This document shows, piece after piece, positions 1 through 64,000 of a DNA stretch of 64,000 bases (its first letter is position 1; every line of letters begins with the position of its first letter). A program made the translations under genes and the position numbers. The notes under the pieces are model-generated. The model had not been told where the DNA came from, made no database searches, and saw only the letters and a list, made by a program, of their open reading frames with translations. The stretch spans positions 1 through 64,000 of the forward strand of contig CAMVCL010000003.1 of NCBI GenBank assembly GCA_947165975.1. The letters are read 5' to 3'. Origin of the DNA: an uncultured Candidatus Saccharibacteria bacterium. GTDB lineage: Bacteria; Patescibacteriota; Saccharimonadia; Saccharimonadales; Saccharimonadaceae.

Positions 1-3
1 TTT

Positions 4-96
4 TGGCGGAGGGTGAGGGATTTGAACCCTCGCTCCAGGTAGCCCCGGACTAACTCGTTAGCAATGAGTCCCCTTCAACCACTTGGGTAACCCTCC
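4..96 (-). tRNA. tRNA-Ser (anticodon GCT), CCA encoded
   Basis: Reverse complement GGAGGGTTACCCAAGTGGTTGAAGGGGACTCATTGCTAACGAGT...GGTTCAAATCCCTCACCCTCCGCCA; 7-bp acceptor stem, long variable arm, loop TTGCTAA. Confidence 0.93.
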
Positions 97-163
97 ATTT
101 CAATAATTTTATCACATTTTTTATTTTTTGCTAAGTATATTGCATGTGTGTTATAATGAACTT

Positions 164-628
164 ATGGCAAATCAAGCAGAGATTTCCTGGCAAGCCGAAG
201 AATTTATTCCCCGCGAACACAACGTCGGTTGGTATTTTGGGCTTTTTGGTATCGGTATAGCTCTCGCTGCTCTATCAGTCCTAATTAAATCATGGACTTT
301 TCTTGCACTCATCATTCTCAGTATTGTCGCCATCTTAATTTCAATTTCTCGACCTCCTCGCAAGATACAATATAAACTCGACAAAGATGGTCTCACAGAA
401 GGCAATCGACTTCATAACTTTGAAGATTTTAAAGCCTTCGGCATCCTTAAAGAAGAAAATCACTTCTCAGCTGTACTTATTCCCAAAAAACGCTTCAGCC
501 TTAGTGTAAAGGTTTATTTCCCTGGCGACAGTGGTGAAGCAATCGTTGACGCTCTCGGTGCTCGTCTCCCCATGGAAGAAGTTAAGCTTGATTTCCTCGA
601 TAAAATCGTAAATTTCTTGCGCATTTAA
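164..628 (+). CDS. Hypothetical protein with two N-terminal TM segments, PH-like C-terminal part
   Basis: ORF; start placed at ATG 164 because TATAAT (152-157) lies 6 nt upstream, excluding the ORF-track start at 128. Confidence 0.7.
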   Translation: MANQAEISWQAEEFIPREHNVGWYFGLFGIGIALAALSVLIKSWTFLALIILSIVAILISISRPPRKIQYKLDKDGLTEGNRLHNFEDFKAFGILKEENHFSAVLIPKKRFSLSVKVYFPGDSGEAIVDALGARLPMEEVKLDFLDKIVNFLRI

Positions 629-679
629 TTAAAACGTGATAATATTAACATAAGTATTAATATAAGAAGGTGGGCAAAA

Positions 680-1201
680 ATGGACCAAACTAAAACAACT
701 AATCCAGCAGAAGTACCTGCAAACGCAGATAACGATCTACAAAAAGCAATTGACGATATCACTAATACGACCAGTGTTGACCCGGTTTTTTCTGATCCGG
801 TCGCTGCACCATCATCAGTGCCAGAAGGCGATACAGGCGAACTTGGCGAGCCAGTTGGCCCATTCCCAGAACCAAAAGTCGAAGTTCAAGAACCAGCCCC
901 TGAACCAATTGCCCCAATTGAAAATGTCGAGATTCCAGACTTAAACACCGAAACTCCGTCTGAACCAGCCCCACAAAACACTAGCGAAATCAAAAAAGCC
1001 GCCCTCCGAGATCTCGTCCCAATCCTCGATAAAGTTAATATGGATAGTACTGAAAGATTCAATATTTACCGCGACATCTTTGATGAACTAAAAGATTACA
1101 CCGTACTAGAACCAGCCTACCAAGCTGCTCGTGAAATTGCCGACGAAACTACTCGTGCTAACGCTTTGCTCTACCTTGTCCAATCTATCGACAAAATGTA
1201 A
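680..1201 (+). CDS. Acidic, Pro/Glu-rich hypothetical protein
   Basis: ORF with SD-like aagaaggtggg upstream; followed by a terminator hairpin. Confidence 0.7.
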   Translation: MDQTKTTNPAEVPANADNDLQKAIDDITNTTSVDPVFSDPVAAPSSVPEGDTGELGEPVGPFPEPKVEVQEPAPEPIAPIENVEIPDLNTETPSEPAPQNTSEIKKAALRDLVPILDKVNMDSTERFNIYRDIFDELKDYTVLEPAYQAAREIADETTRANALLYLVQSIDKM

Positions 1202-1217
1202 AAGACCCACCTCACAA

Positions 1218-1246
1218 AAATAGGCTCCTTTTAAAGGAGCCTATTT
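1218..1246. terminator. Bidirectional intrinsic terminator between convergent genes
   Basis: AAATAGGCTCCTTTTAAAGGAGCCTATTT near-perfect palindrome. Confidence 0.8.
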
Positions 1247-1265
1247 AAATTATATGAATGTAATT

Positions 1266-2879
1266 TTAATACATTCCGCCCATATCTGGAGCAGCAGGCT
1301 TTTCTTCTGGAATCTCACAGATCAAAGCGCCCATTGTAATCGCTGTTGCTGCAATTGAAGTGGCATTCTTAACGGCCTCTTTAGTAACTTTAGCCGGATC
1401 AATTACGCCATTCTTCTTCAAATCAACCAAACCTTTTTCCGGCGTCATTACATTGACACCAAACCCGTCCTTAGCTGATTCCACTTCAGCCAGTAACGCC
1501 TGTGCATTTAACCCAGCATTTTCCATAATATGAATAAACGGAGCCTTCAAAGCATTCTTCACAATCCTAACACCCGCGTCTGTTTCCTTCAACTTAGCAG
1601 CCATATTGACTAATGTCACACCCCCACCAGTTACAATACCTTCAGCCAGTGCCGCCTTGGTTGCAGCCACTGCATCGTCAACACGATACTTTTTCTCTTC
1701 GATTTCAGTTTCAGTTGCACCACCAACTTTAATTACTGCTACTTTGCCCGAAAGAGCTGCCGCTCTTTTTTCAAATTCTTCACGCTCATAGTCTGATTTA
1801 GCATTTCCTGCAAAGGTATGAATCAATTCAATTCTATCTTGTACCGATTTCTTGCTACCAGCACCCTTAATGATTGTCGTTTCATCCTTTGTGGCAATTA
1901 TCTTCGCCGCTGACCCGAGCACCTCGAGACCAACTTCTTCCAATTTTAACCCTTTATCATTTGATACCACCGTCGCATCGGTCAAAATTGCTATATCTTC
2001 CATGATTTCCTTACGTCTATCACCAAAAGAAGGAGCCTTCAACACCAATGTATTAAATACACCCTTTAATTTGTTCAAAACTAGAAGCGATAATGCTTCC
2101 CCCTCAACCTCTTCAGCAATAATCACTAAATCTTTCTTGCCAGTTTGCGCAACTTTTTCAAGTAGTGGCACAATGTCATTTGCTGCTGAAATCTTACGAT
2201 CAGTTACCAATACTAATGGTTTTTCGAACACAGCTTCCTGCCTATTTACATCGGTCACAAAAAATGGCGAAGAATAACCCTTATCATAGCTAAAACCTTC
2301 AACGATTTCCTGTTCCATCTCTAAGCCTTGACCAGCCTCCACCGTCACTACGCCATCTTTACCAATCTTTGAAATTACTTCCGCAATTAATTCGCCCACA
2401 GTCGAATCACCAGCTGAAATTGTCGCAACTTCTGCCACTTTCTTTGAGTCACCTTCAATTTTTTCAGCTGATTTATCAATCTCTTTTATTATATCCCTAC
2501 CTGCTTTTTCAATCCCTTTTCTAAGCTCCATCGGATTCATTCCAGCTGCAATCAATTTATTAGCCTCAGCCAAAATATTGTAAGTTAATACTGTTACAGT
2601 AGTAGTTCCATCACCCGCTACCTTATTTAACTTTTGAGCAGCAGTTTTGATTAGTTTTGCACCTACTGCCTCCCCCAGAGATTCATCTTTATTAGGTAAC
2701 TCTACGGCTTCCGCCACAGTTACGCCATCGTGGGTGATCACTGGTGCACCATATTCCTTCTCGATAATTACATTTTGACCTTTCGGGCCAAATGTTACCT
2801 TTACTGCATCGTATAGCTGTTTTGCTCCGGACAAAACTTTTTCTCTTGCTTCTGCTTCATAAAAAATCTTCTTTGCCAT
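1266..2879 (-). CDS. groEL: Chaperonin GroEL (Hsp60)
   Basis: MAKKIFYEAEAREKVLSGAKQLYDAVKVTFGPKGQNVIIEK..., VAGDGTTT, C-terminal GGM motif. Confidence 0.98.
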   Translation of the reverse strand: MAKKIFYEAEAREKVLSGAKQLYDAVKVTFGPKGQNVIIEKEYGAPVITHDGVTVAEAVELPNKDESLGEAVGAKLIKTAAQKLNKVAGDGTTTVTVLTYNILAEANKLIAAGMNPMELRKGIEKAGRDIIKEIDKSAEKIEGDSKKVAEVATISAGDSTVGELIAEVISKIGKDGVVTVEAGQGLEMEQEIVEGFSYDKGYSSPFFVTDVNRQEAVFEKPLVLVTDRKISAANDIVPLLEKVAQTGKKDLVIIAEEVEGEALSLLVLNKLKGVFNTLVLKAPSFGDRRKEIMEDIAILTDATVVSNDKGLKLEEVGLEVLGSAAKIIATKDETTIIKGAGSKKSVQDRIELIHTFAGNAKSDYEREEFEKRAAALSGKVAVIKVGGATETEIEEKKYRVDDAVAATKAALAEGIVTGGGVTLVNMAAKLKETDAGVRIVKNALKAPFIHIMENAGLNAQALLAEVESAKDGFGVNVMTPEKGLVDLKKNGVIDPAKVTKEAVKNATSIAATAITMGALICEIPEEKPAAPDMGGMY

Positions 2880-2882
2880 TTT

Positions 2883-3137
2883 TTATAATGTCGCTAAGAC
2901 ATCCTCCTCTTTTAAAATAATATAATCAACATCATCGACCTTTATCTCGGTAGTTGAGTACTCCTTATAAACAATTTTGTCGCCTTTTTTAATTCCAGAA
3001 ACTTCAGGCCCAACGGACTCCACTACTGCATAAGCTGGTTTTTCCTTTGCCTCACCAAGCAATATACCAGATTTTGTCTTCTCGAGTGGCTTTTCCACCA
3101 CAGCGACCACACGGTCTTTTAACGGTTTTAATGCCAT
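2883..3137 (-). CDS. groES: Co-chaperonin GroES
   Basis: MALKPLKDRVVAVVEKPLEKTKSGILL...; directly upstream of groEL. Confidence 0.97.
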   Translation of the reverse strand: MALKPLKDRVVAVVEKPLEKTKSGILLGEAKEKPAYAVVESVGPEVSGIKKGDKIVYKEYSTTEIKVDDVDYIILKEEDVLATL

Positions 3138-3163
3138 ATTTTTTAACTCCTTTTCTACTTTTC

Positions 3164-3191
3164 ATTATAGCACAAAAATTGGCACTTGCAA
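3164..3191 (-). promoter_or_regulatory. groESL promoter: -10 TATAAT (3164-3169), -35 TTGCAA (3186-3191), 16-bp spacer
   Basis: Read on the minus strand: TTGCAA-N16-TATAAT upstream of the groES SD. Confidence 0.65.
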
Positions 3192-3205
3192 CAGCAGAGT
3201 GCCAA
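3179..3205. promoter_or_regulatory. CIRCE-like inverted repeat (HrcA operator type)
   Basis: TTGGCACTT-N9-GAGTGCCAA, compare CIRCE TTAGCACTC-N9-GAGTGCTAA; located upstream of groES. Confidence 0.75.
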
Positions 3206-3221
3206 TTTTATTCTTAAGTTA

Positions 3222-4424
3222 TTATTTTTGATTATCCAATAGTTCAGAAGCTTTTTTGATCATATAAGCTGCTTCATTCGTCGGGATCACATAAACTGGC
3301 TTAGAATCTTCTTCAGCCACATTGGCATAGCCTTTAGATTTATCTACCGATGCATCGTTTTTCAAACGAAATCCCATAAATTCTAGCTTCGAGATAATTG
3401 AACTTCTTACCGGCAAAGAACGTTCCCCAATTGTCGCAGTAAATACAATAGCGTCGATTCCTCCCATTTTTGCAGCAAATTCGCCAATTTTACCCGCTAC
3501 ACCATCGATAAATAAATTATAGGCTGCCGCAGCGTCTGCACGATCCTCTTCGGCTCCTGCGATGATTTCACGCATATCATTCGAACCAGCCATCGCTTGT
3601 AAACCAGATTGTTTATTCATCAACTTAATCGCCTCAGCTGCCCCTAGTTTCTCGCCAAGTAATGCTCCAATCGTTGGATCAATCGAGCCAGTTCTCGTCG
3701 AAGACATTAACCCCTCAAGTGGTGTTTCTCCCATTGAAGTATAGGCCGGTTTTCCGTCAATCAATGCTGTTGCTGAACACCCAGAACCTAAATGGCAAAC
3801 TACCATCTTTTTTTCTAAAATTCCTAATTCCGGAATCTTATTCATCATATAGCCGTATGATGCACCATGCGCACCCCAACGACCCAAGTCAAACTCCTCA
3901 ATAATCGCTTTCGGTAAAGCATACTCAGTATCTTTCCTAGAATCATTTGTTAATGCTTCTGAATCGCTCATCACCATCACTGGTACATCTGGAAACGTTT
4001 CTTTAGCATTTTTAATTCCTCGCTCTGTTCCAGGCACGTGCAAAGGATTTGTCACGCGCACTTTTTCCAGTTCTTCGAAAGTCTTTTCATCCACAATATG
4101 GTTTGCTGAAAAATATTTTCCTGCTGCCACTACGCGTACTAATATACCGTCTAACGGATGAGCTTCATTGATAAATCCTTCTTTCTCAAAAATCGCCTTT
4201 GCTTCCTTAAATGCTACATCCAGAGTATCCCATTTTTTATCTACCAACTCCTCAGAACCATCGGCACGCGTAATCGTACAGATAAATTTCTTCTTCCCGT
4301 TCTCTTCGATTCCCTCAAAATAAAGTGAGCATACTTCATCTTCTCCTTCATAAAGTGAAAACTTTTCCGAAGATGATCCAGAATTTAAAACCAAGAAAAT
4401 TTTAGTAATATTTGTTGTCGACAT
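3222..4424 (-). CDS. ackA: Acetate kinase
   Basis: LVLNSGSSSEKFSLYE..., HLGSGCS, TRTGSIDPTIG, GGIDAIVFTATIGE motifs. Confidence 0.95.
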   Translation of the reverse strand: MSTTNITKIFLVLNSGSSSEKFSLYEGEDEVCSLYFEGIEENGKKKFICTITRADGSEELVDKKWDTLDVAFKEAKAIFEKEGFINEAHPLDGILVRVVAAGKYFSANHIVDEKTFEELEKVRVTNPLHVPGTERGIKNAKETFPDVPVMVMSDSEALTNDSRKDTEYALPKAIIEEFDLGRWGAHGASYGYMMNKIPELGILEKKMVVCHLGSGCSATALIDGKPAYTSMGETPLEGLMSSTRTGSIDPTIGALLGEKLGAAEAIKLMNKQSGLQAMAGSNDMREIIAGAEEDRADAAAAYNLFIDGVAGKIGEFAAKMGGIDAIVFTATIGERSLPVRSSIISKLEFMGFRLKNDASVDKSKGYANVAEEDSKPVYVIPTNEAAYMIKKASELLDNQK

Positions 4425-4462
4425 TCTTATTAACTCCTTTTCCTAATTATATCACATAACCA

Positions 4463-5062
4463 CTACAATAAGATCACCTTAAACTGAGGTGTTCCCTTTT
4501 GGATCCATTCATCCACTGCTTTTTTTACCCCAGGTAAAGCCGGATTCGTATAATCATGCACTATCATCACACCTTTTGACGCTATCCTAGAAGTAACTAA
4601 ATTCAAAGAATCTCTGATAGATTCGTAAAAATCTCCATCTAAAAAAGCAAACGCGATTTTCTCAGGTAAATCATCGCCCGTCAATTCATTAAACCAAGAT
4701 TTCTTTATTACAGGGACAGGGAGTCCCGTCTTCAAAAAACGATTCTTTACTTCTCTTTTTGTAACCATTAACTCCCCTCTCTTAAAATTCTCCCCCATTA
4801 CTGAAGAATCATCCTTAGTCTTTTCTGGTAAACCTTCAAAGGAATCATAAATCCATAACTTCTTTTTCACAAAGTTATCCACAGAGTTATCCACAGAGTT
4901 TTCTCTATTGTATTCATAAATTAACTCAGCCAGCAATAAAGAAGTGTCACCCTTATAACAACCCAATTCAACATAGTCTCCTTCTGTTGCTAAAGCTTCT
5001 TTTGCTAGTTCAATAATTGTATCCGTTTCTTTTTCGGAAATTTGATCATTTTTCCACGCCAT
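4463..5062 (-). CDS. Class I SAM-dependent methyltransferase, TylF/MycF-like
   Basis: DYVELGCYKGDTSLLLA, IYDSFEGLP, FAFLDGDFYESIRDSL, GVMIVHDY motifs. Confidence 0.75.
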   Translation of the reverse strand: MAWKNDQISEKETDTIIELAKEALATEGDYVELGCYKGDTSLLLAELIYEYNRENSVDNSVDNFVKKKLWIYDSFEGLPEKTKDDSSVMGENFKRGELMVTKREVKNRFLKTGLPVPVIKKSWFNELTGDDLPEKIAFAFLDGDFYESIRDSLNLVTSRIASKGVMIVHDYTNPALPGVKKAVDEWIQKGTPQFKVILL

Positions 5063-7992
5063 TACAAATACTTCCGCAAATATTCACCAGTTGGTGTTTT
5101 TGCCGTTTTGGCTAAAGTCTCCGGAGTTCCCTCTGCACAAACCATTCCACCTTTCAAGCCACCTTCCGGTCCCATATCGATAATCCAATCCGCAGATTTA
5201 ATCACATGCAGATTATGCTCGATCACGATCATCGTATTTCCCCCATCAACTAAACGATTCAAAATCGCCAACAGTCTCTTCACATCATCTGAATGGAGCC
5301 CAGTCGTCGGCTCGTCTAAAATATAAAGAGTTTTACCAGTAGAACGCCTAGACAATTCCGTTGCCAGTTTAATTCTTTGTGCTTCCCCACCTGAAAACGT
5401 CGTTGCTGGCTGTCCAAGTTTAATATAACCCAAGCCTACCTCTTGAATAGTGCGTAATTTTCCAGCAATAGATGGAATATTTCCAAAAAATTCCACTGCT
5501 TCGTCAATCGTCATATCCAAAACTTGTGAAATATCTTTTCCTTTATATTTTACTTCCAATGCTTCACGATTATATCTTCGTCCATGGCAAGCCGGACAAG
5601 TCACATATACATCTGGCAAAAAATGCATTTCGATTTTATTTACCCCATCACCTTGACAATGTTCGCAACGTCCACCTTTTACATTAAAGGAGAATCTACC
5701 AGCTTTATACCCACGTACTTCCGCTTCAGGTTGTGATGCAAATAATTCACGAATCGCCGTAAACACTCCAGTATAAGTAGCCGGATTTGACCTTGGTGTT
5801 CTACCAATTGGTGATTGATCTATTACGATTACTTTATTAATCTTTTCGATTCCTTCAATTTTTTCATGCGTACCCGACACAGTTTGAGCTCGATGTAACC
5901 TTGCCAACAGCTCATTAGCTAAAATTGAATTTACTAATGTTGATTTTCCCGAACCAGATACACCAGATACCACATTAAGCACGCCTAACGGAAACTTCAC
6001 ATCTATATTTTTTAAATTATTTTCCCTCGCACCACGTACTACAAGCTCATGACCAGCTCGCACCTTACGACGTTTCTTTGGTACCGGAATTGTCATTTCT
6101 CCAGATAAATATTTTCCAGTCAAAGAATCCTTATTTTTTATTATCTCCTCAGGTGTTCCCGCAGCTACTAGTTTTCCACCATTTAATCCCGCTCCTGGAC
6201 CAATATCAATAATGTAATCTGACTGCAACATCGTATCTTCATCATGTTCCACTACTAATACTGTATTTTTCAAATCCCGCAAATGTTTCAAAGTTGCAAT
6301 TAATTTATCGTTATCACGTTGATGTAGACCAATCGATGGTTCATCCAAAACATACAAAACACCCTGCAAACCAGAACCAATCTGCGTAGCTAACCTAATT
6401 CTCTGCGCTTCCCCACCAGACAAAGTATTAGCTGCTCGACCTAATTCCAAATAACCCAATCCTACATCTTTCATAAATTGCACTCTCTCACGAATTTCTT
6501 TCAAAATCGGTGTTGCAATCATATTCTCTGCTTCTGTAAAACCTAAATCTTGTGCTAGAACTTCAAGTGTTGCATCCACGTCCAAATTACACATATCTAC
6601 AATGTTTAGATCATGCACCGTCACCGCTAATACCGCCGGTTTTAGTCTTGCTCCATTACAAGTCTGGCATTTTCTTACCCGCATAAATCTCTCAATATCG
6701 TGTTTAGTGAAATCTGAAACTTTCGGATCATGGTAACGGCGTTCTAACATTGGGATCACGCCCTCATAAGTCGTTTCATAAACTGTCCCGTCCGCAAAAC
6801 GCCCTGAACCAGATATCTTCATTTGATACTTTTCATCTCCAGTTCCATAAAGAATCAATCGTTTATCTTCTTCCGACAATTCACCTATAGGCGTATATAC
6901 ATTAAATCCATGCTTTGCGCCCACTTGCATTAAACGTTTCAACCACCAAGAATCCTGACCTACACGATTAAACGGACGAATCCCTCCTTCTGCAATCGTC
7001 AAATTATTATTAAATACTAAGCCTGGATCAATCTCCATTCTCGTACCAAGACCAGTACAAGTTGGGCAAGCTCCTTCTGGCGCATTGAATGAGAACAGTC
7101 TTGGTGTCAACTCAGGGATTAATTCTTCTGGATGGTCTGGGCAAGCATATCGTTGCGAATATGTTAATACTTCAGAGTTTTCAGTCGGAATCCTCGATTC
7201 GCCCACCGCAACCGAATTATCTTTAATTCTAATAACCTCAATAATCCCTTGGCCCATCTCTAAAGCCTGTTCAATCGAACCAGCAATTCGAGTTCTAAGC
7301 TCAGGATTCAAAACAAATCTATCTACCACAATCTCAATGTCATGTCGTTCATTTTTGTTCAATTCCGGAAATTCATCCAGAGCATAGACGATTCCGTCCA
7401 CTCGCACTCTAGAAAAACCCTTACTAGAATATTGCTCCGGAATATGCATAAATTCACCTTTTTTCGAAGAAACAATCGGTGCTAATAAAATACACTTTGA
7501 ACCAAGTGGCAATTTCATCACCTCATTTACAATATCATCCACTGTACGCTTAGAAACTTCCTTATGGCAAACTGGGCAATGCGGAACGCCAACTCTAGCA
7601 AACAATAAACGTAGATAATCATACACCTCTGTTACTGTCGCCACTGTAGAACGCGGATTTCTCGAAGTCGATTTCTGATCAATCGAAATAGCAGGCGAAA
7701 GTCCCGTAATCGAATCCACGTCAGGCTTATCCATTATCCCCAAAAACATTCGCGCATACGAAGACAAAGATTCTACATATCGCCTCTGTCCTTCTGCATA
7801 AACCGTATCAAAAGCCAAAGATGATTTGCCGGAGCCCGAAAGACCCGTAATAATCACTAATTTGTCTCTAGGAATATCTACATCAAGATTTCTTAAATTA
7901 TTCTGCCTAGCACCTCTTACTCGGATATAATTATCGTCACCAAAAATCTCACCTTCAATTTTTGCAATTTTCTTTTCTTCTGCGTTCATCAC
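5062..7992 (-). CDS. uvrA: Excinuclease ABC subunit A
   Basis: Two ABC ATPase domains, [28 protein letters not shown], Zn-finger CxxC motifs. Confidence 0.98.
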
Positions 7993-8078
7993 TGCTCCTA
8001 CCTTCGTTTTGATAAACGCGTATATTATACTACAGAATTCAATTTTTGTCCATAAGCCAATATGCTATAATAATCATC

Positions 8079-8621
8079 ATGGAAAAGGACATTGAAGAAC
8101 TAGGAGAAAAGGAGAAAGAAAAAGCAAAAACACCTCAGAATGACGTTAAAACCTCTCGTCATGCAAGCCGTTATTTTGTCATAGGTCTAAGCCTAGCTAT
8201 TTTTAATTATTTGCTATTCATGACTATCGCTAATCTAATTGTAAAAAATGACAATCTTTTCTGGTTCTCTTCATTTATAGCTACAGCTTTTACTGCCATA
8301 CTAGCCTACATTCTGCACTCAAAAATCACTTGGAAAGAACGCAATCCAGGTAAAACTGGAATATATAAATTCATTATTTGGAATATTATACTCACTTTTG
8401 CCATTAGCCCGACATTAACTCAAATTTTCGGATATGCAACTGCACTTTATGATCTAGCGTTTAACATTTCAAATTTCCTACATATCCCTTTCAGCTATGA
8501 TTTTATCCAAAGCACCGGCGCGTTTGTTCTCGCCAATGCCGTTATTATGGTTATTAATTTCCTATTCTATGACCAATTTATCTTTAGCAAATCAAAAAGG
8601 AGATCAAATGACCAAAAATAA
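8079..8621 (+). CDS. GtrA-family polytopic membrane protein
   Basis: Four TM helices, GtrA-like; start set at ATG 8079, 7 nt after TATAAT 8066-8071. Confidence 0.7.
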   Translation: MEKDIEELGEKEKEKAKTPQNDVKTSRHASRYFVIGLSLAIFNYLLFMTIANLIVKNDNLFWFSSFIATAFTAILAYILHSKITWKERNPGKTGIYKFIIWNIILTFAISPTLTQIFGYATALYDLAFNISNFLHIPFSYDFIQSTGAFVLANAVIMVINFLFYDQFIFSKSKRRSNDQK

Positions 8622-9564
8622 ACCTCTAATATCAGTCATTATTCCTATCTATAATTCTCAAAAACATCTCGAAGAGTGTTTAAGCTCAGTTCTACAACAA
8701 ACTTATCAAAACTTAGAAGTCATCCTTGTAGACGATGGCTCAACAGACGATTCTAGTAAACTAGTTAATGACTACAAAAAGAGAAACCAAAACATCAAAG
8801 TTATTCACCAAAAGAATCAAGGACTCTCCGCCGCTCGTAATGCCGGCCTCAAGATTGCAACTGGCGATTACATAACCTTCGTCGATTCTGACGACAAAAT
8901 CGAAGCTAATATGATAGAAAACCTCATTAAAGCCTTACAAAAAGACAATTCCGACATCGCTGTCTGTTCTTTTAAAGAAACCTATCCAAATCATAAAACC
9001 GTAGGTTTTAGTAAAAATCACCCTCCAAAATCTTTCACTACTGAGGCTGCTCTTCGCGCCATGCTTAAAGAAGAAGGTTTCATGCTTTCTTCAACCATGA
9101 AACTATACCCAACCAAATATTTTAATGATATTTCCTTTCCTATTAATAAGCTCCATGAAGACGTTGCCATAACTTACAAGCTCATTATGAAAGCTCGAAA
9201 AATCTCTTTCGTACCAGATGAATCATACATTTATAACCACCACCAAGACTCTATCATTAGTCAAAGCTTCAATGAGCGCAAACTTGATCTCATCAATTTT
9301 ACCGACAAAATGTGCGACGATATCGACCAAAAATATCCCAACCTCAAAAATATTACTAACGAACGCCGCATACGTGCAAGATTTTCTATCCTCAGACAAA
9401 TTCCCCTCAACAATCCAAACACCAAAACTCTATTGAATTATCTCAAGACACATCAAAACTACATCGCTAATAATCCCGAAGCCTCAAAAGCCGACAAAAT
9501 CGCCCTAAGATTGGCACTCATTCATCCCAAATTATTACAATTAGCTTACAGATTATTCAAATAA
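8608..9564 (+). CDS. Glycosyltransferase family 2
   Basis: LISVIIPIYNSQKHLEECLSSVLQQTYQNLEVILVDDGSTD; start ATG 8608 with SD aaaggag. Confidence 0.92.
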   Translation: MTKNKPLISVIIPIYNSQKHLEECLSSVLQQTYQNLEVILVDDGSTDDSSKLVNDYKKRNQNIKVIHQKNQGLSAARNAGLKIATGDYITFVDSDDKIEANMIENLIKALQKDNSDIAVCSFKETYPNHKTVGFSKNHPPKSFTTEAALRAMLKEEGFMLSSTMKLYPTKYFNDISFPINKLHEDVAITYKLIMKARKISFVPDESYIYNHHQDSIISQSFNERKLDLINFTDKMCDDIDQKYPNLKNITNERRIRARFSILRQIPLNNPNTKTLLNYLKTHQNYIANNPEASKADKIALRLALIHPKLLQLAYRLFK

Positions 9565-10544
9565 CATATTGTGTCGCGCATAGCATCTTCAACAGTCAAT
9601 TCTGTTTTCCAGCCCAATTCACGCTCTGCCTTTGTAGGATCAGCATACATTTCTGGCAAATCGCCTGCCCGACGTTCAGCGATTTTATACGGCAGCTTTT
9701 TGCCACTTGCTTCTTCAAAAGCTTTAATCATCTCTAGTACCGATACACCTTTACCGGTACCTAAATTATAAATTAACACACCTGGCTTCATTTTATTAAT
9801 AGCCGCTACATGCCCTTTTGCTAGATCCACCACATGAATATAATCACGCAAACAAGTCCCATCTGGAGTGTTATAGTCATCACCAAACACCGATAATTCC
9901 TTAATTTCTCCACGAGCAACCTTCATGATGATCGGCATCAAATTATTAGGTATGCCGTTCGGATCTTCACCCATCAAACCGGATGGATGATTCCCTACTG
10001 GATTAAAATATCTTAATATCACTGCTTCAAATTCCTTATCCGACTCAGAAACATCCTTCAAGATTTCTTCAATCACATGTTTCGTTTCGCCATACGGATT
10101 AGTAATTCCAATACCCGTAATCATACTTTCGTCAAGCTTGGCCTTCTCTTGTTCTCCATACACAGTAGCCGATGATGAAAAGATAATCTTATGCACATCA
10201 TGATCTTTCATACATTTCAACAAATTCACTGTTCCGCCAACATTATTTTCGTAGTATTTTAATGGTTTTTCTACAGATTCACCGACCGCCTTTAATCCAG
10301 CAAAATGCATTACTAAATCATAGTGATTGTCAGAGAACAACTTATCCATCTTCTCATAATCAAGTAAGTCAATCTCGTAAAAACTTGGGCGTTTTCCAGA
10401 AATTTCTTCTATTTTATCTAATACTGTAATTTTTGAATTAAATAGATTATCGATCACATCAATCTCGTATCCATTCTTATATAATTCAATAATTGTATGT
10501 GAACCGATATAACCAGTTCCACCAGTAACTAATATCCTCTTCAT
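9546..10544 (-). CDS. galE: UDP-glucose 4-epimerase
   Basis: MKRILVTGGTGYIGSHT, SSSATVYG, NPYGETK, FNPVGNHPSG. Confidence 0.95.
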   Translation of the reverse strand: MKRILVTGGTGYIGSHTIIELYKNGYEIDVIDNLFNSKITVLDKIEEISGKRPSFYEIDLLDYEKMDKLFSDNHYDLVMHFAGLKAVGESVEKPLKYYENNVGGTVNLLKCMKDHDVHKIIFSSSATVYGEQEKAKLDESMITGIGITNPYGETKHVIEEILKDVSESDKEFEAVILRYFNPVGNHPSGLMGEDPNGIPNNLMPIIMKVARGEIKELSVFGDDYNTPDGTCLRDYIHVVDLAKGHVAAINKMKPGVLIYNLGTGKGVSVLEMIKAFEEASGKKLPYKIAERRAGDLPEMYADPTKAERELGWKTELTVEDAMRDTICYLNNL

Positions 10545-10580
10545 ATGACAATTATAACATTCTATGTTAAAATATAGGGG

Positions 10581-12482
10581 ATGTTTTTTGTTGATTTCCT
10601 CGGCTGGATTATGAAGCTATGCTACAACCTAATGAATAATTATGGCCTTGCCATTATCTTTTTTACTATTATTAGTCGACTTCTCATCTTACCAGTCACG
10701 GTATGGGTACAAAAAAATTCCATCAAAATGGTCAAGATGATGCCATCTATCAATCATATTAAAATTAAATACTTTGGCGATAAAGACACTATCGCTGAAG
10801 AAGAAGCCAAAATCTATAAAGAAAATAAATATAATCCTTTCGCATCTATCGTCCCTCTTGTCATTCAGATCCTCTTACTTATTTGTGTGATTGAAATCGT
10901 CAAACAGCCTTCTTATTATATTGGTACCGATAATATCGATTTCAACTTTCTTGGCTTCGATATGCGCTGGATCGCCATTGAAGATGGCGGTCTCTCTATT
11001 TTAGTACCTATCATCGCTGGTCTTTCAGCTTTCGCTTTCTGCATAGGTCAAAATATTATGAATGTCTTGCAGGCAGAACAGTCAAAAATGAATAAATACG
11101 GCATGATGGCGTTCTCGGTAGGGTTATCTGTTTACCTTGGCACTTTTGTTACAGCCGCAGTGGCTCTTTATTGGACTATCGGTAACCTTTGGGGCATCTT
11201 ACAGCAATATCTCATGAATCTCATTATCAACCCCAGAAAATATGTTGATTACAAAGAGCTTGAAATCACTCGTAAAGAATTACAGGAATTACAAGATCTC
11301 AGCAAAAATAACAAGCGCACTAAAGAACAGATCAAAAAAGAAAAAGCTGATTATAAACGCTTCTTCTCGATTACCAATAAACATCTAGTATTCTATTCAG
11401 AGAGCAACGGCTTTTACAAATACTATAAAGGTTTCATCGATTATATTTTAGAAAATACCAACATCACTATTCACTATATTACCAGCGACTATCATGATAA
11501 TATTTTCGAACTTGCTAAACAAGAGCCTAAAATCAAACCATATTATATAGAAGAGAAAAAACTTATCACTCTCATGATGAAGATGGATGCTGATGTAGTC
11601 GCGATGACGATGCCAGATATCGAAAATTTTCATATTAAACGAAGCTATGTCCGCAAAGACATTGAATACGTCTATGTCTCACATGGTATCGGCAGTAGCA
11701 ATCTCCTTCTTCGTAAAAATGCCGTAGATCATTATGATTCAATTTTCGCAGTCGGCAGTTTTCAACGCGAAGAATATGAGAAAGAAAACAAGCTCCGACA
11801 TCTCGACCGCAAGATTATTGATCTAGGTTATCCTCTCCTCGATGACATGATCGCAGATTATAAAAAAACGAAGCATACCACGTCTAAAGAAAAGACTGTC
11901 ATGATCGCCCCTTCTTGGCAAAAAGATAACATTATTGATCTCTGCCTCGAAACCATGCTTGACTCTCTCTCTGGCAAAAACTATAAAGTCATCGTTCGAC
12001 CACACCCACAACAAGTTCGCCATATGAGAGATGCCTTCGAAAAAATGAAAGAAAAGTATCAAAACACCAATATTACCATCGATATCGATTTTAACTCATC
12101 TTCAAATTCAATTTTTAATTCCGATATTCTTATTACCGACTGGTCATCGATCAATCTAGAATATGCCTTCACCACTGGACGTCCAGTCATCTCTGTCAAT
12201 ACTCCGATGAAAATCATGAATCCAGATTATAAAAAACTAGGTATCGAACCGTTCAATATCACTTGTCGTAAAATCATTGGCGAGACCATAGAGACCAAAG
12301 ATGCAAAAAACATCGACGAAGTAATCGAGAAAATCCTCAAAAATACCAAAAAATACCAAAAACAGATTTTTGACTTACGCGATAAATCAATATATAATCT
12401 AGGCAGTTCTGCAGCCATTGGTGGCGAATATATTGTAGACTGTATCCAAAAAAAGATAAAAGAAAGGAAGACAAATGAATAG
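10581..12482 (+). CDS. Fusion: N-terminal YidC/Oxa1-type insertase + C-terminal CDP-glycerol glycerophosphotransferase (TagB/TagF-like)
   Basis: N-term NYGLAIIFFTIISRLLILPVTVWVQKNSIKMVKMMPSI (YidC); C-term VSHGIGSSNLLLRKNAVDHYDSIFAVGSFQREEY..., RPHPQQ, ILITDWSSINLEYAF (TagF). Confidence 0.88.
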   Translation: MFFVDFLGWIMKLCYNLMNNYGLAIIFFTIISRLLILPVTVWVQKNSIKMVKMMPSINHIKIKYFGDKDTIAEEEAKIYKENKYNPFASIVPLVIQILLLICVIEIVKQPSYYIGTDNIDFNFLGFDMRWIAIEDGGLSILVPIIAGLSAFAFCIGQNIMNVLQAEQSKMNKYGMMAFSVGLSVYLGTFVTAAVALYWTIGNLWGILQQYLMNLIINPRKYVDYKELEITRKELQELQDLSKNNKRTKEQIKKEKADYKRFFSITNKHLVFYSESNGFYKYYKGFIDYILENTNITIHYITSDYHDNIFELAKQEPKIKPYYIEEKKLITLMMKMDADVVAMTMPDIENFHIKRSYVRKDIEYVYVSHGIGSSNLLLRKNAVDHYDSIFAVGSFQREEYEKENKLRHLDRKIIDLGYPLLDDMIADYKKTKHTTSKEKTVMIAPSWQKDNIIDLCLETMLDSLSGKNYKVIVRPHPQQVRHMRDAFEKMKEKYQNTNITIDIDFNSSSNSIFNSDILITDWSSINLEYAFTTGRPVISVNTPMKIMNPDYKKLGIEPFNITCRKIIGETIETKDAKNIDEVIEKILKNTKKYQKQIFDLRDKSIYNLGSSAAIGGEYIVDCIQKKIKERKTNE

Positions 12483-12741
12483 TCTATTCATCTTTGGTTA
12501 TATTGACCCCTCCGTCGTTACGTATGCCATCCAAGCTGGTACTGGCATCGTTATCGCAGTCGGCGCTTTCGTCGGCCTCTATTTTAAAAAAGCGAAAAAG
12601 AAAGTCAGTAAAAAACTCGGCATTGATGAAAACAAGAATAAAGAAGTTGAATCAGATGAGATCGTCGTCAAGAAGACCGCCACAAAAGATTCTAAAAAAG
12701 CAACTACTAAAGTCAAAACCAAATCAAATAAGAAGAAATAG
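12475..12741 (+). CDS. Small membrane protein, single TM and Lys/Thr-rich tail, IDP motif
   Basis: MNSLFIFGYIDPSVVTYAIQAGTGIVIAVGAFVGLYFKK...; overlaps the upstream stop by 8 nt. Confidence 0.7.
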   Translation: MNSLFIFGYIDPSVVTYAIQAGTGIVIAVGAFVGLYFKKAKKKVSKKLGIDENKNKEVESDEIVVKKTATKDSKKATTKVKTKSNKKK

Positions 12742-12743
12742 CC

Positions 12744-13133
12744 ATGAAACGTGTAATTACTTATGGCACATATGATCTACTCCACTTCGGTCACATCAAC
12801 CTATTAAAACGTGCCAAGAAATTAGGCGATTATTTAATCGTCGCGTTATCTACGGATGAATTTAACCTCAAAGAAAAGAACAAAAAAAGCTATTTTTCCT
12901 ACAATAAACGCAAAGATCTACTCGAAGCCATCCGTTACGTTGATCTTGTTATACCTGAAGAAGATTGGGATCAAAAAATTAACGACATCAAAGAATTCAA
13001 AATTGATACCTTTGTTATAGGCGACGATTGGAAAGGTAAATTCGATTTTCTAAAAGAATACTGTGATGTAGTATATCTACCTAGAACCCCCGAAATCTCC
13101 ACGACACAGATCAAAAAAGATCTTAAAAAATAA
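12744..13133 (+). CDS. tagD: Glycerol-3-phosphate cytidylyltransferase
   Basis: MKRVITYGTYDLLHFGHINLLKRAKKLGDYLIVALSTDEFN; GDDW; ISTTQIKK. Confidence 0.93.
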   Translation: MKRVITYGTYDLLHFGHINLLKRAKKLGDYLIVALSTDEFNLKEKNKKSYFSYNKRKDLLEAIRYVDLVIPEEDWDQKINDIKEFKIDTFVIGDDWKGKFDFLKEYCDVVYLPRTPEISTTQIKKDLKK

Positions 13134-13190
13134 TCCCTCCATATCTGTAGAACCCTAGCAAAACGCTCTTTTATATGGTAAAATTGTTCT

Positions 13191-14003
13191 ATGAACATAC
13201 CTCATGTTTTGAACAAAAGGAATAGGGTTTTACTTGCAGAGCTAACTAGAACCGATTTCAAATTACGTTATCAAGGTTCGGTATTAGGATATCTTTGGGC
13301 ACTATTACGTCCATTAATGATGTTCGCAATTCTCTATGTTGTATTTGCTAAACTGCTTAGATTTGGTGGCGATATTCCGCATTATCCTGTTTATCTTCTT
13401 GCTGGTACCACCATGTGGAGTTTCTTTACTGAATGTACTTCTCAAGGTATTCAGGCCATGGTCGTACGCGGTGATCTGATTCGTAAGATTTCCTTTCCAA
13501 AATACATCGTTGTTGTTTCCGCCACACTTACAGCCGTCATTAATATGCTGATTAATCTAGTAGTCGTAATTATTTTCGCACTTATTAATGGTGTCACCCC
13601 TAGTCTCTCCTGGCTACTAGTTCCCCTCTCTCTCCTAGAGCTCTATGTTTTAGCTCTTGGTATCTCCTTCTTACTTGGCGCAATTAACGTTAAATATCGC
13701 GACATTACATCAATTTGGGATGTCTGTATTCAGGCACTTTTTTATGCAGTTCCAATCATCTATCCAATTTCTATGGTAGCAGAAAGTAGTGTCATGGCTG
13801 CCAAGATTATACTATTAAACCCCATCGCTCAAGCTATTCAGGATATTCGCCACAATCTCATCACTCACGAAGCAATTACTACCTGGAATTTTATTAGCAG
13901 TTTCTGGGTTCAAATCCTCCCTATCATTCTTATCATCATCATTCTAATCTTTGCCACCTTCTATTTCCGTAAAAAATCAAAATTCTTCGCGGAGGATGTC
14001 TAA
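13191..14003 (+). CDS. ABC-2 type polysaccharide/teichoic acid exporter permease (TagG/Wzm-like)
   Basis: LTRTDFKLRYQGSVLGYLWALLRPLMMFAILYVVF; six TMs; translationally coupled to the ATPase. Confidence 0.9.
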   Translation: MNIPHVLNKRNRVLLAELTRTDFKLRYQGSVLGYLWALLRPLMMFAILYVVFAKLLRFGGDIPHYPVYLLAGTTMWSFFTECTSQGIQAMVVRGDLIRKISFPKYIVVVSATLTAVINMLINLVVVIIFALINGVTPSLSWLLVPLSLLELYVLALGISFLLGAINVKYRDITSIWDVCIQALFYAVPIIYPISMVAESSVMAAKIILLNPIAQAIQDIRHNLITHEAITTWNFISSFWVQILPIILIIIILIFATFYFRKKSKFFAEDV

Positions 14004-15232
14004 TGAAAAGAAGTCTTGGTACCAGAATTGAGGTTAACAGTCCAGATAGCGACACTGTAATTAAAGTGGAGAACCTATCAAAAAGCTTTAAACTCCCCAC
14101 CGAGCGTTCTTCCAGTCTAAAACAATCAATCTTCAACGTTCTCAGTGGCGTTAAAGGATACAAAAAACAAAAAGTCCTTAAAAGCGTTGATTTTGAAGTA
14201 AAACGCGGCGAGTTTCTCGGCATCGTTGGCCGCAACGGTTCGGGTAAATCCACTCTTCTCAAAATTCTTGCCGGCGTTTATACCCCCGAAAAAGGACGCG
14301 TCACTATTAACGGTAATCTAATCCCCTTCATCGAACTAGGTGTTGGTTTTAATCCTGATCTAACTGGACGTGAAAATGTCTATTTAAACGGTGCCCTTCT
14401 TGGTTTCTCTCGCAAAGAAATTGACGATATGTATGATGATATTGTTGAATTTGCCGAACTAGAAGATTTCATGGATCAAAAACTTAAAAACTTTTCTTCA
14501 GGTATGCAAGTTCGCCTAGCATTTTCGATTGCCATCAAAGCTCAAGGTGATATTCTAGTTCTTGATGAAGTGCTTGCCGTAGGCGATGAAGCCTTCCAGA
14601 ACAAATGTAATCAATTCTTCAAAAAAATCAAACAAGACAAATCAAAGACCGTAGTTCTAGTCACTCATTCTATGGAAAATGTTCGCCAATATTGCGACCA
14701 TGCCATCCTTATTAGAGATGGCGTAGTAAGAATTGATGGTAGTCCAGAAGACGTCGCCAATGATTACAGCTTGGAAAATGCCCGACGATTCAATGACAAA
14801 AACGAAGAAGTTAAACAAGTCGCCGTCGAAAACGTTAATGTTAAATTGCTCTCAAACGATAAAATCACCCAGAAAGAAAAAGTCGAAGTCGAAATCACCT
14901 ACAATGTAAAAGAAAATATCGATACATATGTTGCATTAACATTTTGGGACATCCAACGGGGCCAATCACTCATAAATAGTAATTCTAAAGCACTTCCCTG
15001 CAAAGGCAAAGGAAAGAAACGCTTAAATTTCAAAGTCAACATTAGCCCTCTTAATGATACAAATGTCCGAATATACGCGTCCATCCGTGGCAAAGACGGC
15101 AATATTCTCTCATATGTCCTAGATGATGATTCACCAACCTTCATCCTTCGCCGTAATGACTATCCAAACGAGAATAAGAAAACTACCGACGCAGTCTTAT
15201 TCCAACGAGGAGAATTTGATGTCCAAGGATAA
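14003..15232 (+). CDS. ABC transporter ATPase with C-terminal extension (TagH/Wzt-like)
   Basis: GIVGRNGSGKSTLLKILAGVYTPEKG, NFSSGMQVRLAFSIA, LDEVLAVGD. Confidence 0.93.
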   Translation: MKRSLGTRIEVNSPDSDTVIKVENLSKSFKLPTERSSSLKQSIFNVLSGVKGYKKQKVLKSVDFEVKRGEFLGIVGRNGSGKSTLLKILAGVYTPEKGRVTINGNLIPFIELGVGFNPDLTGRENVYLNGALLGFSRKEIDDMYDDIVEFAELEDFMDQKLKNFSSGMQVRLAFSIAIKAQGDILVLDEVLAVGDEAFQNKCNQFFKKIKQDKSKTVVLVTHSMENVRQYCDHAILIRDGVVRIDGSPEDVANDYSLENARRFNDKNEEVKQVAVENVNVKLLSNDKITQKEKVEVEITYNVKENIDTYVALTFWDIQRGQSLINSNSKALPCKGKGKKRLNFKVNISPLNDTNVRIYASIRGKDGNILSYVLDDDSPTFILRRNDYPNENKKTTDAVLFQRGEFDVQG

Positions 15233-16436
15233 CAAGCAAACTAATGCTATCGCTATCATATTTGATGACTTAACAGAATTTCATGTCATGCAACCTGCAA
15301 TTGACTATATGAAAAAAGCAGGAATCGACATCGACATCATCGTCCCCTATGATAGCGGCTACAACGGTCTTCCTGAGCATACCTTCCAAAAGATTAAAGA
15401 ATTAGGATACAAACCGCTCAACGATGTAAAGAAAGATAAACAATATAAAATTCTACTCACTCCATACCCTGGCCTTGAAATAGTTAAACGCATTAATTTT
15501 ATTTATCACTTAAGATATCCTTATGGCGCACTCTCCGCTAAGCCAAATCCCACCTATCTACCAGACTGCCGCATCGATTACGATGGAATATTTTCATTTA
15601 ATACTTATGATACAGATTATTTAAACGCTTACGGCGCAAAAGTATATCCAATACCATATTGGCGATATCATAATTTCAAACATAGTCGAAAAGATACTAC
15701 CAAGCCAGTATTACTTCTTCTCCCAACTTTCGGCTCTGACGTTAGCTATATCAATCTTTTAACCGATTCAATTGTTTCAAAGTTGAAAGAAAAATATTAC
15801 ATTATAGCTAAAGCCCATCACGCCGTACATTTCGGTATAGATGGACAAGAGACGTTGGATAAACTCCAGTCAATCGCAGATGAATTCTATAATTCCGATA
15901 CACCAATTGACCAGTTACTGGCAAAATCCGATCTAGTATTATCGGATAATTCAGGAGCCATCTTTGAATCAATTCGCGCTGGAGTCCCAGTAGCTCTATT
16001 CGCTCAAAATCTCAACCAACGCCATTTAGGTCCCATGAATACGCCACAATTCACTTTTGCTCAACAAGGTTTCATACCTCACACCGACCAATTAGATAAA
16101 GTCATTGAAATGCTTTCCTCCATAAATAAATACAAAGCCAAACAATCACAGCTGAAGAAACAACTCTTCATCAAAAACCCTTCCCAGCCTATTAAACCAT
16201 TTTTAAATATCATAAACTTTTATCTCAATTCCGATCCAACTAAAGATCACCACAAAATCCTGCATGATCTTTTAGTCAAAGAATGGCGCACCGATAAAGA
16301 AAAAATCCAACATTCAGAAAAGCAACTTAAAATACTTACGCAATATATCGACGATTTGCATAATTCAACTAGTTGGAAAATTACTAAACCAATTCGTATC
16401 ATAAAAGATAAATGGGAAAAACATGTTCCGAAATAA
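15219..16436 (+). CDS. CDP-glycerol glycerophosphotransferase-like / GT-B family protein
   Basis: SKSDLVLSDNSGAIFESIRAGVPVALF; start ATG 15219 after SD gagg; C-terminal STSWKITKPIR tail. Confidence 0.65.
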   Translation: MSKDNKQTNAIAIIFDDLTEFHVMQPAIDYMKKAGIDIDIIVPYDSGYNGLPEHTFQKIKELGYKPLNDVKKDKQYKILLTPYPGLEIVKRINFIYHLRYPYGALSAKPNPTYLPDCRIDYDGIFSFNTYDTDYLNAYGAKVYPIPYWRYHNFKHSRKDTTKPVLLLLPTFGSDVSYINLLTDSIVSKLKEKYYIIAKAHHAVHFGIDGQETLDKLQSIADEFYNSDTPIDQLLAKSDLVLSDNSGAIFESIRAGVPVALFAQNLNQRHLGPMNTPQFTFAQQGFIPHTDQLDKVIEMLSSINKYKAKQSQLKKQLFIKNPSQPIKPFLNIINFYLNSDPTKDHHKILHDLLVKEWRTDKEKIQHSEKQLKILTQYIDDLHNSTSWKITKPIRIIKDKWEKHVPK

Positions 16437-17700
16437 ACGCTTTCTTATTACTCAGCCACTCATCCGTGGTATCAATGGCTCTACTGTAGTAACTCTAGAA
16501 TTAGTTAAAGAGCTTCTTGCTCAAGAAGCCAAAGTCACCGTTTATACCTGCGATCACGCCGAACCTTCTAAATCTTTTTTCAAAAAAGCAGGAATCAAAG
16601 TTAACGCAGCCACAGAAAATCCTAATTACAAACTAACTGACTTTGATTATATCTGGGTTCATTCTCAAATACTACCTCTGAGCATAATTAATGATCTGTC
16701 CCATAAATTACCCTCTAAACTACCTGCGTTTATTTTCTTACATATGTCTGGTATGGATTGGATTCCCGACGAAAAGCCTTGGATTTTTAATCTAGAAAAT
16801 CAATTATCTAGCCTATCGCTATTTATTTCCGAAGAAGTCAAGGATGTTAATAAGGCCTTTCTTGATCCTTCAATTCCCACAAAGTTTTATCGTAATCCTG
16901 CTCCAGATTCCTTTAAGAATCGCACGAAAAAACCTTCTAACACTCTTCGTAATATACTTATAGTCTCAAGCCACCCACCTAAAGAGATTCTCGAAGCCAA
17001 AAAAATCCTATCCGATACCCACCACATTAACGTTGACATATTAGGCGAAGGACAAGAAAAATATCAGTTATTTAATAAAAATATTTTAGAAAAGTATGAC
17101 GCAATCATCACCATTGCTAAAACTGTTCCTTATTGTCTAATATCCGGCACACCAGTTTACGTATATGATACCTACGGCGGTGGACCAGGATGGCTCAACC
17201 AAAAAAACTTTGATCAAGCTAAATATCGTAATTTTTCCGGTTATCAAAATAATACTTATCCTAATTACGAAGGAGGGGTTTTTCACTTTAAAACAGCCTC
17301 TCAAATTGCTCAAGAAATCATTAACGGATACCAAGATAGCCTCGCATTCCATAAACAAAATATTTCTTCTTTCTTCGATGATTTTTCCCTCAGCTCTGTT
17401 CTTCCCATTATTTTTTCCAATTTACATCCTCGCAGACTATCTACGTTTTCACCAAAATACACCGAATCAGTTTTGTCAGCACAACGCTTGGCTACTATCA
17501 GATTTCAAGAAGGCGGAAAACTCTATGAACGAGACGAGATTATCAATCAACTCAAGCAAGAAAATTCAATACTGAACCAGCGAAATCATGAATTAGAAAA
17601 CTATAAACAAAATACTGAAGCTGTTTTTCAATCTAAATCCTATAGAATGTTTGATAAAGCTATCACACCATACAAAATAATAAGAGGAAGGAAAAAATAG
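16423..17700 (+). CDS. Glycosyltransferase (GT4-like) with C-terminal coiled coil
   Basis: MFRNKRFLITQPLIRGINGSTVVTLELVKELL; tail SKSYRMFDKAITPYK. Confidence 0.65.
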   Translation: MFRNKRFLITQPLIRGINGSTVVTLELVKELLAQEAKVTVYTCDHAEPSKSFFKKAGIKVNAATENPNYKLTDFDYIWVHSQILPLSIINDLSHKLPSKLPAFIFLHMSGMDWIPDEKPWIFNLENQLSSLSLFISEEVKDVNKAFLDPSIPTKFYRNPAPDSFKNRTKKPSNTLRNILIVSSHPPKEILEAKKILSDTHHINVDILGEGQEKYQLFNKNILEKYDAIITIAKTVPYCLISGTPVYVYDTYGGGPGWLNQKNFDQAKYRNFSGYQNNTYPNYEGGVFHFKTASQIAQEIINGYQDSLAFHKQNISSFFDDFSLSSVLPIIFSNLHPRRLSTFSPKYTESVLSAQRLATIRFQEGGKLYERDEIINQLKQENSILNQRNHELENYKQNTEAVFQSKSYRMFDKAITPYKIIRGRKK

Positions 17701-17701
17701 T

Positions 17702-18169
17702 ATGACTAAAAATAAAGAACCAATAATTGGATATACTGCCGGAGTTTATGATCTCTTTCACATTGGTCATTTAAATCTTCTAAAAAACGCTAAAGGTATG
17801 TGTGATAAATTAGTCGTCGGTGTTACCGTAGATGAATTGGTCACCTATAAAGGCAAACGTGCCATGATTCCATTCGAAGATCGTATCGAAATAGTTCGCA
17901 GTATTAAATACGTCGATGCCGCCATCCCTCAATACGATATGGATAAATTATCTGTTTGCAAAAAACTCGGTGCCTCTATCCTTTTCGTTGGGGACGACTG
18001 GTATGCTACTGATAAATGGAAAAAATACGAAGAAGAATTCAAAAAAGAAGGTATCAAGATAATCTATTTCCCATATACTAAAGGGGTCTCATCTACTAAG
18101 ATTAGTCAAGCCCTCGGGTATGTAAGAGATTTAGACGCTAAACAATTAGAAAACAATAAGGAAAAATAA
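17702..18169 (+). CDS. Second adenylyl/cytidylyltransferase-family protein (TagD-like)
   Basis: IGYTAGVYDLFHIGHLNLLKNAKGMCDKLVVGVTVDELV; VGDDWY; GVSSTKISQAL. Confidence 0.88.
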   Translation: MTKNKEPIIGYTAGVYDLFHIGHLNLLKNAKGMCDKLVVGVTVDELVTYKGKRAMIPFEDRIEIVRSIKYVDAAIPQYDMDKLSVCKKLGASILFVGDDWYATDKWKKYEEEFKKEGIKIIYFPYTKGVSSTKISQALGYVRDLDAKQLENNKEK

Positions 18170-18171
18170 TT

Positions 18172-19212
18172 ATGAAAGAGGATATTAAATACTGCGCTAG
18201 CTCATTCTTGATGTATCGAACTATTGTCGATCATAATAAATGTTTTTCTAAAAAGTATCTACCTCATTTTTATGATACACCTGCTAAACGTGAACCAATT
18301 AGAAATAGTCATGAACTTGAACAGAAATTAAAAAAAGAAGTAGAAAAAGCTACAAAAGGAGGCAAGGCCGCCTTAGCGCTAAGTGGAGGTATTGATTCTG
18401 CCATTCTTGCTAAATTTATGCCAAAAGGATCCACTACTTATACTTTTCAATGCGTAGTTCCAGGTAAGGAAGTCACCAATGAAGTCCCCCAGGCCGCCAA
18501 GTACGCCAAAGAATGCGGTCTTAATCACAAAATTATCAACGTATATTGGGAAGATTTTGAAAATTATTCTCCTATATTAATGAAGCATAAAGGCGCACCA
18601 TTTCATTCTATTGAAGTTCAAATCTATAAAGCCGCACTAAAAGCAAAAGAAGATGGTTTTAATACATTAATTTTTGGTGAAAGTGCAGATAGCGTATTCG
18701 GCGGTCTAAATGGACTGTTATCGCAAGATTGGAAAATCGGTGATTTCATAGAAAGATACCAATTCGTTCCCCCATATAAGATCCTTAAACAGTTTTCTGT
18801 AATAACCGAGCCAGTGATAAAACACGCTAACGATGGATATATCGATCCACATGAATTTATTTCAACAGAATTCTTCAAAGAAAGTATGGGGTCATATTAC
18901 AATTCCCTTGAAACTGCAGGAGTTAAATTTTTAGCGCCATATGCACAATGTTTCTTAGACGTTCCGATAGATTATTCTAGAATCCGTAATGGAGAAAACA
19001 AATATCTTGTCCGCGAAGTGTTCAACCGACTCTATCCCAATTTTGAAGTTCCACCCAAAACCCCAATGCCTCGCCCAACTGATGAATGGTTCGAAGATTG
19101 GCAAGGCCCCACTCGTCCCGAGTTTTGGCCGCACTGCACAGACAACATGACTGGTGACCAAAAATGGCTCGTCTATATACTAGAAAAATTCTTAAATCTA
19201 ATCGAAGAATAA
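18172..19212 (+). CDS. Stand-alone asparagine-synthase-type PP-loop ATPase domain
   Basis: AALALSGGIDSAILAKFM (SGGxDS PP-loop); GESADSVFGG; no N-terminal glutaminase domain. Confidence 0.78.
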   Translation: MKEDIKYCASSFLMYRTIVDHNKCFSKKYLPHFYDTPAKREPIRNSHELEQKLKKEVEKATKGGKAALALSGGIDSAILAKFMPKGSTTYTFQCVVPGKEVTNEVPQAAKYAKECGLNHKIINVYWEDFENYSPILMKHKGAPFHSIEVQIYKAALKAKEDGFNTLIFGESADSVFGGLNGLLSQDWKIGDFIERYQFVPPYKILKQFSVITEPVIKHANDGYIDPHEFISTEFFKESMGSYYNSLETAGVKFLAPYAQCFLDVPIDYSRIRNGENKYLVREVFNRLYPNFEVPPKTPMPRPTDEWFEDWQGPTRPEFWPHCTDNMTGDQKWLVYILEKFLNLIEE

Positions 19213-19322
19213 GTTAAAATCTAAAATAAATAGAACATAGGAGCTACTTACTAAAGCCAATATACCAACCACGAACAATATTATTAATAAAATATCTATG
19301 AGCCAACATTAATAACTGCTTC

Positions 19323-20465
19323 TCATTTTACAAGATTTTCAACGAGGTCTAAGGCATTTTTAATCGCCTTATCCATATCCCAATACTGATATGCCCCTAA
19401 ACGCCCGCCTAGAATCATATTCGGATATTTCTCTTTAACTAATTTCACATATTCTTCATATAGTTTTGCAGACTCCTCATTATTAACTGGATAATACGCT
19501 TCACCTCCTTTTTGAAAGTCAGCCGGATATTCCTTTGCTATAATAGACTCTACTTGCTTTACAACTTCGGGTTGATGTATCTGATAATATTTATAATCAT
19601 GTGCTCTAGTATATGGTACACCTTTATCAGCCTCGTTGATGACAGCCTCGCCTAGCGAATTTTCTGTCTTTTCTATTTCAAACTTCAAACTCCTATAAGG
19701 CAAGACTCCTAACTCATAATCCAATAGTTCATCAACCTGTCCACAATATACTATTGTCATACTTTCTGGTACGTCTTTTTGAATATCCCTAAAATCTATT
19801 CCCAGCTTAACGTCAATGTTTTCTGTATTCAACATATTATTTATCATTTTAGTATACCCACCCTTCGGAATTCCTTGATGTAAAGCGGTAATAAAATAAC
19901 GGTTATCATGGGAAAATCTCACCGGAATTCGCTTTAATATATCCGCAGATAAATTCCTGGCTGAAGTATTCCACTGTTTTTCTGTATAGTTCTTCAAAAA
20001 AGCTTCATACAATCTTTCACCCACCAAACTAATACCCTGTTCCTCAAAGTTCTGCGGCTCCTTTATTCCTAGTCGCTCAACATCTTCTTTAGCCTTCTCC
20101 ACTACAAACTTTTCTGCTTCTTTCGCAGACATATCTGTACCGTAAAGCAAGTTAATCGTATCAAGATTAATCGGCATCGGGTAAAGTTTGCCGTCGTGAC
20201 GTGTATTTACGGTGTGTACGTAATCATTAAAATCAACAAACTTCGTCACATAATCCCATACTTCTTCAATCTCCGTATGAAAAATATGCGAACCATATTT
20301 ATGCACATCAATACCAGTTTCTTCATCAGTATATGTATAAATATTTCCCGCTATATGATCTCTTCTGTCGATTACTAAAACTTTTTTTCCTTTATTAGCC
20401 ATTCTTTCCGCAACTGTTGCGCCAAAAATACCTGCACCTACTATTAGATAATCATATTCCTCCAT
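19323..20465 (-). CDS. glf: UDP-galactopyranose mutase
   Basis: MEEYDYLIVGAGIFGATVAERMANKGKKVLVIDRRDHIAGNIYTY...; GGRLGAYQYWDMDKA. Confidence 0.96.
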   Translation of the reverse strand: MEEYDYLIVGAGIFGATVAERMANKGKKVLVIDRRDHIAGNIYTYTDEETGIDVHKYGSHIFHTEIEEVWDYVTKFVDFNDYVHTVNTRHDGKLYPMPINLDTINLLYGTDMSAKEAEKFVVEKAKEDVERLGIKEPQNFEEQGISLVGERLYEAFLKNYTEKQWNTSARNLSADILKRIPVRFSHDNRYFITALHQGIPKGGYTKMINNMLNTENIDVKLGIDFRDIQKDVPESMTIVYCGQVDELLDYELGVLPYRSLKFEIEKTENSLGEAVINEADKGVPYTRAHDYKYYQIHQPEVVKQVESIIAKEYPADFQKGGEAYYPVNNEESAKLYEEYVKLVKEKYPNMILGGRLGAYQYWDMDKAIKNALDLVENLVK

Positions 20466-20521
20466 TATTATTCCTCCACTTTATTTAAAATCTTACCATC
20501 ATAAAACCCTACAACCATAGC

Positions 20522-21628
20522 TCACTTTCTATCTTCAGCAGCTCCTTTTAAATTTTCCAATCTATCCAATAATTCTTCATTTTTTGTCATCATCGTTTCA
20601 AGCTCTGTATTTATATAATTCCGTTGCTTATATCCAAGATTCACCTTTTTATAGATTTTAACTAGCTCACGCCTCACTTTGCTTTTTATTTTACCCACCT
20701 TATTACCAGTCAAAATATATTTAACTTCCCACTTAATATCTTTGTTATGTGGTGTATTATCCTTATATTTTTCACGTATAAAACTACGTGCGTGTTCAGT
20801 TATTTGATTTTTATATTTTTTAGACGAATGCTCGATCGAAAACCAAAAACTCAATGCCCATTGCTTCCAAAACAAATCTCTATGTTCATTCAAAAAACCC
20901 GTCTTCTTATAAAAATCGAACAATTTTTCCGCCACAAGCAAATGATCCAAAGACAGTTTATCGGCTTCGAAATTTTCTGACATAATCGATCCTTCACGTC
21001 TGATGTAGTTATATAATCTTTGATTCACATAAGAGATTGAATGGGCTACACTCATATAAGCATTGTAAAAATAGAAATCTTCATTATTTAATCCATCCGG
21101 AAAATCAATATCATATTTTTTAATTAAATCCATTCTGAATATTTTATTCAAAACTGAAACATCCGTCCTCAAAATTAATTCATCATAAATATATTGTTTC
21201 CCAGTATAATTCAAACGATAATAATTTCGATCACTTTCTTTCATTTCACCATGCGTCAAATATATTACATTTTGCGTACATACTGCTACATCACTGTTAT
21301 CATTCTCAATCGTTTCCAACATTTTACTACACATTCTTGCAGCGTAATAATCGTCGCTGTCACAGAACATCACATACTCAGTGTCACATTTCTTAAGTCC
21401 AGCATTTCTTGCTGACGATAGTCCGCCATTCTTTTTTGAAACTACAGTAATTCTTTTATCCTTCTTCTCATATTCTTCCAAGATTTTTGCAGAACCATCC
21501 GTAGAACCATCATCTATACATATAATTTTGATATCCTTATATGTCTGATTAATTAAACTATCCAAACATCTAGGCAAATATTCTTCTACATTATAAACCG
21601 GAACAATTACAGAAATTTTTTCTTTCAT
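20522..21628 (-). CDS. Glycosyltransferase family 2
   Basis: KISVIVPVYNVEEYLPRCLDSLINQTYKDIKIICIDDGSTDGS. Confidence 0.93.
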   Translation of the reverse strand: MKEKISVIVPVYNVEEYLPRCLDSLINQTYKDIKIICIDDGSTDGSAKILEEYEKKDKRITVVSKKNGGLSSARNAGLKKCDTEYVMFCDSDDYYAARMCSKMLETIENDNSDVAVCTQNVIYLTHGEMKESDRNYYRLNYTGKQYIYDELILRTDVSVLNKIFRMDLIKKYDIDFPDGLNNEDFYFYNAYMSVAHSISYVNQRLYNYIRREGSIMSENFEADKLSLDHLLVAEKLFDFYKKTGFLNEHRDLFWKQWALSFWFSIEHSSKKYKNQITEHARSFIREKYKDNTPHNKDIKWEVKYILTGNKVGKIKSKVRRELVKIYKKVNLGYKQRNYINTELETMMTKNEELLDRLENLKGAAEDRK

Positions 21629-22776
21629 TTTTGCTCCTTATCTATAATTTTTTCTAGCCGTTCAATTTTTTCTTCTAATTCTTTTTGGGTTCTTTCTAAA
21701 TTATTTACTAAATTAATTGTATTTATCCTCTGCTTATATGTTGGAGATATTTTTCGGACAGTCTTAGAGGCAATCCTTCTCAAATTATTCCTACATTCAT
21801 GTAGTGGTCTCACCGCAATATAAAGGTTCGGATGTTTAATTGCCAGATCTTTAGCATTATGCTTCCCCACCCCATCCATCTTACTGTCGTCTAAAAATCC
21901 TTCCTTTTTTATTCGCTCATAATCTTCCTTAACGGTCTTCCCAAACTGTCTTGCGGCTTTACTAGTTAATCTTTTCATATTCCAAATATAGGCACTAAAT
22001 CTCATCGCAGTTAAAGTATGCCCATACTCTTCCATTAAACCTTTTTCTTTCAAATATTTTTCTACTTCATCATACTCGTCTTTCACCGCATATATCTTAC
22101 CGTCACTCTTGACTGAAGAATTGGGATTATCTTGACGATAGTGCAGAAATGCATCGTCAACAAAATATGCTCTTCTAGCTGTAGCCCATACCTTAAAGTT
22201 AAATCCTGCATCTTGATAAGACGCTCCTGGCGAAGGTAAGAAATCAATATCATTCTTCTTCAAGAACTCATTCTTATATATAGCGCTCCAAATACTTGGC
22301 TGCTCATAAAAAACATGTCTATTCTTACGCGGATCAATCACCTTGTTAATTTCAGTTGGTAAGAACATGTTACTTTTTCCGTCATCTTTATGTTTCTCGG
22401 TAAAGTATTCATAGAAATTGCTTTTTACTACTTCTACGTTATATTTAGTCGCAATACTGTATAATTTTTCAAATCCGTCTAATTCGATAAAATCATCAGA
22501 CTCCACAATACCAATATATTCACCAGTTGCTTTCTTCAAGCCTTGATTCATTGAATCACCATATCCAGAATTCTCTTTATCAATTATCTTAATACGCTTA
22601 TCCTTTGATGCGTACCTCTTTATGATATCCAGTGAACTATCTTTTGACCCATCATTAATACAAATAATTTCAATATCTTTTAAAGTCTGATTTACCAAGC
22701 TATCGAGGCATTCCGGCAAAAAGACCTCTACATTATAAATCGGCACCAATACCGACACTTTCACTCTATTATTCAT
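21625..22776 (-). CDS. Glycosyltransferase family 2
   Basis: KVSVLVPIYNVEVFLPECLDSLVNQTLKDIEIICINDGSKDSS; leaderless promoter. Confidence 0.93.
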   Translation of the reverse strand: MNNRVKVSVLVPIYNVEVFLPECLDSLVNQTLKDIEIICINDGSKDSSLDIIKRYASKDKRIKIIDKENSGYGDSMNQGLKKATGEYIGIVESDDFIELDGFEKLYSIATKYNVEVVKSNFYEYFTEKHKDDGKSNMFLPTEINKVIDPRKNRHVFYEQPSIWSAIYKNEFLKKNDIDFLPSPGASYQDAGFNFKVWATARRAYFVDDAFLHYRQDNPNSSVKSDGKIYAVKDEYDEVEKYLKEKGLMEEYGHTLTAMRFSAYIWNMKRLTSKAARQFGKTVKEDYERIKKEGFLDDSKMDGVGKHNAKDLAIKHPNLYIAVRPLHECRNNLRRIASKTVRKISPTYKQRINTINLVNNLERTQKELEEKIERLEKIIDKEQK

Positions 22777-22788
22777 ACGATAATTATA

Positions 22789-24387
22789 TCATATCTTTCT
22801 AGCGTAATATAACTGCATCACTGTAAAAATAAAGATAAAGTATGATGAGACATAAACAGGCATATAGTACATAAAATATGGCGCCATAGCTGTACAAGCA
22901 ACAATTATTGTTCTACACATTATAGCCAAACCTATCGTTAATACCATCCAATTTTTTCTTATAATTGATATTATCAATACTATTATTAATAAAACTATCG
23001 GAATAACATGGTTCCAAACAATAATATAGAATGGTATCGCCTTATTTCCAGGAGTAACGGCCAGCATATTTATTATATTAGATCTTAAATTAACGTCAAT
23101 TGGAGATTTTAATCTCGACTCCACCAGATTCCATTTCTTATACCCGCCCGTACCAACCGTATATATATTTGCAGCAGTATATGCCGTAGTACGAGCATAA
23201 GGAGAGCCATATTCGTTATAAAGACCAGCCGACGTTTGCCAAAACATTTCCCCAATCGATGACGCAGTCCTCGAAAAATTCTTAAATAGAACAGATATTG
23301 AACTCTTCATAAATGCAGTAAAATCACTCTCACTATATTCTTTTCTTATACATTTGTGATAAACGAATTCCTCCGTTAGTTTTGGGTTATCATCGATACA
23401 TTGTAAATCCATAACCTTATTGATTGTTTCCTTTTCCTCGTCACTAATATTATTCCCCTCTCGGAGATTCACTACTAACGGATAAATAATTGCCCCCACC
23501 TTATAATTTTCATTATTTATCATTAAAGTATTGATTTTTCCAACAGCAAGCGTCAATACAAGAACACTGCCAAAAAACACCGCTACCCTTTTCTTCGTCA
23601 AATACTTATCCTTTAAGAAAAGCAGCAGCAAAGAGACAAAGAACAATATAGGTAGACCCTCAGTCCTCCAAGTGCTCACAACTATCGTCAAAAAACCTAG
23701 TATAATCATCCACCCAATTGTGATTTTTTCTTTGCTAATACTTTTCGCCAAAATCATAGCAAATACAAGTATTTCTAAATACTGATAAATAGCCATCCTA
23801 TACCCAGTCAAAGCATAATATAAAACCGGAAAAAAGAAAAATGGTATCATCAAGATGGCTGCAACCAAACGGAAGTCTTTCTTATATTTCTTTGCTATCG
23901 CATGCCCTAAAAAAGAAACAATATAACCGACTACAATAGAAACCCAAAAAATCTGTGCAATTATAACCCCGGCAGCAAATGGCAAAGTCTGCAAAGCCAT
24001 TATTTGAAATAACCCGCTAAAGAAATGTTGCCATGGTGTAAGATCATAATATGCTGCATTATGGACAATATCCAAATCATCCCACGCCCATGCTCCAGGC
24101 CATGTCAAAATCAATAAAACAGAAAGAATGCAAAAATAAATAACCGCAATCTTAATCAAATCCTTATATCTCTGATCCTTCTTTTTATTCCGAACTATCG
24201 TAAAAATTAAACAACATGTCAAAAACAGATAGATTAAATGGATAACCTTTAGGACCGCAATTCTTAAGACAGAAGCGTCTTTAAAAAACAGATTCTGAAT
24301 TCCCGTTATGTTTAAGATAATCCAAATTACAAAGGCAACTATGGCCGGAGCCCAAAATATTTTTATCTTCTTCACCCAACTCTTCAT
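22789..24387 (-). CDS. Polytopic membrane protein, DUF6020-like / GT-C-like
   Basis: About 12 predicted TM helices; LTWPGAWAWDDLDIVHNAAYYDLTPWQHF motif. Confidence 0.65.
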   Translation of the reverse strand: MKSWVKKIKIFWAPAIVAFVIWIILNITGIQNLFFKDASVLRIAVLKVIHLIYLFLTCCLIFTIVRNKKKDQRYKDLIKIAVIYFCILSVLLILTWPGAWAWDDLDIVHNAAYYDLTPWQHFFSGLFQIMALQTLPFAAGVIIAQIFWVSIVVGYIVSFLGHAIAKKYKKDFRLVAAILMIPFFFFPVLYYALTGYRMAIYQYLEILVFAMILAKSISKEKITIGWMIILGFLTIVVSTWRTEGLPILFFVSLLLLFLKDKYLTKKRVAVFFGSVLVLTLAVGKINTLMINNENYKVGAIIYPLVVNLREGNNISDEEKETINKVMDLQCIDDNPKLTEEFVYHKCIRKEYSESDFTAFMKSSISVLFKNFSRTASSIGEMFWQTSAGLYNEYGSPYARTTAYTAANIYTVGTGGYKKWNLVESRLKSPIDVNLRSNIINMLAVTPGNKAIPFYIIVWNHVIPIVLLIIVLIISIIRKNWMVLTIGLAIMCRTIIVACTAMAPYFMYYMPVYVSSYFIFIFTVMQLYYARKI

Positions 24388-24498
24388 ATCATAAACATTA
24401 TATCACAAATAGATTAATCAGCTCTCCGTTACTCTATAACAATTCTCTTTTTAATCAAAAGGTGTTACAATAATATACATAATTCAAGAGTGTGTGTT

Positions 24499-25290
24499 AT
24501 GAAAAAAATGTTACTATTTATCCCAGGTTATAATTGCGAAAAACAAATTCCCCGTGTTTTGGATAAAATCGATAAGAAGATCTCAAAATATATTAATGAG
24601 ATAATCTTTATTAATAACCGTAGTACAGACAATACCGAAAACGTCGTTCTAAATTACAAGTCAAAATCTTACCAACCAAAAATACGTGTCTTACGCAATG
24701 ACGACAACTATAACTTGGGAGGATCACATAAAGTAGCCTTTGATTATGCTATGAAAAATAAATATGACTACATCATAGTATTGCACGGTGATGATCAAGG
24801 TAATATACAAGATTTATTGCCCATTCTAGAATCAAAAACCTATGAACATTATGATTCCATGTTAGGAGCAAGATTCATGAAAGGCTCCAAACTCGGCAAT
24901 TACTCTCGCTTTCGTACTTTTGGTAATCGTGTTTATAATATCTTATTTTCAATTGTAGTACACAAAAGAATTTACGATCTCGGCTCCGGACTTAATCTTT
25001 ATAAAGTCAGCTCCTTAAAAAACAAATATTATTATAAATTCCCCGATCGCCTTACCTTTAATTATTGTATGGTCATGGCTATTCACTACTATAAACAAAA
25101 TGTCAAATTTTTCCCAATATCTTGGCGCGAATCAGATCAAACATCAAACGTCAAGCTCATGAGTCAGGCCTTCAATGTCCTTGGTATGCTAGGAAAGTAT
25201 ATGATAAAACACAAATTTATTACTACGGAATTAAGAGAAAAACCTATCAAAAGGTATACTTATAAGGAAATAAAGCGTGCTAAAAAATAA
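24499..25290 (+). CDS. Glycosyltransferase family 2 (DPM1-like)
   Basis: MLLFIPGYNCEKQIPRVLDKID...INNRSTDNT...VLHGDDQGN. Confidence 0.88.
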   Translation: MKKMLLFIPGYNCEKQIPRVLDKIDKKISKYINEIIFINNRSTDNTENVVLNYKSKSYQPKIRVLRNDDNYNLGGSHKVAFDYAMKNKYDYIIVLHGDDQGNIQDLLPILESKTYEHYDSMLGARFMKGSKLGNYSRFRTFGNRVYNILFSIVVHKRIYDLGSGLNLYKVSSLKNKYYYKFPDRLTFNYCMVMAIHYYKQNVKFFPISWRESDQTSNVKLMSQAFNVLGMLGKYMIKHKFITTELREKPIKRYTYKEIKRAKK

Positions 25291-26158
25291 AGTTCTCCAC
25301 TTATCAATTAATATCATTTTTATTGCCACTGCACTCTTTTTTATTAATTATCATACTCTATTCAAGAATAATCTTAACGCTTCTGCAATTCCTATAATTG
25401 TCATTCTATTTTTACTCATTCATCTTGCTCGCTTTGCACGTATGTATTTCATATTACTTGAAGACTTAATTAACCCAAAACGTTTTTTACAGTTATATAC
25501 TAAAACGACTCTCGTTAGTACCCTCATACCGTTCAAAATTGGTGAAATTTACAAAATGTATTGCTACGGCGTAGAAACAGGTAAGACATTAACCGGTATA
25601 ATAACCGTAATAATCGAAAAATTTTTTGATGCACTTATTCTTTGTCTATTTATGACACCGTACGCTTTCAGTCATCCAAATTTCGTTCCATTTTACATCA
25701 TTCTGTGTATTTTTATAGTCACAGTTCTAATACTATATTTTTCTTTCGAGGGGACATATTACTATTTAAATAATTTTCTCATTCGCAGAGGAGGCGGACG
25801 AAAAAGTCTTACATTATTAAGAATAATCGAGGGAGTAAAAAAAGGATATGATAGCGCTAGACATACCCTGCAGGGACGCTTCGTCTTACTACTATTTCTA
25901 AGTATCATAGCCTGGGGCATTGAAAGTTTTTTGGTTATCTTCCTAAATTTTGGAAGTTTAACTTTTGATTTAAATACCGTTTTTGGCTACATCAACGATG
26001 GATTTTTTGGAATATCCAACACTTTGTTTAATCATTATTCCAATCTTTGCGCTATAATCTTTATACCACTTTTGCTAGTCATTTACAGTAAAAAATACAT
26101 TCAGGTTCTCAAAAATAAAGAAAGGAGAGGCAATGGCAAAACTAGTTGTCGTTTATGA
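25277..26158 (+). CDS. Flippase-like / lysylphosphatidylglycerol synthase TM-region family protein
   Basis: About 8 TMs; TTLVSTLIPFKIGEIYKMYCYG motif. Confidence 0.6.
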   Translation: MLKNKVLHLSINIIFIATALFFINYHTLFKNNLNASAIPIIVILFLLIHLARFARMYFILLEDLINPKRFLQLYTKTTLVSTLIPFKIGEIYKMYCYGVETGKTLTGIITVIIEKFFDALILCLFMTPYAFSHPNFVPFYIILCIFIVTVLILYFSFEGTYYYLNNFLIRRGGGRKSLTLLRIIEGVKKGYDSARHTLQGRFVLLLFLSIIAWGIESFLVIFLNFGSLTFDLNTVFGYINDGFFGISNTLFNHYSNLCAIIFIPLLLVIYSKKYIQVLKNKERRGNGKTSCRL

Positions 26159-27563
26159 TGATACAGCTAAAGCATCCGGCAGAATCAAAAATATACTCGG
26201 AGAAAAAAGTTTTGGAAATATGATTGTAAAACGTCAATCAATGTTTTCTCGCATAAAACAATTAATGAAAAAAGTTAAAAATGTAGAGATTGTCCATTTA
26301 AAAAGTATAGATTCGTTCGATACCAGTGTTTTTACTTCTGATACGATATTCTTTCATTTATTGTCTAGTTCAGCCATCATGTCTCCTAAAGATTTTACTC
26401 TATTGCTTGAAAAGCTACTCTATGCAAAAAATAATTTTGTTATCAAGGACGATAAAACTACCTACGGAGCAGTTTTTAAAAACCGCGCTTCTTATGATAA
26501 CTTTTTAAAAGAATATGTAACACAGAACAATTTAGATTATCTACAATATGATATTATTAACACCAACACATTTTTAGATCTATCTGATTACGAAACGCTA
26601 CTTATGTTTATATCTAGCGGATTCGACGCGCGTTATTTCAACTCCCTACAAGGAGACGCCTACACGGTTACTAAACGTAGTAAAAATAAGAAAAAAATAA
26701 AAATGGAATATAATTATTACTGGCTTCTTCCCGAATCAATGAAAAATTGGATGGTTATGCCATACGATTACCAAGAAACACCAGAATATGCATCATACAC
26801 TATGGAGCGTATGCCAATGACCGATATTGCTATTCGCTGGACGCATGGCGCTATAGATAATGAAGAGCTCAGAAACATTCTTGACAAAACTTTCTATTTT
26901 CTGAATCATCGTGCAAAAAAGCATATAGAAAAAAGCACATATCTAAAGACACAAAAATCGCTTTATCTAGATAAAGTCGATAAGCGCATGAAGGAATTTA
27001 AGAAATTGCCAGAATATAAGCAAATCCATCAGTTAATCCATACGGGAACAGAATTTGATTCGATTGACGACATAATTAAATATTATAAAGATCTATTCAC
27101 AAAATATACTAAAAAGACAAAAACACCTTTTATTAGCGTAATTGGGCATGGAGATATATTCTTTGCCAACATGCTTTATAGTAAAGAGTTGAACCTTCTT
27201 CGTCTTATAGATCCAAAAGGAGCCCTAAAGGAAGATGACCTTTGGACAGATCCATATTATGACATAGCGAAACTTTCACATTCAATTTGTGGCAATTATG
27301 ATTTTTTCAACACAGGTTCATATTCTATCGAGCTAGACAAATCAATGCAGTATCATCTTTCAGTCCATTTTGATAACACCAAAGCAAAAGCCATCTTCCG
27401 TGAATATCTTGCTCAGAATAATTACAATTACGTACTAGTAAGATTATACGAAGCAAGCTTGTTTCTATCCATGTTACCGCTACATATAGATAACCCGCAC
27501 AAAGTATTTGGATTCATATTAAACGCAATTAGTATATTAAAAGAGGTTGAAAAAAATGTATAA
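26133..27563 (+). CDS. Kinase-like (APH/choline-kinase fold) glycan-biosynthesis protein
   Basis: VIGHGDIFFANMLYS (HGDxxxxN) followed by RLIDPKG (DxxG-like). Confidence 0.6.
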   Translation: MAKLVVVYDDTAKASGRIKNILGEKSFGNMIVKRQSMFSRIKQLMKKVKNVEIVHLKSIDSFDTSVFTSDTIFFHLLSSSAIMSPKDFTLLLEKLLYAKNNFVIKDDKTTYGAVFKNRASYDNFLKEYVTQNNLDYLQYDIINTNTFLDLSDYETLLMFISSGFDARYFNSLQGDAYTVTKRSKNKKKIKMEYNYYWLLPESMKNWMVMPYDYQETPEYASYTMERMPMTDIAIRWTHGAIDNEELRNILDKTFYFLNHRAKKHIEKSTYLKTQKSLYLDKVDKRMKEFKKLPEYKQIHQLIHTGTEFDSIDDIIKYYKDLFTKYTKKTKTPFISVIGHGDIFFANMLYSKELNLLRLIDPKGALKEDDLWTDPYYDIAKLSHSICGNYDFFNTGSYSIELDKSMQYHLSVHFDNTKAKAIFREYLAQNNYNYVLVRLYEASLFLSMLPLHIDNPHKVFGFILNAISILKEVEKNV

Positions 27564-27954
27564 AGATGTAAAGTTAATATTTGACGTAGATGGCACTCTT
27601 TGCCCATTAAAAAAACCAAATGAAAACTACATGGATTTAACGCCAGACGAAGCTATGGTCAAAAAAATACGCTCATATAAGAAACAAGGAGCAACCATTG
27701 TCTTATTCTCATCACGCAACATGAGAACTTACAATGGCAATTTGGGACTCATCAATGCTAATACAGCAGTCATTATGCAAAAATGGCTTTCAAAATGGGA
27801 TATTCCTTATGATGAAATATACTTCGGCAAACCATGGCCTGGCCATAAAGGGTTTTATATTGACGATCGAGCAGTCAGACCAGATGAATTTCTCGATCAT
27901 TCTTTTGAAGAACTTGAGAAAATATGCGAAAAGTCAACTAGATTACCAAAATAA
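27556..27954 (+). CDS. HAD-family phosphatase, capsule/glycan type
   Basis: LIFDVDGTLCPLKKPNENY; VLFSSRNMRTYNGN; GKPWPGHKGFYIDDRAVRPDEF. Confidence 0.82.
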   Translation: MYKDVKLIFDVDGTLCPLKKPNENYMDLTPDEAMVKKIRSYKKQGATIVLFSSRNMRTYNGNLGLINANTAVIMQKWLSKWDIPYDEIYFGKPWPGHKGFYIDDRAVRPDEFLDHSFEELEKICEKSTRLPK

Positions 27955-27985
27955 TATATTATAATCATTTCAAAAGGAGCAAATA

Positions 27986-28705
27986 ATGAATATTATCATC
28001 ACTATGGCTGGCTTAGGATCACGCTTCCAAAAAGCTGGTTATAAAAAGCCAAAATTCATGATTGAAGTTAAAGGTAAAACACTTTTTGAATGGTCCATGA
28101 TGAGCCTAACTGATTTTAATAAACAAGATAATGTAAAATACATATTTATAGTACGTAAAGAATCTAATGCTCGTGATTTTATCATTAATCAAATGAAACA
28201 ATTCGGAAATTTCGATATTGAGATTATTGAAATTGATTACCTCACTGATGGTCAAGCCACAACAGCTATGCTCGCCGAGCCGTATTGGAATGAAAACGAT
28301 GAAATGATTATTTATAATATTGATACCTATATTGAGTCAGACATAATGAAATACTCTGATATTTCAGGAGACGGATTCATCCCCTGTTTTAAAGCACCTG
28401 GTGACCATTGGAGCTTTGTGAAATTAGACAAAAATAACAATGCAATTGAAGTTCGTGAAAAACAAAGAATCTCTGACAATTGCACAATCGGTCTATATTA
28501 TTTTAAAACATGCCAACTTTATAAAAAATTATATGAAGAATACTACGCGGATCAACAAAACATTGAAAACAACGAAAAATATATTGCTCCACTATACAAT
28601 CATATGATTAAAAAAGGCCTCACCGTCAAAATCTCACTTATTCCTTCATCCGCCGTCCATGTTCTTGGTACCCCAGATGAAGTTAAAGCATTTGAATCTC
28701 AATAA
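27986..28705 (+). CDS. Nucleotidyltransferase (NTP_transferase family)
   Basis: MNIIITMAGLGSRFQKAGYKKPKFMIEVKGKTLFEW. Confidence 0.85.
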   Translation: MNIIITMAGLGSRFQKAGYKKPKFMIEVKGKTLFEWSMMSLTDFNKQDNVKYIFIVRKESNARDFIINQMKQFGNFDIEIIEIDYLTDGQATTAMLAEPYWNENDEMIIYNIDTYIESDIMKYSDISGDGFIPCFKAPGDHWSFVKLDKNNNAIEVREKQRISDNCTIGLYYFKTCQLYKKLYEEYYADQQNIENNEKYIAPLYNHMIKKGLTVKISLIPSSAVHVLGTPDEVKAFESQ

Positions 28706-28717
28706 AATCTTGAATTC

Positions 28718-31300
28718 CTAAATATTCTTCAATATCCACTTTTGATTATTATTGCTGTAAGTAGTCTTTGAGTATATTTGTATGTTACTCTGTCCATTTT
28801 CTAGATCCAGTACGTATTTTGTGTTGCAAGCATTATGAATGGTTATCGTTCCATCAGAATTTTCCCAAATTAGCCAGCGCTGCGCACAGCTTTTATTTAC
28901 GTCATATTGCCAAATATTTCTCTGATTTGCAAAAACACCATTTGCTACATCCAACACTTTACCACTATTCCTATTCTTGATGAGGTAATACCCATCGTTC
29001 TCTTGAATGATCCATTGTTGCGCAATATTGTTCTTATTATAAACAGTTGTCTGTACATTATCCGCATTTGCCTTACCCGTAACGTTTAGAGCTTTACTAC
29101 GATTAGGAGTCAATATATTGTAAGTGCCACTATAGTCTTTATCTATAACTGATGAAGATTTCAATATCCACTTTTGATTATTATTGCTGTAAGTAGTCTT
29201 TGAGTATATTTGTATGTTACTCTGTCCATTTTCTAGATCCAGTACGTATTTTGTGTTGCAAGCATTATGAATGGTTATCGTTCCATCAGAATTTTCCCAA
29301 ATTAGCCAGCGCTGCGCACAGCTTTTATTTACGTCATATTGCCAAATATTTCTCTGATTTGCAAAAACACCATTTGCTACATCCAACACTTTACCACTAC
29401 CTACATTTTTTATAATGTAGTAATCATCCACCCTTTCCAGGCTCCAATTTTGTGAATCTCTTGTTCCGTCTGTTCGAGAAGCTGCAATATTGTGTGCATT
29501 TAGCATCCCTCCCGCTTCTAATTTTTTATCACCTTTCGATGAAATAATATTATAAACTCCTTTATAGACCCTCGCTGCAGGAGCTGCATTAAATGTAAAA
29601 TTCTGGTGATTATTACCGTAGAAACTCTTCGCATATATTTGAAGGTTTGTATCCCCATCTTGCAAATCTAAAACAAATCCAGGCTTACAGGCATTATGGA
29701 TAGTAATTGTACCGTTCGAATTATCACCAAAAATCCATCTCTGTGCACAATTGTCATCCTCTGCGTATTGCCACACATTTGTTAGTTTAGAAAATTTTCC
29801 ATTTGCAACATCCAATACTTTTCCACTTGCCTTACTCTTGATAACGTAATAATTCTCTTTTTTCTCTATTTGCCATTGTTGTACAAGATCTTCTTTATCT
29901 GAAGCACTAAATGAGGCATTATTCTCATTCAACATACCATCCACACCTAAAATCTTTCCATTCGAAGCGACTATGTTGTATACACCAGAATAATTGCTTT
30001 TTCCTACCCTCTTTATTACCCAAGATTGATTAGAATTAGTATTTTTTGATTTATTATAAATTTGAATGTTCTTCTTACCATCCTGTAGATCTAAAACATA
30101 GCTAGGATTACAAGCGTTATGAATAACAACTGCACCATTATTCTCTTCTCCAAAAATCCATCTCTGTGCACAGCTATCATTCTCGGCATATTGCCATACA
30201 TTCGCTAAATTCGAATTTATTCCATTTGCAATATCTAACACTTTGCCACTATTCTTGTTTCTTATTAAATAATAATCGTCTTTTTTCTCTATTTGCCATT
30301 GTTGCAAAATGGAATCATCCAAGTTCGTTGCTTGGACATTATCACCATCCATAGTTCCAGCTGTATTCATCGCCTTCAAACCATTATTCGCAGCAAGAAT
30401 ATTATATACTCCGTTCTCTATATCCACTTGTTTAACATCATCATAATTTACATTATAAAAACCACCGTCACTTGTTATTCCACCAAACCAATCTTGAAAA
30501 TATAAATAAAAGTTCCTATTCCCATATGCACCACAACTAGCTGTTCCATACCCAGCCGCTAAAGCACCTGCATTTGGTTGATATGGCGTATATCTATATA
30601 AAGCAGACGTCGCTAAAGAACGAATATTTACAGTAGAACCTCCACACGCTGCATTCGGATTATATTGAATGTAGTTCTTTCCTAAGGGATAATTAGTCCA
30701 ACCACCATCAAGCACCGTTCTGAATAAAGCCGCCGCATTTCTTACTTGGTTTTTAAAACCATAGTATTTCGAAGAACATGCCGCCGTGTCAGGGCAACCA
30801 TAACCAGTTGCTTTACGATAATCACCACTATTCGGGATTGGGTCAGTAATCAAACTAGTTTCTTTTTGTAATAAAACTAAAATCACCTGAGGATTTATTT
30901 TATAATCTTGCGCTGCCTTCCAAATAATCCTAGCTGCCGTCTCACCTGATCCTATCTTTTCACCATCACCGAATTTTTCTTCACTAAGACACACAAAGTG
31001 TCCATTTGCCCAATGCCAAGTATAATTCTTATTGGCAGACAAAGAAAGATAGTAATTATAGTTCGTATTGGGACATGAATTTTTTGAAGTTAAAAACTTT
31101 TGAATCTCCGCCTCACTCATCGAATTATAGTTCCCCATCTGATAATCCGAAATAATATAGCCCGGATCAAACCCTACCAAGGATGCAGCTTCTACATCAT
31201 TTTTATTTTTAAATTTTTGTGCCAAAAATGTAAATAGAAACATCGCTATAAATACGCCTAGTAACACATACCAAATTCGCCTACTTCTGCGTCTTCGCAT
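28718..31300 (-). CDS. Membrane-anchored/secreted protein: lysozyme/hemagglutinin-like domain plus four ricin B-type lectin (beta-trefoil) repeats
   Basis: N-terminal TM; INPQVILVLLQKETSLI; ATSALYRYTPYQPN...NFYLYFQDWFGG; four ~144-aa repeats with QQWxIE, SGKVLDVANG, CAQRW, YVLDLxxG. Confidence 0.8.
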   Translation of the reverse strand: MRRRRSRRIWYVLLGVFIAMFLFTFLAQKFKNKNDVEAASLVGFDPGYIISDYQMGNYNSMSEAEIQKFLTSKNSCPNTNYNYYLSLSANKNYTWHWANGHFVCLSEEKFGDGEKIGSGETAARIIWKAAQDYKINPQVILVLLQKETSLITDPIPNSGDYRKATGYGCPDTAACSSKYYGFKNQVRNAAALFRTVLDGGWTNYPLGKNYIQYNPNAACGGSTVNIRSLATSALYRYTPYQPNAGALAAGYGTASCGAYGNRNFYLYFQDWFGGITSDGGFYNVNYDDVKQVDIENGVYNILAANNGLKAMNTAGTMDGDNVQATNLDDSILQQWQIEKKDDYYLIRNKNSGKVLDIANGINSNLANVWQYAENDSCAQRWIFGEENNGAVVIHNACNPSYVLDLQDGKKNIQIYNKSKNTNSNQSWVIKRVGKSNYSGVYNIVASNGKILGVDGMLNENNASFSASDKEDLVQQWQIEKKENYYVIKSKASGKVLDVANGKFSKLTNVWQYAEDDNCAQRWIFGDNSNGTITIHNACKPGFVLDLQDGDTNLQIYAKSFYGNNHQNFTFNAAPAARVYKGVYNIISSKGDKKLEAGGMLNAHNIAASRTDGTRDSQNWSLERVDDYYIIKNVGSGKVLDVANGVFANQRNIWQYDVNKSCAQRWLIWENSDGTITIHNACNTKYVLDLENGQSNIQIYSKTTYSNNNQKWILKSSSVIDKDYSGTYNILTPNRSKALNVTGKANADNVQTTVYNKNNIAQQWIIQENDGYYLIKNRNSGKVLDVANGVFANQRNIWQYDVNKSCAQRWLIWENSDGTITIHNACNTKYVLDLENGQSNIQIYSKTTYSNNNQKWILKNI
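28729..28967. repeat. Direct repeat copy 1 (239 bp, identical by eye to 29161-29399)
   Basis: Side-by-side reading; offset 432 bp (144 codons). Confidence 0.95.
29161..29399. repeat. Direct repeat copy 2
   Basis: Identical to 28729-28967. Confidence 0.95.
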
Positions 31301-31840
31301 CTATATATTTGCCTCTCCGCGAATCAAACCTGCCTTGTTGTTCGCTTTCAAGTTAATGTTAATTTCAATGTTTCCTCCCCCAAGTTTGCTTATCGGCACA
31401 TCAAACCCTTCACACGTCGCTGTCGAAGCATTCCCGATAATACTGGCTATACTACTATAGATATTAGCACCCCCTCGTTTTAAAGTCAATTCACATTGGC
31501 CACTTTCTAAATATTGATCAATATTAACCCTAATTATCAAGTTTGATCCACTCACGCCAGCATAAGTTACTACACCAGTTAGCTCATTTGCTTGGTTAGG
31601 ATCTTCGCCGTCATACTGTTCTACTTTTTTCTTTTCAGGTGTTTCACTTTTTAATTCTGCCTCAGCTTCACTCGATTCTTTTTTCTCTTCTTCTTTAATA
31701 CTCTCATTCTGTACTGTATTATCCTCTTTCCTAAAATAACTGTCCCACACTAGATAGCAAACAGTGCCTGCTCCAATTAATAGTATTAATATTATTAGCC
31801 AAGAAATCCATTTTCTATTTCTTTTTCTTCTCTTTGACAT
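31301..31840 (-). CDS. Membrane-anchored exported hypothetical protein
   Basis: N-terminal RKRNRKWISWLIILILLIGAGTVCYLV TM, Glu/Lys-rich linker; its stop abuts the start of the ricin-repeat gene. Confidence 0.7.
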   Translation of the reverse strand: MSKRRKRNRKWISWLIILILLIGAGTVCYLVWDSYFRKEDNTVQNESIKEEEKKESSEAEAELKSETPEKKKVEQYDGEDPNQANELTGVVTYAGVSGSNLIIRVNIDQYLESGQCELTLKRGGANIYSSIASIIGNASTATCEGFDVPISKLGGGNIEININLKANNKAGLIRGEANI

Positions 31841-31931
31841 ATAATACTCCTTATTCTAATAATAACAACTTTGCCTTACTCTGTAAAGCAATCTTCTAGC
31901 AATTAATCCTATTTTCTTGTATAATATAAGT

Positions 31932-33590
31932 ATGAATGAAAAACTCAAGGATTTTTTGACTGTCCTTGTCCTATCGATTGCTACTAGTTTTATGCTTTTT
32001 ATTTTTGAACCTATTATTCTCTATTCCACTAATCCAAATGATTTTTGGTTTGATATCTATGATATTTTCCCAATTCTTCTCAGTACTTTCCTTAAATCCC
32101 TCCTCGTTTTATTTATTGGTTTTATGGCTCTCTATTTTATATTTAAAGTCTGGCTCAAAAAGCCTAATATCTATTATGTCTTAGTGGCAATTTATTTTTG
32201 TGTCTTTCTTATTACGTACATACAAGGCAATTTATTTTCCAATACATTACCAGGCATCAATGGAGAAGTATTTGACTGGCGACATTATAAAATAGAGTCC
32301 GTCACATCAATGATACTATGGGGGACCATTTTCATTATTTGGCTCGGAACTACTTATTTATTCAAACCTGTTAAAATATATTCTGCTATTCTCCCGATCA
32401 GTAGTGCTATTTTTGCAATGCTTGCCGTCTCGCTTACATCCACCATCCTTACCACTAAAGCCCTAGAAGACAAACCCATTTCCGTAGCGACCTATACTAA
32501 TTTCAACCTAGCCTCAGACAAACAAAATCTATTTATCTTTCTTCTAGATGCTATTGATTCTCAATCTTTCGACAAACTTATGAAAAATAATAAAGATTAT
32601 CAATCTACTTTTAAAGACTTCAGTTATTTCCCTGACACTTCATCATATTATGCGTATACGAGAGACTCTCTACCATATATCTTTAATCCTGTCCCCAATC
32701 ATAATGAAAAAGGCTTTGCTGATTTCTCCAGAGAAGTCTACGCAAATTCGCCTCTTTTTGCTTCACTTAAATCAGAAAATTATAACATGAATTACTACGA
32801 CGACAAAATCTTCTTTGATACCCCCACCACCCGCTCATTTAGCAATATGATTGACCATATCAACGTTAACCGCACAATCTTTCTAAAACAGCTCATTAAA
32901 TACGATTTATATAAATATCTTCCCTATCCGTTAAAAGGTAAGACTCATATTGAAGGGCTTAACTTTAGTACCGCCAAAGCCAAAAATGAACATCCAAATT
33001 ATATGTGGAAAGATATTGAAAATTATGAAATTTTCCAGAACGAAGAATTAGAAATCACCGACGATAAAGTGTTTCATTTTATTCACTTAGAAGGAGCACA
33101 TATTTGGTTTTATCTCGATGAAAACGTTCAAGCAATAGAAACCGGAGGTAACTATTCAAAAAAACAAATAGCATCATTTAAGATCGCCAAGGCCTATATT
33201 GATCGTCTTAAAAAAGCCAACGTATATGATAATTCCGCTATCGTCATTATGGCTGATCATGGCTACAAAGATGGGGTTTGGGAATACGACTATATTCTAG
33301 ATAGGTTTAATCCAATTCTTTACATTAAAGGTATAGATGAACATCACGACAAAATGCTTCGCTCCGATAAACCTATTTCCTTCGATGATCTCAGTAATGC
33401 CTTTATTGACCTACAACATAAAAAGAAAAGTACGGAGTTATTTAAGAATATCAGTTATCCACGCACTCGCACCCTACTCTACTATGTCTGGAGTCAAGAA
33501 AACCATATGGTAGAATATGAGTTCAATGGCAAAGCCTGGGAATCCGACAAAATGGTCGAGACAGGTAAAGTCTTTGACCTCAATCAATAA
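31932..33590 (+). CDS. Membrane-bound sulfatase/alkaline-phosphatase-superfamily enzyme (LTA-synthase-like)
   Basis: Five TMs; NLFIFLLDAIDSQSFDKL; FHFIHLEGAHIWF; SAIVIMADHGYKDG; start ATG 31932, 6 nt after TATAAT. Confidence 0.78.
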   Translation: MNEKLKDFLTVLVLSIATSFMLFIFEPIILYSTNPNDFWFDIYDIFPILLSTFLKSLLVLFIGFMALYFIFKVWLKKPNIYYVLVAIYFCVFLITYIQGNLFSNTLPGINGEVFDWRHYKIESVTSMILWGTIFIIWLGTTYLFKPVKIYSAILPISSAIFAMLAVSLTSTILTTKALEDKPISVATYTNFNLASDKQNLFIFLLDAIDSQSFDKLMKNNKDYQSTFKDFSYFPDTSSYYAYTRDSLPYIFNPVPNHNEKGFADFSREVYANSPLFASLKSENYNMNYYDDKIFFDTPTTRSFSNMIDHINVNRTIFLKQLIKYDLYKYLPYPLKGKTHIEGLNFSTAKAKNEHPNYMWKDIENYEIFQNEELEITDDKVFHFIHLEGAHIWFYLDENVQAIETGGNYSKKQIASFKIAKAYIDRLKKANVYDNSAIVIMADHGYKDGVWEYDYILDRFNPILYIKGIDEHHDKMLRSDKPISFDDLSNAFIDLQHKKKSTELFKNISYPRTRTLLYYVWSQENHMVEYEFNGKAWESDKMVETGKVFDLNQ

Positions 33591-33600
33591 TCAATAATCG

Positions 33601-33927
33601 TTAATCCAAATCTAATTCAAGTATTTCAGCAGCTCGCATCAAAATCTTCCGTTCATCTTCAGTAACATTTTCCATTTTAATCTTAAATAAAGCCACTGTT
33701 TCTTCGTGCTTATAATCCAGAATCTCCAAAGATCTAGCAGCACCCGGAACCTTTTTGAGAACACCTTTCGTTACTAGATTATCAATATGCTCCGCTACAG
33801 CAGAAACTGACGATAGCCCAAGTCCAGCTTGTAGTTCGCGATAGGATGGAGAATAGCCGTTCTCTTCTGTAAAATCTTCTATGTAATTCAATACCGCTAA
33901 TTGTTTTTTCGTAAGTTTCTTCGCCAT
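33601..33927 (-). CDS. LexA-type winged-helix DNA-binding domain protein lacking the peptidase domain
   Basis: MAKKLTKKQLAVLNYIEDFTEENGYSPSYRELQAGLGLSSVSAVAEHIDNLVTKGVLKK; the ORF-track N-terminal extension overlaps the divergent gene and is not credible. Confidence 0.8.
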   Translation of the reverse strand: MAKKLTKKQLAVLNYIEDFTEENGYSPSYRELQAGLGLSSVSAVAEHIDNLVTKGVLKKVPGAARSLEILDYKHEETVALFKIKMENVTEDERKILMRAAEILELDLD

Positions 33928-33946
33928 TATGTTATAATTATATACA

Positions 33947-35680
33947 ATGGATAAGAATAAATCAATTGATGGTCTTTCTACTCGTCGCTCAAAAACTGCG
34001 GCGACTTCTTCTGCAACTCGAAAAACAGCTTCTAAACCACGTACTAAAACCACCCCTAAAACTTCAAAAACGACTCCACCTAAAACCACCAAGACTGTCA
34101 CAAGAAAAGCCACAGTCAAAGCTACTACTAAAACCAAAACCGCCAAGACCACCAAGACTACCAAACCAACCAAAACCGCCAAAACACCTAAAACCACCAC
34201 TCCAATCAAAGCAACTCCCCCTACTCTCATAGAAGAGACTCCCGGGAGCGTCACCGAAGATTTCCTTAAACCAGTCCAGGCATTTAATTTTGACGAACAA
34301 AGTGGAGAACTTAAAGCTGCTGATCCTTCCGAAATCACAAATCAACCCAAAAAAGGCAAAAAAATGAAAAAGCCAATCAGTAAAAAACGTAAGATCATTA
34401 CTAGTATCCTCTTAGTAATTGTTCTTCTTATCCTAGGTGGACTAATTTGGTTGATAATTTGGGGTAATGATATTCTTGCTCGCATTACTGGCGGTCAAGG
34501 TACTATCTTTGATTTATTTAGTGAAAATTACGTTGAACTTAAAACTGATGCTAATGGTCGCACTAACATCCTAGCATTCGGTACTAGTGGATACAACATG
34601 GAAGGCGATGAAGGCAACGGCATACATGATGGAGCCCAATTAACTGATTCAATCATGGTTATAAGTTTAGATCAAAAAAATGGCGATGTGGCTATGCTTT
34701 CCCTCCCCCGAGACCTCAAGGCTTCGCCTACCTGTACTGCTACTGGTAAAATCAACGAAGTCTACTGGTGTAACAATATGGAAGGCAACGATGAAAAAGC
34801 CGGAGCAACCGCATTGATGGATGAATTAAATACTATTCTAGATATTGATTTTCAATACTACGCCCATCTTAACTGGGGTTCACTCGTGAGTATCGTCGAT
34901 ACATTAGGTGGCATCAATGTAACTCTAGATGAGGATATCTCTGATTATGGCTGGACTGGCGCAGTCTTCCAAGCAGGCGAAGAATACACTATTAATGGAG
35001 AACAAGCCCTCGGTTTAGCACGTGCACGCCATGGTACTGAAAGTGGAGACTTTAGTCGTGGCGCGTCGCAACAAAAAATTCTCATCGGTATAAAAGACAA
35101 AGTACTCGAAAAAAGTCTTTCCGTCACTGATATGTTGGGTCTAGCGAACACCCTAGGCGACAACTTACGCACTAATTTTTCAGTCGAAGAACTAAAGTCC
35201 TTTGCGCACCTAACCTATGATTTTGATTTTAGTAACATCCGTCAAATCTCCCTACTCGAACCAGAACAACTCATGACTACCGGAAACATTAATGGTATCT
35301 CTTATGTTATCCCCTCAGAAGGAGCTGGTAATTACTCTAACATTCAAGCATACATTGCTAAGATGTTCTCAAGTGATCCCCGCGTCTATGAAGACTCTTC
35401 TATTCTAATATTAAACGCAACTGATCAAGCCGGCCTCGCTTCTAATGAAAAAAATGAACTCGAAAAAGAGGGTTATAATAATATCTTCATTGATGATACT
35501 CTCAATAACAATTATGAAGGTGATTATATTCTATACATTCTCAATGATAAAAAACCAGGCACAAAGAAGCTCCTTGAAGAAAAGTATAGTACAGAAGCTA
35601 AATCCGCCAACGATCTTTCATCTGGCATCCCAACTAACTATGATTTTATCCTAATCATTAATAAGACCAACGAAAAATAA
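33947..35680 (+). CDS. LytR-CpsA-Psr (LCP) family protein with Lys/Thr-rich cytoplasmic N-terminus
   Basis: DSIMVISLDQKNGDVAMLSLPRDL; LARARHGTESGDFSRGASQQKIL; LytR_C-like ILNATDQAGLA. Confidence 0.92.
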   Translation: MDKNKSIDGLSTRRSKTAATSSATRKTASKPRTKTTPKTSKTTPPKTTKTVTRKATVKATTKTKTAKTTKTTKPTKTAKTPKTTTPIKATPPTLIEETPGSVTEDFLKPVQAFNFDEQSGELKAADPSEITNQPKKGKKMKKPISKKRKIITSILLVIVLLILGGLIWLIIWGNDILARITGGQGTIFDLFSENYVELKTDANGRTNILAFGTSGYNMEGDEGNGIHDGAQLTDSIMVISLDQKNGDVAMLSLPRDLKASPTCTATGKINEVYWCNNMEGNDEKAGATALMDELNTILDIDFQYYAHLNWGSLVSIVDTLGGINVTLDEDISDYGWTGAVFQAGEEYTINGEQALGLARARHGTESGDFSRGASQQKILIGIKDKVLEKSLSVTDMLGLANTLGDNLRTNFSVEELKSFAHLTYDFDFSNIRQISLLEPEQLMTTGNINGISYVIPSEGAGNYSNIQAYIAKMFSSDPRVYEDSSILILNATDQAGLASNEKNELEKEGYNNIFIDDTLNNNYEGDYILYILNDKKPGTKKLLEEKYSTEAKSANDLSSGIPTNYDFILIINKTNEK

Positions 35681-35704
35681 GACTACCGTGTAGTAGTCTT
35701 ATTT
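35677..35704 (+). terminator. Intrinsic terminator after the LCP gene
   Basis: AATAAGACTAC-CGTGTA-GTAGTCTTATTT. Confidence 0.8.
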
Positions 35705-35720
35705 CCAACCTGATAACGTT

Positions 35721-36182
35721 TTAATTATCAATTTTACTAATAATTAGTTTTCGCTCTCTTCCCTCTCCTTCTGAGTGGGTTTCAATATCTGAATAATCTT
35801 GTGCTAATTTATGTACAACTCGTCTATCGGCCGCATTTAAATTAATTTCCATCGACTCGCCAGTCCGACGAACCTTTGCAATCCATCCTTCTGCTTTATC
35901 AGCTATCCTATCAGCCCTTTGCTTTTTATAATTAGCTACATCCACATTCACTCTTGTGACTTCTGCTTCCTTAGAAACCAACGCCATCGATACAATGTGC
36001 TGTAAAGCTCTTAAATTATCTGCGTTGCGTCCAATTAGCAATGAATTAAGCGAAGTAGATGGAACCGAGAGCTGAATCACCTCATCGTCAATTGTTGAAG
36101 TCACTGCCACATTTATACCAAAAAAACTCAGTAGATCTTCAAGATATCTAGCAGCAAATCTAATTGATTCATCTTTGTTCAT
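35721..36182 (-). CDS. jag: Jag/KhpB KH-R3H RNA-binding protein
   Basis: LIGRNADNLRALQHIVSMAL (KH); AADRRVVHKLAQDYSDIETHSEGEGRERKLII (R3H). Confidence 0.92.
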   Translation of the reverse strand: MNKDESIRFAARYLEDLLSFFGINVAVTSTIDDEVIQLSVPSTSLNSLLIGRNADNLRALQHIVSMALVSKEAEVTRVNVDVANYKKQRADRIADKAEGWIAKVRRTGESMEINLNAADRRVVHKLAQDYSDIETHSEGEGRERKLIISKIDN

Positions 36183-36187
36183 TATTA

Positions 36188-37297
36188 TTATCTCCTTTTC
36201 TTTTTAATATCACGAGCGGAGATACGAGTTATTTTTGTTCCTGTCTTTTTATTTTCGACCACCTCGGCCTCTTTGATTTTTCTAAGTTCTTTTAACACCG
36301 CTTTATCTGTTACGGCATCGATTTCTTGATCGACTTTTTTAAGTACAATTCTCTGTTGTATTACTGTTAAGATATTACTGAGGAAATAATAAAACGCTAA
36401 TGCACCATTTAGATTAAACATAATGATAAACATCATTATTGGCATCATCATCGACATCTGGCCCGTAGCCATACTGCTTACATCAGATTCATCAAGTTCT
36501 TTACCCTCTTTTGCTTCACGAATCAGATCACGGAATTTCTTTTTCTTTTCCGACTTACCAGAAGGCATCTGCTGCTTTGTTGCCCAATACTGAATAACCG
36601 ATGCTAATATCGCACAAACTAATATGAAAAACGCACTCCAAGTAAACTTACCCATCAATACGTCACTAGCTTTTACATCAAGATTGATTGTACCAAATAA
36701 TTGAGGGTGAAAATCATAAGGAGTCTTCTCCTCATCTGGTATTTTATCATTGGTTAAATCAGCTAGATAAGTAGCCTGTTTTTCTTCGAGTTGTTTAATT
36801 TCAGAGCCTTCATATGCCACAATATCATACGCACGGTTATCGAGATTATCTAGAGGAAGTGGTGTCGCAATCACCCGAATTGCTGAAAAAATCGCAATAA
36901 AGATTGGTAACTGAATCAAAATCGTAAACATTGAAGCAAAAGGCTTCACATTGTATCTCTTATAAAGATCCATTGTTTGTAAGGATTCAAGCTGCTTATT
37001 CCCCTTACAGTTTTTCTTAATCTCTGTTAATTCAGGCTGAATCTTCCTAATTAATTTGGTTTGATTTAATTGTCTTTTAGTAAGCGGCCACATCGCCAAT
37101 TTAACTAGGAGTGTAAATACTATAATCGCCAAACCAAAATCATGTATTACATTAAAGATCAAAAACAGAATATTTACAATTGGCCGTACCACGATCATAT
37201 CAATCAGATTAAACGGACCCCCTGTCATAATAGAGCCAACTACGAAAGCAAGAAATATCCCCCAATAAATATTTTTCTTCACACTCTTTTTATCCAT
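36188..37297 (-). CDS. yidC: Membrane protein insertase YidC
   Basis: DFGLAIIVFTLLVKLAMWPLTKRQLNQTKLIRKIQPEL; between jag and rnpA. Confidence 0.95.
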   Translation of the reverse strand: MDKKSVKKNIYWGIFLAFVVGSIMTGGPFNLIDMIVVRPIVNILFLIFNVIHDFGLAIIVFTLLVKLAMWPLTKRQLNQTKLIRKIQPELTEIKKNCKGNKQLESLQTMDLYKRYNVKPFASMFTILIQLPIFIAIFSAIRVIATPLPLDNLDNRAYDIVAYEGSEIKQLEEKQATYLADLTNDKIPDEEKTPYDFHPQLFGTINLDVKASDVLMGKFTWSAFFILVCAILASVIQYWATKQQMPSGKSEKKKKFRDLIREAKEGKELDESDVSSMATGQMSMMMPIMMFIIMFNLNGALAFYYFLSNILTVIQQRIVLKKVDQEIDAVTDKAVLKELRKIKEAEVVENKKTGTKITRISARDIKKKRR

Positions 37298-37298
37298 T

Positions 37299-37649
37299 CT
37301 ACTTATTATAGCATACTTTACTTTCTTCGACTAGCTCACCAAGTTGCTCCTCTATCTCAGAAAAAGGCATAGTTGAAAAAGTCTTAGAATAAATCACAAA
37401 AATATAATCAGTTTTTTTAGGTAAATAATCAAAATTAAGCCTAATCGCCTCATAAACTCTTCGCCTAATTCGATTCCGTTCCACTGCAGACTTAGCGACT
37501 TTTTTCGATACAACAACGGAAATTCTAGTAAAACCCCTAGTATTATCCGCAAAAATCAACGACACCTTCGCTCTACGAATTGTCTTTCCGTGTTGGTAGA
37601 CATATCTCACTCCACCACGTGAATGGAATCGGTATTTCTTCGCTAACAT
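37299..37649 (-). CDS. rnpA: Ribonuclease P protein component
   Basis: KYRFHSRGGVRYVYQHGKT...SKKVAKSAVERNRIRRRVYEAIR. Confidence 0.95.
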   Translation of the reverse strand: MLAKKYRFHSRGGVRYVYQHGKTIRRAKVSLIFADNTRGFTRISVVVSKKVAKSAVERNRIRRRVYEAIRLNFDYLPKKTDYIFVIYSKTFSTMPFSEIEEQLGELVEESKVCYNK

Positions 37650-37666
37650 AATATATATTATATATT

Positions 37667-37691
37667 AAATAAGCCCCTAGCGGGCTTATTT
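37667..37691 (-). terminator. Terminator between rpmH and rnpA
   Basis: AAATAAGCCC-CTAG-CGGGCTTATTT, overlapping the rpmH stop. Confidence 0.75.
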
Positions 37692-37828
37692 TAAGCAGTT
37701 AATCTAGCGCGACCCTTTAAACGACGACGTGCCAAGACTTTACGTCCATTTTTAGTAGCATTTCTCTTCATGAATCCATGCTCAACCTTACGCTGCTTCT
37801 TGTGCGGTTGATATGTTCGCTTTGGCAT
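37691..37828 (-). CDS. rpmH: 50S ribosomal protein L34
   Basis: Hand translation [45 protein letters not shown]; absent from the ORF track because it is short. Confidence 0.97.
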
Positions 37829-37860
37829 AATATTATTCCTTAAACTTTAAATTATTTCAA

Positions 37861-38062
37861 AATCTTATTATAGTATACCTCATTTTTCCACATTTTTCAA
37901 GGTGTTTTCCACAAGATTATTAGATATAAACATAAATATGTGGAAAATTCACAACCTGTTACTAAAACCATATATTACAACATATTTTTCTTTTTAAAAC
38001 CTGTGGAAAACCCCGTTTTTTCATGCTATAATTACTAAATACGAAGGAGGTGATAGCACTAA
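37861..38062. promoter_or_regulatory. oriC: Putative oriC / DnaA-box cluster upstream of dnaA
   Basis: TTTTCCACA at 37884-37892 and 37905-37913; TGTGGAAAA at 37939-37947 and 38002-38010; AT-rich stretch between. Confidence 0.75.
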
Positions 38063-39421
38063 ATGTATGACGTATGGAAGAACGCCCTTGCTGAAATCGA
38101 ACAACAGATTTCCGCTGCCAATTTTTCTACCTGGTTTCAGGACACCAATCTGATTTCCACCGAAAACGGCGAGATTAAAATCGGCGTCAAGAATTCTTTC
38201 TATGTCAAACAACTCCGTAATCGCTATCTAAATATTATCACTACCGCTCTAAAGAATAACAATATTGAAGTAAATAATGTTGAATTTGAAGTACAAACTA
38301 AAGTAAAATCTAAAGTCCGTCCCCGCGAAGTGACAAAAACCAGTATAGATTCCCTTAAGAATCGTGTTAAATCTATCCGTAAGTCTACACCTATTAGCAC
38401 TAACAATGGACTTAATCAAAAATATACCTTAGATAATTTTATTGTAGGTTCAAATAATGATCTCGCCGTTTCTGCCGCCAAAAGCATCATTGATTCCCCT
38501 GGTACTCGCTATAACCCATTCTTTCTCTATGGTGGACCAGGTCTAGGCAAGACTCACTTGGTCCAAGCAATCGGCAACGAACTCCTTAAAAAGAATCCTT
38601 CTCTCAAGATTTTCTACACTCCAATCTCTCATTTTTATTCTGATTTTATCGACGCCATCCAGACCGGTAAAGGAAAAGATTTTAATCGTAAATTCCAGAA
38701 ACTAGATGTTTTAATTATTGATGATTTTCAATTCATCGTTAATAAAGAGAAATCTCAAGAAGAATTCTTCAATATCTTTAATGACTTATATCAACTTAAT
38801 AAACAGATCATTGTCACTTCCGACCGTCTACCTTCCCAAATTAAGTCCGTTGATGAACGGCTCGCCTCAAGATTAACTTGGGCTGGTGCCTTCGATTTAC
38901 AACTTCCGAAATTTGAAGACAAGTGTGCTATACTCCGCGCCAAAGCTGAACTTATGGGAGCTGAAATTGAGCCAGAAGCCATTGAATATATTGCTGAAAA
39001 TGTAAACACGAATATTCGAGACCTAGAAGGAGAATTTTCAACCATCCTTTTAATGTCTGAGGTTCGCGGGCTTACTCCTCTAGAATTAATCGAAAACGGT
39101 TCAGTTAGTGTTAATCGTTCTTCCAAAATGCGTCCCACTTCACCTAAACAAATTGTTGATAAAGTCGCTAAATATTACAACCTTACTACTAAAGAAATGT
39201 GTAGCAAATCCCGTATTGCTCATATCAAAACCGCTCGTCAAGTCGCAATGTTTATTCTATCTAAAGAGTTAGGGCTTAGTACTAATAAGATAGCCGCCGA
39301 AGTTGGTGTTAAAGACCACACTACCGTTATGCACGGTGTTAAAAAGATCGAAAAAGACTTGAAACTTAATTTTACTCTTCGTGATCAAATCGAAGAGATT
39401 AAGGAAAAAATTTATGGTTGA
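38063..39421 (+). CDS. dnaA: Chromosomal replication initiator DnaA
   Basis: FFLYGGPGLGKTHLVQAIGNEL; DVLIIDDFQF; KDHTTVMHGVKKIE; SD GAAGGAGGTGAT. Confidence 0.98.
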   Translation: MYDVWKNALAEIEQQISAANFSTWFQDTNLISTENGEIKIGVKNSFYVKQLRNRYLNIITTALKNNNIEVNNVEFEVQTKVKSKVRPREVTKTSIDSLKNRVKSIRKSTPISTNNGLNQKYTLDNFIVGSNNDLAVSAAKSIIDSPGTRYNPFFLYGGPGLGKTHLVQAIGNELLKKNPSLKIFYTPISHFYSDFIDAIQTGKGKDFNRKFQKLDVLIIDDFQFIVNKEKSQEEFFNIFNDLYQLNKQIIVTSDRLPSQIKSVDERLASRLTWAGAFDLQLPKFEDKCAILRAKAELMGAEIEPEAIEYIAENVNTNIRDLEGEFSTILLMSEVRGLTPLELIENGSVSVNRSSKMRPTSPKQIVDKVAKYYNLTTKEMCSKSRIAHIKTARQVAMFILSKELGLSTNKIAAEVGVKDHTTVMHGVKKIEKDLKLNFTLRDQIEEIKEKIYG

Positions 39422-39675
39422 TAATTTTCTTATTCAAAATGTGGAAAAACCGTGCAAAAACCTTTGTAAAACTCAGTGTAAAGTCTGCGCAAAATTTCGT
39501 GAAAAACTAAACTATATACAAATTTATGTGTATAAATTAATTATTCCACTTACTTTTTCAGACTTTTTCACTACCTTCTACACAACTAAATCTCCCCTGT
39601 TACTAAGCAATATTTTCCACTATTCCACAACCCCTACTAATACAACTATTAATAATTTAATAGAAAGGAAGTAAA

Positions 39676-40776
39676 ATGAAAATCAAAGTCACACAAGAAA
39701 AACTCAGCAAAGCTTTAAATAATGTAAGTAGAATAGCAATTGGGAAAGTAACATTACCAATCCTAAATAACGTACTTATTCGCGTAGAACAAAAAAAGGT
39801 TTCATTAGTCACCACGAATCTAGATATGGCGGTAATTGATTTCCTTCCAGTTTCTAATTCCGAAGATGGTGTTGTTACTGTACCAGCCAAGCTTCTAGCC
39901 GAATTTGTCTCTAATCTTCCAAAAGGAGAAACTATTGAAATAGAATCAAAAGACACAAAAGTAGAAATTAAAGCCGGTAAGTACTCCTCGACAATTAATG
40001 GTACTATCGCTGATGATTTCCCAGAACTCCCTGAGATCGAAGAAAAGAATGCTGTTGTCTATAAGGTTGGTATTGAGGAATTTAAAAACAGTATTAGTCA
40101 AGTTATTATTGCGAGTTCAAACGATTTGACTCGCCCAGCTCTCACAGGTGTATATTTTAATACTTATAATAATTGCCTTGCTATCGCCGCCACTGATGGG
40201 TATCGTCTTACTGAAAAAATCCTCATTGATAAAGTTGAAAGCGAAGTAAAAGCTATCGTTCCCTCTTCCTCTCTCCAAGAAGTTCTTCGTTCAATTAACG
40301 ATGATGATGAAGAAATTGAGATCTCTTTTAATGAAGACTTAGTTCGTTTTCGATTAGGAGAAGTAGAGATAGTTTCGAAACTCATTGATGCTAGTTATCC
40401 AGATTACCAAAAACTTATCCCCAAGAACAACGAAATAAAAGTAATACTTAACCGTGAGGAATTAATACGTGTTACTAAATTAGCCGCGCTCTTTGCTCGC
40501 TCAGTTGGTGGCTCAATTATCTGTGAAGCAAAAACACCTGAAACTTTCTCGGTAAAATCGGTTGCTAATGAATATGGCGAAAACGATTCAGAAATTAATA
40601 CCCCTATAGAAAAAGATGGAAGAGCAAACTTTAATTCACGTTTCCTGATTGACGCACTCAACTCTTTAGAGAGTAAAGAGATAGAATTTGAATTCTCTAA
40701 CCATGTTTCCCCAGCGATCCTTCGCAATAAAAAAGATCCTAAATATACTCATATCGTAATGCCACTAAACTCATAA
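39676..40776 (+). CDS. dnaN: DNA polymerase III beta sliding clamp
   Basis: MKIKVTQEKLSKALNNVSRIAIGKVTLPILNNVLI; C-term THIVMPL. Confidence 0.97.
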   Translation: MKIKVTQEKLSKALNNVSRIAIGKVTLPILNNVLIRVEQKKVSLVTTNLDMAVIDFLPVSNSEDGVVTVPAKLLAEFVSNLPKGETIEIESKDTKVEIKAGKYSSTINGTIADDFPELPEIEEKNAVVYKVGIEEFKNSISQVIIASSNDLTRPALTGVYFNTYNNCLAIAATDGYRLTEKILIDKVESEVKAIVPSSSLQEVLRSINDDDEEIEISFNEDLVRFRLGEVEIVSKLIDASYPDYQKLIPKNNEIKVILNREELIRVTKLAALFARSVGGSIICEAKTPETFSVKSVANEYGENDSEINTPIEKDGRANFNSRFLIDALNSLESKEIEFEFSNHVSPAILRNKKDPKYTHIVMPLNS

Positions 40777-41777
40777 TGATAATTAAGACTGTTAAGCTCA
40801 CTAATTTTCGTAATCACACATCATACAAACTAGAATGTAAAGATGAAACATCTTTAATCCTAGGAGAAAACGGCTGTGGTAAAACTTCGGTTCTTGAGGC
40901 AATCTATATTTTAACTAGGGGTAAAAGTTTTCGTGCAACTGATCCAGAAATAATCAAAAATAATACTGAGTTTTATCGTATAGAACTGGAATATGTTAGT
41001 GGCGAAAAGATTATCGCAACCTATGATGGTAAAATGAAGAATTTTTTGATTTTGGATAAAAAAACACGACGGCTTCCTAAAAAAAACAAATACCCTGTGG
41101 TGTTATTTTTACCATCCGACTTAAACCTACTTAGTCATTCCCCTAGTCGGAGACGCGATTATTTTGATCGTATTTTTAGTGAATTTGATGAAACCTATGC
41201 TTCTAATCTATCTAAATATGAAAAAGCTCTCAAGCAAAGAAATGAATTATTAAAAAAAGATTCCCTCACGGAAGACACCCTTTTTTCTTGGAATATTATG
41301 TTGTCTAAATATGGTACAGACTTATACAACCAACGTATAACTTATATAGAAGAAATCAACTCAAAACTAACCACTACTTATCAATCTATTGCCAAAAACC
41401 AAGACGAAATAAATATTTTCTATAAAACCGAAGCTAAAAATCTGACTAATGAGCAGTATCTTAAAAAGATAGAGCAAAACTTTAAGAAAGATTCATATCT
41501 CGGCCATACCACCTTCGGAGTTCACCGCGACGATTATATTTTTGAATTCAATCATAAACCAGCCAATGGCTCCGCTTCACGCGGTGAGTCGCGTTCGATT
41601 ATCTTAGCACTTAAATTTATTGAAGCTGATCTCCTTACACAAAAACTTCACCTTAAACCAGTTATTTTATTAGACGATGTATTCTCGGAATTGGATGAAA
41701 CGCGCCGTCATTGTTTAGTTAAAAATTTCAAAAATAATCAGGTAATTATTACTAGTGTCGAGCGTAATACTTTCTAG
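40776..41777 (+). CDS. recF: DNA replication/repair protein RecF
   Basis: LTNFRNHTSYKLECKDETSLILGENGCGKTSVLEAIYIL; VILLDDVFSELDETRR. Confidence 0.95.
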   Translation: MIIKTVKLTNFRNHTSYKLECKDETSLILGENGCGKTSVLEAIYILTRGKSFRATDPEIIKNNTEFYRIELEYVSGEKIIATYDGKMKNFLILDKKTRRLPKKNKYPVVLFLPSDLNLLSHSPSRRRDYFDRIFSEFDETYASNLSKYEKALKQRNELLKKDSLTEDTLFSWNIMLSKYGTDLYNQRITYIEEINSKLTTTYQSIAKNQDEINIFYKTEAKNLTNEQYLKKIEQNFKKDSYLGHTTFGVHRDDYIFEFNHKPANGSASRGESRSIILALKFIEADLLTQKLHLKPVILLDDVFSELDETRRHCLVKNFKNNQVIITSVERNTF

Positions 41778-43935
41778 TGAAAGCTATTACTGGATTTTCT
41801 GTACCTTCAAAATATTTAATACTATTATAGGCAGTCGAATCTCCTGCATACTTTCTTAAAGAAGCGGTCGCTCTTGCTAATGAAACATACCTCTGAGCAT
41901 ACTTATAGGTATCCCAATCACTATTTGAAGACGAATTAACAAAAGCTGCACCAGTTGCAAGCCTTTTTTCTTTTTCAGATACACCGAAGAGATTTTTGAC
42001 CATATTAACTAGATCTGAAACAAAAGATAAAGAAGATGATCCACTGGAAACAGATTCTAAAATTCCCCCATCTACTACACCAATAGGTGTTATCCTTTCG
42101 TTATTATAAATAATAAAACGAGCTAATACTGAGTTTTCGTTAATAGTCCTTGTTCCGCCAGAAAGAGTAGTATTAGCCTCCATAAAAGCCTTAAAACCAG
42201 CATCATTAAATGGGTCATTGAGTGTGCTAGTATCAAAAGCTACACTTTCATCACACTGTGGCGAACCAACTGCACCAATCGATCCAATCGTTTCACAATT
42301 TCCAAAATTCAATAAATAAGATTCTGTAGTGTCCGCATAAACACTCGTCGTGAGTGAAGAAATAGCTCTATTAGTAGTACTAAATAAGACGGCACTCTTC
42401 GTTAATAAACCACCTCTAGCTCCACGTAGAGAGATAGCAAAATTATAAATCATTGAACCAAGAAAGGTATTTTTTGAAGTTACGTCGAAAGGACTACGAT
42501 TCATACGATCAACCCTTGCGTCCATCGCTAAAACTTCTGCGTTTAGTTTTGCGTACTGGGTAATAGCGTCAGCATCTCCCGCAGTCGCGCCACTTGCTTT
42601 TGCCAACATCCTCCCCGTGTTCACTGCGCCTTCAGCTAAGAATTCTCCGGCATTAACCCCTTTAATTGTGTTATAAGAATTATCTATTAATGAACCAGAT
42701 ACAGTAGGGGTAATTAGGTTAATAATTGCAGAAGAAGCCATTTCTACCCCGTTATTTAATAAGCGACCAATTATTCCTTTTACACCATTATCCGTAGAAG
42801 CAACAGTTCCATTAATTGTTTTGATACCATTACTATGAATCCGATTCTCTATTGTGTTTAAAATTCTATCAGAAGAATAATTTTGGATTGTCTCAGGGTT
42901 AATCTTTTCTTTTGCTAAGATTGCATAAAGACTCGGTGAGTCTAATGGTGTACCGGTGGTTTTTATTATTTCACCGGTCTTTACGTCAACAATTTCTGTT
43001 TCAGAATCAGTATACAGGTAATTCATCGCCTCGTTAATTTTTGAGTCATTCCCGTCGCCAGCTTTCATTTTACTGATGTTTTCCATAAATAACGAATAAA
43101 ACAAAGCTGAGCGCTGTTCCTTAGCTGTTGTATCAGCAACTTTTAGAGTGTCTGCCGTACTTAGGGCGGCATCGTTTGTGTTTTCTGCGGTGTTTTTTTC
43201 TCTAACCCTATCAACGAATTCACTAGCATCAGAAGATGCCTGTGCGGAACTACCATTTTCATTATACCCGTCTTCGCTTTCGTCATAGTAAACACTATTA
43301 ATACTTACATCACTCCCGGCTTTCATTTTTTCTTTCATTACCTTATCAAAATCAGATTCTGCTGTAAAATTATTACGAGAAGTGCCAATTTTCTTAAAAA
43401 TTTCTTCTGCTGGTTCATCATAATAATATGCCGCGCGTCTATATGTAGCATTATCTAGTGCGTTATAGAGTTCCACATTATTGCTGATTTCATTAATAAA
43501 ATCTTCTGCACGGATTATTTTTTCACCCTGTTTTAGCACTAAACCGCCTTCATGTTTGTTACTTTCTTTAAATTCGCCATTATCTAGATATCCTACTAAA
43601 ACTCCGTTTGTTTTTAATATTTCAACAGTATTATCTGGGATATCACCATCTAGTAAGGCTTGCTGGAATATTATCTTTTTGCTTTCAACAGCGTCAGCGT
43701 ATTGTACGTCGGTTTCCTCTATTAAACGTTCTGAAATCGCTGAAGGAATTAAAGTCCCTGAATTAAAAATAATTGCAAAAACCACAATCATCATAGTAAT
43801 AAAACCAGCCGCAGTAAATCCTTTAAGCTTACCAGAACCTTTAGTTTTTATTTTTTTACCCGTCACATTTGAGATAATCTGGTTATTAGAGAGAGCAGAC
43901 TTTTCACTAGACTGTAAGACCTCTGTTGAATTCAT
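41752..43935 (-). CDS. Large single-pass membrane protein, function unknown
   Basis: N-terminal KLKGFTAAGFITMMIVVFAIIFNSGTLIPSAISERLIEE; leaderless start ATG 43935. Confidence 0.7.
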   Translation of the reverse strand: MNSTEVLQSSEKSALSNNQIISNVTGKKIKTKGSGKLKGFTAAGFITMMIVVFAIIFNSGTLIPSAISERLIEETDVQYADAVESKKIIFQQALLDGDIPDNTVEILKTNGVLVGYLDNGEFKESNKHEGGLVLKQGEKIIRAEDFINEISNNVELYNALDNATYRRAAYYYDEPAEEIFKKIGTSRNNFTAESDFDKVMKEKMKAGSDVSINSVYYDESEDGYNENGSSAQASSDASEFVDRVREKNTAENTNDAALSTADTLKVADTTAKEQRSALFYSLFMENISKMKAGDGNDSKINEAMNYLYTDSETEIVDVKTGEIIKTTGTPLDSPSLYAILAKEKINPETIQNYSSDRILNTIENRIHSNGIKTINGTVASTDNGVKGIIGRLLNNGVEMASSAIINLITPTVSGSLIDNSYNTIKGVNAGEFLAEGAVNTGRMLAKASGATAGDADAITQYAKLNAEVLAMDARVDRMNRSPFDVTSKNTFLGSMIYNFAISLRGARGGLLTKSAVLFSTTNRAISSLTTSVYADTTESYLLNFGNCETIGSIGAVGSPQCDESVAFDTSTLNDPFNDAGFKAFMEANTTLSGGTRTINENSVLARFIIYNNERITPIGVVDGGILESVSSGSSSLSFVSDLVNMVKNLFGVSEKEKRLATGAAFVNSSSNSDWDTYKYAQRYVSLARATASLRKYAGDSTAYNSIKYFEGTENPVIAFTRKYYARH

Positions 43936-43971
43936 AATATAATTATAACATATTTTTGATATAATAAAAAT

Positions 43972-45213
43972 ATGGTTAAGATAGAGAAAATAATTCCGGG
44001 TGGACAAGCTCTTGGTACCCTTCAGGATGGCAAGAAAGTGTTTTTTTGGAACGCATTACCAGGAGAAATAGTTACAGAATATCTGATTACTAAGAATAAA
44101 TCACATTACCTCGAAGCGACTGCTCAGAATATTAAGGACCCATCCAAATTCCGCTTAGAACCTAAAGATCCATGTTTTCTTTCAACTTCTCCTTGGCAGA
44201 TTATGGACTACGATTATGAACTAAAACTTAAATCTGAACTTGTCGCCGAAATATTTCGTGAGCATCAAATCATTATTAATCCCCCTAAAATCCTTACAGA
44301 CAGAAAAGAATTTTTTTATAGAAACAAAATGGAATATTCCCTCTATTGGAATAAACAAACCGAAAAAATTAGCCTCGCTTTTCATCAACGGGGATCCCAC
44401 TATAAAATACCGATTCATCAATCCTCGATAGAGCACCCAGAGATCTTTTCTGTTGCACAAAATATCATTAATGATCTAAATAATCATCATGAAGAGGCTC
44501 GCAAGTATCAATCTCTGTTATTACGCTGTAACCAAAAAGGTGAAGTTTCGGGCGGGCTTTATGAAAACCATAAACCGCATACAAAATTTAATAATCTCAC
44601 AGATACAATCTTGGGGAGAGAGTATTCATACTCGCCAAACGGGTTTTTTCAGATCAATATCCCTGTCTATGAATTAGCTCTTAAGGAAATCAAAAACTAT
44701 ATTGTCACCGAGGAGGTATTAGATCTCTATTCTGGTGTCGGTACTATTGGTCTTTCTGTTGCTTCCGATCGTCACCTCACCTTGATAGAATCAGATAGGT
44801 CGGCGTTTAATGAAATGGTGAAGAATATTACCATTGAAGGTGTTTTGGAGGATAGTAAAGCGAGGGACGGTATGATCCCCCCTGTTACCACGGATAAAAT
44901 CGACTCGGTCCGAAATGGTAATACTTTTGCCATCTTAGCAAAAACTGAAAACACTCTAAACTACATTGCCCCCAACCAAACCGTTATTCTAGACCCTCCA
45001 CGCGCTGGTTGTGATTATAAATTAGTTGAACAACTTATAAACATTGTTCCAGAAAAAATAATATATTTATCCTGCAACCCGGCTACCCAAGCTCGCGATA
45101 TTAAAATATTACTCAAAAAATACCAAATTGAAGATACTAAGACATTTAACTTTTTCCCACGCACTCCACATATTGAAAATCTCGTTATTCTCTCTAAAAA
45201 TGAACATAATTAA
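43972..45213 (+). CDS. RlmD/TrmA-family RNA m5U methyltransferase
   Basis: [41 protein letters not shown]. Confidence 0.92.
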
Positions 45214-45255
45214 GCTTCATTTTTAGCGAGAAACATGCTAGAATTATTGAAAGAC

Positions 45256-45345
45256 GGAAGTGTGGCCGAGTGGTTGAAGGCGCACGCTTGGAAAGCGTGT
45301 AACGGGGCAACTCGTTCGCAGGTTCGAATCCTGTCGCTTCCGCCA
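45256..45345 (+). tRNA. tRNA-Ser (anticodon GGA), CCA encoded
   Basis: GGAAGTGTGGCCGAGTGGTTGAAGGCGCACGCTTGGAAAGCGTG...CGCTTCCGCCA. Confidence 0.95.
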
Positions 45346-45350
45346 TATAT

Positions 45351-45374
45351 AATAAGAAAGCCTGCTTTCTTATT
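45351..45374 (+). terminator. Hairpin downstream of tRNA-Ser(GGA)
   Basis: AATAAGAAAG-CCTG-CTTTCTTATT. Confidence 0.55.
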
Positions 45375-45441
45375 GTGATATAAGGGGGGTAAAAGGATAA
45401 TTATTCTGTCGCTTTTACTATATGTAAAATGGAGTACAGGT

Positions 45442-46290
45442 GTGAGTGAAAACATACTAATAGAACTACAAGGATTGACTAAACGCTACGGCTACGGTGA
45501 TACTGAGTCTTTTGCATTAAAAGATTTTGATCTCACTATCAAACGTGGCGAATTTATTATGATAATGGGGCCATCTGGTTGCGGAAAGACCACCCTTTTA
45601 AATATTATCGGATTATTAGATCGCGCCAGCAAGGGTAAGTATATTCTAAACGGTGAAAACGTCGCTAGTATTTCAGCTAGGCGTCAAGCTAAACTTCGCG
45701 CCAAGAAAATCGGCTTCGTCTTTCAGAACTTTAATTTAATCGAAGATTTACCAGTAATCGATAACGTGGCTTTGCCCTTAGTTTATACCGGTTACTCCAA
45801 AACCGCCCAACTAAAAGCCGCTTCTAACGCTCTCAAGCGTTTTCATCTGAACGAACGAGAATACTACCTTCCCTATCAGCTTTCTGGTGGTCAACAACAA
45901 CGCGTTGCGATTGCTAGAGCAATTGTAGGGGATCCAGAGATTATTCTAGCCGATGAGCCTACTGGTAATCTTGATTCGCGAGCTTCTCATATCGTCATGG
46001 AAGAACTTAAGGCTATTCACGGAGAAGGCAACACAATTATTATGGTCACCCATAATCCTTCGCTTACTTCTTATGCTACTCGTGTAATTAATATGTTAGA
46101 CGGTCAGATTGATACCGATGTTAAAACAGTTTCTGATGCAAATCTTCCTCAACCCATTAGTGTGAAGATTAAAAAGAAGAAAAAAGCCGAAGAACCAGAA
46201 TTTGTTGAAATCTCCACTCAGAAAACTGAAAAGTCCGATAAAAAAGAAGAAAAAACTCAGAAACGCAAAAAATCTCGGAGGAAAAAATAA
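45442..46290 (+). CDS. MacB/LolD-type ABC transporter ATP-binding protein
   Basis: [52 protein letters not shown]. Confidence 0.95.
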
Positions 46291-47522
46291 TGGCATTGCT
46301 TCTCAAAACTCATTACAAACTTGCCCGAAGTGCCATTAAGGAAAATCGCACTCGTTCCCTTCTTACTGGTCTTGGTATCGCAATCGGTGTAGCGAGTATT
46401 ATATTAATACTCTCTCTAATGGGGAGTATTTCAAACCTTATTAAAGAACAAACTAAAGAGATTGGCGCTGATTTAATTGTAGTTCGCCCTAATTCTTCCA
46501 AAGACAACATTACTAGCATTGTCGAAGAATTCACTGCCGCTAATTCCTTTCAAAAATCTAGCCTCGCTATTGATGATGTCACTGCTATCAAAAAAGTAAA
46601 AAACGTATCCGCCGCAGCGCCTATTGCGATTTCTACTAATACCGTAGACTCTGAAAAGAATAATTTCGAATCTGTACCAATCCTTGGCACCAACCGCGAT
46701 TTTATCAAAATTGAACCACTAGCCCTTCGTTACGGAGCCTTTCTTACGGAAGAAAATGAAGAAAACTCTGTTGTGCTCGGCCATACCCTATCTCTTGCCT
46801 TATTTAATACCGTCAATAGTACCGTCGGCAAGACTGTAACAATTATGGGGGAAAAGTTTATGATTGTAGGGGTGTTAGATGAGGTTGATCGCTCAATCAA
46901 CTTTGATAATGTTGATTTTGACAATGCTCTTATTATGGATATTAAGAGCCTTGATAAAATCACCGGTTCGACACAGATACAACAAATTAACGTTAAGGCC
47001 GCCAACACCGATAGCCTAGAGACGATTTCCAATGATATTCAGGATGCTCTTATTAATCAAAAGCTTGGCGATAAAAATTTTTCAGTTTCATATGGAGACG
47101 AAATTACTCATCCAGCCAGCAACCTATTTAATATTGTTTCTGGCATGCTCGCCATCGTGGCTGCTATCTCGCTAGTTGTTGGTGGTATTGGAGTCATGAA
47201 TATTATGCTAGTCTCAGTGGCGGAACGAACTCATGAGATTGGCATTAGAAAGGCCGTTGGCGCTTCATCTCGTAATATTCTTATGCAATTTCTCTTCGAA
47301 GCCCTAATTCTTTGTATTTTTGGTGGTATTCTTGGTCTCGTACTCGGTTATATCCTTGCTTTCCTACTATCAGTTATTACACCATTTGCGCCATATATTA
47401 GTTGGGAGATAATAGCTATCACATTCTTAACCACTGTCGGTATTGGCATTATCTTTGGCATTTATCCAGCTCTTAAGGCTGCTACCAAAAATCCTATCGA
47501 TTCTCTCAAACATTATCGTTAG
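46290..47522 (+). CDS. MacB/FtsX-type ABC transporter permease
   Basis: NRTRSLLTGLGIAIGVASIILILSLMGS; GGIGVMNIMLVSVAERTHEIGIRKAVGA. Confidence 0.95.
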   Translation: MALLLKTHYKLARSAIKENRTRSLLTGLGIAIGVASIILILSLMGSISNLIKEQTKEIGADLIVVRPNSSKDNITSIVEEFTAANSFQKSSLAIDDVTAIKKVKNVSAAAPIAISTNTVDSEKNNFESVPILGTNRDFIKIEPLALRYGAFLTEENEENSVVLGHTLSLALFNTVNSTVGKTVTIMGEKFMIVGVLDEVDRSINFDNVDFDNALIMDIKSLDKITGSTQIQQINVKAANTDSLETISNDIQDALINQKLGDKNFSVSYGDEITHPASNLFNIVSGMLAIVAAISLVVGGIGVMNIMLVSVAERTHEIGIRKAVGASSRNILMQFLFEALILCIFGGILGLVLGYILAFLLSVITPFAPYISWEIIAITFLTTVGIGIIFGIYPALKAATKNPIDSLKHYR

Positions 47523-47551
47523 TCCACCTCTACACATGATATAATAATGCT

Positions 47552-48799
47552 ATGAAGAAATTATTAGAAAAATTGCCTTTTTATAATACTGCCGTATTGC
47601 CATACCATTATGCTCAAGCTGTTGTTGCGGGAGTCAAAAACGGCTTTCCCGGTCGTAAACTTCGCGTCATTGCTGTGACTGGCACTAATGGAAAAACGAC
47701 AACTTGTTTCATGCTTTGGCATATGTTAAATCAAGCCGGACATAAAACTGGTCTTATGACCACTGTTGCTTATGGTGTAGAAAAATTAGAACCAGAACTC
47801 GGTCACATGACCACCGTCGACGCATTTACCTTAAACCAGCGCATTAAAAACATCGCGAACCAAGGAGCCGAATTTCTCATTTTGGAAGTTACCTCCCACG
47901 CCTTATCTGAGTATCGTATCCTCAATATTCCTATAGAAATTGGGATTTTTACTAACTTAACTCACGAACATCTCGATTATCACAAAACCCTCGAAAATTA
48001 TCGTAACGCCAAAGGTAAGCTTTTCAAAAAAGCCAAATATAGTATTTTAAATGCCGATGATCCAGCTACCAAATATTATGAAAGCATCGCTAAAGATTAT
48101 ACTACTTATGGTATAAAAAAGGGCCAAAATCAACCAAAAGACGTTAAGTTACAGGTATCAGGTGTCAAATATTCATATCATGGCATGAATATCGAAACGC
48201 AAATTCCCGGCGAGTTTAATGTCTATAATTCCCTTGCCGCCGTCATTGCAGGTGAAAAGCTGGGATTAGAGCCAAAATCTATCGAAAAAGGCATCAAGAC
48301 ACTAAAAAGCGTCGAAGGACGCATGAATATTATCGATGAAGGACAAGATTTCACTGTGATCGTAGATTATGCGCACGCTCCCGATGCTATTGAAAAAGTC
48401 TTTAAATCTGTTGGCAAGCCTAAAGGTCGTATTATTTCAGTCCATGGTGGTGCCGGACGTCGTGATCCCTCTACAAGGCCAGTACGTGGCGAGCTTTTAG
48501 CTAAGCATTCCGATATTGTTATTATCACTGAAGATGACTCACGCGATGAGCCGCTAGACAAGATAATGCAGGGGTTTGTTGAAGGAGCAAAAAAAGCTGG
48601 TAAAACATTGAATAAGAATCTATTTACGGAACCCGATCGCGAAAAGGCCATTGAACTTGCACTTAGCAAAGCCAAAAAAGGTGATCTAGTCCTCGTACTC
48701 GGTAAAGGGCACGAAAAAACCATCCTTCGTGCCGATGGACCTCATGACTTTGAAGATATCAAAGTTACCAAAAAATTACTCAGAAAACTTAAAGTCTAG
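47552..48799 (+). CDS. Mur ligase family protein, MurE-like
   Basis: VIAVTGTNGKTTTCFMLWHML; NLTHEHLDYHKTLENY; VHGGAGRRDPSTRP. Confidence 0.92.
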   Translation: MKKLLEKLPFYNTAVLPYHYAQAVVAGVKNGFPGRKLRVIAVTGTNGKTTTCFMLWHMLNQAGHKTGLMTTVAYGVEKLEPELGHMTTVDAFTLNQRIKNIANQGAEFLILEVTSHALSEYRILNIPIEIGIFTNLTHEHLDYHKTLENYRNAKGKLFKKAKYSILNADDPATKYYESIAKDYTTYGIKKGQNQPKDVKLQVSGVKYSYHGMNIETQIPGEFNVYNSLAAVIAGEKLGLEPKSIEKGIKTLKSVEGRMNIIDEGQDFTVIVDYAHAPDAIEKVFKSVGKPKGRIISVHGGAGRRDPSTRPVRGELLAKHSDIVIITEDDSRDEPLDKIMQGFVEGAKKAGKTLNKNLFTEPDREKAIELALSKAKKGDLVLVLGKGHEKTILRADGPHDFEDIKVTKKLLRKLKV

Positions 48800-49545
48800 T
48801 TTGGTTCGTAATTTGCGATACCATCAACGATATTATCAACTGAAGCCCCTATTCCCTCAGCAATAGTTGCTGCACAAGCCATATAAGATACAGATGTTTC
48901 ACCTGGAACAAAAGTTGCTAAAGTGGTAATTTCTGACTGGATAGAAACTGTTGCTTCGGTCCCTTTAGCGTACAATTTAGAATTTAGTATTTTTACGTCA
49001 GAGCTGGAAAGACCAAAGGATAAAGTCTTTTTACTTCCCTTAAATTCTGCAAAAGTATTGTAATTAATATCATCGTGATTTAAGACAACAATTTCTGGTT
49101 TCATATCGAACAGAGTCTTTTCATTCTTTAGGAACTCCTCTGGTTCCATATCGCGAAGCCCAGCAGTCACAAAATTGGTCATCGCTGCAACATATACAGG
49201 AAGACCGTAAAAAATATTATCCCTCAATCCTTCTGCGGGCACAGTTACTATCACATAGTCAGCCCCCGCTTTCCAAGCGTCAGATAAAAATTTATGTAAC
49301 ATCCCCATCTTAAAAGGTTGGTCAGATGCCAATACTGCTACTTGTTCCCCCTTCGCTTTCATAATCTCATGTACATAATGAGCTACTGTCACCTTTCCGG
49401 TGCTACCAGTAATCGCGATCAATTTCATATCGCGCATCGGATTACCATAATATGACTTCAAAACCCGAGCTTTCAATTTTTGTCGTCGAGTCTTCATTCC
49501 ACCATTTTTGTTTTTGGCCTTGGTTTCATTTTCCCGCTTGCTCAT
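48796..49545 (-). CDS. Truncated Mur-ligase-like P-loop protein (central domain only)
   Basis: KLIAITGSTGKVTVAHYVHEIMK; VAAMTNFVTAGLRDMEPEEFLKNEKTLFD; no C-terminal ligase domain. Confidence 0.65.
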   Translation of the reverse strand: MSKRENETKAKNKNGGMKTRRQKLKARVLKSYYGNPMRDMKLIAITGSTGKVTVAHYVHEIMKAKGEQVAVLASDQPFKMGMLHKFLSDAWKAGADYVIVTVPAEGLRDNIFYGLPVYVAAMTNFVTAGLRDMEPEEFLKNEKTLFDMKPEIVVLNHDDINYNTFAEFKGSKKTLSFGLSSSDVKILNSKLYAKGTEATVSIQSEITTLATFVPGETSVSYMACAATIAEGIGASVDNIVDGIANYEPN

Positions 49546-49568
49546 AATACCTCCATTATATCATATAT

Positions 49569-50588
49569 TTACTCTAATAACCTACAAACCAGGCTGACTA
49601 TCAATTCCTTCTCCTTTGGTTCACTCTCTGCGATAAGTAGTGCGATTGCCGTAAGTGCGCGATCGGAGATTTTTGTTTCTCCCCGGTCAGTTAAGTGACA
49701 ATCATTCAGAGTCAAGAATAAGATAAACAAAAGTGCCCCAATTCTTTTATTCCCATCATAAAAAGGATGATCCTTAATCACAAAATAGAGCAGGTTGGCA
49801 GCTTTTTCTTGAGTGCTTGGATATAATTCCTTGCCCTCGAAACTTTGAAAGATTGCTGCTAGGCTCCCCTTAAAACTACCGTTTCTTTCCTTTCCAAACA
49901 AATCGGAACCACCTACGTTTGAGCGTAACTGCTCTACTGCTTCTATACACATTTCTACGGTTAATTCCTTCACGCGACGCTTTTTACTCATAAAGGATAA
50001 GTCAATGTGCCCATCATCATATTCCTTAAGAGTTTTAAAACTTCCTGCATATTTAGAAATTACCTCCAGTACTCCATTTGCCTCTCCCGCGTCCAATTCA
50101 TTTCTTACGGTTAGCCTTCGCACTAAAGCCATCATGTTCTCAACATCATGTAATTTCTTAACCTCTTTTCTCGCTTTTAGTGTAGCTAGACGGTTCTCAT
50201 TTATTGCTATGCCGTCAGTCACGAAACGTCGCAGTACTGATGTCGCCCAAATTCTGAAATTGGTTGCCTTTTTTGAGTTTACCCTATATCCTACCGATAT
50301 GATCATATCTAAATTGTAAATTTTCACTTCGTGTACCTGTGTCCTACCAGTCATGGCGCCATGTTGAGTGGTATGTGCATTTTTTGCACACACCAATGCC
50401 TCATCAAGTTCTCCCGTGTTTAAGATATTTCGAATATGCCTTCCTATCACTGTTCTATCCACGCCAAACAGTTGTGCGATTTGTGCTTGTGTTGCCCAGA
50501 GGGTTTCTCCTTCTGTATCCACGTCAAAAACGACTTCTCCTGACAGCCCCTTGTATATTTCAATTTTTTTCTCTATGTTATCCGCCAT
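49569..50588 (-). CDS. RhuM-family N-terminus fused to a Fic/Doc domain
   Basis: RhuM-like LWATQAQIAQLFGVDRTVIGRHIRNIL; Fic/Doc HPFYDGNKRIGA. Confidence 0.88.
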   Translation of the reverse strand: MADNIEKKIEIYKGLSGEVVFDVDTEGETLWATQAQIAQLFGVDRTVIGRHIRNILNTGELDEALVCAKNAHTTQHGAMTGRTQVHEVKIYNLDMIISVGYRVNSKKATNFRIWATSVLRRFVTDGIAINENRLATLKARKEVKKLHDVENMMALVRRLTVRNELDAGEANGVLEVISKYAGSFKTLKEYDDGHIDLSFMSKKRRVKELTVEMCIEAVEQLRSNVGGSDLFGKERNGSFKGSLAAIFQSFEGKELYPSTQEKAANLLYFVIKDHPFYDGNKRIGALLFILFLTLNDCHLTDRGETKISDRALTAIALLIAESEPKEKELIVSLVCRLLE

Positions 50589-50672
50589 CCTCCTGTGCTC
50601 CTCTATTTATCCTCATTATATCAGACAGTATCAAAAATGCACGCCCCCCATTCGTGCATCTTTACTTCTATC

Positions 50673-52121
50673 TTAGCAATCTTTACCGAAATCTTTTCTA
50701 AACGCTGCTGCTAATTTATCTGGCCAATCCGAGGTCGGCATCAATTTACCAGTAAAGAAACGCAAAGTTTTTGGTTCATGCGTGAACTTGAGGCCACCAA
50801 TCATTTCACGATGGTCAAACAACCATTTTACTCTATCTGTTACATATTCAACCTGCGACAGAGTAAACACTCTTCTCGGCATCGCCAAACGCACTAATTC
50901 CATTGAGGCAAAACGTTCACTTCCGTCTGGCTCGCGTTCTTCCGAAAGCGTACCTCTTTCCATACCACGGATTCCGCCACAAATATATAAAGCGCAGACT
51001 AAAGCTCCTGCTGGGTATTCTGTTTGAGGGATATGTTTAACGAATTCCATTGCGTTAATATGTGCTCCAAGTCCACCAGCTGGCGTTACCATCGGTACGC
51101 CATAGTCTACCAACTCATCAACGCAATATTTAATGAATTGTGGCCCTTGCGAGATTACATCCATCTCCATGCTTTCATCGAAACCCACCGTCATTGCTTC
51201 CATCTCACGTATCGACATTCCCCCATAAGTCAAAAATCCTTCGAACATTGGTACCAAATCTTCCATCGAATGGAATAGTTTTTCATCACGCACCAAGATT
51301 GCGCCACCTCTTGCGAAACCAAATTTTCTTGCCGAAAAATAAATTATATCAAAATTATCCGCAATCGCTCTAGTTATTTCGCGAATCGTCATATCCTTAC
51401 ATTCTTTCTCGCGAGTCTTATTAAAGAATAGGTTATCTTGGAGTAGCGAAGCGTCTAGCACCGTCAAGATTCCTTTATCGCGAGCGATCTTCGTTGCTTT
51501 TCTTATGTTATCTAATGAAACCGGCTGTCCACCAATCAAATTTGTGCCAGATTCAATTCGCATAAAAGCGATGTTTTTAGGAGTCTCTTCTTCTATGCAT
51601 TTTTTTAATTTATCAAGATCTATATCACCTTTGAATGGTAAAGTACTTTTAGTCTCCAACCCTTCATCCTTCACCAACTCTTCGACATGGCCACCCAGCC
51701 TAGTAATATGAGCTTTGGCCGTAGTGAAATGGTAATTCATGACTACACAATTGCCAGGTTTCACAAATCTAGTTGCCAAAATATTTTCGCATGCTCTTCC
51801 CTGATGTGCTGGCAAACAATGACTAATTCCAAAAATCTCTGCCAGTTTATCCTGCATTTTATAAAAAGTTTCACTTCCTGCATATGCATCATCCGGTTGC
51901 ATCATTGCTGATAACTGATGGTTACTCATTGCATTTACACCAGAATCAGTTAGCATATCCATAAAGATATCACCATTATGCAATTGGAAAGTATTAAATC
52001 CTGCTTCCTTCATTTTTTTCAGCCTCTCATCGACCGGTAAAAGACTGAGTTGCTTTACGATTTCTACACGATGTAGCTCTAGTGGTACTTCTTTATTCTT
52101 ATAGAATTTAATATTGGGCAT
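50673..52121 (-). CDS. Tyrosine phenol-lyase / tryptophanase family PLP lyase, TPL-like
   Basis: DERLKKMKEAGFNTFQLHNGDIFMDMLTDSGVNAMS...AYAGSETFY; AHQGRACEN; GIRGMERG matches the TPL-type MERG rather than TnaA VEIG; SD AAAGGAG. Confidence 0.88.
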   Translation of the reverse strand: MPNIKFYKNKEVPLELHRVEIVKQLSLLPVDERLKKMKEAGFNTFQLHNGDIFMDMLTDSGVNAMSNHQLSAMMQPDDAYAGSETFYKMQDKLAEIFGISHCLPAHQGRACENILATRFVKPGNCVVMNYHFTTAKAHITRLGGHVEELVKDEGLETKSTLPFKGDIDLDKLKKCIEEETPKNIAFMRIESGTNLIGGQPVSLDNIRKATKIARDKGILTVLDASLLQDNLFFNKTREKECKDMTIREITRAIADNFDIIYFSARKFGFARGGAILVRDEKLFHSMEDLVPMFEGFLTYGGMSIREMEAMTVGFDESMEMDVISQGPQFIKYCVDELVDYGVPMVTPAGGLGAHINAMEFVKHIPQTEYPAGALVCALYICGGIRGMERGTLSEEREPDGSERFASMELVRLAMPRRVFTLSQVEYVTDRVKWLFDHREMIGGLKFTHEPKTLRFFTGKLMPTSDWPDKLAAAFRKDFGKDC

Positions 52122-52143
52122 TTTATCTCCTTTCTTTTAGCGA

Positions 52144-52176
52144 TAAAAAAACTTCGCGGTCGTTTTGCCGCGAAGT
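52144..52176 (-). terminator. Intrinsic terminator between leader peptide and TPL-like gene
   Basis: Minus strand ACTTCGCGG-CAAAACGA-CCGCGAAGT-TTTTTTA. Confidence 0.88.
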
Positions 52177-52196
52177 ATAGTTTTATCCAAATTATT

Positions 52197-52259
52197 TTAA
52201 TTCACAGCAAAACAACCACCTTCACCATAGTAATAGTAGCTGTTTTGTGCAAATATCAT
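52197..52259 (-). CDS. 20-aa putative attenuator leader peptide MIFAQNSYYYYGEGGCFAVN
   Basis: Hand translation; four consecutive Tyr codons (TAC TAT TAC TAT); TAAAAT (52266-52271) 6 nt upstream; terminator downstream. Confidence 0.75.
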   Translation of the reverse strand: MIFAQNSYYYYGEGGCFAVN

Positions 52260-52265
52260 AAAATG

Positions 52266-52294
52266 ATTTTATAATAAACTAGATTTTTATGCAA
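52266..52294 (-). promoter_or_regulatory. Putative promoter of the leader: -10 TAAAAT, -35 TTGCAT, 17-bp spacer
   Basis: Minus strand TTGCAT-N17-TAAAAT-CATTTT-ATG. Confidence 0.55.
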
Positions 52295-52347
52295 TATTTA
52301 TAAAAATATTTAACATTCAAATTTAAAAGAATACCTCAATGGAGCAG

Positions 52348-52366
52348 TGGCGGAAGCGAGAGGATT
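52348..52366. repeat. att direct repeat, distal copy
   Basis: TGGCGGAAGCGAGAGGATT. Confidence 0.88.
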
Positions 52367-52779
52367 AGTGATTCTTTCATGCATCCTTCAAGACAACTAA
52401 TCAAGAACAAGTTCTTGCTTATCTGTCTTGGCGGACAGGTGTGTCACAAATTGGAACCTTCTCAAGGCGGAACTTATTCGTTGGGATAAACTCTTAACTC
52501 CTATCAGAGAAGAAAAAGAGTTATACCAATTAACTTAGTATATTAGAACTAATATAGGTAATATGGCTTGGTTCTAAACTTGTGAATACCGATGGTAAAA
52601 TCGTCTATTTGCCAAAGGCTATGTGCTACCAGAAGCGAAGAAACGACAACTCAATATAAAGCACCTTAACAGAGTAAATATCAAAGACCTAATAAAATAT
52701 CACTTTTGAACGAAAAATGTCGCAAAATGGTTAAAAATTGACAGATATTAGATTTTTAGTGATACTTTATCAGTGCCAA

Positions 52780-52980
52780 AACGCTTAAGTCCAACAGGGG
52801 TAAAGTTCCTATAAAGTTCCCAAATAAACGATAAATGCCGTATAAGTGTCGTATAAGTGTCGTTTTTTTGACATTTGATAAACGCTTAAAGGTTATGTTC
52901 AACGGGGGTAAATGTGCTATAAATGTCCAGAATAGCGACTATAACGCTTAAGTCCAACAGGGGTAAAGTGTGTATAAAGT
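52780..52980. repeat. Iteron-like repeats upstream of the tyrosine recombinase
   Basis: AACGCTTAAGTCCAACAGGGGTAAAGT at 52780-52806 and 52943-52969; variant at 52881-52914; tandem GTATAAGTGTC x2 at 52840-52861. Confidence 0.8.
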
Positions 52981-53064
52981 TGTGGAATGGGGGGTATCAT
53001 TTGACAATAGAAATAGTAATGCTACGATACGCTCGTCATATAAAAAATCAAGGAAGGACTACCA

Positions 53065-53967
53065 ATGATAAACGAGATAGCAATAATCAGCCAAGGAGAA
53101 CTTGGCTACAACGACAACATATTTAATTCCCTAGACATCAGCAACAATACCAAATTAGAGTATTTAAGCCGCCTTCCTAGGTTCTTTCAGTTTGCATCCA
53201 CTCAAACCATCAACCGAGATTTACTATTGCGATATAAGCAATATTTAAGAGATGATAATACACTTGGTATTAGTAGCAAAAACAAGTATTTGACCACTGC
53301 GAGAATAGCCCTGCGTGAATTGTATCGGCAAGGATTAACGCCCATAGATTTATCAGTCGGAGTTAGTTCATTCCAGCAAAACAGTAAGCACAAAGTGAAT
53401 GGCTTAAATGAAGAAGAAGTGTCGAGAATATGCGACTATCTGCGAGAGCAAGACAAGTCCTTCAAGAATATCAGACTGCGAGCGATTATATCGCTTTTAT
53501 TTTTTCAAGGACTACGGCAAGTCGAAATCTGCCGACTAAACTTTGATGATATCGACCTAGCAAATGGAGTTATAAAAGTGCTTGGAAAAGGACGGGAAGA
53601 CAAGGAATACATACATTTACATCCAGCAAGTCAAAAAGCCTTAAAACGCTATTTAAGAGCCTCTCACGCAAAATATGGACCAACCTTCTACTCGCTCAAT
53701 GGCAAAAACAAAGGCAACCGACTAACTACTAGGGGTTTAAGGCAAATAGTCCAAAACTTATTTAGCGATCTAGGCATAGAAAAGACCGTTCACGGAAGCC
53801 GACACTTTTTCACTACTGAACTTATCAAGTATTACAAATCAGACCTAACAACAGTCGCTAGATTTACTCGTCATAATTCACTGAATATGCTTCAGATTTA
53901 CAATGACGAAATCGCAAGCGAAAGCGACCCAGAACAATTAGCAAAGGCATTTCAGTATGACTTGTAA
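53065..53967 (+). CDS. Tyrosine recombinase/integrase
   Basis: GLRQVEICRLNFDDID, KVLGKGRED, HGSRHFFTTEL, TRHNSLNMLQIYNDE; TTGACA-N16-TACGAT promoter upstream. Confidence 0.95.
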   Translation: MINEIAIISQGELGYNDNIFNSLDISNNTKLEYLSRLPRFFQFASTQTINRDLLLRYKQYLRDDNTLGISSKNKYLTTARIALRELYRQGLTPIDLSVGVSSFQQNSKHKVNGLNEEEVSRICDYLREQDKSFKNIRLRAIISLLFFQGLRQVEICRLNFDDIDLANGVIKVLGKGREDKEYIHLHPASQKALKRYLRASHAKYGPTFYSLNGKNKGNRLTTRGLRQIVQNLFSDLGIEKTVHGSRHFFTTELIKYYKSDLTTVARFTRHNSLNMLQIYNDEIASESDPEQLAKAFQYDL

Positions 53968-54361
53968 AGAGCAAGAATTCAAACTGCGAGTTGTGGGTGG
54001 GCTGGACTTTTATGAAGTATCGTCTGCATTCATCAAGGAATTGGAAGCCCGCAATACATATAAGGCTTGCTTATGGGCATTTGTATTGCTTCAGAGCGGC
54101 TACTATAAGCATATATGGAAACACTTGGCTATCTATGCGAGCCAATTAGAGAGCAATCAGATAATCGAAATATCGGCACTACGAAATTGCTTCGACCTTA
54201 ACACGACAGCCAAAGACCGCAAAATGGAAGAAGGCTTTTGTTATATCTGTCGAGCAATCATCAGTCTTTGCAATGATAAGGAAAATACAGCAGAGATGAC
54301 GGATAAAATAATCAAAAAATACTGCTCTGGTTACTGGCCAGAACTGCTACCAGCATCTTAA
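53957..54361 (+). CDS. Hypothetical protein in element
   Basis: ORF translationally coupled (ATGA-type overlap) to the integrase. Confidence 0.6.
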   Translation: MTCKEQEFKLRVVGGLDFYEVSSAFIKELEARNTYKACLWAFVLLQSGYYKHIWKHLAIYASQLESNQIIEISALRNCFDLNTTAKDRKMEEGFCYICRAIISLCNDKENTAEMTDKIIKKYCSGYWPELLPAS

Positions 54362-54392
54362 TTTTAAGTACATTTTATGTTATAATTAAAAT

Positions 54393-54531
54393 GTTCGAAG
54401 TCCCAATCTATAGTAAGTCTATCCTGACTGAATAGGTAAAGTATTGAACCCTTCGTGGAGCACTCGCTCCAGTCGGCTCAATCGCTTACTGTAGAAACAG
54501 GAACTTCGAACACTCCTAGCGAGTGTTCCAC
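54393..54531 (+). ncRNA. Putative structured RNA / cis-regulatory RNA
   Basis: TATAAT 54381-54386 then 6 nt to GTTCGAAGT (54393-54401), which pairs with ACTTCGAAC (54503-54511); internal nested stems; alternative 14-bp pairing 54455-54468 / 54518-54531. Confidence 0.6.
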
Positions 54532-54581
54532 TTAGTTTTAGGGGCACTTCTCGGATTTAGTTAATTAACAAAGGAGTGCCA

Positions 54582-55484
54582 ATGGAAACAAATGATAATA
54601 TCAAATCTGCGAGTAAAGCCAAAAAAGGCTTACCGGACTTCTTCAAGCAACACAAGAAAAGTTGCTTAGTCGTGCTTGGTATTATCTTGGGGGTAATCAT
54701 TATTGGTGCTATTAGTGTTGCAATCAGGAACAATATCGAAGAAAACCGAGATTATTATATTTCGGTAGATAAAGAATATGCTTTTGATTGCAATGCAAGT
54801 TATGACGAGAAGACTAAAGAAATATCTTGCGAAGAACAAACAATAACTGGCAAGTTTTCAGAATACCCCACAGTAAAAATTGATGGCTATATTACGGTTC
54901 ATACTGACGGCGACAAGTTCAGCATTAAGCCTTACAACGACATATACAAGAGCCGTTACGAAACCGATGACTTTGATATTGAAAAATTAGAAAAAGGTTT
55001 ATCAACCGACTACATTATTTATCTTGAGAATACGCAACTAAACAAGCGCTTTGCAGAAACAACAATCTCTGTTCGTTATAAATTATCTGAAGCCGACAAG
55101 GAACTCATCACAAAGAAACATAATGACTGGAAAGAGTGGAAAGAAAGCGAAGACGTAAAGGCAAAAGCCGAGAGTAAAACCAAAGAGCAGGAGCAAAAAC
55201 AAGAAACAAAGTCCGAAACCAGCACGACAACCAGTGAAGAACGCTCTTATCTAGACGCACTCCGTAAATGCACAGTAATGGAAGCCGCCGATATCTACAC
55301 CACTGGTATTGGCAAAAAGAGCGACAATGTTTTCAATGACGGACGAGATACTTGCAATACTTGGTATTCGCAGTGGGGTGAAGATGATTTCTTTGAGGCT
55401 GTCTATATTGACTGGGAGAACCGCAAAACTGAAGAAATCGACGGGCAACCGCTAACATACTATCTAACAATTCTAGGTTGGTAA
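54582..55484 (+). CDS. Single-pass membrane hypothetical protein
   Basis: ORF with TM CLVVLGIILGVIIIGAISVAI; start ATG 54582 after SD aaaggag. Confidence 0.7.
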   Translation: METNDNIKSASKAKKGLPDFFKQHKKSCLVVLGIILGVIIIGAISVAIRNNIEENRDYYISVDKEYAFDCNASYDEKTKEISCEEQTITGKFSEYPTVKIDGYITVHTDGDKFSIKPYNDIYKSRYETDDFDIEKLEKGLSTDYIIYLENTQLNKRFAETTISVRYKLSEADKELITKKHNDWKEWKESEDVKAKAESKTKEQEQKQETKSETSTTTSEERSYLDALRKCTVMEAADIYTTGIGKKSDNVFNDGRDTCNTWYSQWGEDDFFEAVYIDWENRKTEEIDGQPLTYYLTILGW

Positions 55485-55493
55485 GGAGTTTAT

Positions 55494-56117
55494 ATGGGAT
55501 TATTTGATGGCATTAAACAGATGAAGAAGAATAATGATGATTTCATTAAATCATTTACCAAACCATTTGAAGAAAAGAAAGCGGCAACCGAAGCCCACAA
55601 ACAGGCTGTTGCTAATGGTGATATCTCGCCAATCACTCCGTCTGTTAAATTGAAGCAAGGCGAGAAAGCCTATGTAGAGTTTCCTGCAAAGCGCAAAGCC
55701 ATAGTAACCACGACCATTCAACGAACCGTCGAAAAAACTAAGAAGAAGGGCGGAATAACTAGAGCAGTGGTTGGCGGAGCGCTACTCGGACCAGTTGGAG
55801 CGGTAGTCGGAGCAACCACCGCCAAGAGTAAAGGTAATTCAGTTGGCTATACTGAAGATATAGAAAGCCTAAACGATATAGACCAAGGGATCTTGGTGCT
55901 TACTGACCAGCGTATGTTATTTGTTGGGCAAGAGATTGTTAGTATTCCGTATGATGAACTGATAGGTGTTAAGTTTGAAAACACAATTACTGGTGCGGAA
56001 ATCAGCGCCAAATATGCAGGTATGCTAAAGGGCGAGCAATATTTCATCTCTGGCAAAGAAGCGAAGTTGTCGAAAATGTATTATCAGGCCATTACGGAGA
56101 AGTTGTTGAAAGCCTAA
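55494..56117 (+). CDS. PH-like domain hypothetical protein
   Basis: GGALLGPVGAVVGATTAKS; DQGILVLTDQRMLFVGQEIVSIPYDELIGVKFE. Confidence 0.65.
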   Translation: MGLFDGIKQMKKNNDDFIKSFTKPFEEKKAATEAHKQAVANGDISPITPSVKLKQGEKAYVEFPAKRKAIVTTTIQRTVEKTKKKGGITRAVVGGALLGPVGAVVGATTAKSKGNSVGYTEDIESLNDIDQGILVLTDQRMLFVGQEIVSIPYDELIGVKFENTITGAEISAKYAGMLKGEQYFISGKEAKLSKMYYQAITEKLLKA

Positions 56118-56232
56118 AATCGGCTCATTATGCCGATAATTTCAATTACAAGAATTATCTATTTAGTGCCCTTCCGTATCTGTAAAACAGTTTAAAATAT
56201 GTTATAATAATTCGAGAAGGACTAAGTTCATA

Positions 56233-57081
56233 ATGCTCGAAGACAGCGTAGGCAAATCAACCCACAAAGTTTGGCTAAAATATCCAGACAAGGAATACGA
56301 GAAGCCATACTTATTCCCGATTGGCGGACTTCGAGGCGACATTATAACTTTAGCAAAATCTGACAATGGTGAAACTCAAATACAGAAAAAGTATAGAATA
56401 CCAGATAACCTAGAGAAAAACCTTTATCTAGAAACCACACTAGAAGACATCAAAAATCTGAACAAGACAAAGTGCATAAGAATAAATACACTGGAAGAAA
56501 AAGACGGTTTCTTGATAGTCGATATTATTCTGAATGAACCTCGTTGCTCTTATTATGTATGGGGCAAATCTGATTTGATTAACAATGAACGCCAACGAGA
56601 AAATCTTAATAGGTTTCGGCAATATCCAGTCATCGATAAGAATAAGACATATCAATGCCGTATTGTTATGTTGGGCAAGCAAGTTTATTTGAAATGGGAT
56701 AATAGCCTGCATTGGCTTTATGGTTTTAAGAATAATGATAAGTCTTCAAGATACAATTTAACAAAAATACTACTCGGCGCAACAGATATAACGCACCAAG
56801 CAAAGGAACTCGAGAGTAAAGGGATCAAGTTCCCACCAAAAAGATTAAAAGAGATAATGACCAAAGCGTTTTTGAGGGATACATTGAGAAAGCGATTTAT
56901 GCTTTCAACTGGGCCAGATAATATTGGCATTAGAAGTAGAGTAGATATTATTGGCGAAGACTTAATAAAGATTATCAGGGAGCAACTCCAATACTATGTT
57001 AAAGAAACTTCTCGTCATAGGCTTCAAAAAATGGAACACGACATAGAAAAGGCGAAGAAGAATTTACTCCGCAAAATATAA
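56233..57081 (+). CDS. Hypothetical protein in element
   Basis: 282-codon ORF preceded by ttataat and an SD-like aagga. Confidence 0.6.
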   Translation: MLEDSVGKSTHKVWLKYPDKEYEKPYLFPIGGLRGDIITLAKSDNGETQIQKKYRIPDNLEKNLYLETTLEDIKNLNKTKCIRINTLEEKDGFLIVDIILNEPRCSYYVWGKSDLINNERQRENLNRFRQYPVIDKNKTYQCRIVMLGKQVYLKWDNSLHWLYGFKNNDKSSRYNLTKILLGATDITHQAKELESKGIKFPPKRLKEIMTKAFLRDTLRKRFMLSTGPDNIGIRSRVDIIGEDLIKIIREQLQYYVKETSRHRLQKMEHDIEKAKKNLLRKI

Positions 57082-57142
57082 TAGTCAACCCATATTTTTA
57101 CTCCGCGAAACTTCTTGAAGTTTATATTTACTCCGCAAAATA
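57063..57142. repeat. Three spaced direct repeats TTTACTCCGC(A/G)AAA
   Basis: 57063-57078, 57097-57111, 57127-57142. Confidence 0.85.
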
Positions 57143-57166
57143 AAAATCACAGTGTAGATTTGCGGT

Positions 57167-57355
57167 ATGAACCCGCAGGAAGAAATAATGACAGTCGCAG
57201 AACTTCGTAAAATCGTTAAAGCCGAGTATTCTTCGACTTTAGTCCTTCCAAGCGATGACGAACTCAAAGATTGCATCAATCTTCTTGCTGGGCTCGCAAC
57301 TTTACAATATAAACTCTCTAAGAGAGAAACCCCCAAAACGAGATACGGCGAGTAG
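57167..57355 (+). CDS. Small hypothetical protein
   Basis: 62-aa ORF; stop overlaps a GGCGAGT...ACTCGCC hairpin followed by TTTCTT. Confidence 0.45.
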   Translation: MNPQEEIMTVAELRKIVKAEYSSTLVLPSDDELKDCINLLAGLATLQYKLSKRETPKTRYGE

Positions 57356-57437
57356 GAGAAGAACCACGAGTTCGAAACTCCACTCGCCTTTCTTGACTTT
57401 TGGTGTTTTTCAAAGAGAATAAAAGAAAGGATACTAT

Positions 57438-59126
57438 ATGACTAAACAGTCAAATATCAAAAAACGCAAAGCAGTTATCTACGCTCGAGTTTCTAGTGAG
57501 CGGCAAGTAGATAATATGAGCCTAGGCGAGCAACAAAGAGTTTGTAAGGCTTATTGCAAACGCTACTTCAAAGATGATGTTTCGGAAGAACGTATCTTTG
57601 TAGAAAAAGGCGAGAGCGCCAAAACCGCCAATCGAACAGAACTTCAAAAAATGCTGAAGTATTGTGCTCAACACAAGAAAGAGATTGGCTATGTGGTTGT
57701 CTACAAAGTCGATAGATTTTCACGCAAAGTAGCAGACTTCGCAGCACTGAAAGCAATCCTTGCAAAAATGGGTATAGCCTTGCGATCCGTAACCGAGCCA
57801 ATCGGAGAAGAAAGCAACACTAGCGTTCTTATGGAAAACATTTTAGCCTGTTTCGCTCAATTTGACAACGATATGAGAGGCGAGCGAGCACAGACTGGAA
57901 TGCGAGCAGTCGCAAATGAAGGTGGCTGGACAATGTGCGCACCAGTAGGTTACATAAACTGGAAGAATGAAGCAAAGAAATCGACCTTAAAGGTAGATGA
58001 AGAAATGCGAAAGCCTATACAAAAGTTCTTTACTAAGTTTGCTACTGGTCTTTATACACAAGAAGAAGCAGTCGAACTAGCAAAGAAATGTGGTATTCGC
58101 AACAAAAAAGGTGAGCCGATGTCTAGAACCGGTATTCATAAAATGTTGAGAGCACCAGTCTATGCTGGGTGGGTTTGCAATAAATCTACTGACGGCAGAA
58201 TGGTAGTAGGGCTTCACGAGGCACTTATAGACAAGAAAGATTGGTACAAGATACAAGATTTACTAGACGGCAGAACCGAAGAAGGACTTCCGACTAGAAG
58301 TAGGTTGCCGAAGTATCATAAGAATAATTCCAAGTTTCCGCTACGCCGTTTTTTCGTATGTAGCATCTGTGGTAAACCGCTAACTGGTAGCACTTCGAAA
58401 GGTCATACAACTTGCGTTTCGTACTACCATTGCCATAGATGCAGTGTAAAGAACTGCGGTCATCGTGTTTCCGTTCAGCAAGAAGAAGCACACAGAAAAT
58501 TCGAGGAGTTGCTGGCTCAAATAGAGCCAGCCCCTTGGGTTCCAGCAGTGTTTAAAGAGATAGTCATTAGACAATGGAATGAAGATTTTAGAAGCGCCAT
58601 TAGAGATGTAGAAAGCATAAATAGTAAAATTTCTGAATTGGAACACAAGAAATGTAATTTAATTGAGAAGTATGCGGACGATAAGATTAGCGAAGAGGAC
58701 TATCGAAATATGATTGCTGGCTACGAGCAAACCAAGCGTAGTTTGGAAGCCGAAAGAGTAAGTCTAGAAGAAAACAAAGTAACTAGAGAAAGCGTAATCG
58801 ACACTGCAATGGAGTTTATAACTGGACTGGTCACTACTTGGCGAAATCTACCCCTGGAAGAAAAGCAAAAGTTCCAAATTGCAATTTTTCCAAAGAAAAT
58901 TACAGTGTTACCAAATGGCGACTTTGGAACCTATGAATTAAGCCCGATTTTTCAAGAAACAACAGAGATAGAACGCACATTAACAAATGATAAAAAAGGC
59001 TCCCCTTCGGGGGATGCCACTATGGCGGAAGCGAGAGGATTCGAACCTCCGAGAGTCTTGCGACCCCACACGATTTCGAGTCGTGCGCCTTCAACCACTC
59101 GGCCACGCTTCCGCCTACAATTCTAG
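57438..59126 (+). CDS. Large serine recombinase; ORF reads through att and antisense to tRNA-Ser
   Basis: AVIYARVSSERQVDNMSLGEQ; YKVDRFSRKVADF; recombinase Zn-ribbon CSICGKPLTG...CHRCSVKNCG. Confidence 0.93.
   Translation: MTKQSNIKKRKAVIYARVSSERQVDNMSLGEQQRVCKAYCKRYFKDDVSEERIFVEKGESAKTANRTELQKMLKYCAQHKKEIGYVVVYKVDRFSRKVADFAALKAILAKMGIALRSVTEPIGEESNTSVLMENILACFAQFDNDMRGERAQTGMRAVANEGGWTMCAPVGYINWKNEAKKSTLKVDEEMRKPIQKFFTKFATGLYTQEEAVELAKKCGIRNKKGEPMSRTGIHKMLRAPVYAGWVCNKSTDGRMVVGLHEALIDKKDWYKIQDLLDGRTEEGLPTRSRLPKYHKNNSKFPLRRFFVCSICGKPLTGSTSKGHTTCVSYYHCHRCSVKNCGHRVSVQQEEAHRKFEELLAQIEPAPWVPAVFKEIVIRQWNEDFRSAIRDVESINSKISELEHKKCNLIEKYADDKISEEDYRNMIAGYEQTKRSLEAERVSLEENKVTRESVIDTAMEFITGLVTTWRNLPLEEKQKFQIAIFPKKITVLPNGDFGTYELSPIFQETTEIERTLTNDKKGSPSGDATMAEARGFEPPRVLRPHTISSRAPSTTRPRFRLQF
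58991..59018 (-). terminator. Terminator immediately 3' of tRNA-Ser(CGA), lying inside the element
   Basis: Minus strand GGCATCCCCCGAAGGGGAGCC-TTTTTTA. Confidence 0.7.
59023..59112 (-). tRNA. tRNA-Ser (anticodon CGA), CCA encoded
   Basis: Reverse complement GGAAGCGTGGCCGAGTGGTTGAAGGCGCACGACTCGAAATCGTG...CGCTTCCGCCA. Confidence 0.95.
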
Positions 59127-59249
59127 CATAAAAGAGGAATTTTTGCCACACATCTTAAAAATATGTTATAATAGTTCTGTCACCATTTATGGTGATGCTC
59201 ATTTAATTTCTAGGTGGATGTTCTTGATTTATCATTGACATCCACATAT

Positions 59250-59326
59250 GCGCCCGTAGCTCAGCTGGATAGAGCGTTTGCTTGCGGAGCAAAAGGTCGT
59301 AGGTTCGAATCCTGTCGGGCGTACCA
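59250..59326 (+). tRNA. tRNA-Arg (anticodon GCG), CCA encoded
   Basis: GCGCCCGTAGCTCAGCTGGATAGAGCGTTTGCTTGCGGAGCAAAAGGTC...CGGGCGTACCA; loop TTGCGGA. Confidence 0.88.
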
Positions 59327-59336
59327 AAATCAGAAG

Positions 59337-59354
59337 AAGACTCCAAAGGAGTCT
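59337..59354 (+). terminator. Hairpin after tRNA-Arg
   Basis: AGACTCC-AAA-GGAGTCT followed by AATTTT. Confidence 0.65.
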
Positions 59355-59388
59355 AATTTTGATTTTAAGAGACCGAAAAAGGATAAAC

Positions 59389-59404
59389 ATCCTGTCGGGC
59401 GTAC
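59389..59404. repeat. 16-bp repeat of the tRNA-Arg 3' end (att-like scar)
   Basis: ATCCTGTCGGGCGTAC also at 59309-59324. Confidence 0.75.
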
Positions 59405-59451
59405 AAAAAACAATGCCAAAGGCCTAATTTTTATAGTATAATAAATATATT

Positions 59452-59955
59452 ATGCAGTGGGAACAAATTACAAACGTCATTTTAATATCATCAATTGCGA
59501 CCGTGGCAGTTTTTATATTACTCGGTCTTTATCAATGGATTAGCCGAAAATCCATCAAAAAAGTCGATGCGGAAATCCGCTGGATGCCACTTCCTTTATT
59601 ATTAATGACCATCGTGTATTACTTATTTGATAAAGTATGGATCGTAGCTACACGCCCAAATGGTTCCGGTGAACCAGCCTTCCCCTCAACCCATGTCATG
59701 GTCGTTACCACAATATTCTTTATAGTTACCATCGTCATTCCAAAATATATTAAATCAGTAGCCATACAGATAATCCTCGAATTTATCATGGTGATATTGA
59801 TTTCTTTAACTTGTACGGGTCGCATTATGTCCAATATGCATTCTCTTTGGGATGTCCTCGGCGCCATCGTGTTTGCTTTTATCTTTAGTGAAATATATTA
59901 CATAATTATTCGGAAAGGAAAGAAAAATGCCAAGCGTCTTCACCAAAATCATTAA
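59452..59955 (+). CDS. PAP2-family membrane phosphatase
   Basis: ATRPNGSGEPAFPSTHVM; GRIMSNMHSLWDVLGAIV. Confidence 0.8.
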   Translation: MQWEQITNVILISSIATVAVFILLGLYQWISRKSIKKVDAEIRWMPLPLLLMTIVYYLFDKVWIVATRPNGSGEPAFPSTHVMVVTTIFFIVTIVIPKYIKSVAIQIILEFIMVILISLTCTGRIMSNMHSLWDVLGAIVFAFIFSEIYYIIIRKGKKNAKRLHQNH

Positions 59956-60304
59956 CGGCGAGATACCATGCTATAAAATCTATGAGGATGACAAAACCAT
60001 GGCCTTCCTCGATATCAATCCGGAGACCAAGGGCCACACATTGGTTGTACCAAAAAATGAAGTAGACAAGATCTACGAATTACCCGATGAAGACTATCAA
60101 GCTCTCATGGACACCGTCAAAAAACTCAGTGCCAACATGGAAAAAGTCTTAGGCGCTCGTACGCTTTGGAAAGTTATCGGCACAGACGTCCCCCACGCAC
60201 ACGTTCATTTGTTACCATTCGATGAAAAATGGCAACACGGCAAAACTTTAAAGCTTACTTCAGAAGAATTTGAAGACATCCGCCAAAAACTCGAATATAA
60301 ATAA
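59927..60304 (+). CDS. HIT-family protein
   Basis: CYKIYEDDKTMAFLDINPETKGHTLVVPK; DVPHAHVHLLP. Confidence 0.93.
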   Translation: MPSVFTKIINGEIPCYKIYEDDKTMAFLDINPETKGHTLVVPKNEVDKIYELPDEDYQALMDTVKKLSANMEKVLGARTLWKVIGTDVPHAHVHLLPFDEKWQHGKTLKLTSEEFEDIRQKLEYK

Positions 60305-60391
60305 TTTTTACTACCGCAAGACTACGATGTGGCCAGCTCACAAGGAATACTCTTTCTTGTGATATAATTATTACAATAAAAGAGGACCAAA

Positions 60392-63007
60392 ATGACATTT
60401 TCAAAGAGTTACGAACCAGGAGAATTTGAATCAGATATTTATGCAGCTTGGGAGGCTTCAGGCATTTTTGACCCAAAGCTCACTACGAGACCAGTTGATA
60501 GTGATGGAGATGGCGTCGACGATCGTCAGGGTGAAAACGATACTTTCTCTATCGTTATGCCACCGCCAAACGCTAACGGTAACTTACATATCGGTCATGG
60601 TCTTACAGTTGCACTTGAAGATTCTCTCACTCGTTACTATCGTTTAAGAGGCTTATCCTCGTGGTATATTCCGGGAGCCGATCATGCTGGTTTTGAAACT
60701 TGGGTCGTCTACGAACGTGAACTCGAAAAGAAGGGCCACTCTCGCTTCGAATTTGACCGCGACGAATTATATGCTAGGGTCTGGGACTTTGTCGCCGAAC
60801 AACGTGGCAATATGGAACTTCAACTACGTGCCTTAGGCGCTTCCTGCTCATGGGAAGATTTGACTTTTACCCTCGACGAAAATGTCATTGATCGCGTATA
60901 CACCACATTTGAGAAAATGTGGAATGACGGCCTAATCTATCGAGGCGAAAAACTTGTTAATTTTTGCCCAAAGCACCAAACCGCATTCGCTGATATAGAA
61001 GTTGAACATGAAGATGAATCAGGTACTCTTTGGGACATCGCCTACGTCTATGAAGGTGGTGAAGTGATAGTATCCACTACTCGTCCAGAGACTTTATTCG
61101 GCGATGTGGCTGTTGCCGTAAATCCAGAAGACGAGCGCTATAAAAAGCTCGTTGGTAAGACCGTAAAATTGCCACTCACCGACCGTGAAATTCCTATCAT
61201 CACTGATGAGCACGCCGACCCAGAATATGGTACCGGTGCCGTCAAGATTACCCCGGCCCATGATTTCGATGACTTTGAGGTTGGTGAACGCCATCAGCTT
61301 GAACGCATTAGAGTAATCGCCGAAGATGGCACCATGATTAATGTGCCAGAGGCATATTTCGGCCTAAATACCAAAGAATGCCGCAAGAAAGTCCTCAAAG
61401 ATCTCAAAGACCAAGGCTTACTAAGAGGTGAAAAGAAAATCACCCACTCAGTTGCACATTGTTATAAATGTGGCACAGTCCTAGAACCCACTCTCAAGGA
61501 GCAATGGTTTATTGATGTCGAACGTCTCGCTAAGGCCGCTATCGAACATCTCGAAAACGGTGAAATCAAATTCCACCCCGAAAACAAGCGCAAGGTCCTC
61601 ATTAACTATCTCAAAGGGCTTAAAGATTGGAATATTTCTCGACAAATTCCGTGGGGTATTGCCATTCCAATGTTTAGAAAGATTGACGACACTGCCACTG
61701 ATGAACCAGATTGGGTATTTGACCGTCGTACTCATTTGCAAGTTATTGAAAAAGCCGGCGTCAAATATCAACGCGACGAAGATACATTCGATACTTGGTT
61801 TTCTAGCGCGCACTGGCCAATTGTCTGTACTAACTGGACTGAAGAAAACTTCAACCCATATTATCCGCTAAACGTTATGGAAACAGGTGCCGATATCCTC
61901 TTCGCCTGGGTCGCTCGCATGATTATGATGGGATTGTATGTCACCGGTGAAGTGCCCTTTAAAGAAGTCTATCTCCATGGCCTCGTCCTTGATGAGCATG
62001 GTAAAAAAATGAGTAAAAGCAAAGGTAATGTTATTAATCCAATGGATCTTGTCACCAGATTCGGCTCTGACGCTTTTCGTCTCGGTATTTTAAGAGGCCG
62101 CTCCGCCGGGATGAATCAAGCTTTCAGCGAAAACTCCGTTATTGCTGGTCGCAATCTCTGCAATAAACTCTGGAATATTTCCCGTCTGATCCAATCAATT
62201 ATTGATACAGAAGAAGATATCCCAAGCGCCTCCGATACCCTAAACATGGGCGAAGATTGGATTTGTCGTGAGTTAAATAATTGTCTTGAGCAGGTCGAAT
62301 TGGCTATGTCTAACTACCGATTCGCCGAAGCTATTGAAGTCCTCTATCAGACGATCTGGGATAAATACGCTGACTGGTTCCTAGAGAGCCAAAAAATCTA
62401 TCGTAATGTTCCCCTTCTCAAACAAACTCTCGAAACGATTCTAATTGCTCTCCATCCATTTGCTCCATTTGTCACCGAAGCTATTTGGCAAAATCTCAGC
62501 TGGACCGACGGATATATCGCTACGGCTGATTGGCCATCTAGGCTTGAATATGACCCCATTTCGACCGAACAATTTGAAAACATAAGGATTATCGTTTCCG
62601 AAGTCAGAACCACCTTACAGGCCCTTCCAGGCACTAATAACGCAAAAAAATACAGCCTATTATATGACAATGATAGCCTCATTAACGACAATCAACTTCT
62701 CATTCGCAGTCTTACCAAGGTTCCTACCATCAACAGCTTAAATGGTGCTCCTCGTGGCCTCAGACTTGCCTTAGCTAATCACGAACTCTATTTGGACGTA
62801 CCAGAAAACATTGTCAAAGAATACAAAGATAACCTTACTGAACGTATTTTATCTGTTGGGCGCGAGCTAGACAATCTCAATCTTCGCATGAGTAATCCAA
62901 ATTACCTCAGTAAAGCCCCCGAACATCTTGTCAAAGAGACAACCGAACAGATCAGAGAAAAAGAGGCCCTCATCGCTCGTCTCAAAGCTGAACTTGAAAT
63001 AATCTAG
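60392..63007 (+). CDS. valS: Valyl-tRNA synthetase
   Basis: PPPNANGNLHIGHGL (HIGH); KMSKSKGNVINP (KMSKS); C-terminal coiled coil. Confidence 0.97.
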   Translation: MTFSKSYEPGEFESDIYAAWEASGIFDPKLTTRPVDSDGDGVDDRQGENDTFSIVMPPPNANGNLHIGHGLTVALEDSLTRYYRLRGLSSWYIPGADHAGFETWVVYERELEKKGHSRFEFDRDELYARVWDFVAEQRGNMELQLRALGASCSWEDLTFTLDENVIDRVYTTFEKMWNDGLIYRGEKLVNFCPKHQTAFADIEVEHEDESGTLWDIAYVYEGGEVIVSTTRPETLFGDVAVAVNPEDERYKKLVGKTVKLPLTDREIPIITDEHADPEYGTGAVKITPAHDFDDFEVGERHQLERIRVIAEDGTMINVPEAYFGLNTKECRKKVLKDLKDQGLLRGEKKITHSVAHCYKCGTVLEPTLKEQWFIDVERLAKAAIEHLENGEIKFHPENKRKVLINYLKGLKDWNISRQIPWGIAIPMFRKIDDTATDEPDWVFDRRTHLQVIEKAGVKYQRDEDTFDTWFSSAHWPIVCTNWTEENFNPYYPLNVMETGADILFAWVARMIMMGLYVTGEVPFKEVYLHGLVLDEHGKKMSKSKGNVINPMDLVTRFGSDAFRLGILRGRSAGMNQAFSENSVIAGRNLCNKLWNISRLIQSIIDTEEDIPSASDTLNMGEDWICRELNNCLEQVELAMSNYRFAEAIEVLYQTIWDKYADWFLESQKIYRNVPLLKQTLETILIALHPFAPFVTEAIWQNLSWTDGYIATADWPSRLEYDPISTEQFENIRIIVSEVRTTLQALPGTNNAKKYSLLYDNDSLINDNQLLIRSLTKVPTINSLNGAPRGLRLALANHELYLDVPENIVKEYKDNLTERILSVGRELDNLNLRMSNPNYLSKAPEHLVKETTEQIREKEALIARLKAELEII

Positions 63008-63117
63008 GACCTATACAGGCACAACCAATAATTGATTTTTAACCTATAAAATGGTATAATATACTGATACCTAGTTCTTTTCGCATTTTGCCAGTTTTAG
63101 AAACGGAGGTGGCTTCT

Positions 63118-64000
63118 ATGGCAAAGACACTTGTTTACCAACTTTATCCAAGAGCTTGGGATGGTGGCCTGAAAGCCATGACCGAGCATCTATTCATTAT
63201 TAATTATCTTGGGGCAGATTATGTTTGGCTGAGTCCGATCTACCCTTCACCGGGCTATGATCATGGATATGATATTAAGGACTATACTGCAATTGATGAT
63301 CGTTTTGGCAACATGGCGGATTTTGACTATTTCGTCAAGACAGCTCACAGCTACGGCATCGGTGTAGTTATGGATTTAGTTCTCAATCATACCTCTATCA
63401 GTCACCCATGGTTCACTGAACATCCAGAATACTATTATCGGACAGATTTAGATTTTATCTATGAATGGCAAAATCTCTTTGACGGCACTAATCAGGTATG
63501 GGAATTAGATAAAAACTCTCTAATCCCACATTCTCTAGAGGCCAACGAAGTAGTAAATAGACCGCATAAGTATTATCTTCATTTATTCCATAAAAAACAA
63601 GCAGATCTGGATTGGTTTCCTTGGCATAATGAGCGAAACCTCAGATATAAAGTGAATCAGAACCTTGTCAGGGAGTTTAAACAAATCGTAGATTTTTGGA
63701 TTAACCGACACGGAGTTGATGGTTTTCGCTTGGATTTTCCTCAAGCAATCAACAAAGACATCAATCAACTCGAAATGCAAGTTCCAGATTTATTATTTGG
63801 CTCAAGGGCTACAGAGGTAATTAATGCTATCTTCTCAGAAAAAGAAAACCCATTTTTAATGATGGAATGTTTAGACCCAACTTATGGTGGACTAACAGAA
63901 TATTACTATGAAAATACTCATGTAGACTACATATTAAACACCAAGATTAAGGACGCATTTTCTGAAAGTAAAGAAGAGTTTGAAAAAATAATCTCATCCG
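63118..64000 (+). CDS. GH13 alpha-amylase/alpha-glucosidase family protein, 3' truncated by window end
   Basis: Hand translation MAKTLVYQLYPRAWDGG...DYVWLSPIYPSPGYDHGYDIKDY...VMDLVLNHTS...GVDGFRLDFP; SD cggaggt; absent from ORF track (no stop in window). Confidence 0.92.
   Translation, partial: MAKTLVYQLYPRAWDGGLKAMTEHLFIINYLGADYVWLSPIYPSPGYDHGYDIKDYTAIDDRFGNMADFDYFVKTAHSYGIGVVMDLVLNHTSISHPWFTEHPEYYYRTDLDFIYEWQNLFDGTNQVWELDKNSLIPHSLEANEVVNRPHKYYLHLFHKKQADLDWFPWHNERNLRYKVNQNLVREFKQIVDFWINRHGVDGFRLDFPQAINKDINQLEMQVPDLLFGSRATEVINAIFSEKENPFLMMECLDPTYGGLTEYYYENTHVDYILNTKIKDAFSESKEEFEKIISS

Follow-up and report, generated by a model that had tools for sequence, protein, structure and literature searches.

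Transcription attenuators of the trp, his, phe and leu operons (Rfam Trp_leader, His_leader and Phe_leader) combine a short leader open reading frame (ORF) with a codon run, mutually exclusive RNA helices and a terminator upstream of the first structural gene, and the locus described here shares this arrangement. To our knowledge, no Tyr-codon attenuator is among the amino-acid attenuators, and a comparative study of Actinobacteria listed tyrosine under T-boxes and not under attenuators (PMC1262725). The Tyr T-box (RF00230), which in Firmicutes precedes tyrS and genes for tyrosine biosynthesis and phenylalanine hydroxylase, reads the same signal as the leader proposed here, tRNA-Tyr charging, and likewise acts through transcription antitermination; its presence on tyrosine biosynthesis genes has been described (PMC2494555). 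A leader peptide before a homologous lyase gene is likewise known from tnaC of tryptophanase, where free tryptophan induces arrest (PMC8429421). Tyrosine phenol-lyase (TPL) is a homolog of tryptophanase, both enzymes normally being catabolic, and enterobacterial TPL is induced by tyrosine via TyrR.

Here, we analyzed a 64,000-nucleotide stretch of DNA from an uncultured Candidatus Saccharibacteria bacterium, referred to as the window, in which a TPL-like lyase gene is preceded by a leader that is very likely a ribosome-mediated transcription attenuator sensing tRNA-Tyr charging. This reading is inferred from sequence alone, and ribosome stalling and antitermination in vivo are parts of the inference.

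Layout of the leader at the lyase gene

The following features, all on the minus strand, make up the locus; the basis of each is given in brackets.

52266-52294, minus strand: promoter-like element with -35 TTGCAT (52294-52289), a 17-nt spacer and -10 TAAAAT (52271-52266) (sequence)
52197-52259, minus strand: leader ORF MIFAQNSYYYYGEGGCFAVN, 20 codons plus stop (sequence; Tyr-run homologs at 25 other loci)
52227-52238, minus strand: four Tyr codons TAC TAT TAC TAT, the regulatory run (sequence; present in all 26 loci)
52227-52254, minus strand: segment 1, the protector, which forms the 5′ strand of hairpin 1:2 (MFE fold of the leader without a ribosome)
52201-52219, minus strand: segment 2, partner of either segment 1 or segment 3 (pairing energies, alignment, folding)
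52156-52174, minus strand: segment 3, antiterminator partner of segment 2 (pairing energies, alignment, MFE fold)
52144-52176, minus strand: intrinsic terminator 3:4, 9-bp stem plus T7 run (scan, alignment, fold)
52127-52132, minus strand: Shine-Dalgarno (SD) AAGGAG of the lyase gene (sequence)
50673-52121, minus strand: beta-eliminating lyase of the TPL/tryptophanase family, 482 aa (profile matches, alignment, solved relatives)

Segment 1 overlaps the Tyr run, the 3′ end of segment 2 directly precedes the leader stop codon, and, within the terminator, segment 3 takes up the 5′ arm, the loop and a portion of the 3′ arm. The terminator arms ACTTCGCGG/CCGCGAAGT (52176-52151) are followed by seven T and were picked up by the terminator scan, and the lyase ATG at 52121 lies 3′ of AAGGAG. 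An initial annotation of this DNA had already placed the promoter-like element, leader ORF, terminator, SD and ATG, and these positions held to the base; the 13-bp pairing that it proposed between segments 2 and 3 also held and proved longer, with 19 contiguous pairs (52219-52201 with 52174-52156). No Rfam family matched the window leader.

The -35/-10 pair misses the 9-of-12 threshold of the promoter/terminator scan and the transcription start is unmapped, and the element is therefore inferred to be promoter-like only. Its -10 hexamer lies 6 nt from the leader ATG, and the layout is matched at the locus of a same-genus relative (L002: TTGACT-N17-TAAAAT, 8 nt, leader ATG). Given these short distances, the mRNA from which the saccharibacterial leader ORF is translated may be leaderless or nearly so. 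Many Mogibacterium loci, unlike the saccharibacterial ones, have an SD-like AAGG before the leader ORF.

Conservation, covariation and modelled switching of the helices

A homologous leader was found at 26 loci including the window, two in Saccharibacteria and 24 in Mogibacterium-type gut Firmicutes. All 26 carry four to eight consecutive Tyr codons, a terminator followed by the lyase gene, and competing 1:2, 2:3 and 3:4 helices. The check that the initial annotation had proposed, for a short Tyr-rich ORF and terminator in related genomes, was thus run and gave conservation throughout these loci, and a chance origin of the Tyr run was rejected on the strength of the homologous leaders at other loci. 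Across 27 bearer-type genomes searched, the pattern (TAY)6YNC, where present, occurred at a single site per genome, on the lyase-leader contig. The peptide beyond the Tyr run varies and is read in two frames, GCFAV in the Saccharibacteria and loci L007, L041 and L071, and VAVLL in most Mogibacterium loci, while the nucleotides around TGTTTTGCTGTG persist across both. Two peptide frames over one conserved nucleotide motif indicate that the RNA and the Tyr codons, not the peptide, are under selection. Despite sequence differences between the two saccharibacterial copies, both retain the Tyr run, the terminator and 2:3 helices of 17-19 bp.

Two loci showed further peculiarities. At L071 (G128:C13:29125-30566), from a Mogibacterium MAG, the lyase frame is split near residue 430, by a frameshift or an assembly error, and the Tyr leader is intact. 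At L003, the lyase gene has a group II intron match (L003:107-172) a short distance upstream, by which the leader may have been displaced in that genome.

In the window, the pairing energies were E(1:2) -23.9, E(2:3) -27.9 and E(3:4) -14.2 kcal/mol. When segment 2 was dinucleotide-shuffled, the mean 2:3 energy was -14.2 kcal/mol and none of 400 shuffles matched the native value, and 1:2 pairing fell to -13.1 kcal/mol; the 2:3 pairing of the window is therefore beyond chance. The terminator boundaries behind the 2:3 statistics are single-hairpin limits for each locus.

Covariation was assessed on a plain MAFFT alignment of 22 leaders with the pairs defined from the window sequence. The 15 aligned pairs of 2:3 were 97.1% paired, four of them with two-sided changes, and the nine pairs of 3:4 were 97.0% paired, seven with two-sided changes, whereas slid controls reached at most 65% and 53%, respectively. 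The shuffle control in these counts ignores relatedness and the structure came from the window sequence, and the weight is therefore placed mainly on the two-sided changes, from which support for both the 2:3 and the 3:4 helix is inferred. The leader, the Tyr run and the competing helices, together with their conservation and covariation, are shown by the sequences.

Switching was modelled by partition-function folding of the leader minus the part covered by a ribosome, taken as the 12 nt that begin with the A-site codon. Across the 26 loci, the mean modelled terminator probability was 0.98 without a ribosome and 0.99 with the ribosome at the stop codon, and it was 0.49, 0.23 and 0.16 for a stall at the first, second and third Tyr codon, respectively. 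For the window, the corresponding series (no ribosome, Tyr 1, Tyr 2, Tyr 3, stop) was 0.99, 0.00, 0.00, 0.00 and 0.99. Shuffling segment 2 in the first-Tyr stall brought the modelled terminator probability back to 0.95, compared with the native mean for that stall. What an attenuator demands is met as follows: the leader ORF is translatable and has a codon run for the sensed amino acid; competing 1:2, 2:3 and 3:4 helices with a terminator before the gene are present, weakly so in L012 and L019; and the ribosome position decides the fold in the models for 22 of the 26 loci, those with a terminator probability <0.5 in the third-Tyr stall. Antitermination was not predicted by the folding model for L012 and L019. 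Homologs, covariation and modelled folding, including the alternative-structure and covariation checks that the initial annotation had called for, thus support the trp/his-type attenuation that it proposed.

In the proposed mechanism, when charged tRNA-Tyr is available, the ribosome would read past the Tyr run to the stop codon and cover segment 2, so that terminator 3:4 forms and the lyase gene stays off. An untranslated leader would likewise leave the gene off, with 1:2 protecting the terminator. When charged tRNA-Tyr is scarce, the ribosome would stall on the Tyr codons and cover segment 1, segments 2 and 3 would pair, no terminator would form and the lyase would be made.

Tyr T-boxes, pathway genes and the direction of the lyase

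Four homologous lyase genes carry a T-box (RF00230) where others have the leader, namely L005 (111.0 bits) and L015 (105.8 bits), both from Bacilli, and L113 (100.8 bits) and L114 (109.6 bits), from the family of G107, with lyases 56-59% identical. All four have the Tyr codon UAC at the specifier position, and in the one partly informative control, a GatC-like gene behind a T-box at L151, the equivalent place reads AAC (Asn). On the tree, the T-box homologs sit at two separate positions, and the three regulatory states need 5 changes compared with a shuffled mean of 26.4. No T-box was found before the lyase gene in the other loci scanned, mostly of the non-leader group. These Tyr T-boxes on homologous genes are shown by sequence; as an inference, they independently support expression of the same gene upon Tyr-tRNA shortage.

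A T-box at the window lyase was considered and rejected, RF00230 being absent from the window and from its whole genome. The T-box at L078:4522-4771 is positioned immediately 3′ of the lyase gene, where it would act on the gene that follows.

Prephenate dehydrogenase (tyrA; PF02153, E below 1e-10) was called in 4 of the 29 genomes with a Tyr-sensing leader versus all 18 without (Fisher p ~1.6e-9). The four are those of L011, L012, L019 and L043. The L012 and L043 matches lie on one 8.5-kb contig that is 99.95% identical between the MAGs and also with L006; this aromatic-biosynthesis contig (L140, L141, L142) is present in MAGs G105, G111 and G125, whose lyases are only 79-80% identical. Such contig identity despite the divergence of the lyases makes binning contamination in these public MAGs very probable, and the aromatic pathway was therefore discounted in L012, L043 and L006 (leader undetermined). 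In L011 and L019, both the leader and tyrA are present. Chorismate synthase (aroC) was found in 18 of 18 genomes without the leader versus five full-length copies and one fragment in the 29 with it, and phenylalanine hydroxylase was not found in these 29 genomes. In G848 (L114), chorismate synthase is present and tyrA is not.

These counts are not independent by descent, the Mogibacterium-type bearers being one clade; furthermore, Saccharibacteria lack tyrosine and aromatic pathways anyway, and MAG completeness is mostly unknown. The two T-box lineages provide the informative additional contrasts. The absence of tyrA and aroC in the counts above is shown. Together with the Tyr T-boxes on the same gene elsewhere, this loss of tyrosine biosynthesis in the bearers supports the logic that the initial annotation had read from the window, namely expression on shortage of charged tRNA-Tyr.

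The lyase of the window matches PF01212 and the PRK13238 'tryptophanase' subfamily (563.1 bits vs a cutoff of 285), and scores 418.1 bits against the TPL equivalog TIGR02618 (NCBIfam), under its curated cutoff of 720.7. Its best solved relatives are TPLs, with ~40% identity to characterised TPL. Among 82 homologs, the equivalents of Tyr71, Thr124, Asp214, Lys257, Met379, Arg381 and Arg404 are invariant, and that of Phe448 is present in 80, the remaining two being gaps; all 82 carry the subfamily marks Arg217 to Leu and Lys256 to Arg. We infer that the lyase has the specificity residues of TPL (the Thr124, Met379, Arg381 and Phe448 equivalents) rather than those of tryptophanase, and that it forms a distinct subfamily, a cousin of characterised TPL, whose catalysis may differ; no enzyme data are at hand.

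The chemistry by which TPL makes tyrosine out of phenol with pyruvate and ammonia, or with serine instead, is established, and ammonia is abundant in gut contents. In the proposed scheme, the lyase would make tyrosine by this reaction in hosts without the shikimate/prephenate route. The lyase would be on when tyrosine is short, and its most likely use is therefore tyrosine synthesis; moreover, the occurrence of two tRNA-Tyr sensors of unrelated kinds at the same enzyme, in organisms auxotrophic for tyrosine, suggests that the enzyme is probably anabolic. With the reaction direction inferred, no enzyme data and the phenol supply unproven, we lean only modestly towards the lyase making tyrosine from phenol. 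A bolder reading, which we favour by a similarly narrow margin, is that gut bacteria without the shikimate route, among them one of the candidate phyla radiation (CPR), rely on the TPL-type lyase as their physiological tyrosine synthase, that this enzyme draws on environmental phenol, and that it is regulated as a biosynthetic gene by a poly-Tyr attenuator and by a T-box that at least two lineages have acquired. If true, this predicts a shikimate-independent tyrosine route from phenol in rumen and gut bacteria, and an episymbiont-type bacterium and its gut-bacterial relatives would run a supposedly tyrosine-degrading enzyme backwards.

Distribution, rival explanations and known systems

Among 394 genomes of the Saccharibacteria class searched, the lyase gene was found in the window genome and in one same-genus relative, G401 (contig L002; Candidatus Saccharibacteria RGIG5615, sheep duodenum), at 88% identity; the third match was a 35% fragment. 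The other lyase homologs are almost all from gut Firmicutes, and transfer from Firmicutes to Saccharibacteria is therefore the simplest reading. It is likely, as an inference, that the attenuator belongs mainly to gut Firmicutes and reached Saccharibacteria along with its gene; the framing of the initial annotation, which had viewed it in the context of CPR bacteria, is corrected accordingly, the element not being CPR-specific.

The window and L002 have in common the gene order tRNA-Ser(CGA), leader, lyase, RhuM/Fic and Mur-ligase-like gene. In the window only, 6.7 kb of additional DNA (52348-59041) lies between tRNA-Ser(CGA) and the leader. A 19-bp stretch of the tRNA 3′ end is repeated on either side of this element (52366-52348 and 59041-59023), which contains genes of unknown function as well as two recombinase genes:

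57438-59126: serine recombinase of the 6.7-kb element
53065-53967: tyrosine recombinase of the 6.7-kb element

Judged by its sequence, 52348-59041 resembles integrative elements that make use of a tRNA gene; at the corresponding place, L002 keeps a short repeat of this tRNA-Ser(CGA) end. Directly downstream of the lyase gene, also in L002, 49569-50588 encodes a RhuM-type N-terminus fused to a Fic/DOC domain, and co-transcription with the lyase gene is possible. The gene at 48796-49545 encodes a short Mur-ligase-like protein of 249 aa with the middle domain only; it is kept in L002 and adjoins a full MurE-like gene. Among L055-L081, many homologs without the Tyr-sensing leader show an apparent divergent regulator gene upstream and ATCGAAAATTTCGAT-like motifs, and another group has GCTTTAACGCTTTAAAG-like repeats; these regions possibly reflect a different, protein-based regulation of the same enzyme.

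Three rival explanations were weighed. The one that survives best, although we consider it unlikely, holds that the attenuator works and that the lyase is no tyrosine synthase, having another substrate or another purpose in tyrosine starvation. The moderate identity to characterised TPL, below the equivalog cutoff, and the two substitutions at Arg217 and Lys256 in every subfamily member speak for it; the TPL specificity residues kept in all or nearly all homologs, and regulation and genome content that point to tyrosine supply, speak against it.

According to the second, the leader is a tnaC-like nascent-peptide sensor in which ribosome arrest brought about by free tyrosine would switch on a catabolic TPL, by analogy with tryptophan and tryptophanase. 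In its favour, the leader is short and has codons for the amino acid that is the substrate of the lyase, and both enzymes are homologous and usually degradative. Against it, no peptide conservation is seen outside the Tyr run and the C-terminal part is read in two frames across homologs, the competing helices are classical and covary by base pair, homologous genes carry Tyr T-boxes, which are switched on by uncharged tRNA, and the bearers lack tyrosine synthesis. What defines a tnaC-type arrest peptide, i.e., conserved residues beyond the sensed one and an arrest position, is not met, and we regard this rival as very unlikely. The initial annotation had been puzzled by a catabolic enzyme expressed on tyrosine shortage and offered two escapes; the anabolic enzyme fits, and tnaC-like arrest does not.

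A third, that the saccharibacterial leader is a non-functional relic carried in with a transferred Firmicutes gene, draws on the rarity of the gene in the class (one relative among the 394 genomes) and its mostly Firmicutes homologs, and is very unlikely given that both diverged copies keep the Tyr run, the long 2:3 helix and the terminator, that the switch is modelled in them as well as anywhere, and that in each a promoter-like element directly adjoins the leader ATG and the downstream synteny is common to the two.

The preferred reading thus remains a Tyr-codon attenuator, and it implies, by inference, that gene and RNA switch moved jointly from Firmicutes into Saccharibacteria and were maintained there. 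The literature searched, which excluded subscription journals, yielded no Tyr-codon attenuator, no attenuator of a CPR bacterium, and no paper joining TPL with leader-peptide attenuation or, in the relevant sense, with a T-box. Compared with the trp, his, phe and leu attenuators, the run here consists of Tyr codons, the gene controlled encodes a lyase that is usually counted as catabolic, and the bearers are gut Firmicutes and Saccharibacteria. The T-box differs from the window leader in that it binds the tRNA directly, without a leader peptide. tnaC is induced by excess amino acid via conserved peptide residues, whereas only the Tyr codons are conserved in the window leader and the predicted sign is opposite. 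The TPLs of Citrobacter freundii and Pantoea have the same fold family and specificity residues as the window lyase, which belongs to a distinct subfamily and is predicted to be on when tyrosine is short, again the opposite sign. Tyr attenuators and Tyr T-boxes on one enzyme in genomes without tyrosine synthesis would reverse the degradative view of TPL. Collectively, the mechanism class is known; judged by the literature searched, the novelty lies in the Tyr codon, in the lyase as target and in the taxa, and also in the four Tyr (UAC) T-box homologs in two lineages at the same gene.

Follow-up and report, generated by a model that had tools for sequence, protein, structure and literature searches.

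Riboswitches of the fluoride, ZTP and preQ1 types attenuate transcription by means of a pseudoknot that competes with a terminator, and in most riboswitch regulons the controlled genes share a pathway. We describe here a comparable arrangement in an uncultured Candidatus Saccharibacteria bacterium, located in a 64,000-nucleotide stretch of contig CAMVCL010000003.1 that was analyzed as a whole (the window). As in these riboswitches, a junction or hairpin domain in the 5' part of the mRNA can form a pseudoknot with its 3' tail, and a terminator-like hairpin shares sequence with that domain. The family described here differs from them in that it has no sequence or covariance match in Rfam and in that its downstream genes have no common pathway. 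Indeed, an Rfam scan returned no match over the window RNA at E ≤ 5, in line with the original prediction, which had recognized no known RNA family. Neither the window RNA nor 20 homologous loci, which were searched at E ≤ 1, reached the gathering score of any Rfam 15 family.

Three other systems resemble the locus in part. T-box leaders are likewise 5' leaders in which a terminator and an antiterminator compete, but the family here lacks their invariant UGGN antiterminator bulge, segment A varying between copies (GUGGAGCAC, GUGAGACAU, AUAGGGCAC). The downstream genes include neither amino-acid genes nor aminoacyl-tRNA synthetase genes, no Rfam T-box match was obtained, and a T-box identity was rejected. 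Integron attC sites are also imperfect inverted repeats that lie beside a tyrosine recombinase and are followed by exchanged genes. The base of the present repeat, however, reads GTTC...GAAC and not AAC...GTT, the family shows strand-specific G-U pairing and has its own promoter, and neither the R'' RYYYAAC ... R' GTTRRRY boxes nor cassette arrays were found, with one RNA copy per locus; an attC identity was thus discarded. Similarly to the ToxI leaders of type III toxin-antitoxin systems, a promoter, a structured pseudoknotted RNA and a terminator-like end precede a gene. Such an identity was excluded by the presence of a single RNA unit without tandem repeats and by the downstream proteins, which fall into 43 unrelated clusters (BLAST) and not into one (ToxN-like) family.

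Layout and covariation of the RNA

The elements of the locus are listed in Table 1. The TATAAT hexamer from which a transcription start had been predicted was found to be part of an extended -10 box, which ends six bases upstream of the first P1 base. The 9-bp closing helix (54393-54401/54503-54511) is part of P1, and the nested pairings AGTAAG/CTTACT, CTAT/ATAG, ATTGAaCC/GGcTCAAT and GGAGC/GCTCC were all present as described. The coordinates of a second hairpin overlapping the closing helix (54508-54528) also held, as did those of the complementarity between segments A and C. The RNA strand folds with an energy of -59.6 kcal/mol, compared to -39.5 ± 4.1 kcal/mol for dinucleotide shuffles (z = -4.9, 0/200). 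A leader peptide within the RNA was considered and rejected on inspection: short ATG frames occur in some copies with unconserved start and frame, and none occurs in the window.

Table 1. Features of the RNA locus and its element (positions in the window)
Feature	Position	Strand	Basis or remark
Extended -10 box TGnTATAAT	54378-54386	+	TG at 54378-54379, TATAAT at 54381-54386; predicted +1 at 54393
P1 5' strand GTTCGAAGTCC	54393-54403	+	First base is the predicted transcription start; fold and covariation
P2 5' strand TCTATAGTAAG	54407-54417	+	Two-sided changes in 11/11 pairs
P2b hairpin CTAT...ATAG	54419-54435	+	Two-sided changes in 6/6 model pairs; 87.5% paired
P3 5' strand ATTGAaCC	54443-54450	+	Two-sided changes in 7/7 pairs
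Segment A, within P3 loop	54455-54468	+	Partner is segment C, as pseudoknot or alternative fold
P4 hairpin TGGAGC-ACTC-GCTCCA, inside A	54456-54471	+	Lineage specific; absent from the sequences of distant members
CAGT motif, 3' of A	54470-54473	+	Unpaired and conserved; family alignments
P3 3' strand GGcTCAAT	54475-54482	+	Covariation
P2 3' strand CTTACTGTAGA	54485-54495	+	Covariation
P1 3' strand	54500-54511	+	Final 4 nt (GAAC) common to segment B
Segment B, 5' arm of terminator-like hairpin	54508-54515	+	Covariation; terminator scan
Segment C, 3' partner for both A and B	54518-54531	+	Covariation and permutation test
U-tract UUAGUUUU, then AGGG	54532-54543	+	Conservation ends here (3' limit)
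Segment D, pairs with C or Shine-Dalgarno sequence	54543-54551	+	Window and near-identical copies only
Shine-Dalgarno AGGAG of downstream gene	54572-54576	+	Sequence
Downstream gene, 300-aa protein	54582-55484	+	1 apparent transmembrane segment; no Pfam family
Mobile element that contains the RNA	52348-59041		19-bp direct repeat TGGCGGAAGCGAGAGGATT at both ends, at tRNA-Ser(CGA)

The nested fold (P1 to P4) was strongly supported by homologs. In 48 distinct copies, 95.1% of the alignment cells were standard pairs, 41 of the 46 pairs showed two-sided changes and the covariation score (which ignores phylogeny) was 0.572, compared to 0.226 after shuffling and at most 0.108 with slid partners, all figures that are somewhat inflated because the structure was used in fitting the alignment. 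An independent MAFFT alignment of 15 copies gave 93.6% pairing and two-sided changes in 23/46 pairs. Covariation was strong for P1, P2, P2b and P3; in P1, two-sided changes affected 11 of 12 pairs, and an alignment-free comparison of matched with permuted strands that ignores phylogeny gave z -15.6 (0/20,000). P1 was kept in distant members (z -11.7), from which P4 was missing. G-U pairs are common in the helices when these are read on the + strand.

Spread of the family

About 80 copies of the structured RNA were found in total. A Blast search in the family returned 15 copies beyond doubt, with two in each of several genomes. The covariance model built from these 15 copies (R1) detected the family in 37 of the 174 genomes of the genus, and a second model (R2) found it in 44 of the 375 genomes of the order (Saccharibacteria), spanning 20 genera and five families. 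One match of the order-wide search (L159), which lacked both the A:C pairing and an ORF, was set aside as a false positive. A different class of the phylum contains one probable copy (L161, genome G664), in which P1, A:C and the U-tract are retained together with the -10 box, and a search of 14 genomes around G664 returned no additional copy. L161 lies directly upstream of a serine-recombinase-like ORF. A phage or plasmid origin found no match among 50,697 phage and 72,556 plasmid records; a single IMG/VR pattern match (L093) was taken as chance because it covered only a 26-nt hairpin. We consider it almost certain that these copies form an uncatalogued family of structured, cis-acting leader RNAs.

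Two pairings compete for segment C

Segment C is complementary to two upstream segments. Its pairing with A (54455-54468 with 54518-54531) showed two-sided changes in 11 of 15 pairs, and that with B (54508-54515 with 54521-54528) in 5 of 8. The covariance model contains neither pairing, except for four B:C pairs. In alignment-free comparisons of matched with permuted strands, which ignore phylogeny, A:C gave z -11.6 and B:C z -7.5 (0/20,000 for both). A:C persists (z -9.0) in the distant members, which lack P4; the covariation of B:C is weaker there (z -2.4). Thus, the homologs support both competing pairings as well as the nested fold, and together with the negative Rfam result they bear out the proposal that the RNA is structured, bistable and riboswitch-like and belongs to no known family. 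Mutually exclusive pairings, as expected of the expression platform of a riboswitch or attenuator, are therefore present, since A:C and B:C covary on a common C strand.

The exclusivity of the folds proved narrower than had been proposed. It is strict between A:C and P4, between A:C and B:C, and between B:C and the first four P1 pairs (the GUUC:GAAC end). A:C and P1-P3 are not necessarily exclusive: A lies within the P3 loop, and A:C can thus coexist with P1-P3 as a pseudoknot. When only nested folds were compared, all 40 copies favored the P1 state over the A:C state, with an average difference of 15 kcal/mol. P1-P3 combined with the A:C pseudoknot summed to -64 to -76 kcal/mol, compared to -55 to -70 kcal/mol for the nested fold, and was favorable in 7 of the 8 copies calculated, these energies being simple sums without a loop penalty.

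Promoter and downstream genes

The -10 box was present in 70 of 77 family members and in its full extended form in 60, and it puts the predicted start of the copies at the first P1 base. Downstream ORFs begin at about +150 to +220. Under strict criteria, which required a length of at least 70 aa, a Shine-Dalgarno match and a start between +140 and +225, such an ORF was present at 63 of 73 loci, compared to 14% of random points, which places the RNA in a predicted 5' untranslated region directly ahead of genes, as expected of a riboswitch or attenuator; a conserved structured domain with covariation, also expected of one, was described above. Several of the ten remaining loci had weak Shine-Dalgarno sequences, truncated genes or starts beyond the interval.

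Most downstream proteins belong to no Pfam family. Those recognized include DUF4352 proteins at five loci, a TM2-like 75-aa protein at seven loci (a weak match), DUF4407, HSDR_N (two), PDDEXK_4, EcoRI-type and N6/N4 DNA methylases, a P-type ATPase, an epimerase, YbjQ and PNPOx. With Pfam assignments diverse or absent, no pathway common to the downstream genes was evident, in contrast to the usual riboswitch regulon. Ten downstream proteins were tested with PADLOC: that of L121 matched the candidate-defence family PDC-S26 and that of L039 weakly matched LmuB. In addition, the downstream ORFs of L040, L097, L098, L120, L045, L108 and L110, none with a Pfam family, have a short N-terminal motif in common, which resembles ENPWQKMAEE-PPF or GWENLSEVPF and is possibly a targeting signal.

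The mobile element and exchange of modules

The RNA had been placed inside a mobile element, and this was confirmed by perfect copies of a 19-bp repeat at 52348-52366 and 59023-59041, the second inside the tRNA-Ser(CGA) gene. The repeats are probably the attachment sites of an integrative element of 6.7 kb, which carries a tyrosine recombinase (53065-53967), a serine recombinase (57438-59126) and the RNA-led cargo. The frame of the serine recombinase extends into the tRNA-Ser gene. Upstream of the tyrosine recombinase, at 52780-52981, stand three 39-nt iteron-like direct repeats (AACGCTTAAGTCCAACAGGGGTAAAG...), such as might be seen at a replication or recombinase-binding site. A 134-aa ORF without a Pfam family (53957-54361) overlaps the end of the tyrosine recombinase and is conserved with it in relatives, and is a possible partner of the recombinase.

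The same module of tyrosine recombinase and 134-aa ORF was found without the RNA at two other loci, with HTH/cytosine-methylase-like cargo (L031:6001-9991) and with restriction-modification-like cargo plus a serine recombinase (L033:6001-11107). Thus, the integrase module also occurs independently of the RNA, and cargo is exchanged behind a fixed recombinase module. Exchange is also seen around the RNA copies. L095 and L096 share 99% identity from -966 to +153 and diverge exactly at the 3' end of the RNA, one of them having an extra DUF4352 gene ahead of the common downstream sequence. Between L046 and L104, 99% identity is confined to -46 to +159, with different flanks on both sides, and between L105 and L107 the divergence lies upstream of -12. 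In L107, the RNA and the first part of the gene are kept, and about 1.45 kb of the gene body present in L105 is missing. Homologous recombination between copies would explain these exchanges.

Probable transcription attenuation and its alternatives

The switch-like arrangement common to the family, in which C pairs with either A or B beside a U-tract, points to transcription attenuation. In both the window and one homolog (L142), the hairpin reported by a terminator scan was exactly B:C. The U-tract that follows C is broken (UURGUUUU) in the genus of the window and near-perfect (CCUUUUUAUUU) in distant members, whose 3' end is a hairpin followed by CCUUUUUAUUU, so that B:C there resembles a clean intrinsic terminator. 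Based on the terminator-scan match, the U-tract, the exclusivities and the compatibility of A:C with a pseudoknot, we took B:C as the terminator and A:C as the antiterminator. From this, the RNA is probably best explained as a cis-acting, riboswitch-like transcription attenuator in which A:C and B:C compete.

In the mechanism that we infer, transcription would start at 54393, and the gene at 54582 would have the feature as its 5' leader. The nascent RNA would fold into a junction of P1, P2, P2b and P3, with segment A held in the P3 loop, and segment C would have two possible partners as it emerges. Pairing with B would yield a short G+C-rich hairpin followed by the U-tract, an intrinsic terminator that would turn the gene off; pairing with A would yield a pseudoknot helix of 14 to 15 bp that would block the terminator and turn the gene on. 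Since P1 and B share GAAC, a stable junction would favor A:C and a loosened junction B:C, and a signal (metabolite, ion, protein or temperature) may bias the junction.

The polarity could also be the opposite, because in the genus of the window B:C ends 3 nt from the first UU of the U-tract while A:C abuts the tract. A:C would then be the terminator stem, and the antiterminator would be either P4 with B:C or the folded junction lacking the pseudoknot. The distant members, which pair the first A residues of A:C with the first U residues in the style of an A-tract/U-tract terminator, are consistent with this. On the other hand, A:C would close a loop of about 50 to 60 nt and form slowly, B:C pairs locally and corresponds to the hairpin that the terminator scan reports, and A:C as a nested stem was less stable than the P1 state in every copy compared (40/40, by 15 kcal/mol on average). 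We thus regard the opposite polarity as unlikely.

A compact fold with a conserved promoter and a terminator-like end would also suit a trans-acting small regulatory or protein-binding RNA of mobile elements that has its own terminator, the ORF being read by leak-through. Such an RNA would not be expected to have unrelated same-strand genes starting in a narrow interval behind it, as seen at 63/73 loci, or homology between copies that stops exactly at its 3' end while the following gene changes, and we consider this explanation quite improbable.

The same low probability is given to a translational switch, in which A and B would decide whether C pairs with D and free D would cover the Shine-Dalgarno sequence. 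The original prediction had D (54543-54551) occluding this sequence (54572-54580) ahead of the ATG at 54582, which held for the window and its near-identical copies. In one of these (L034), the Shine-Dalgarno sequence was unpaired with a probability of 0.01, compared to 0.32 with shuffled linkers. Moreover, the minimum-energy fold of the window includes C:D, and the complementarity between linker and Shine-Dalgarno sequence gave z -3.3. C:D is weak, however (z -2.4), and across the family the accessibility of the Shine-Dalgarno sequence did not differ from that with shuffled linkers (Wilcoxon p 0.84), which rules out its sequestration as a general mechanism. The helix covering the Shine-Dalgarno sequence is thus a local addition of this locus and its near-identical copies and not a family property; occlusion may add to attenuation at the window locus alone.

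Lastly, a DNA-level element, that is, a folded attC-like site conserved for recombination that captures the genes behind the RNA, would fit the gene exchange exactly at the 3' end (L095/L096) or at both ends (L046/L104) and the recombinases near 18 of 54 copies (within limited flanks), but is very improbable, given that the G-U pairs of the + strand support conservation at the RNA level, promoter and start-codon spacing are conserved, copies are single without arrays or attC R-box polarity, and the exchange can be put down to homologous recombination between copies.

Discussion

Attenuation through competing A:C and B:C pairings thus remains the preferred reading. Judged from its sequence, the RNA appears built to swap between two shapes and is probably an on/off switch for the genes downstream. 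More broadly, and tentatively, the family could represent an orphan riboswitch class, Saccharibacteria-wide and possibly Patescibacteria-wide, that places unrelated accessory and mobile-element genes under one signal, for example starvation or contact with the host, and is transferred between genes as a ready-made promoter-plus-switch module. If so, the genes under this common signal would include those for membrane proteins, DUF4352 proteins, DNA methylases, nucleases and a recombinase.

To our knowledge, little is known about gene regulation in ultrasmall epibiotic bacteria, and we found no description of an RNA switch in them in the open literature searched. One perspective on the Patescibacteria (PMC11665869) sees promise in riboswitches as tools with which expression could be controlled. 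The family is a native candidate for such use, with its promoter built in. It could also reveal the signal that activates accessory and mobile-element genes in these organisms, and because its covarying pairings share a strand, the switching model can be put to a direct test.
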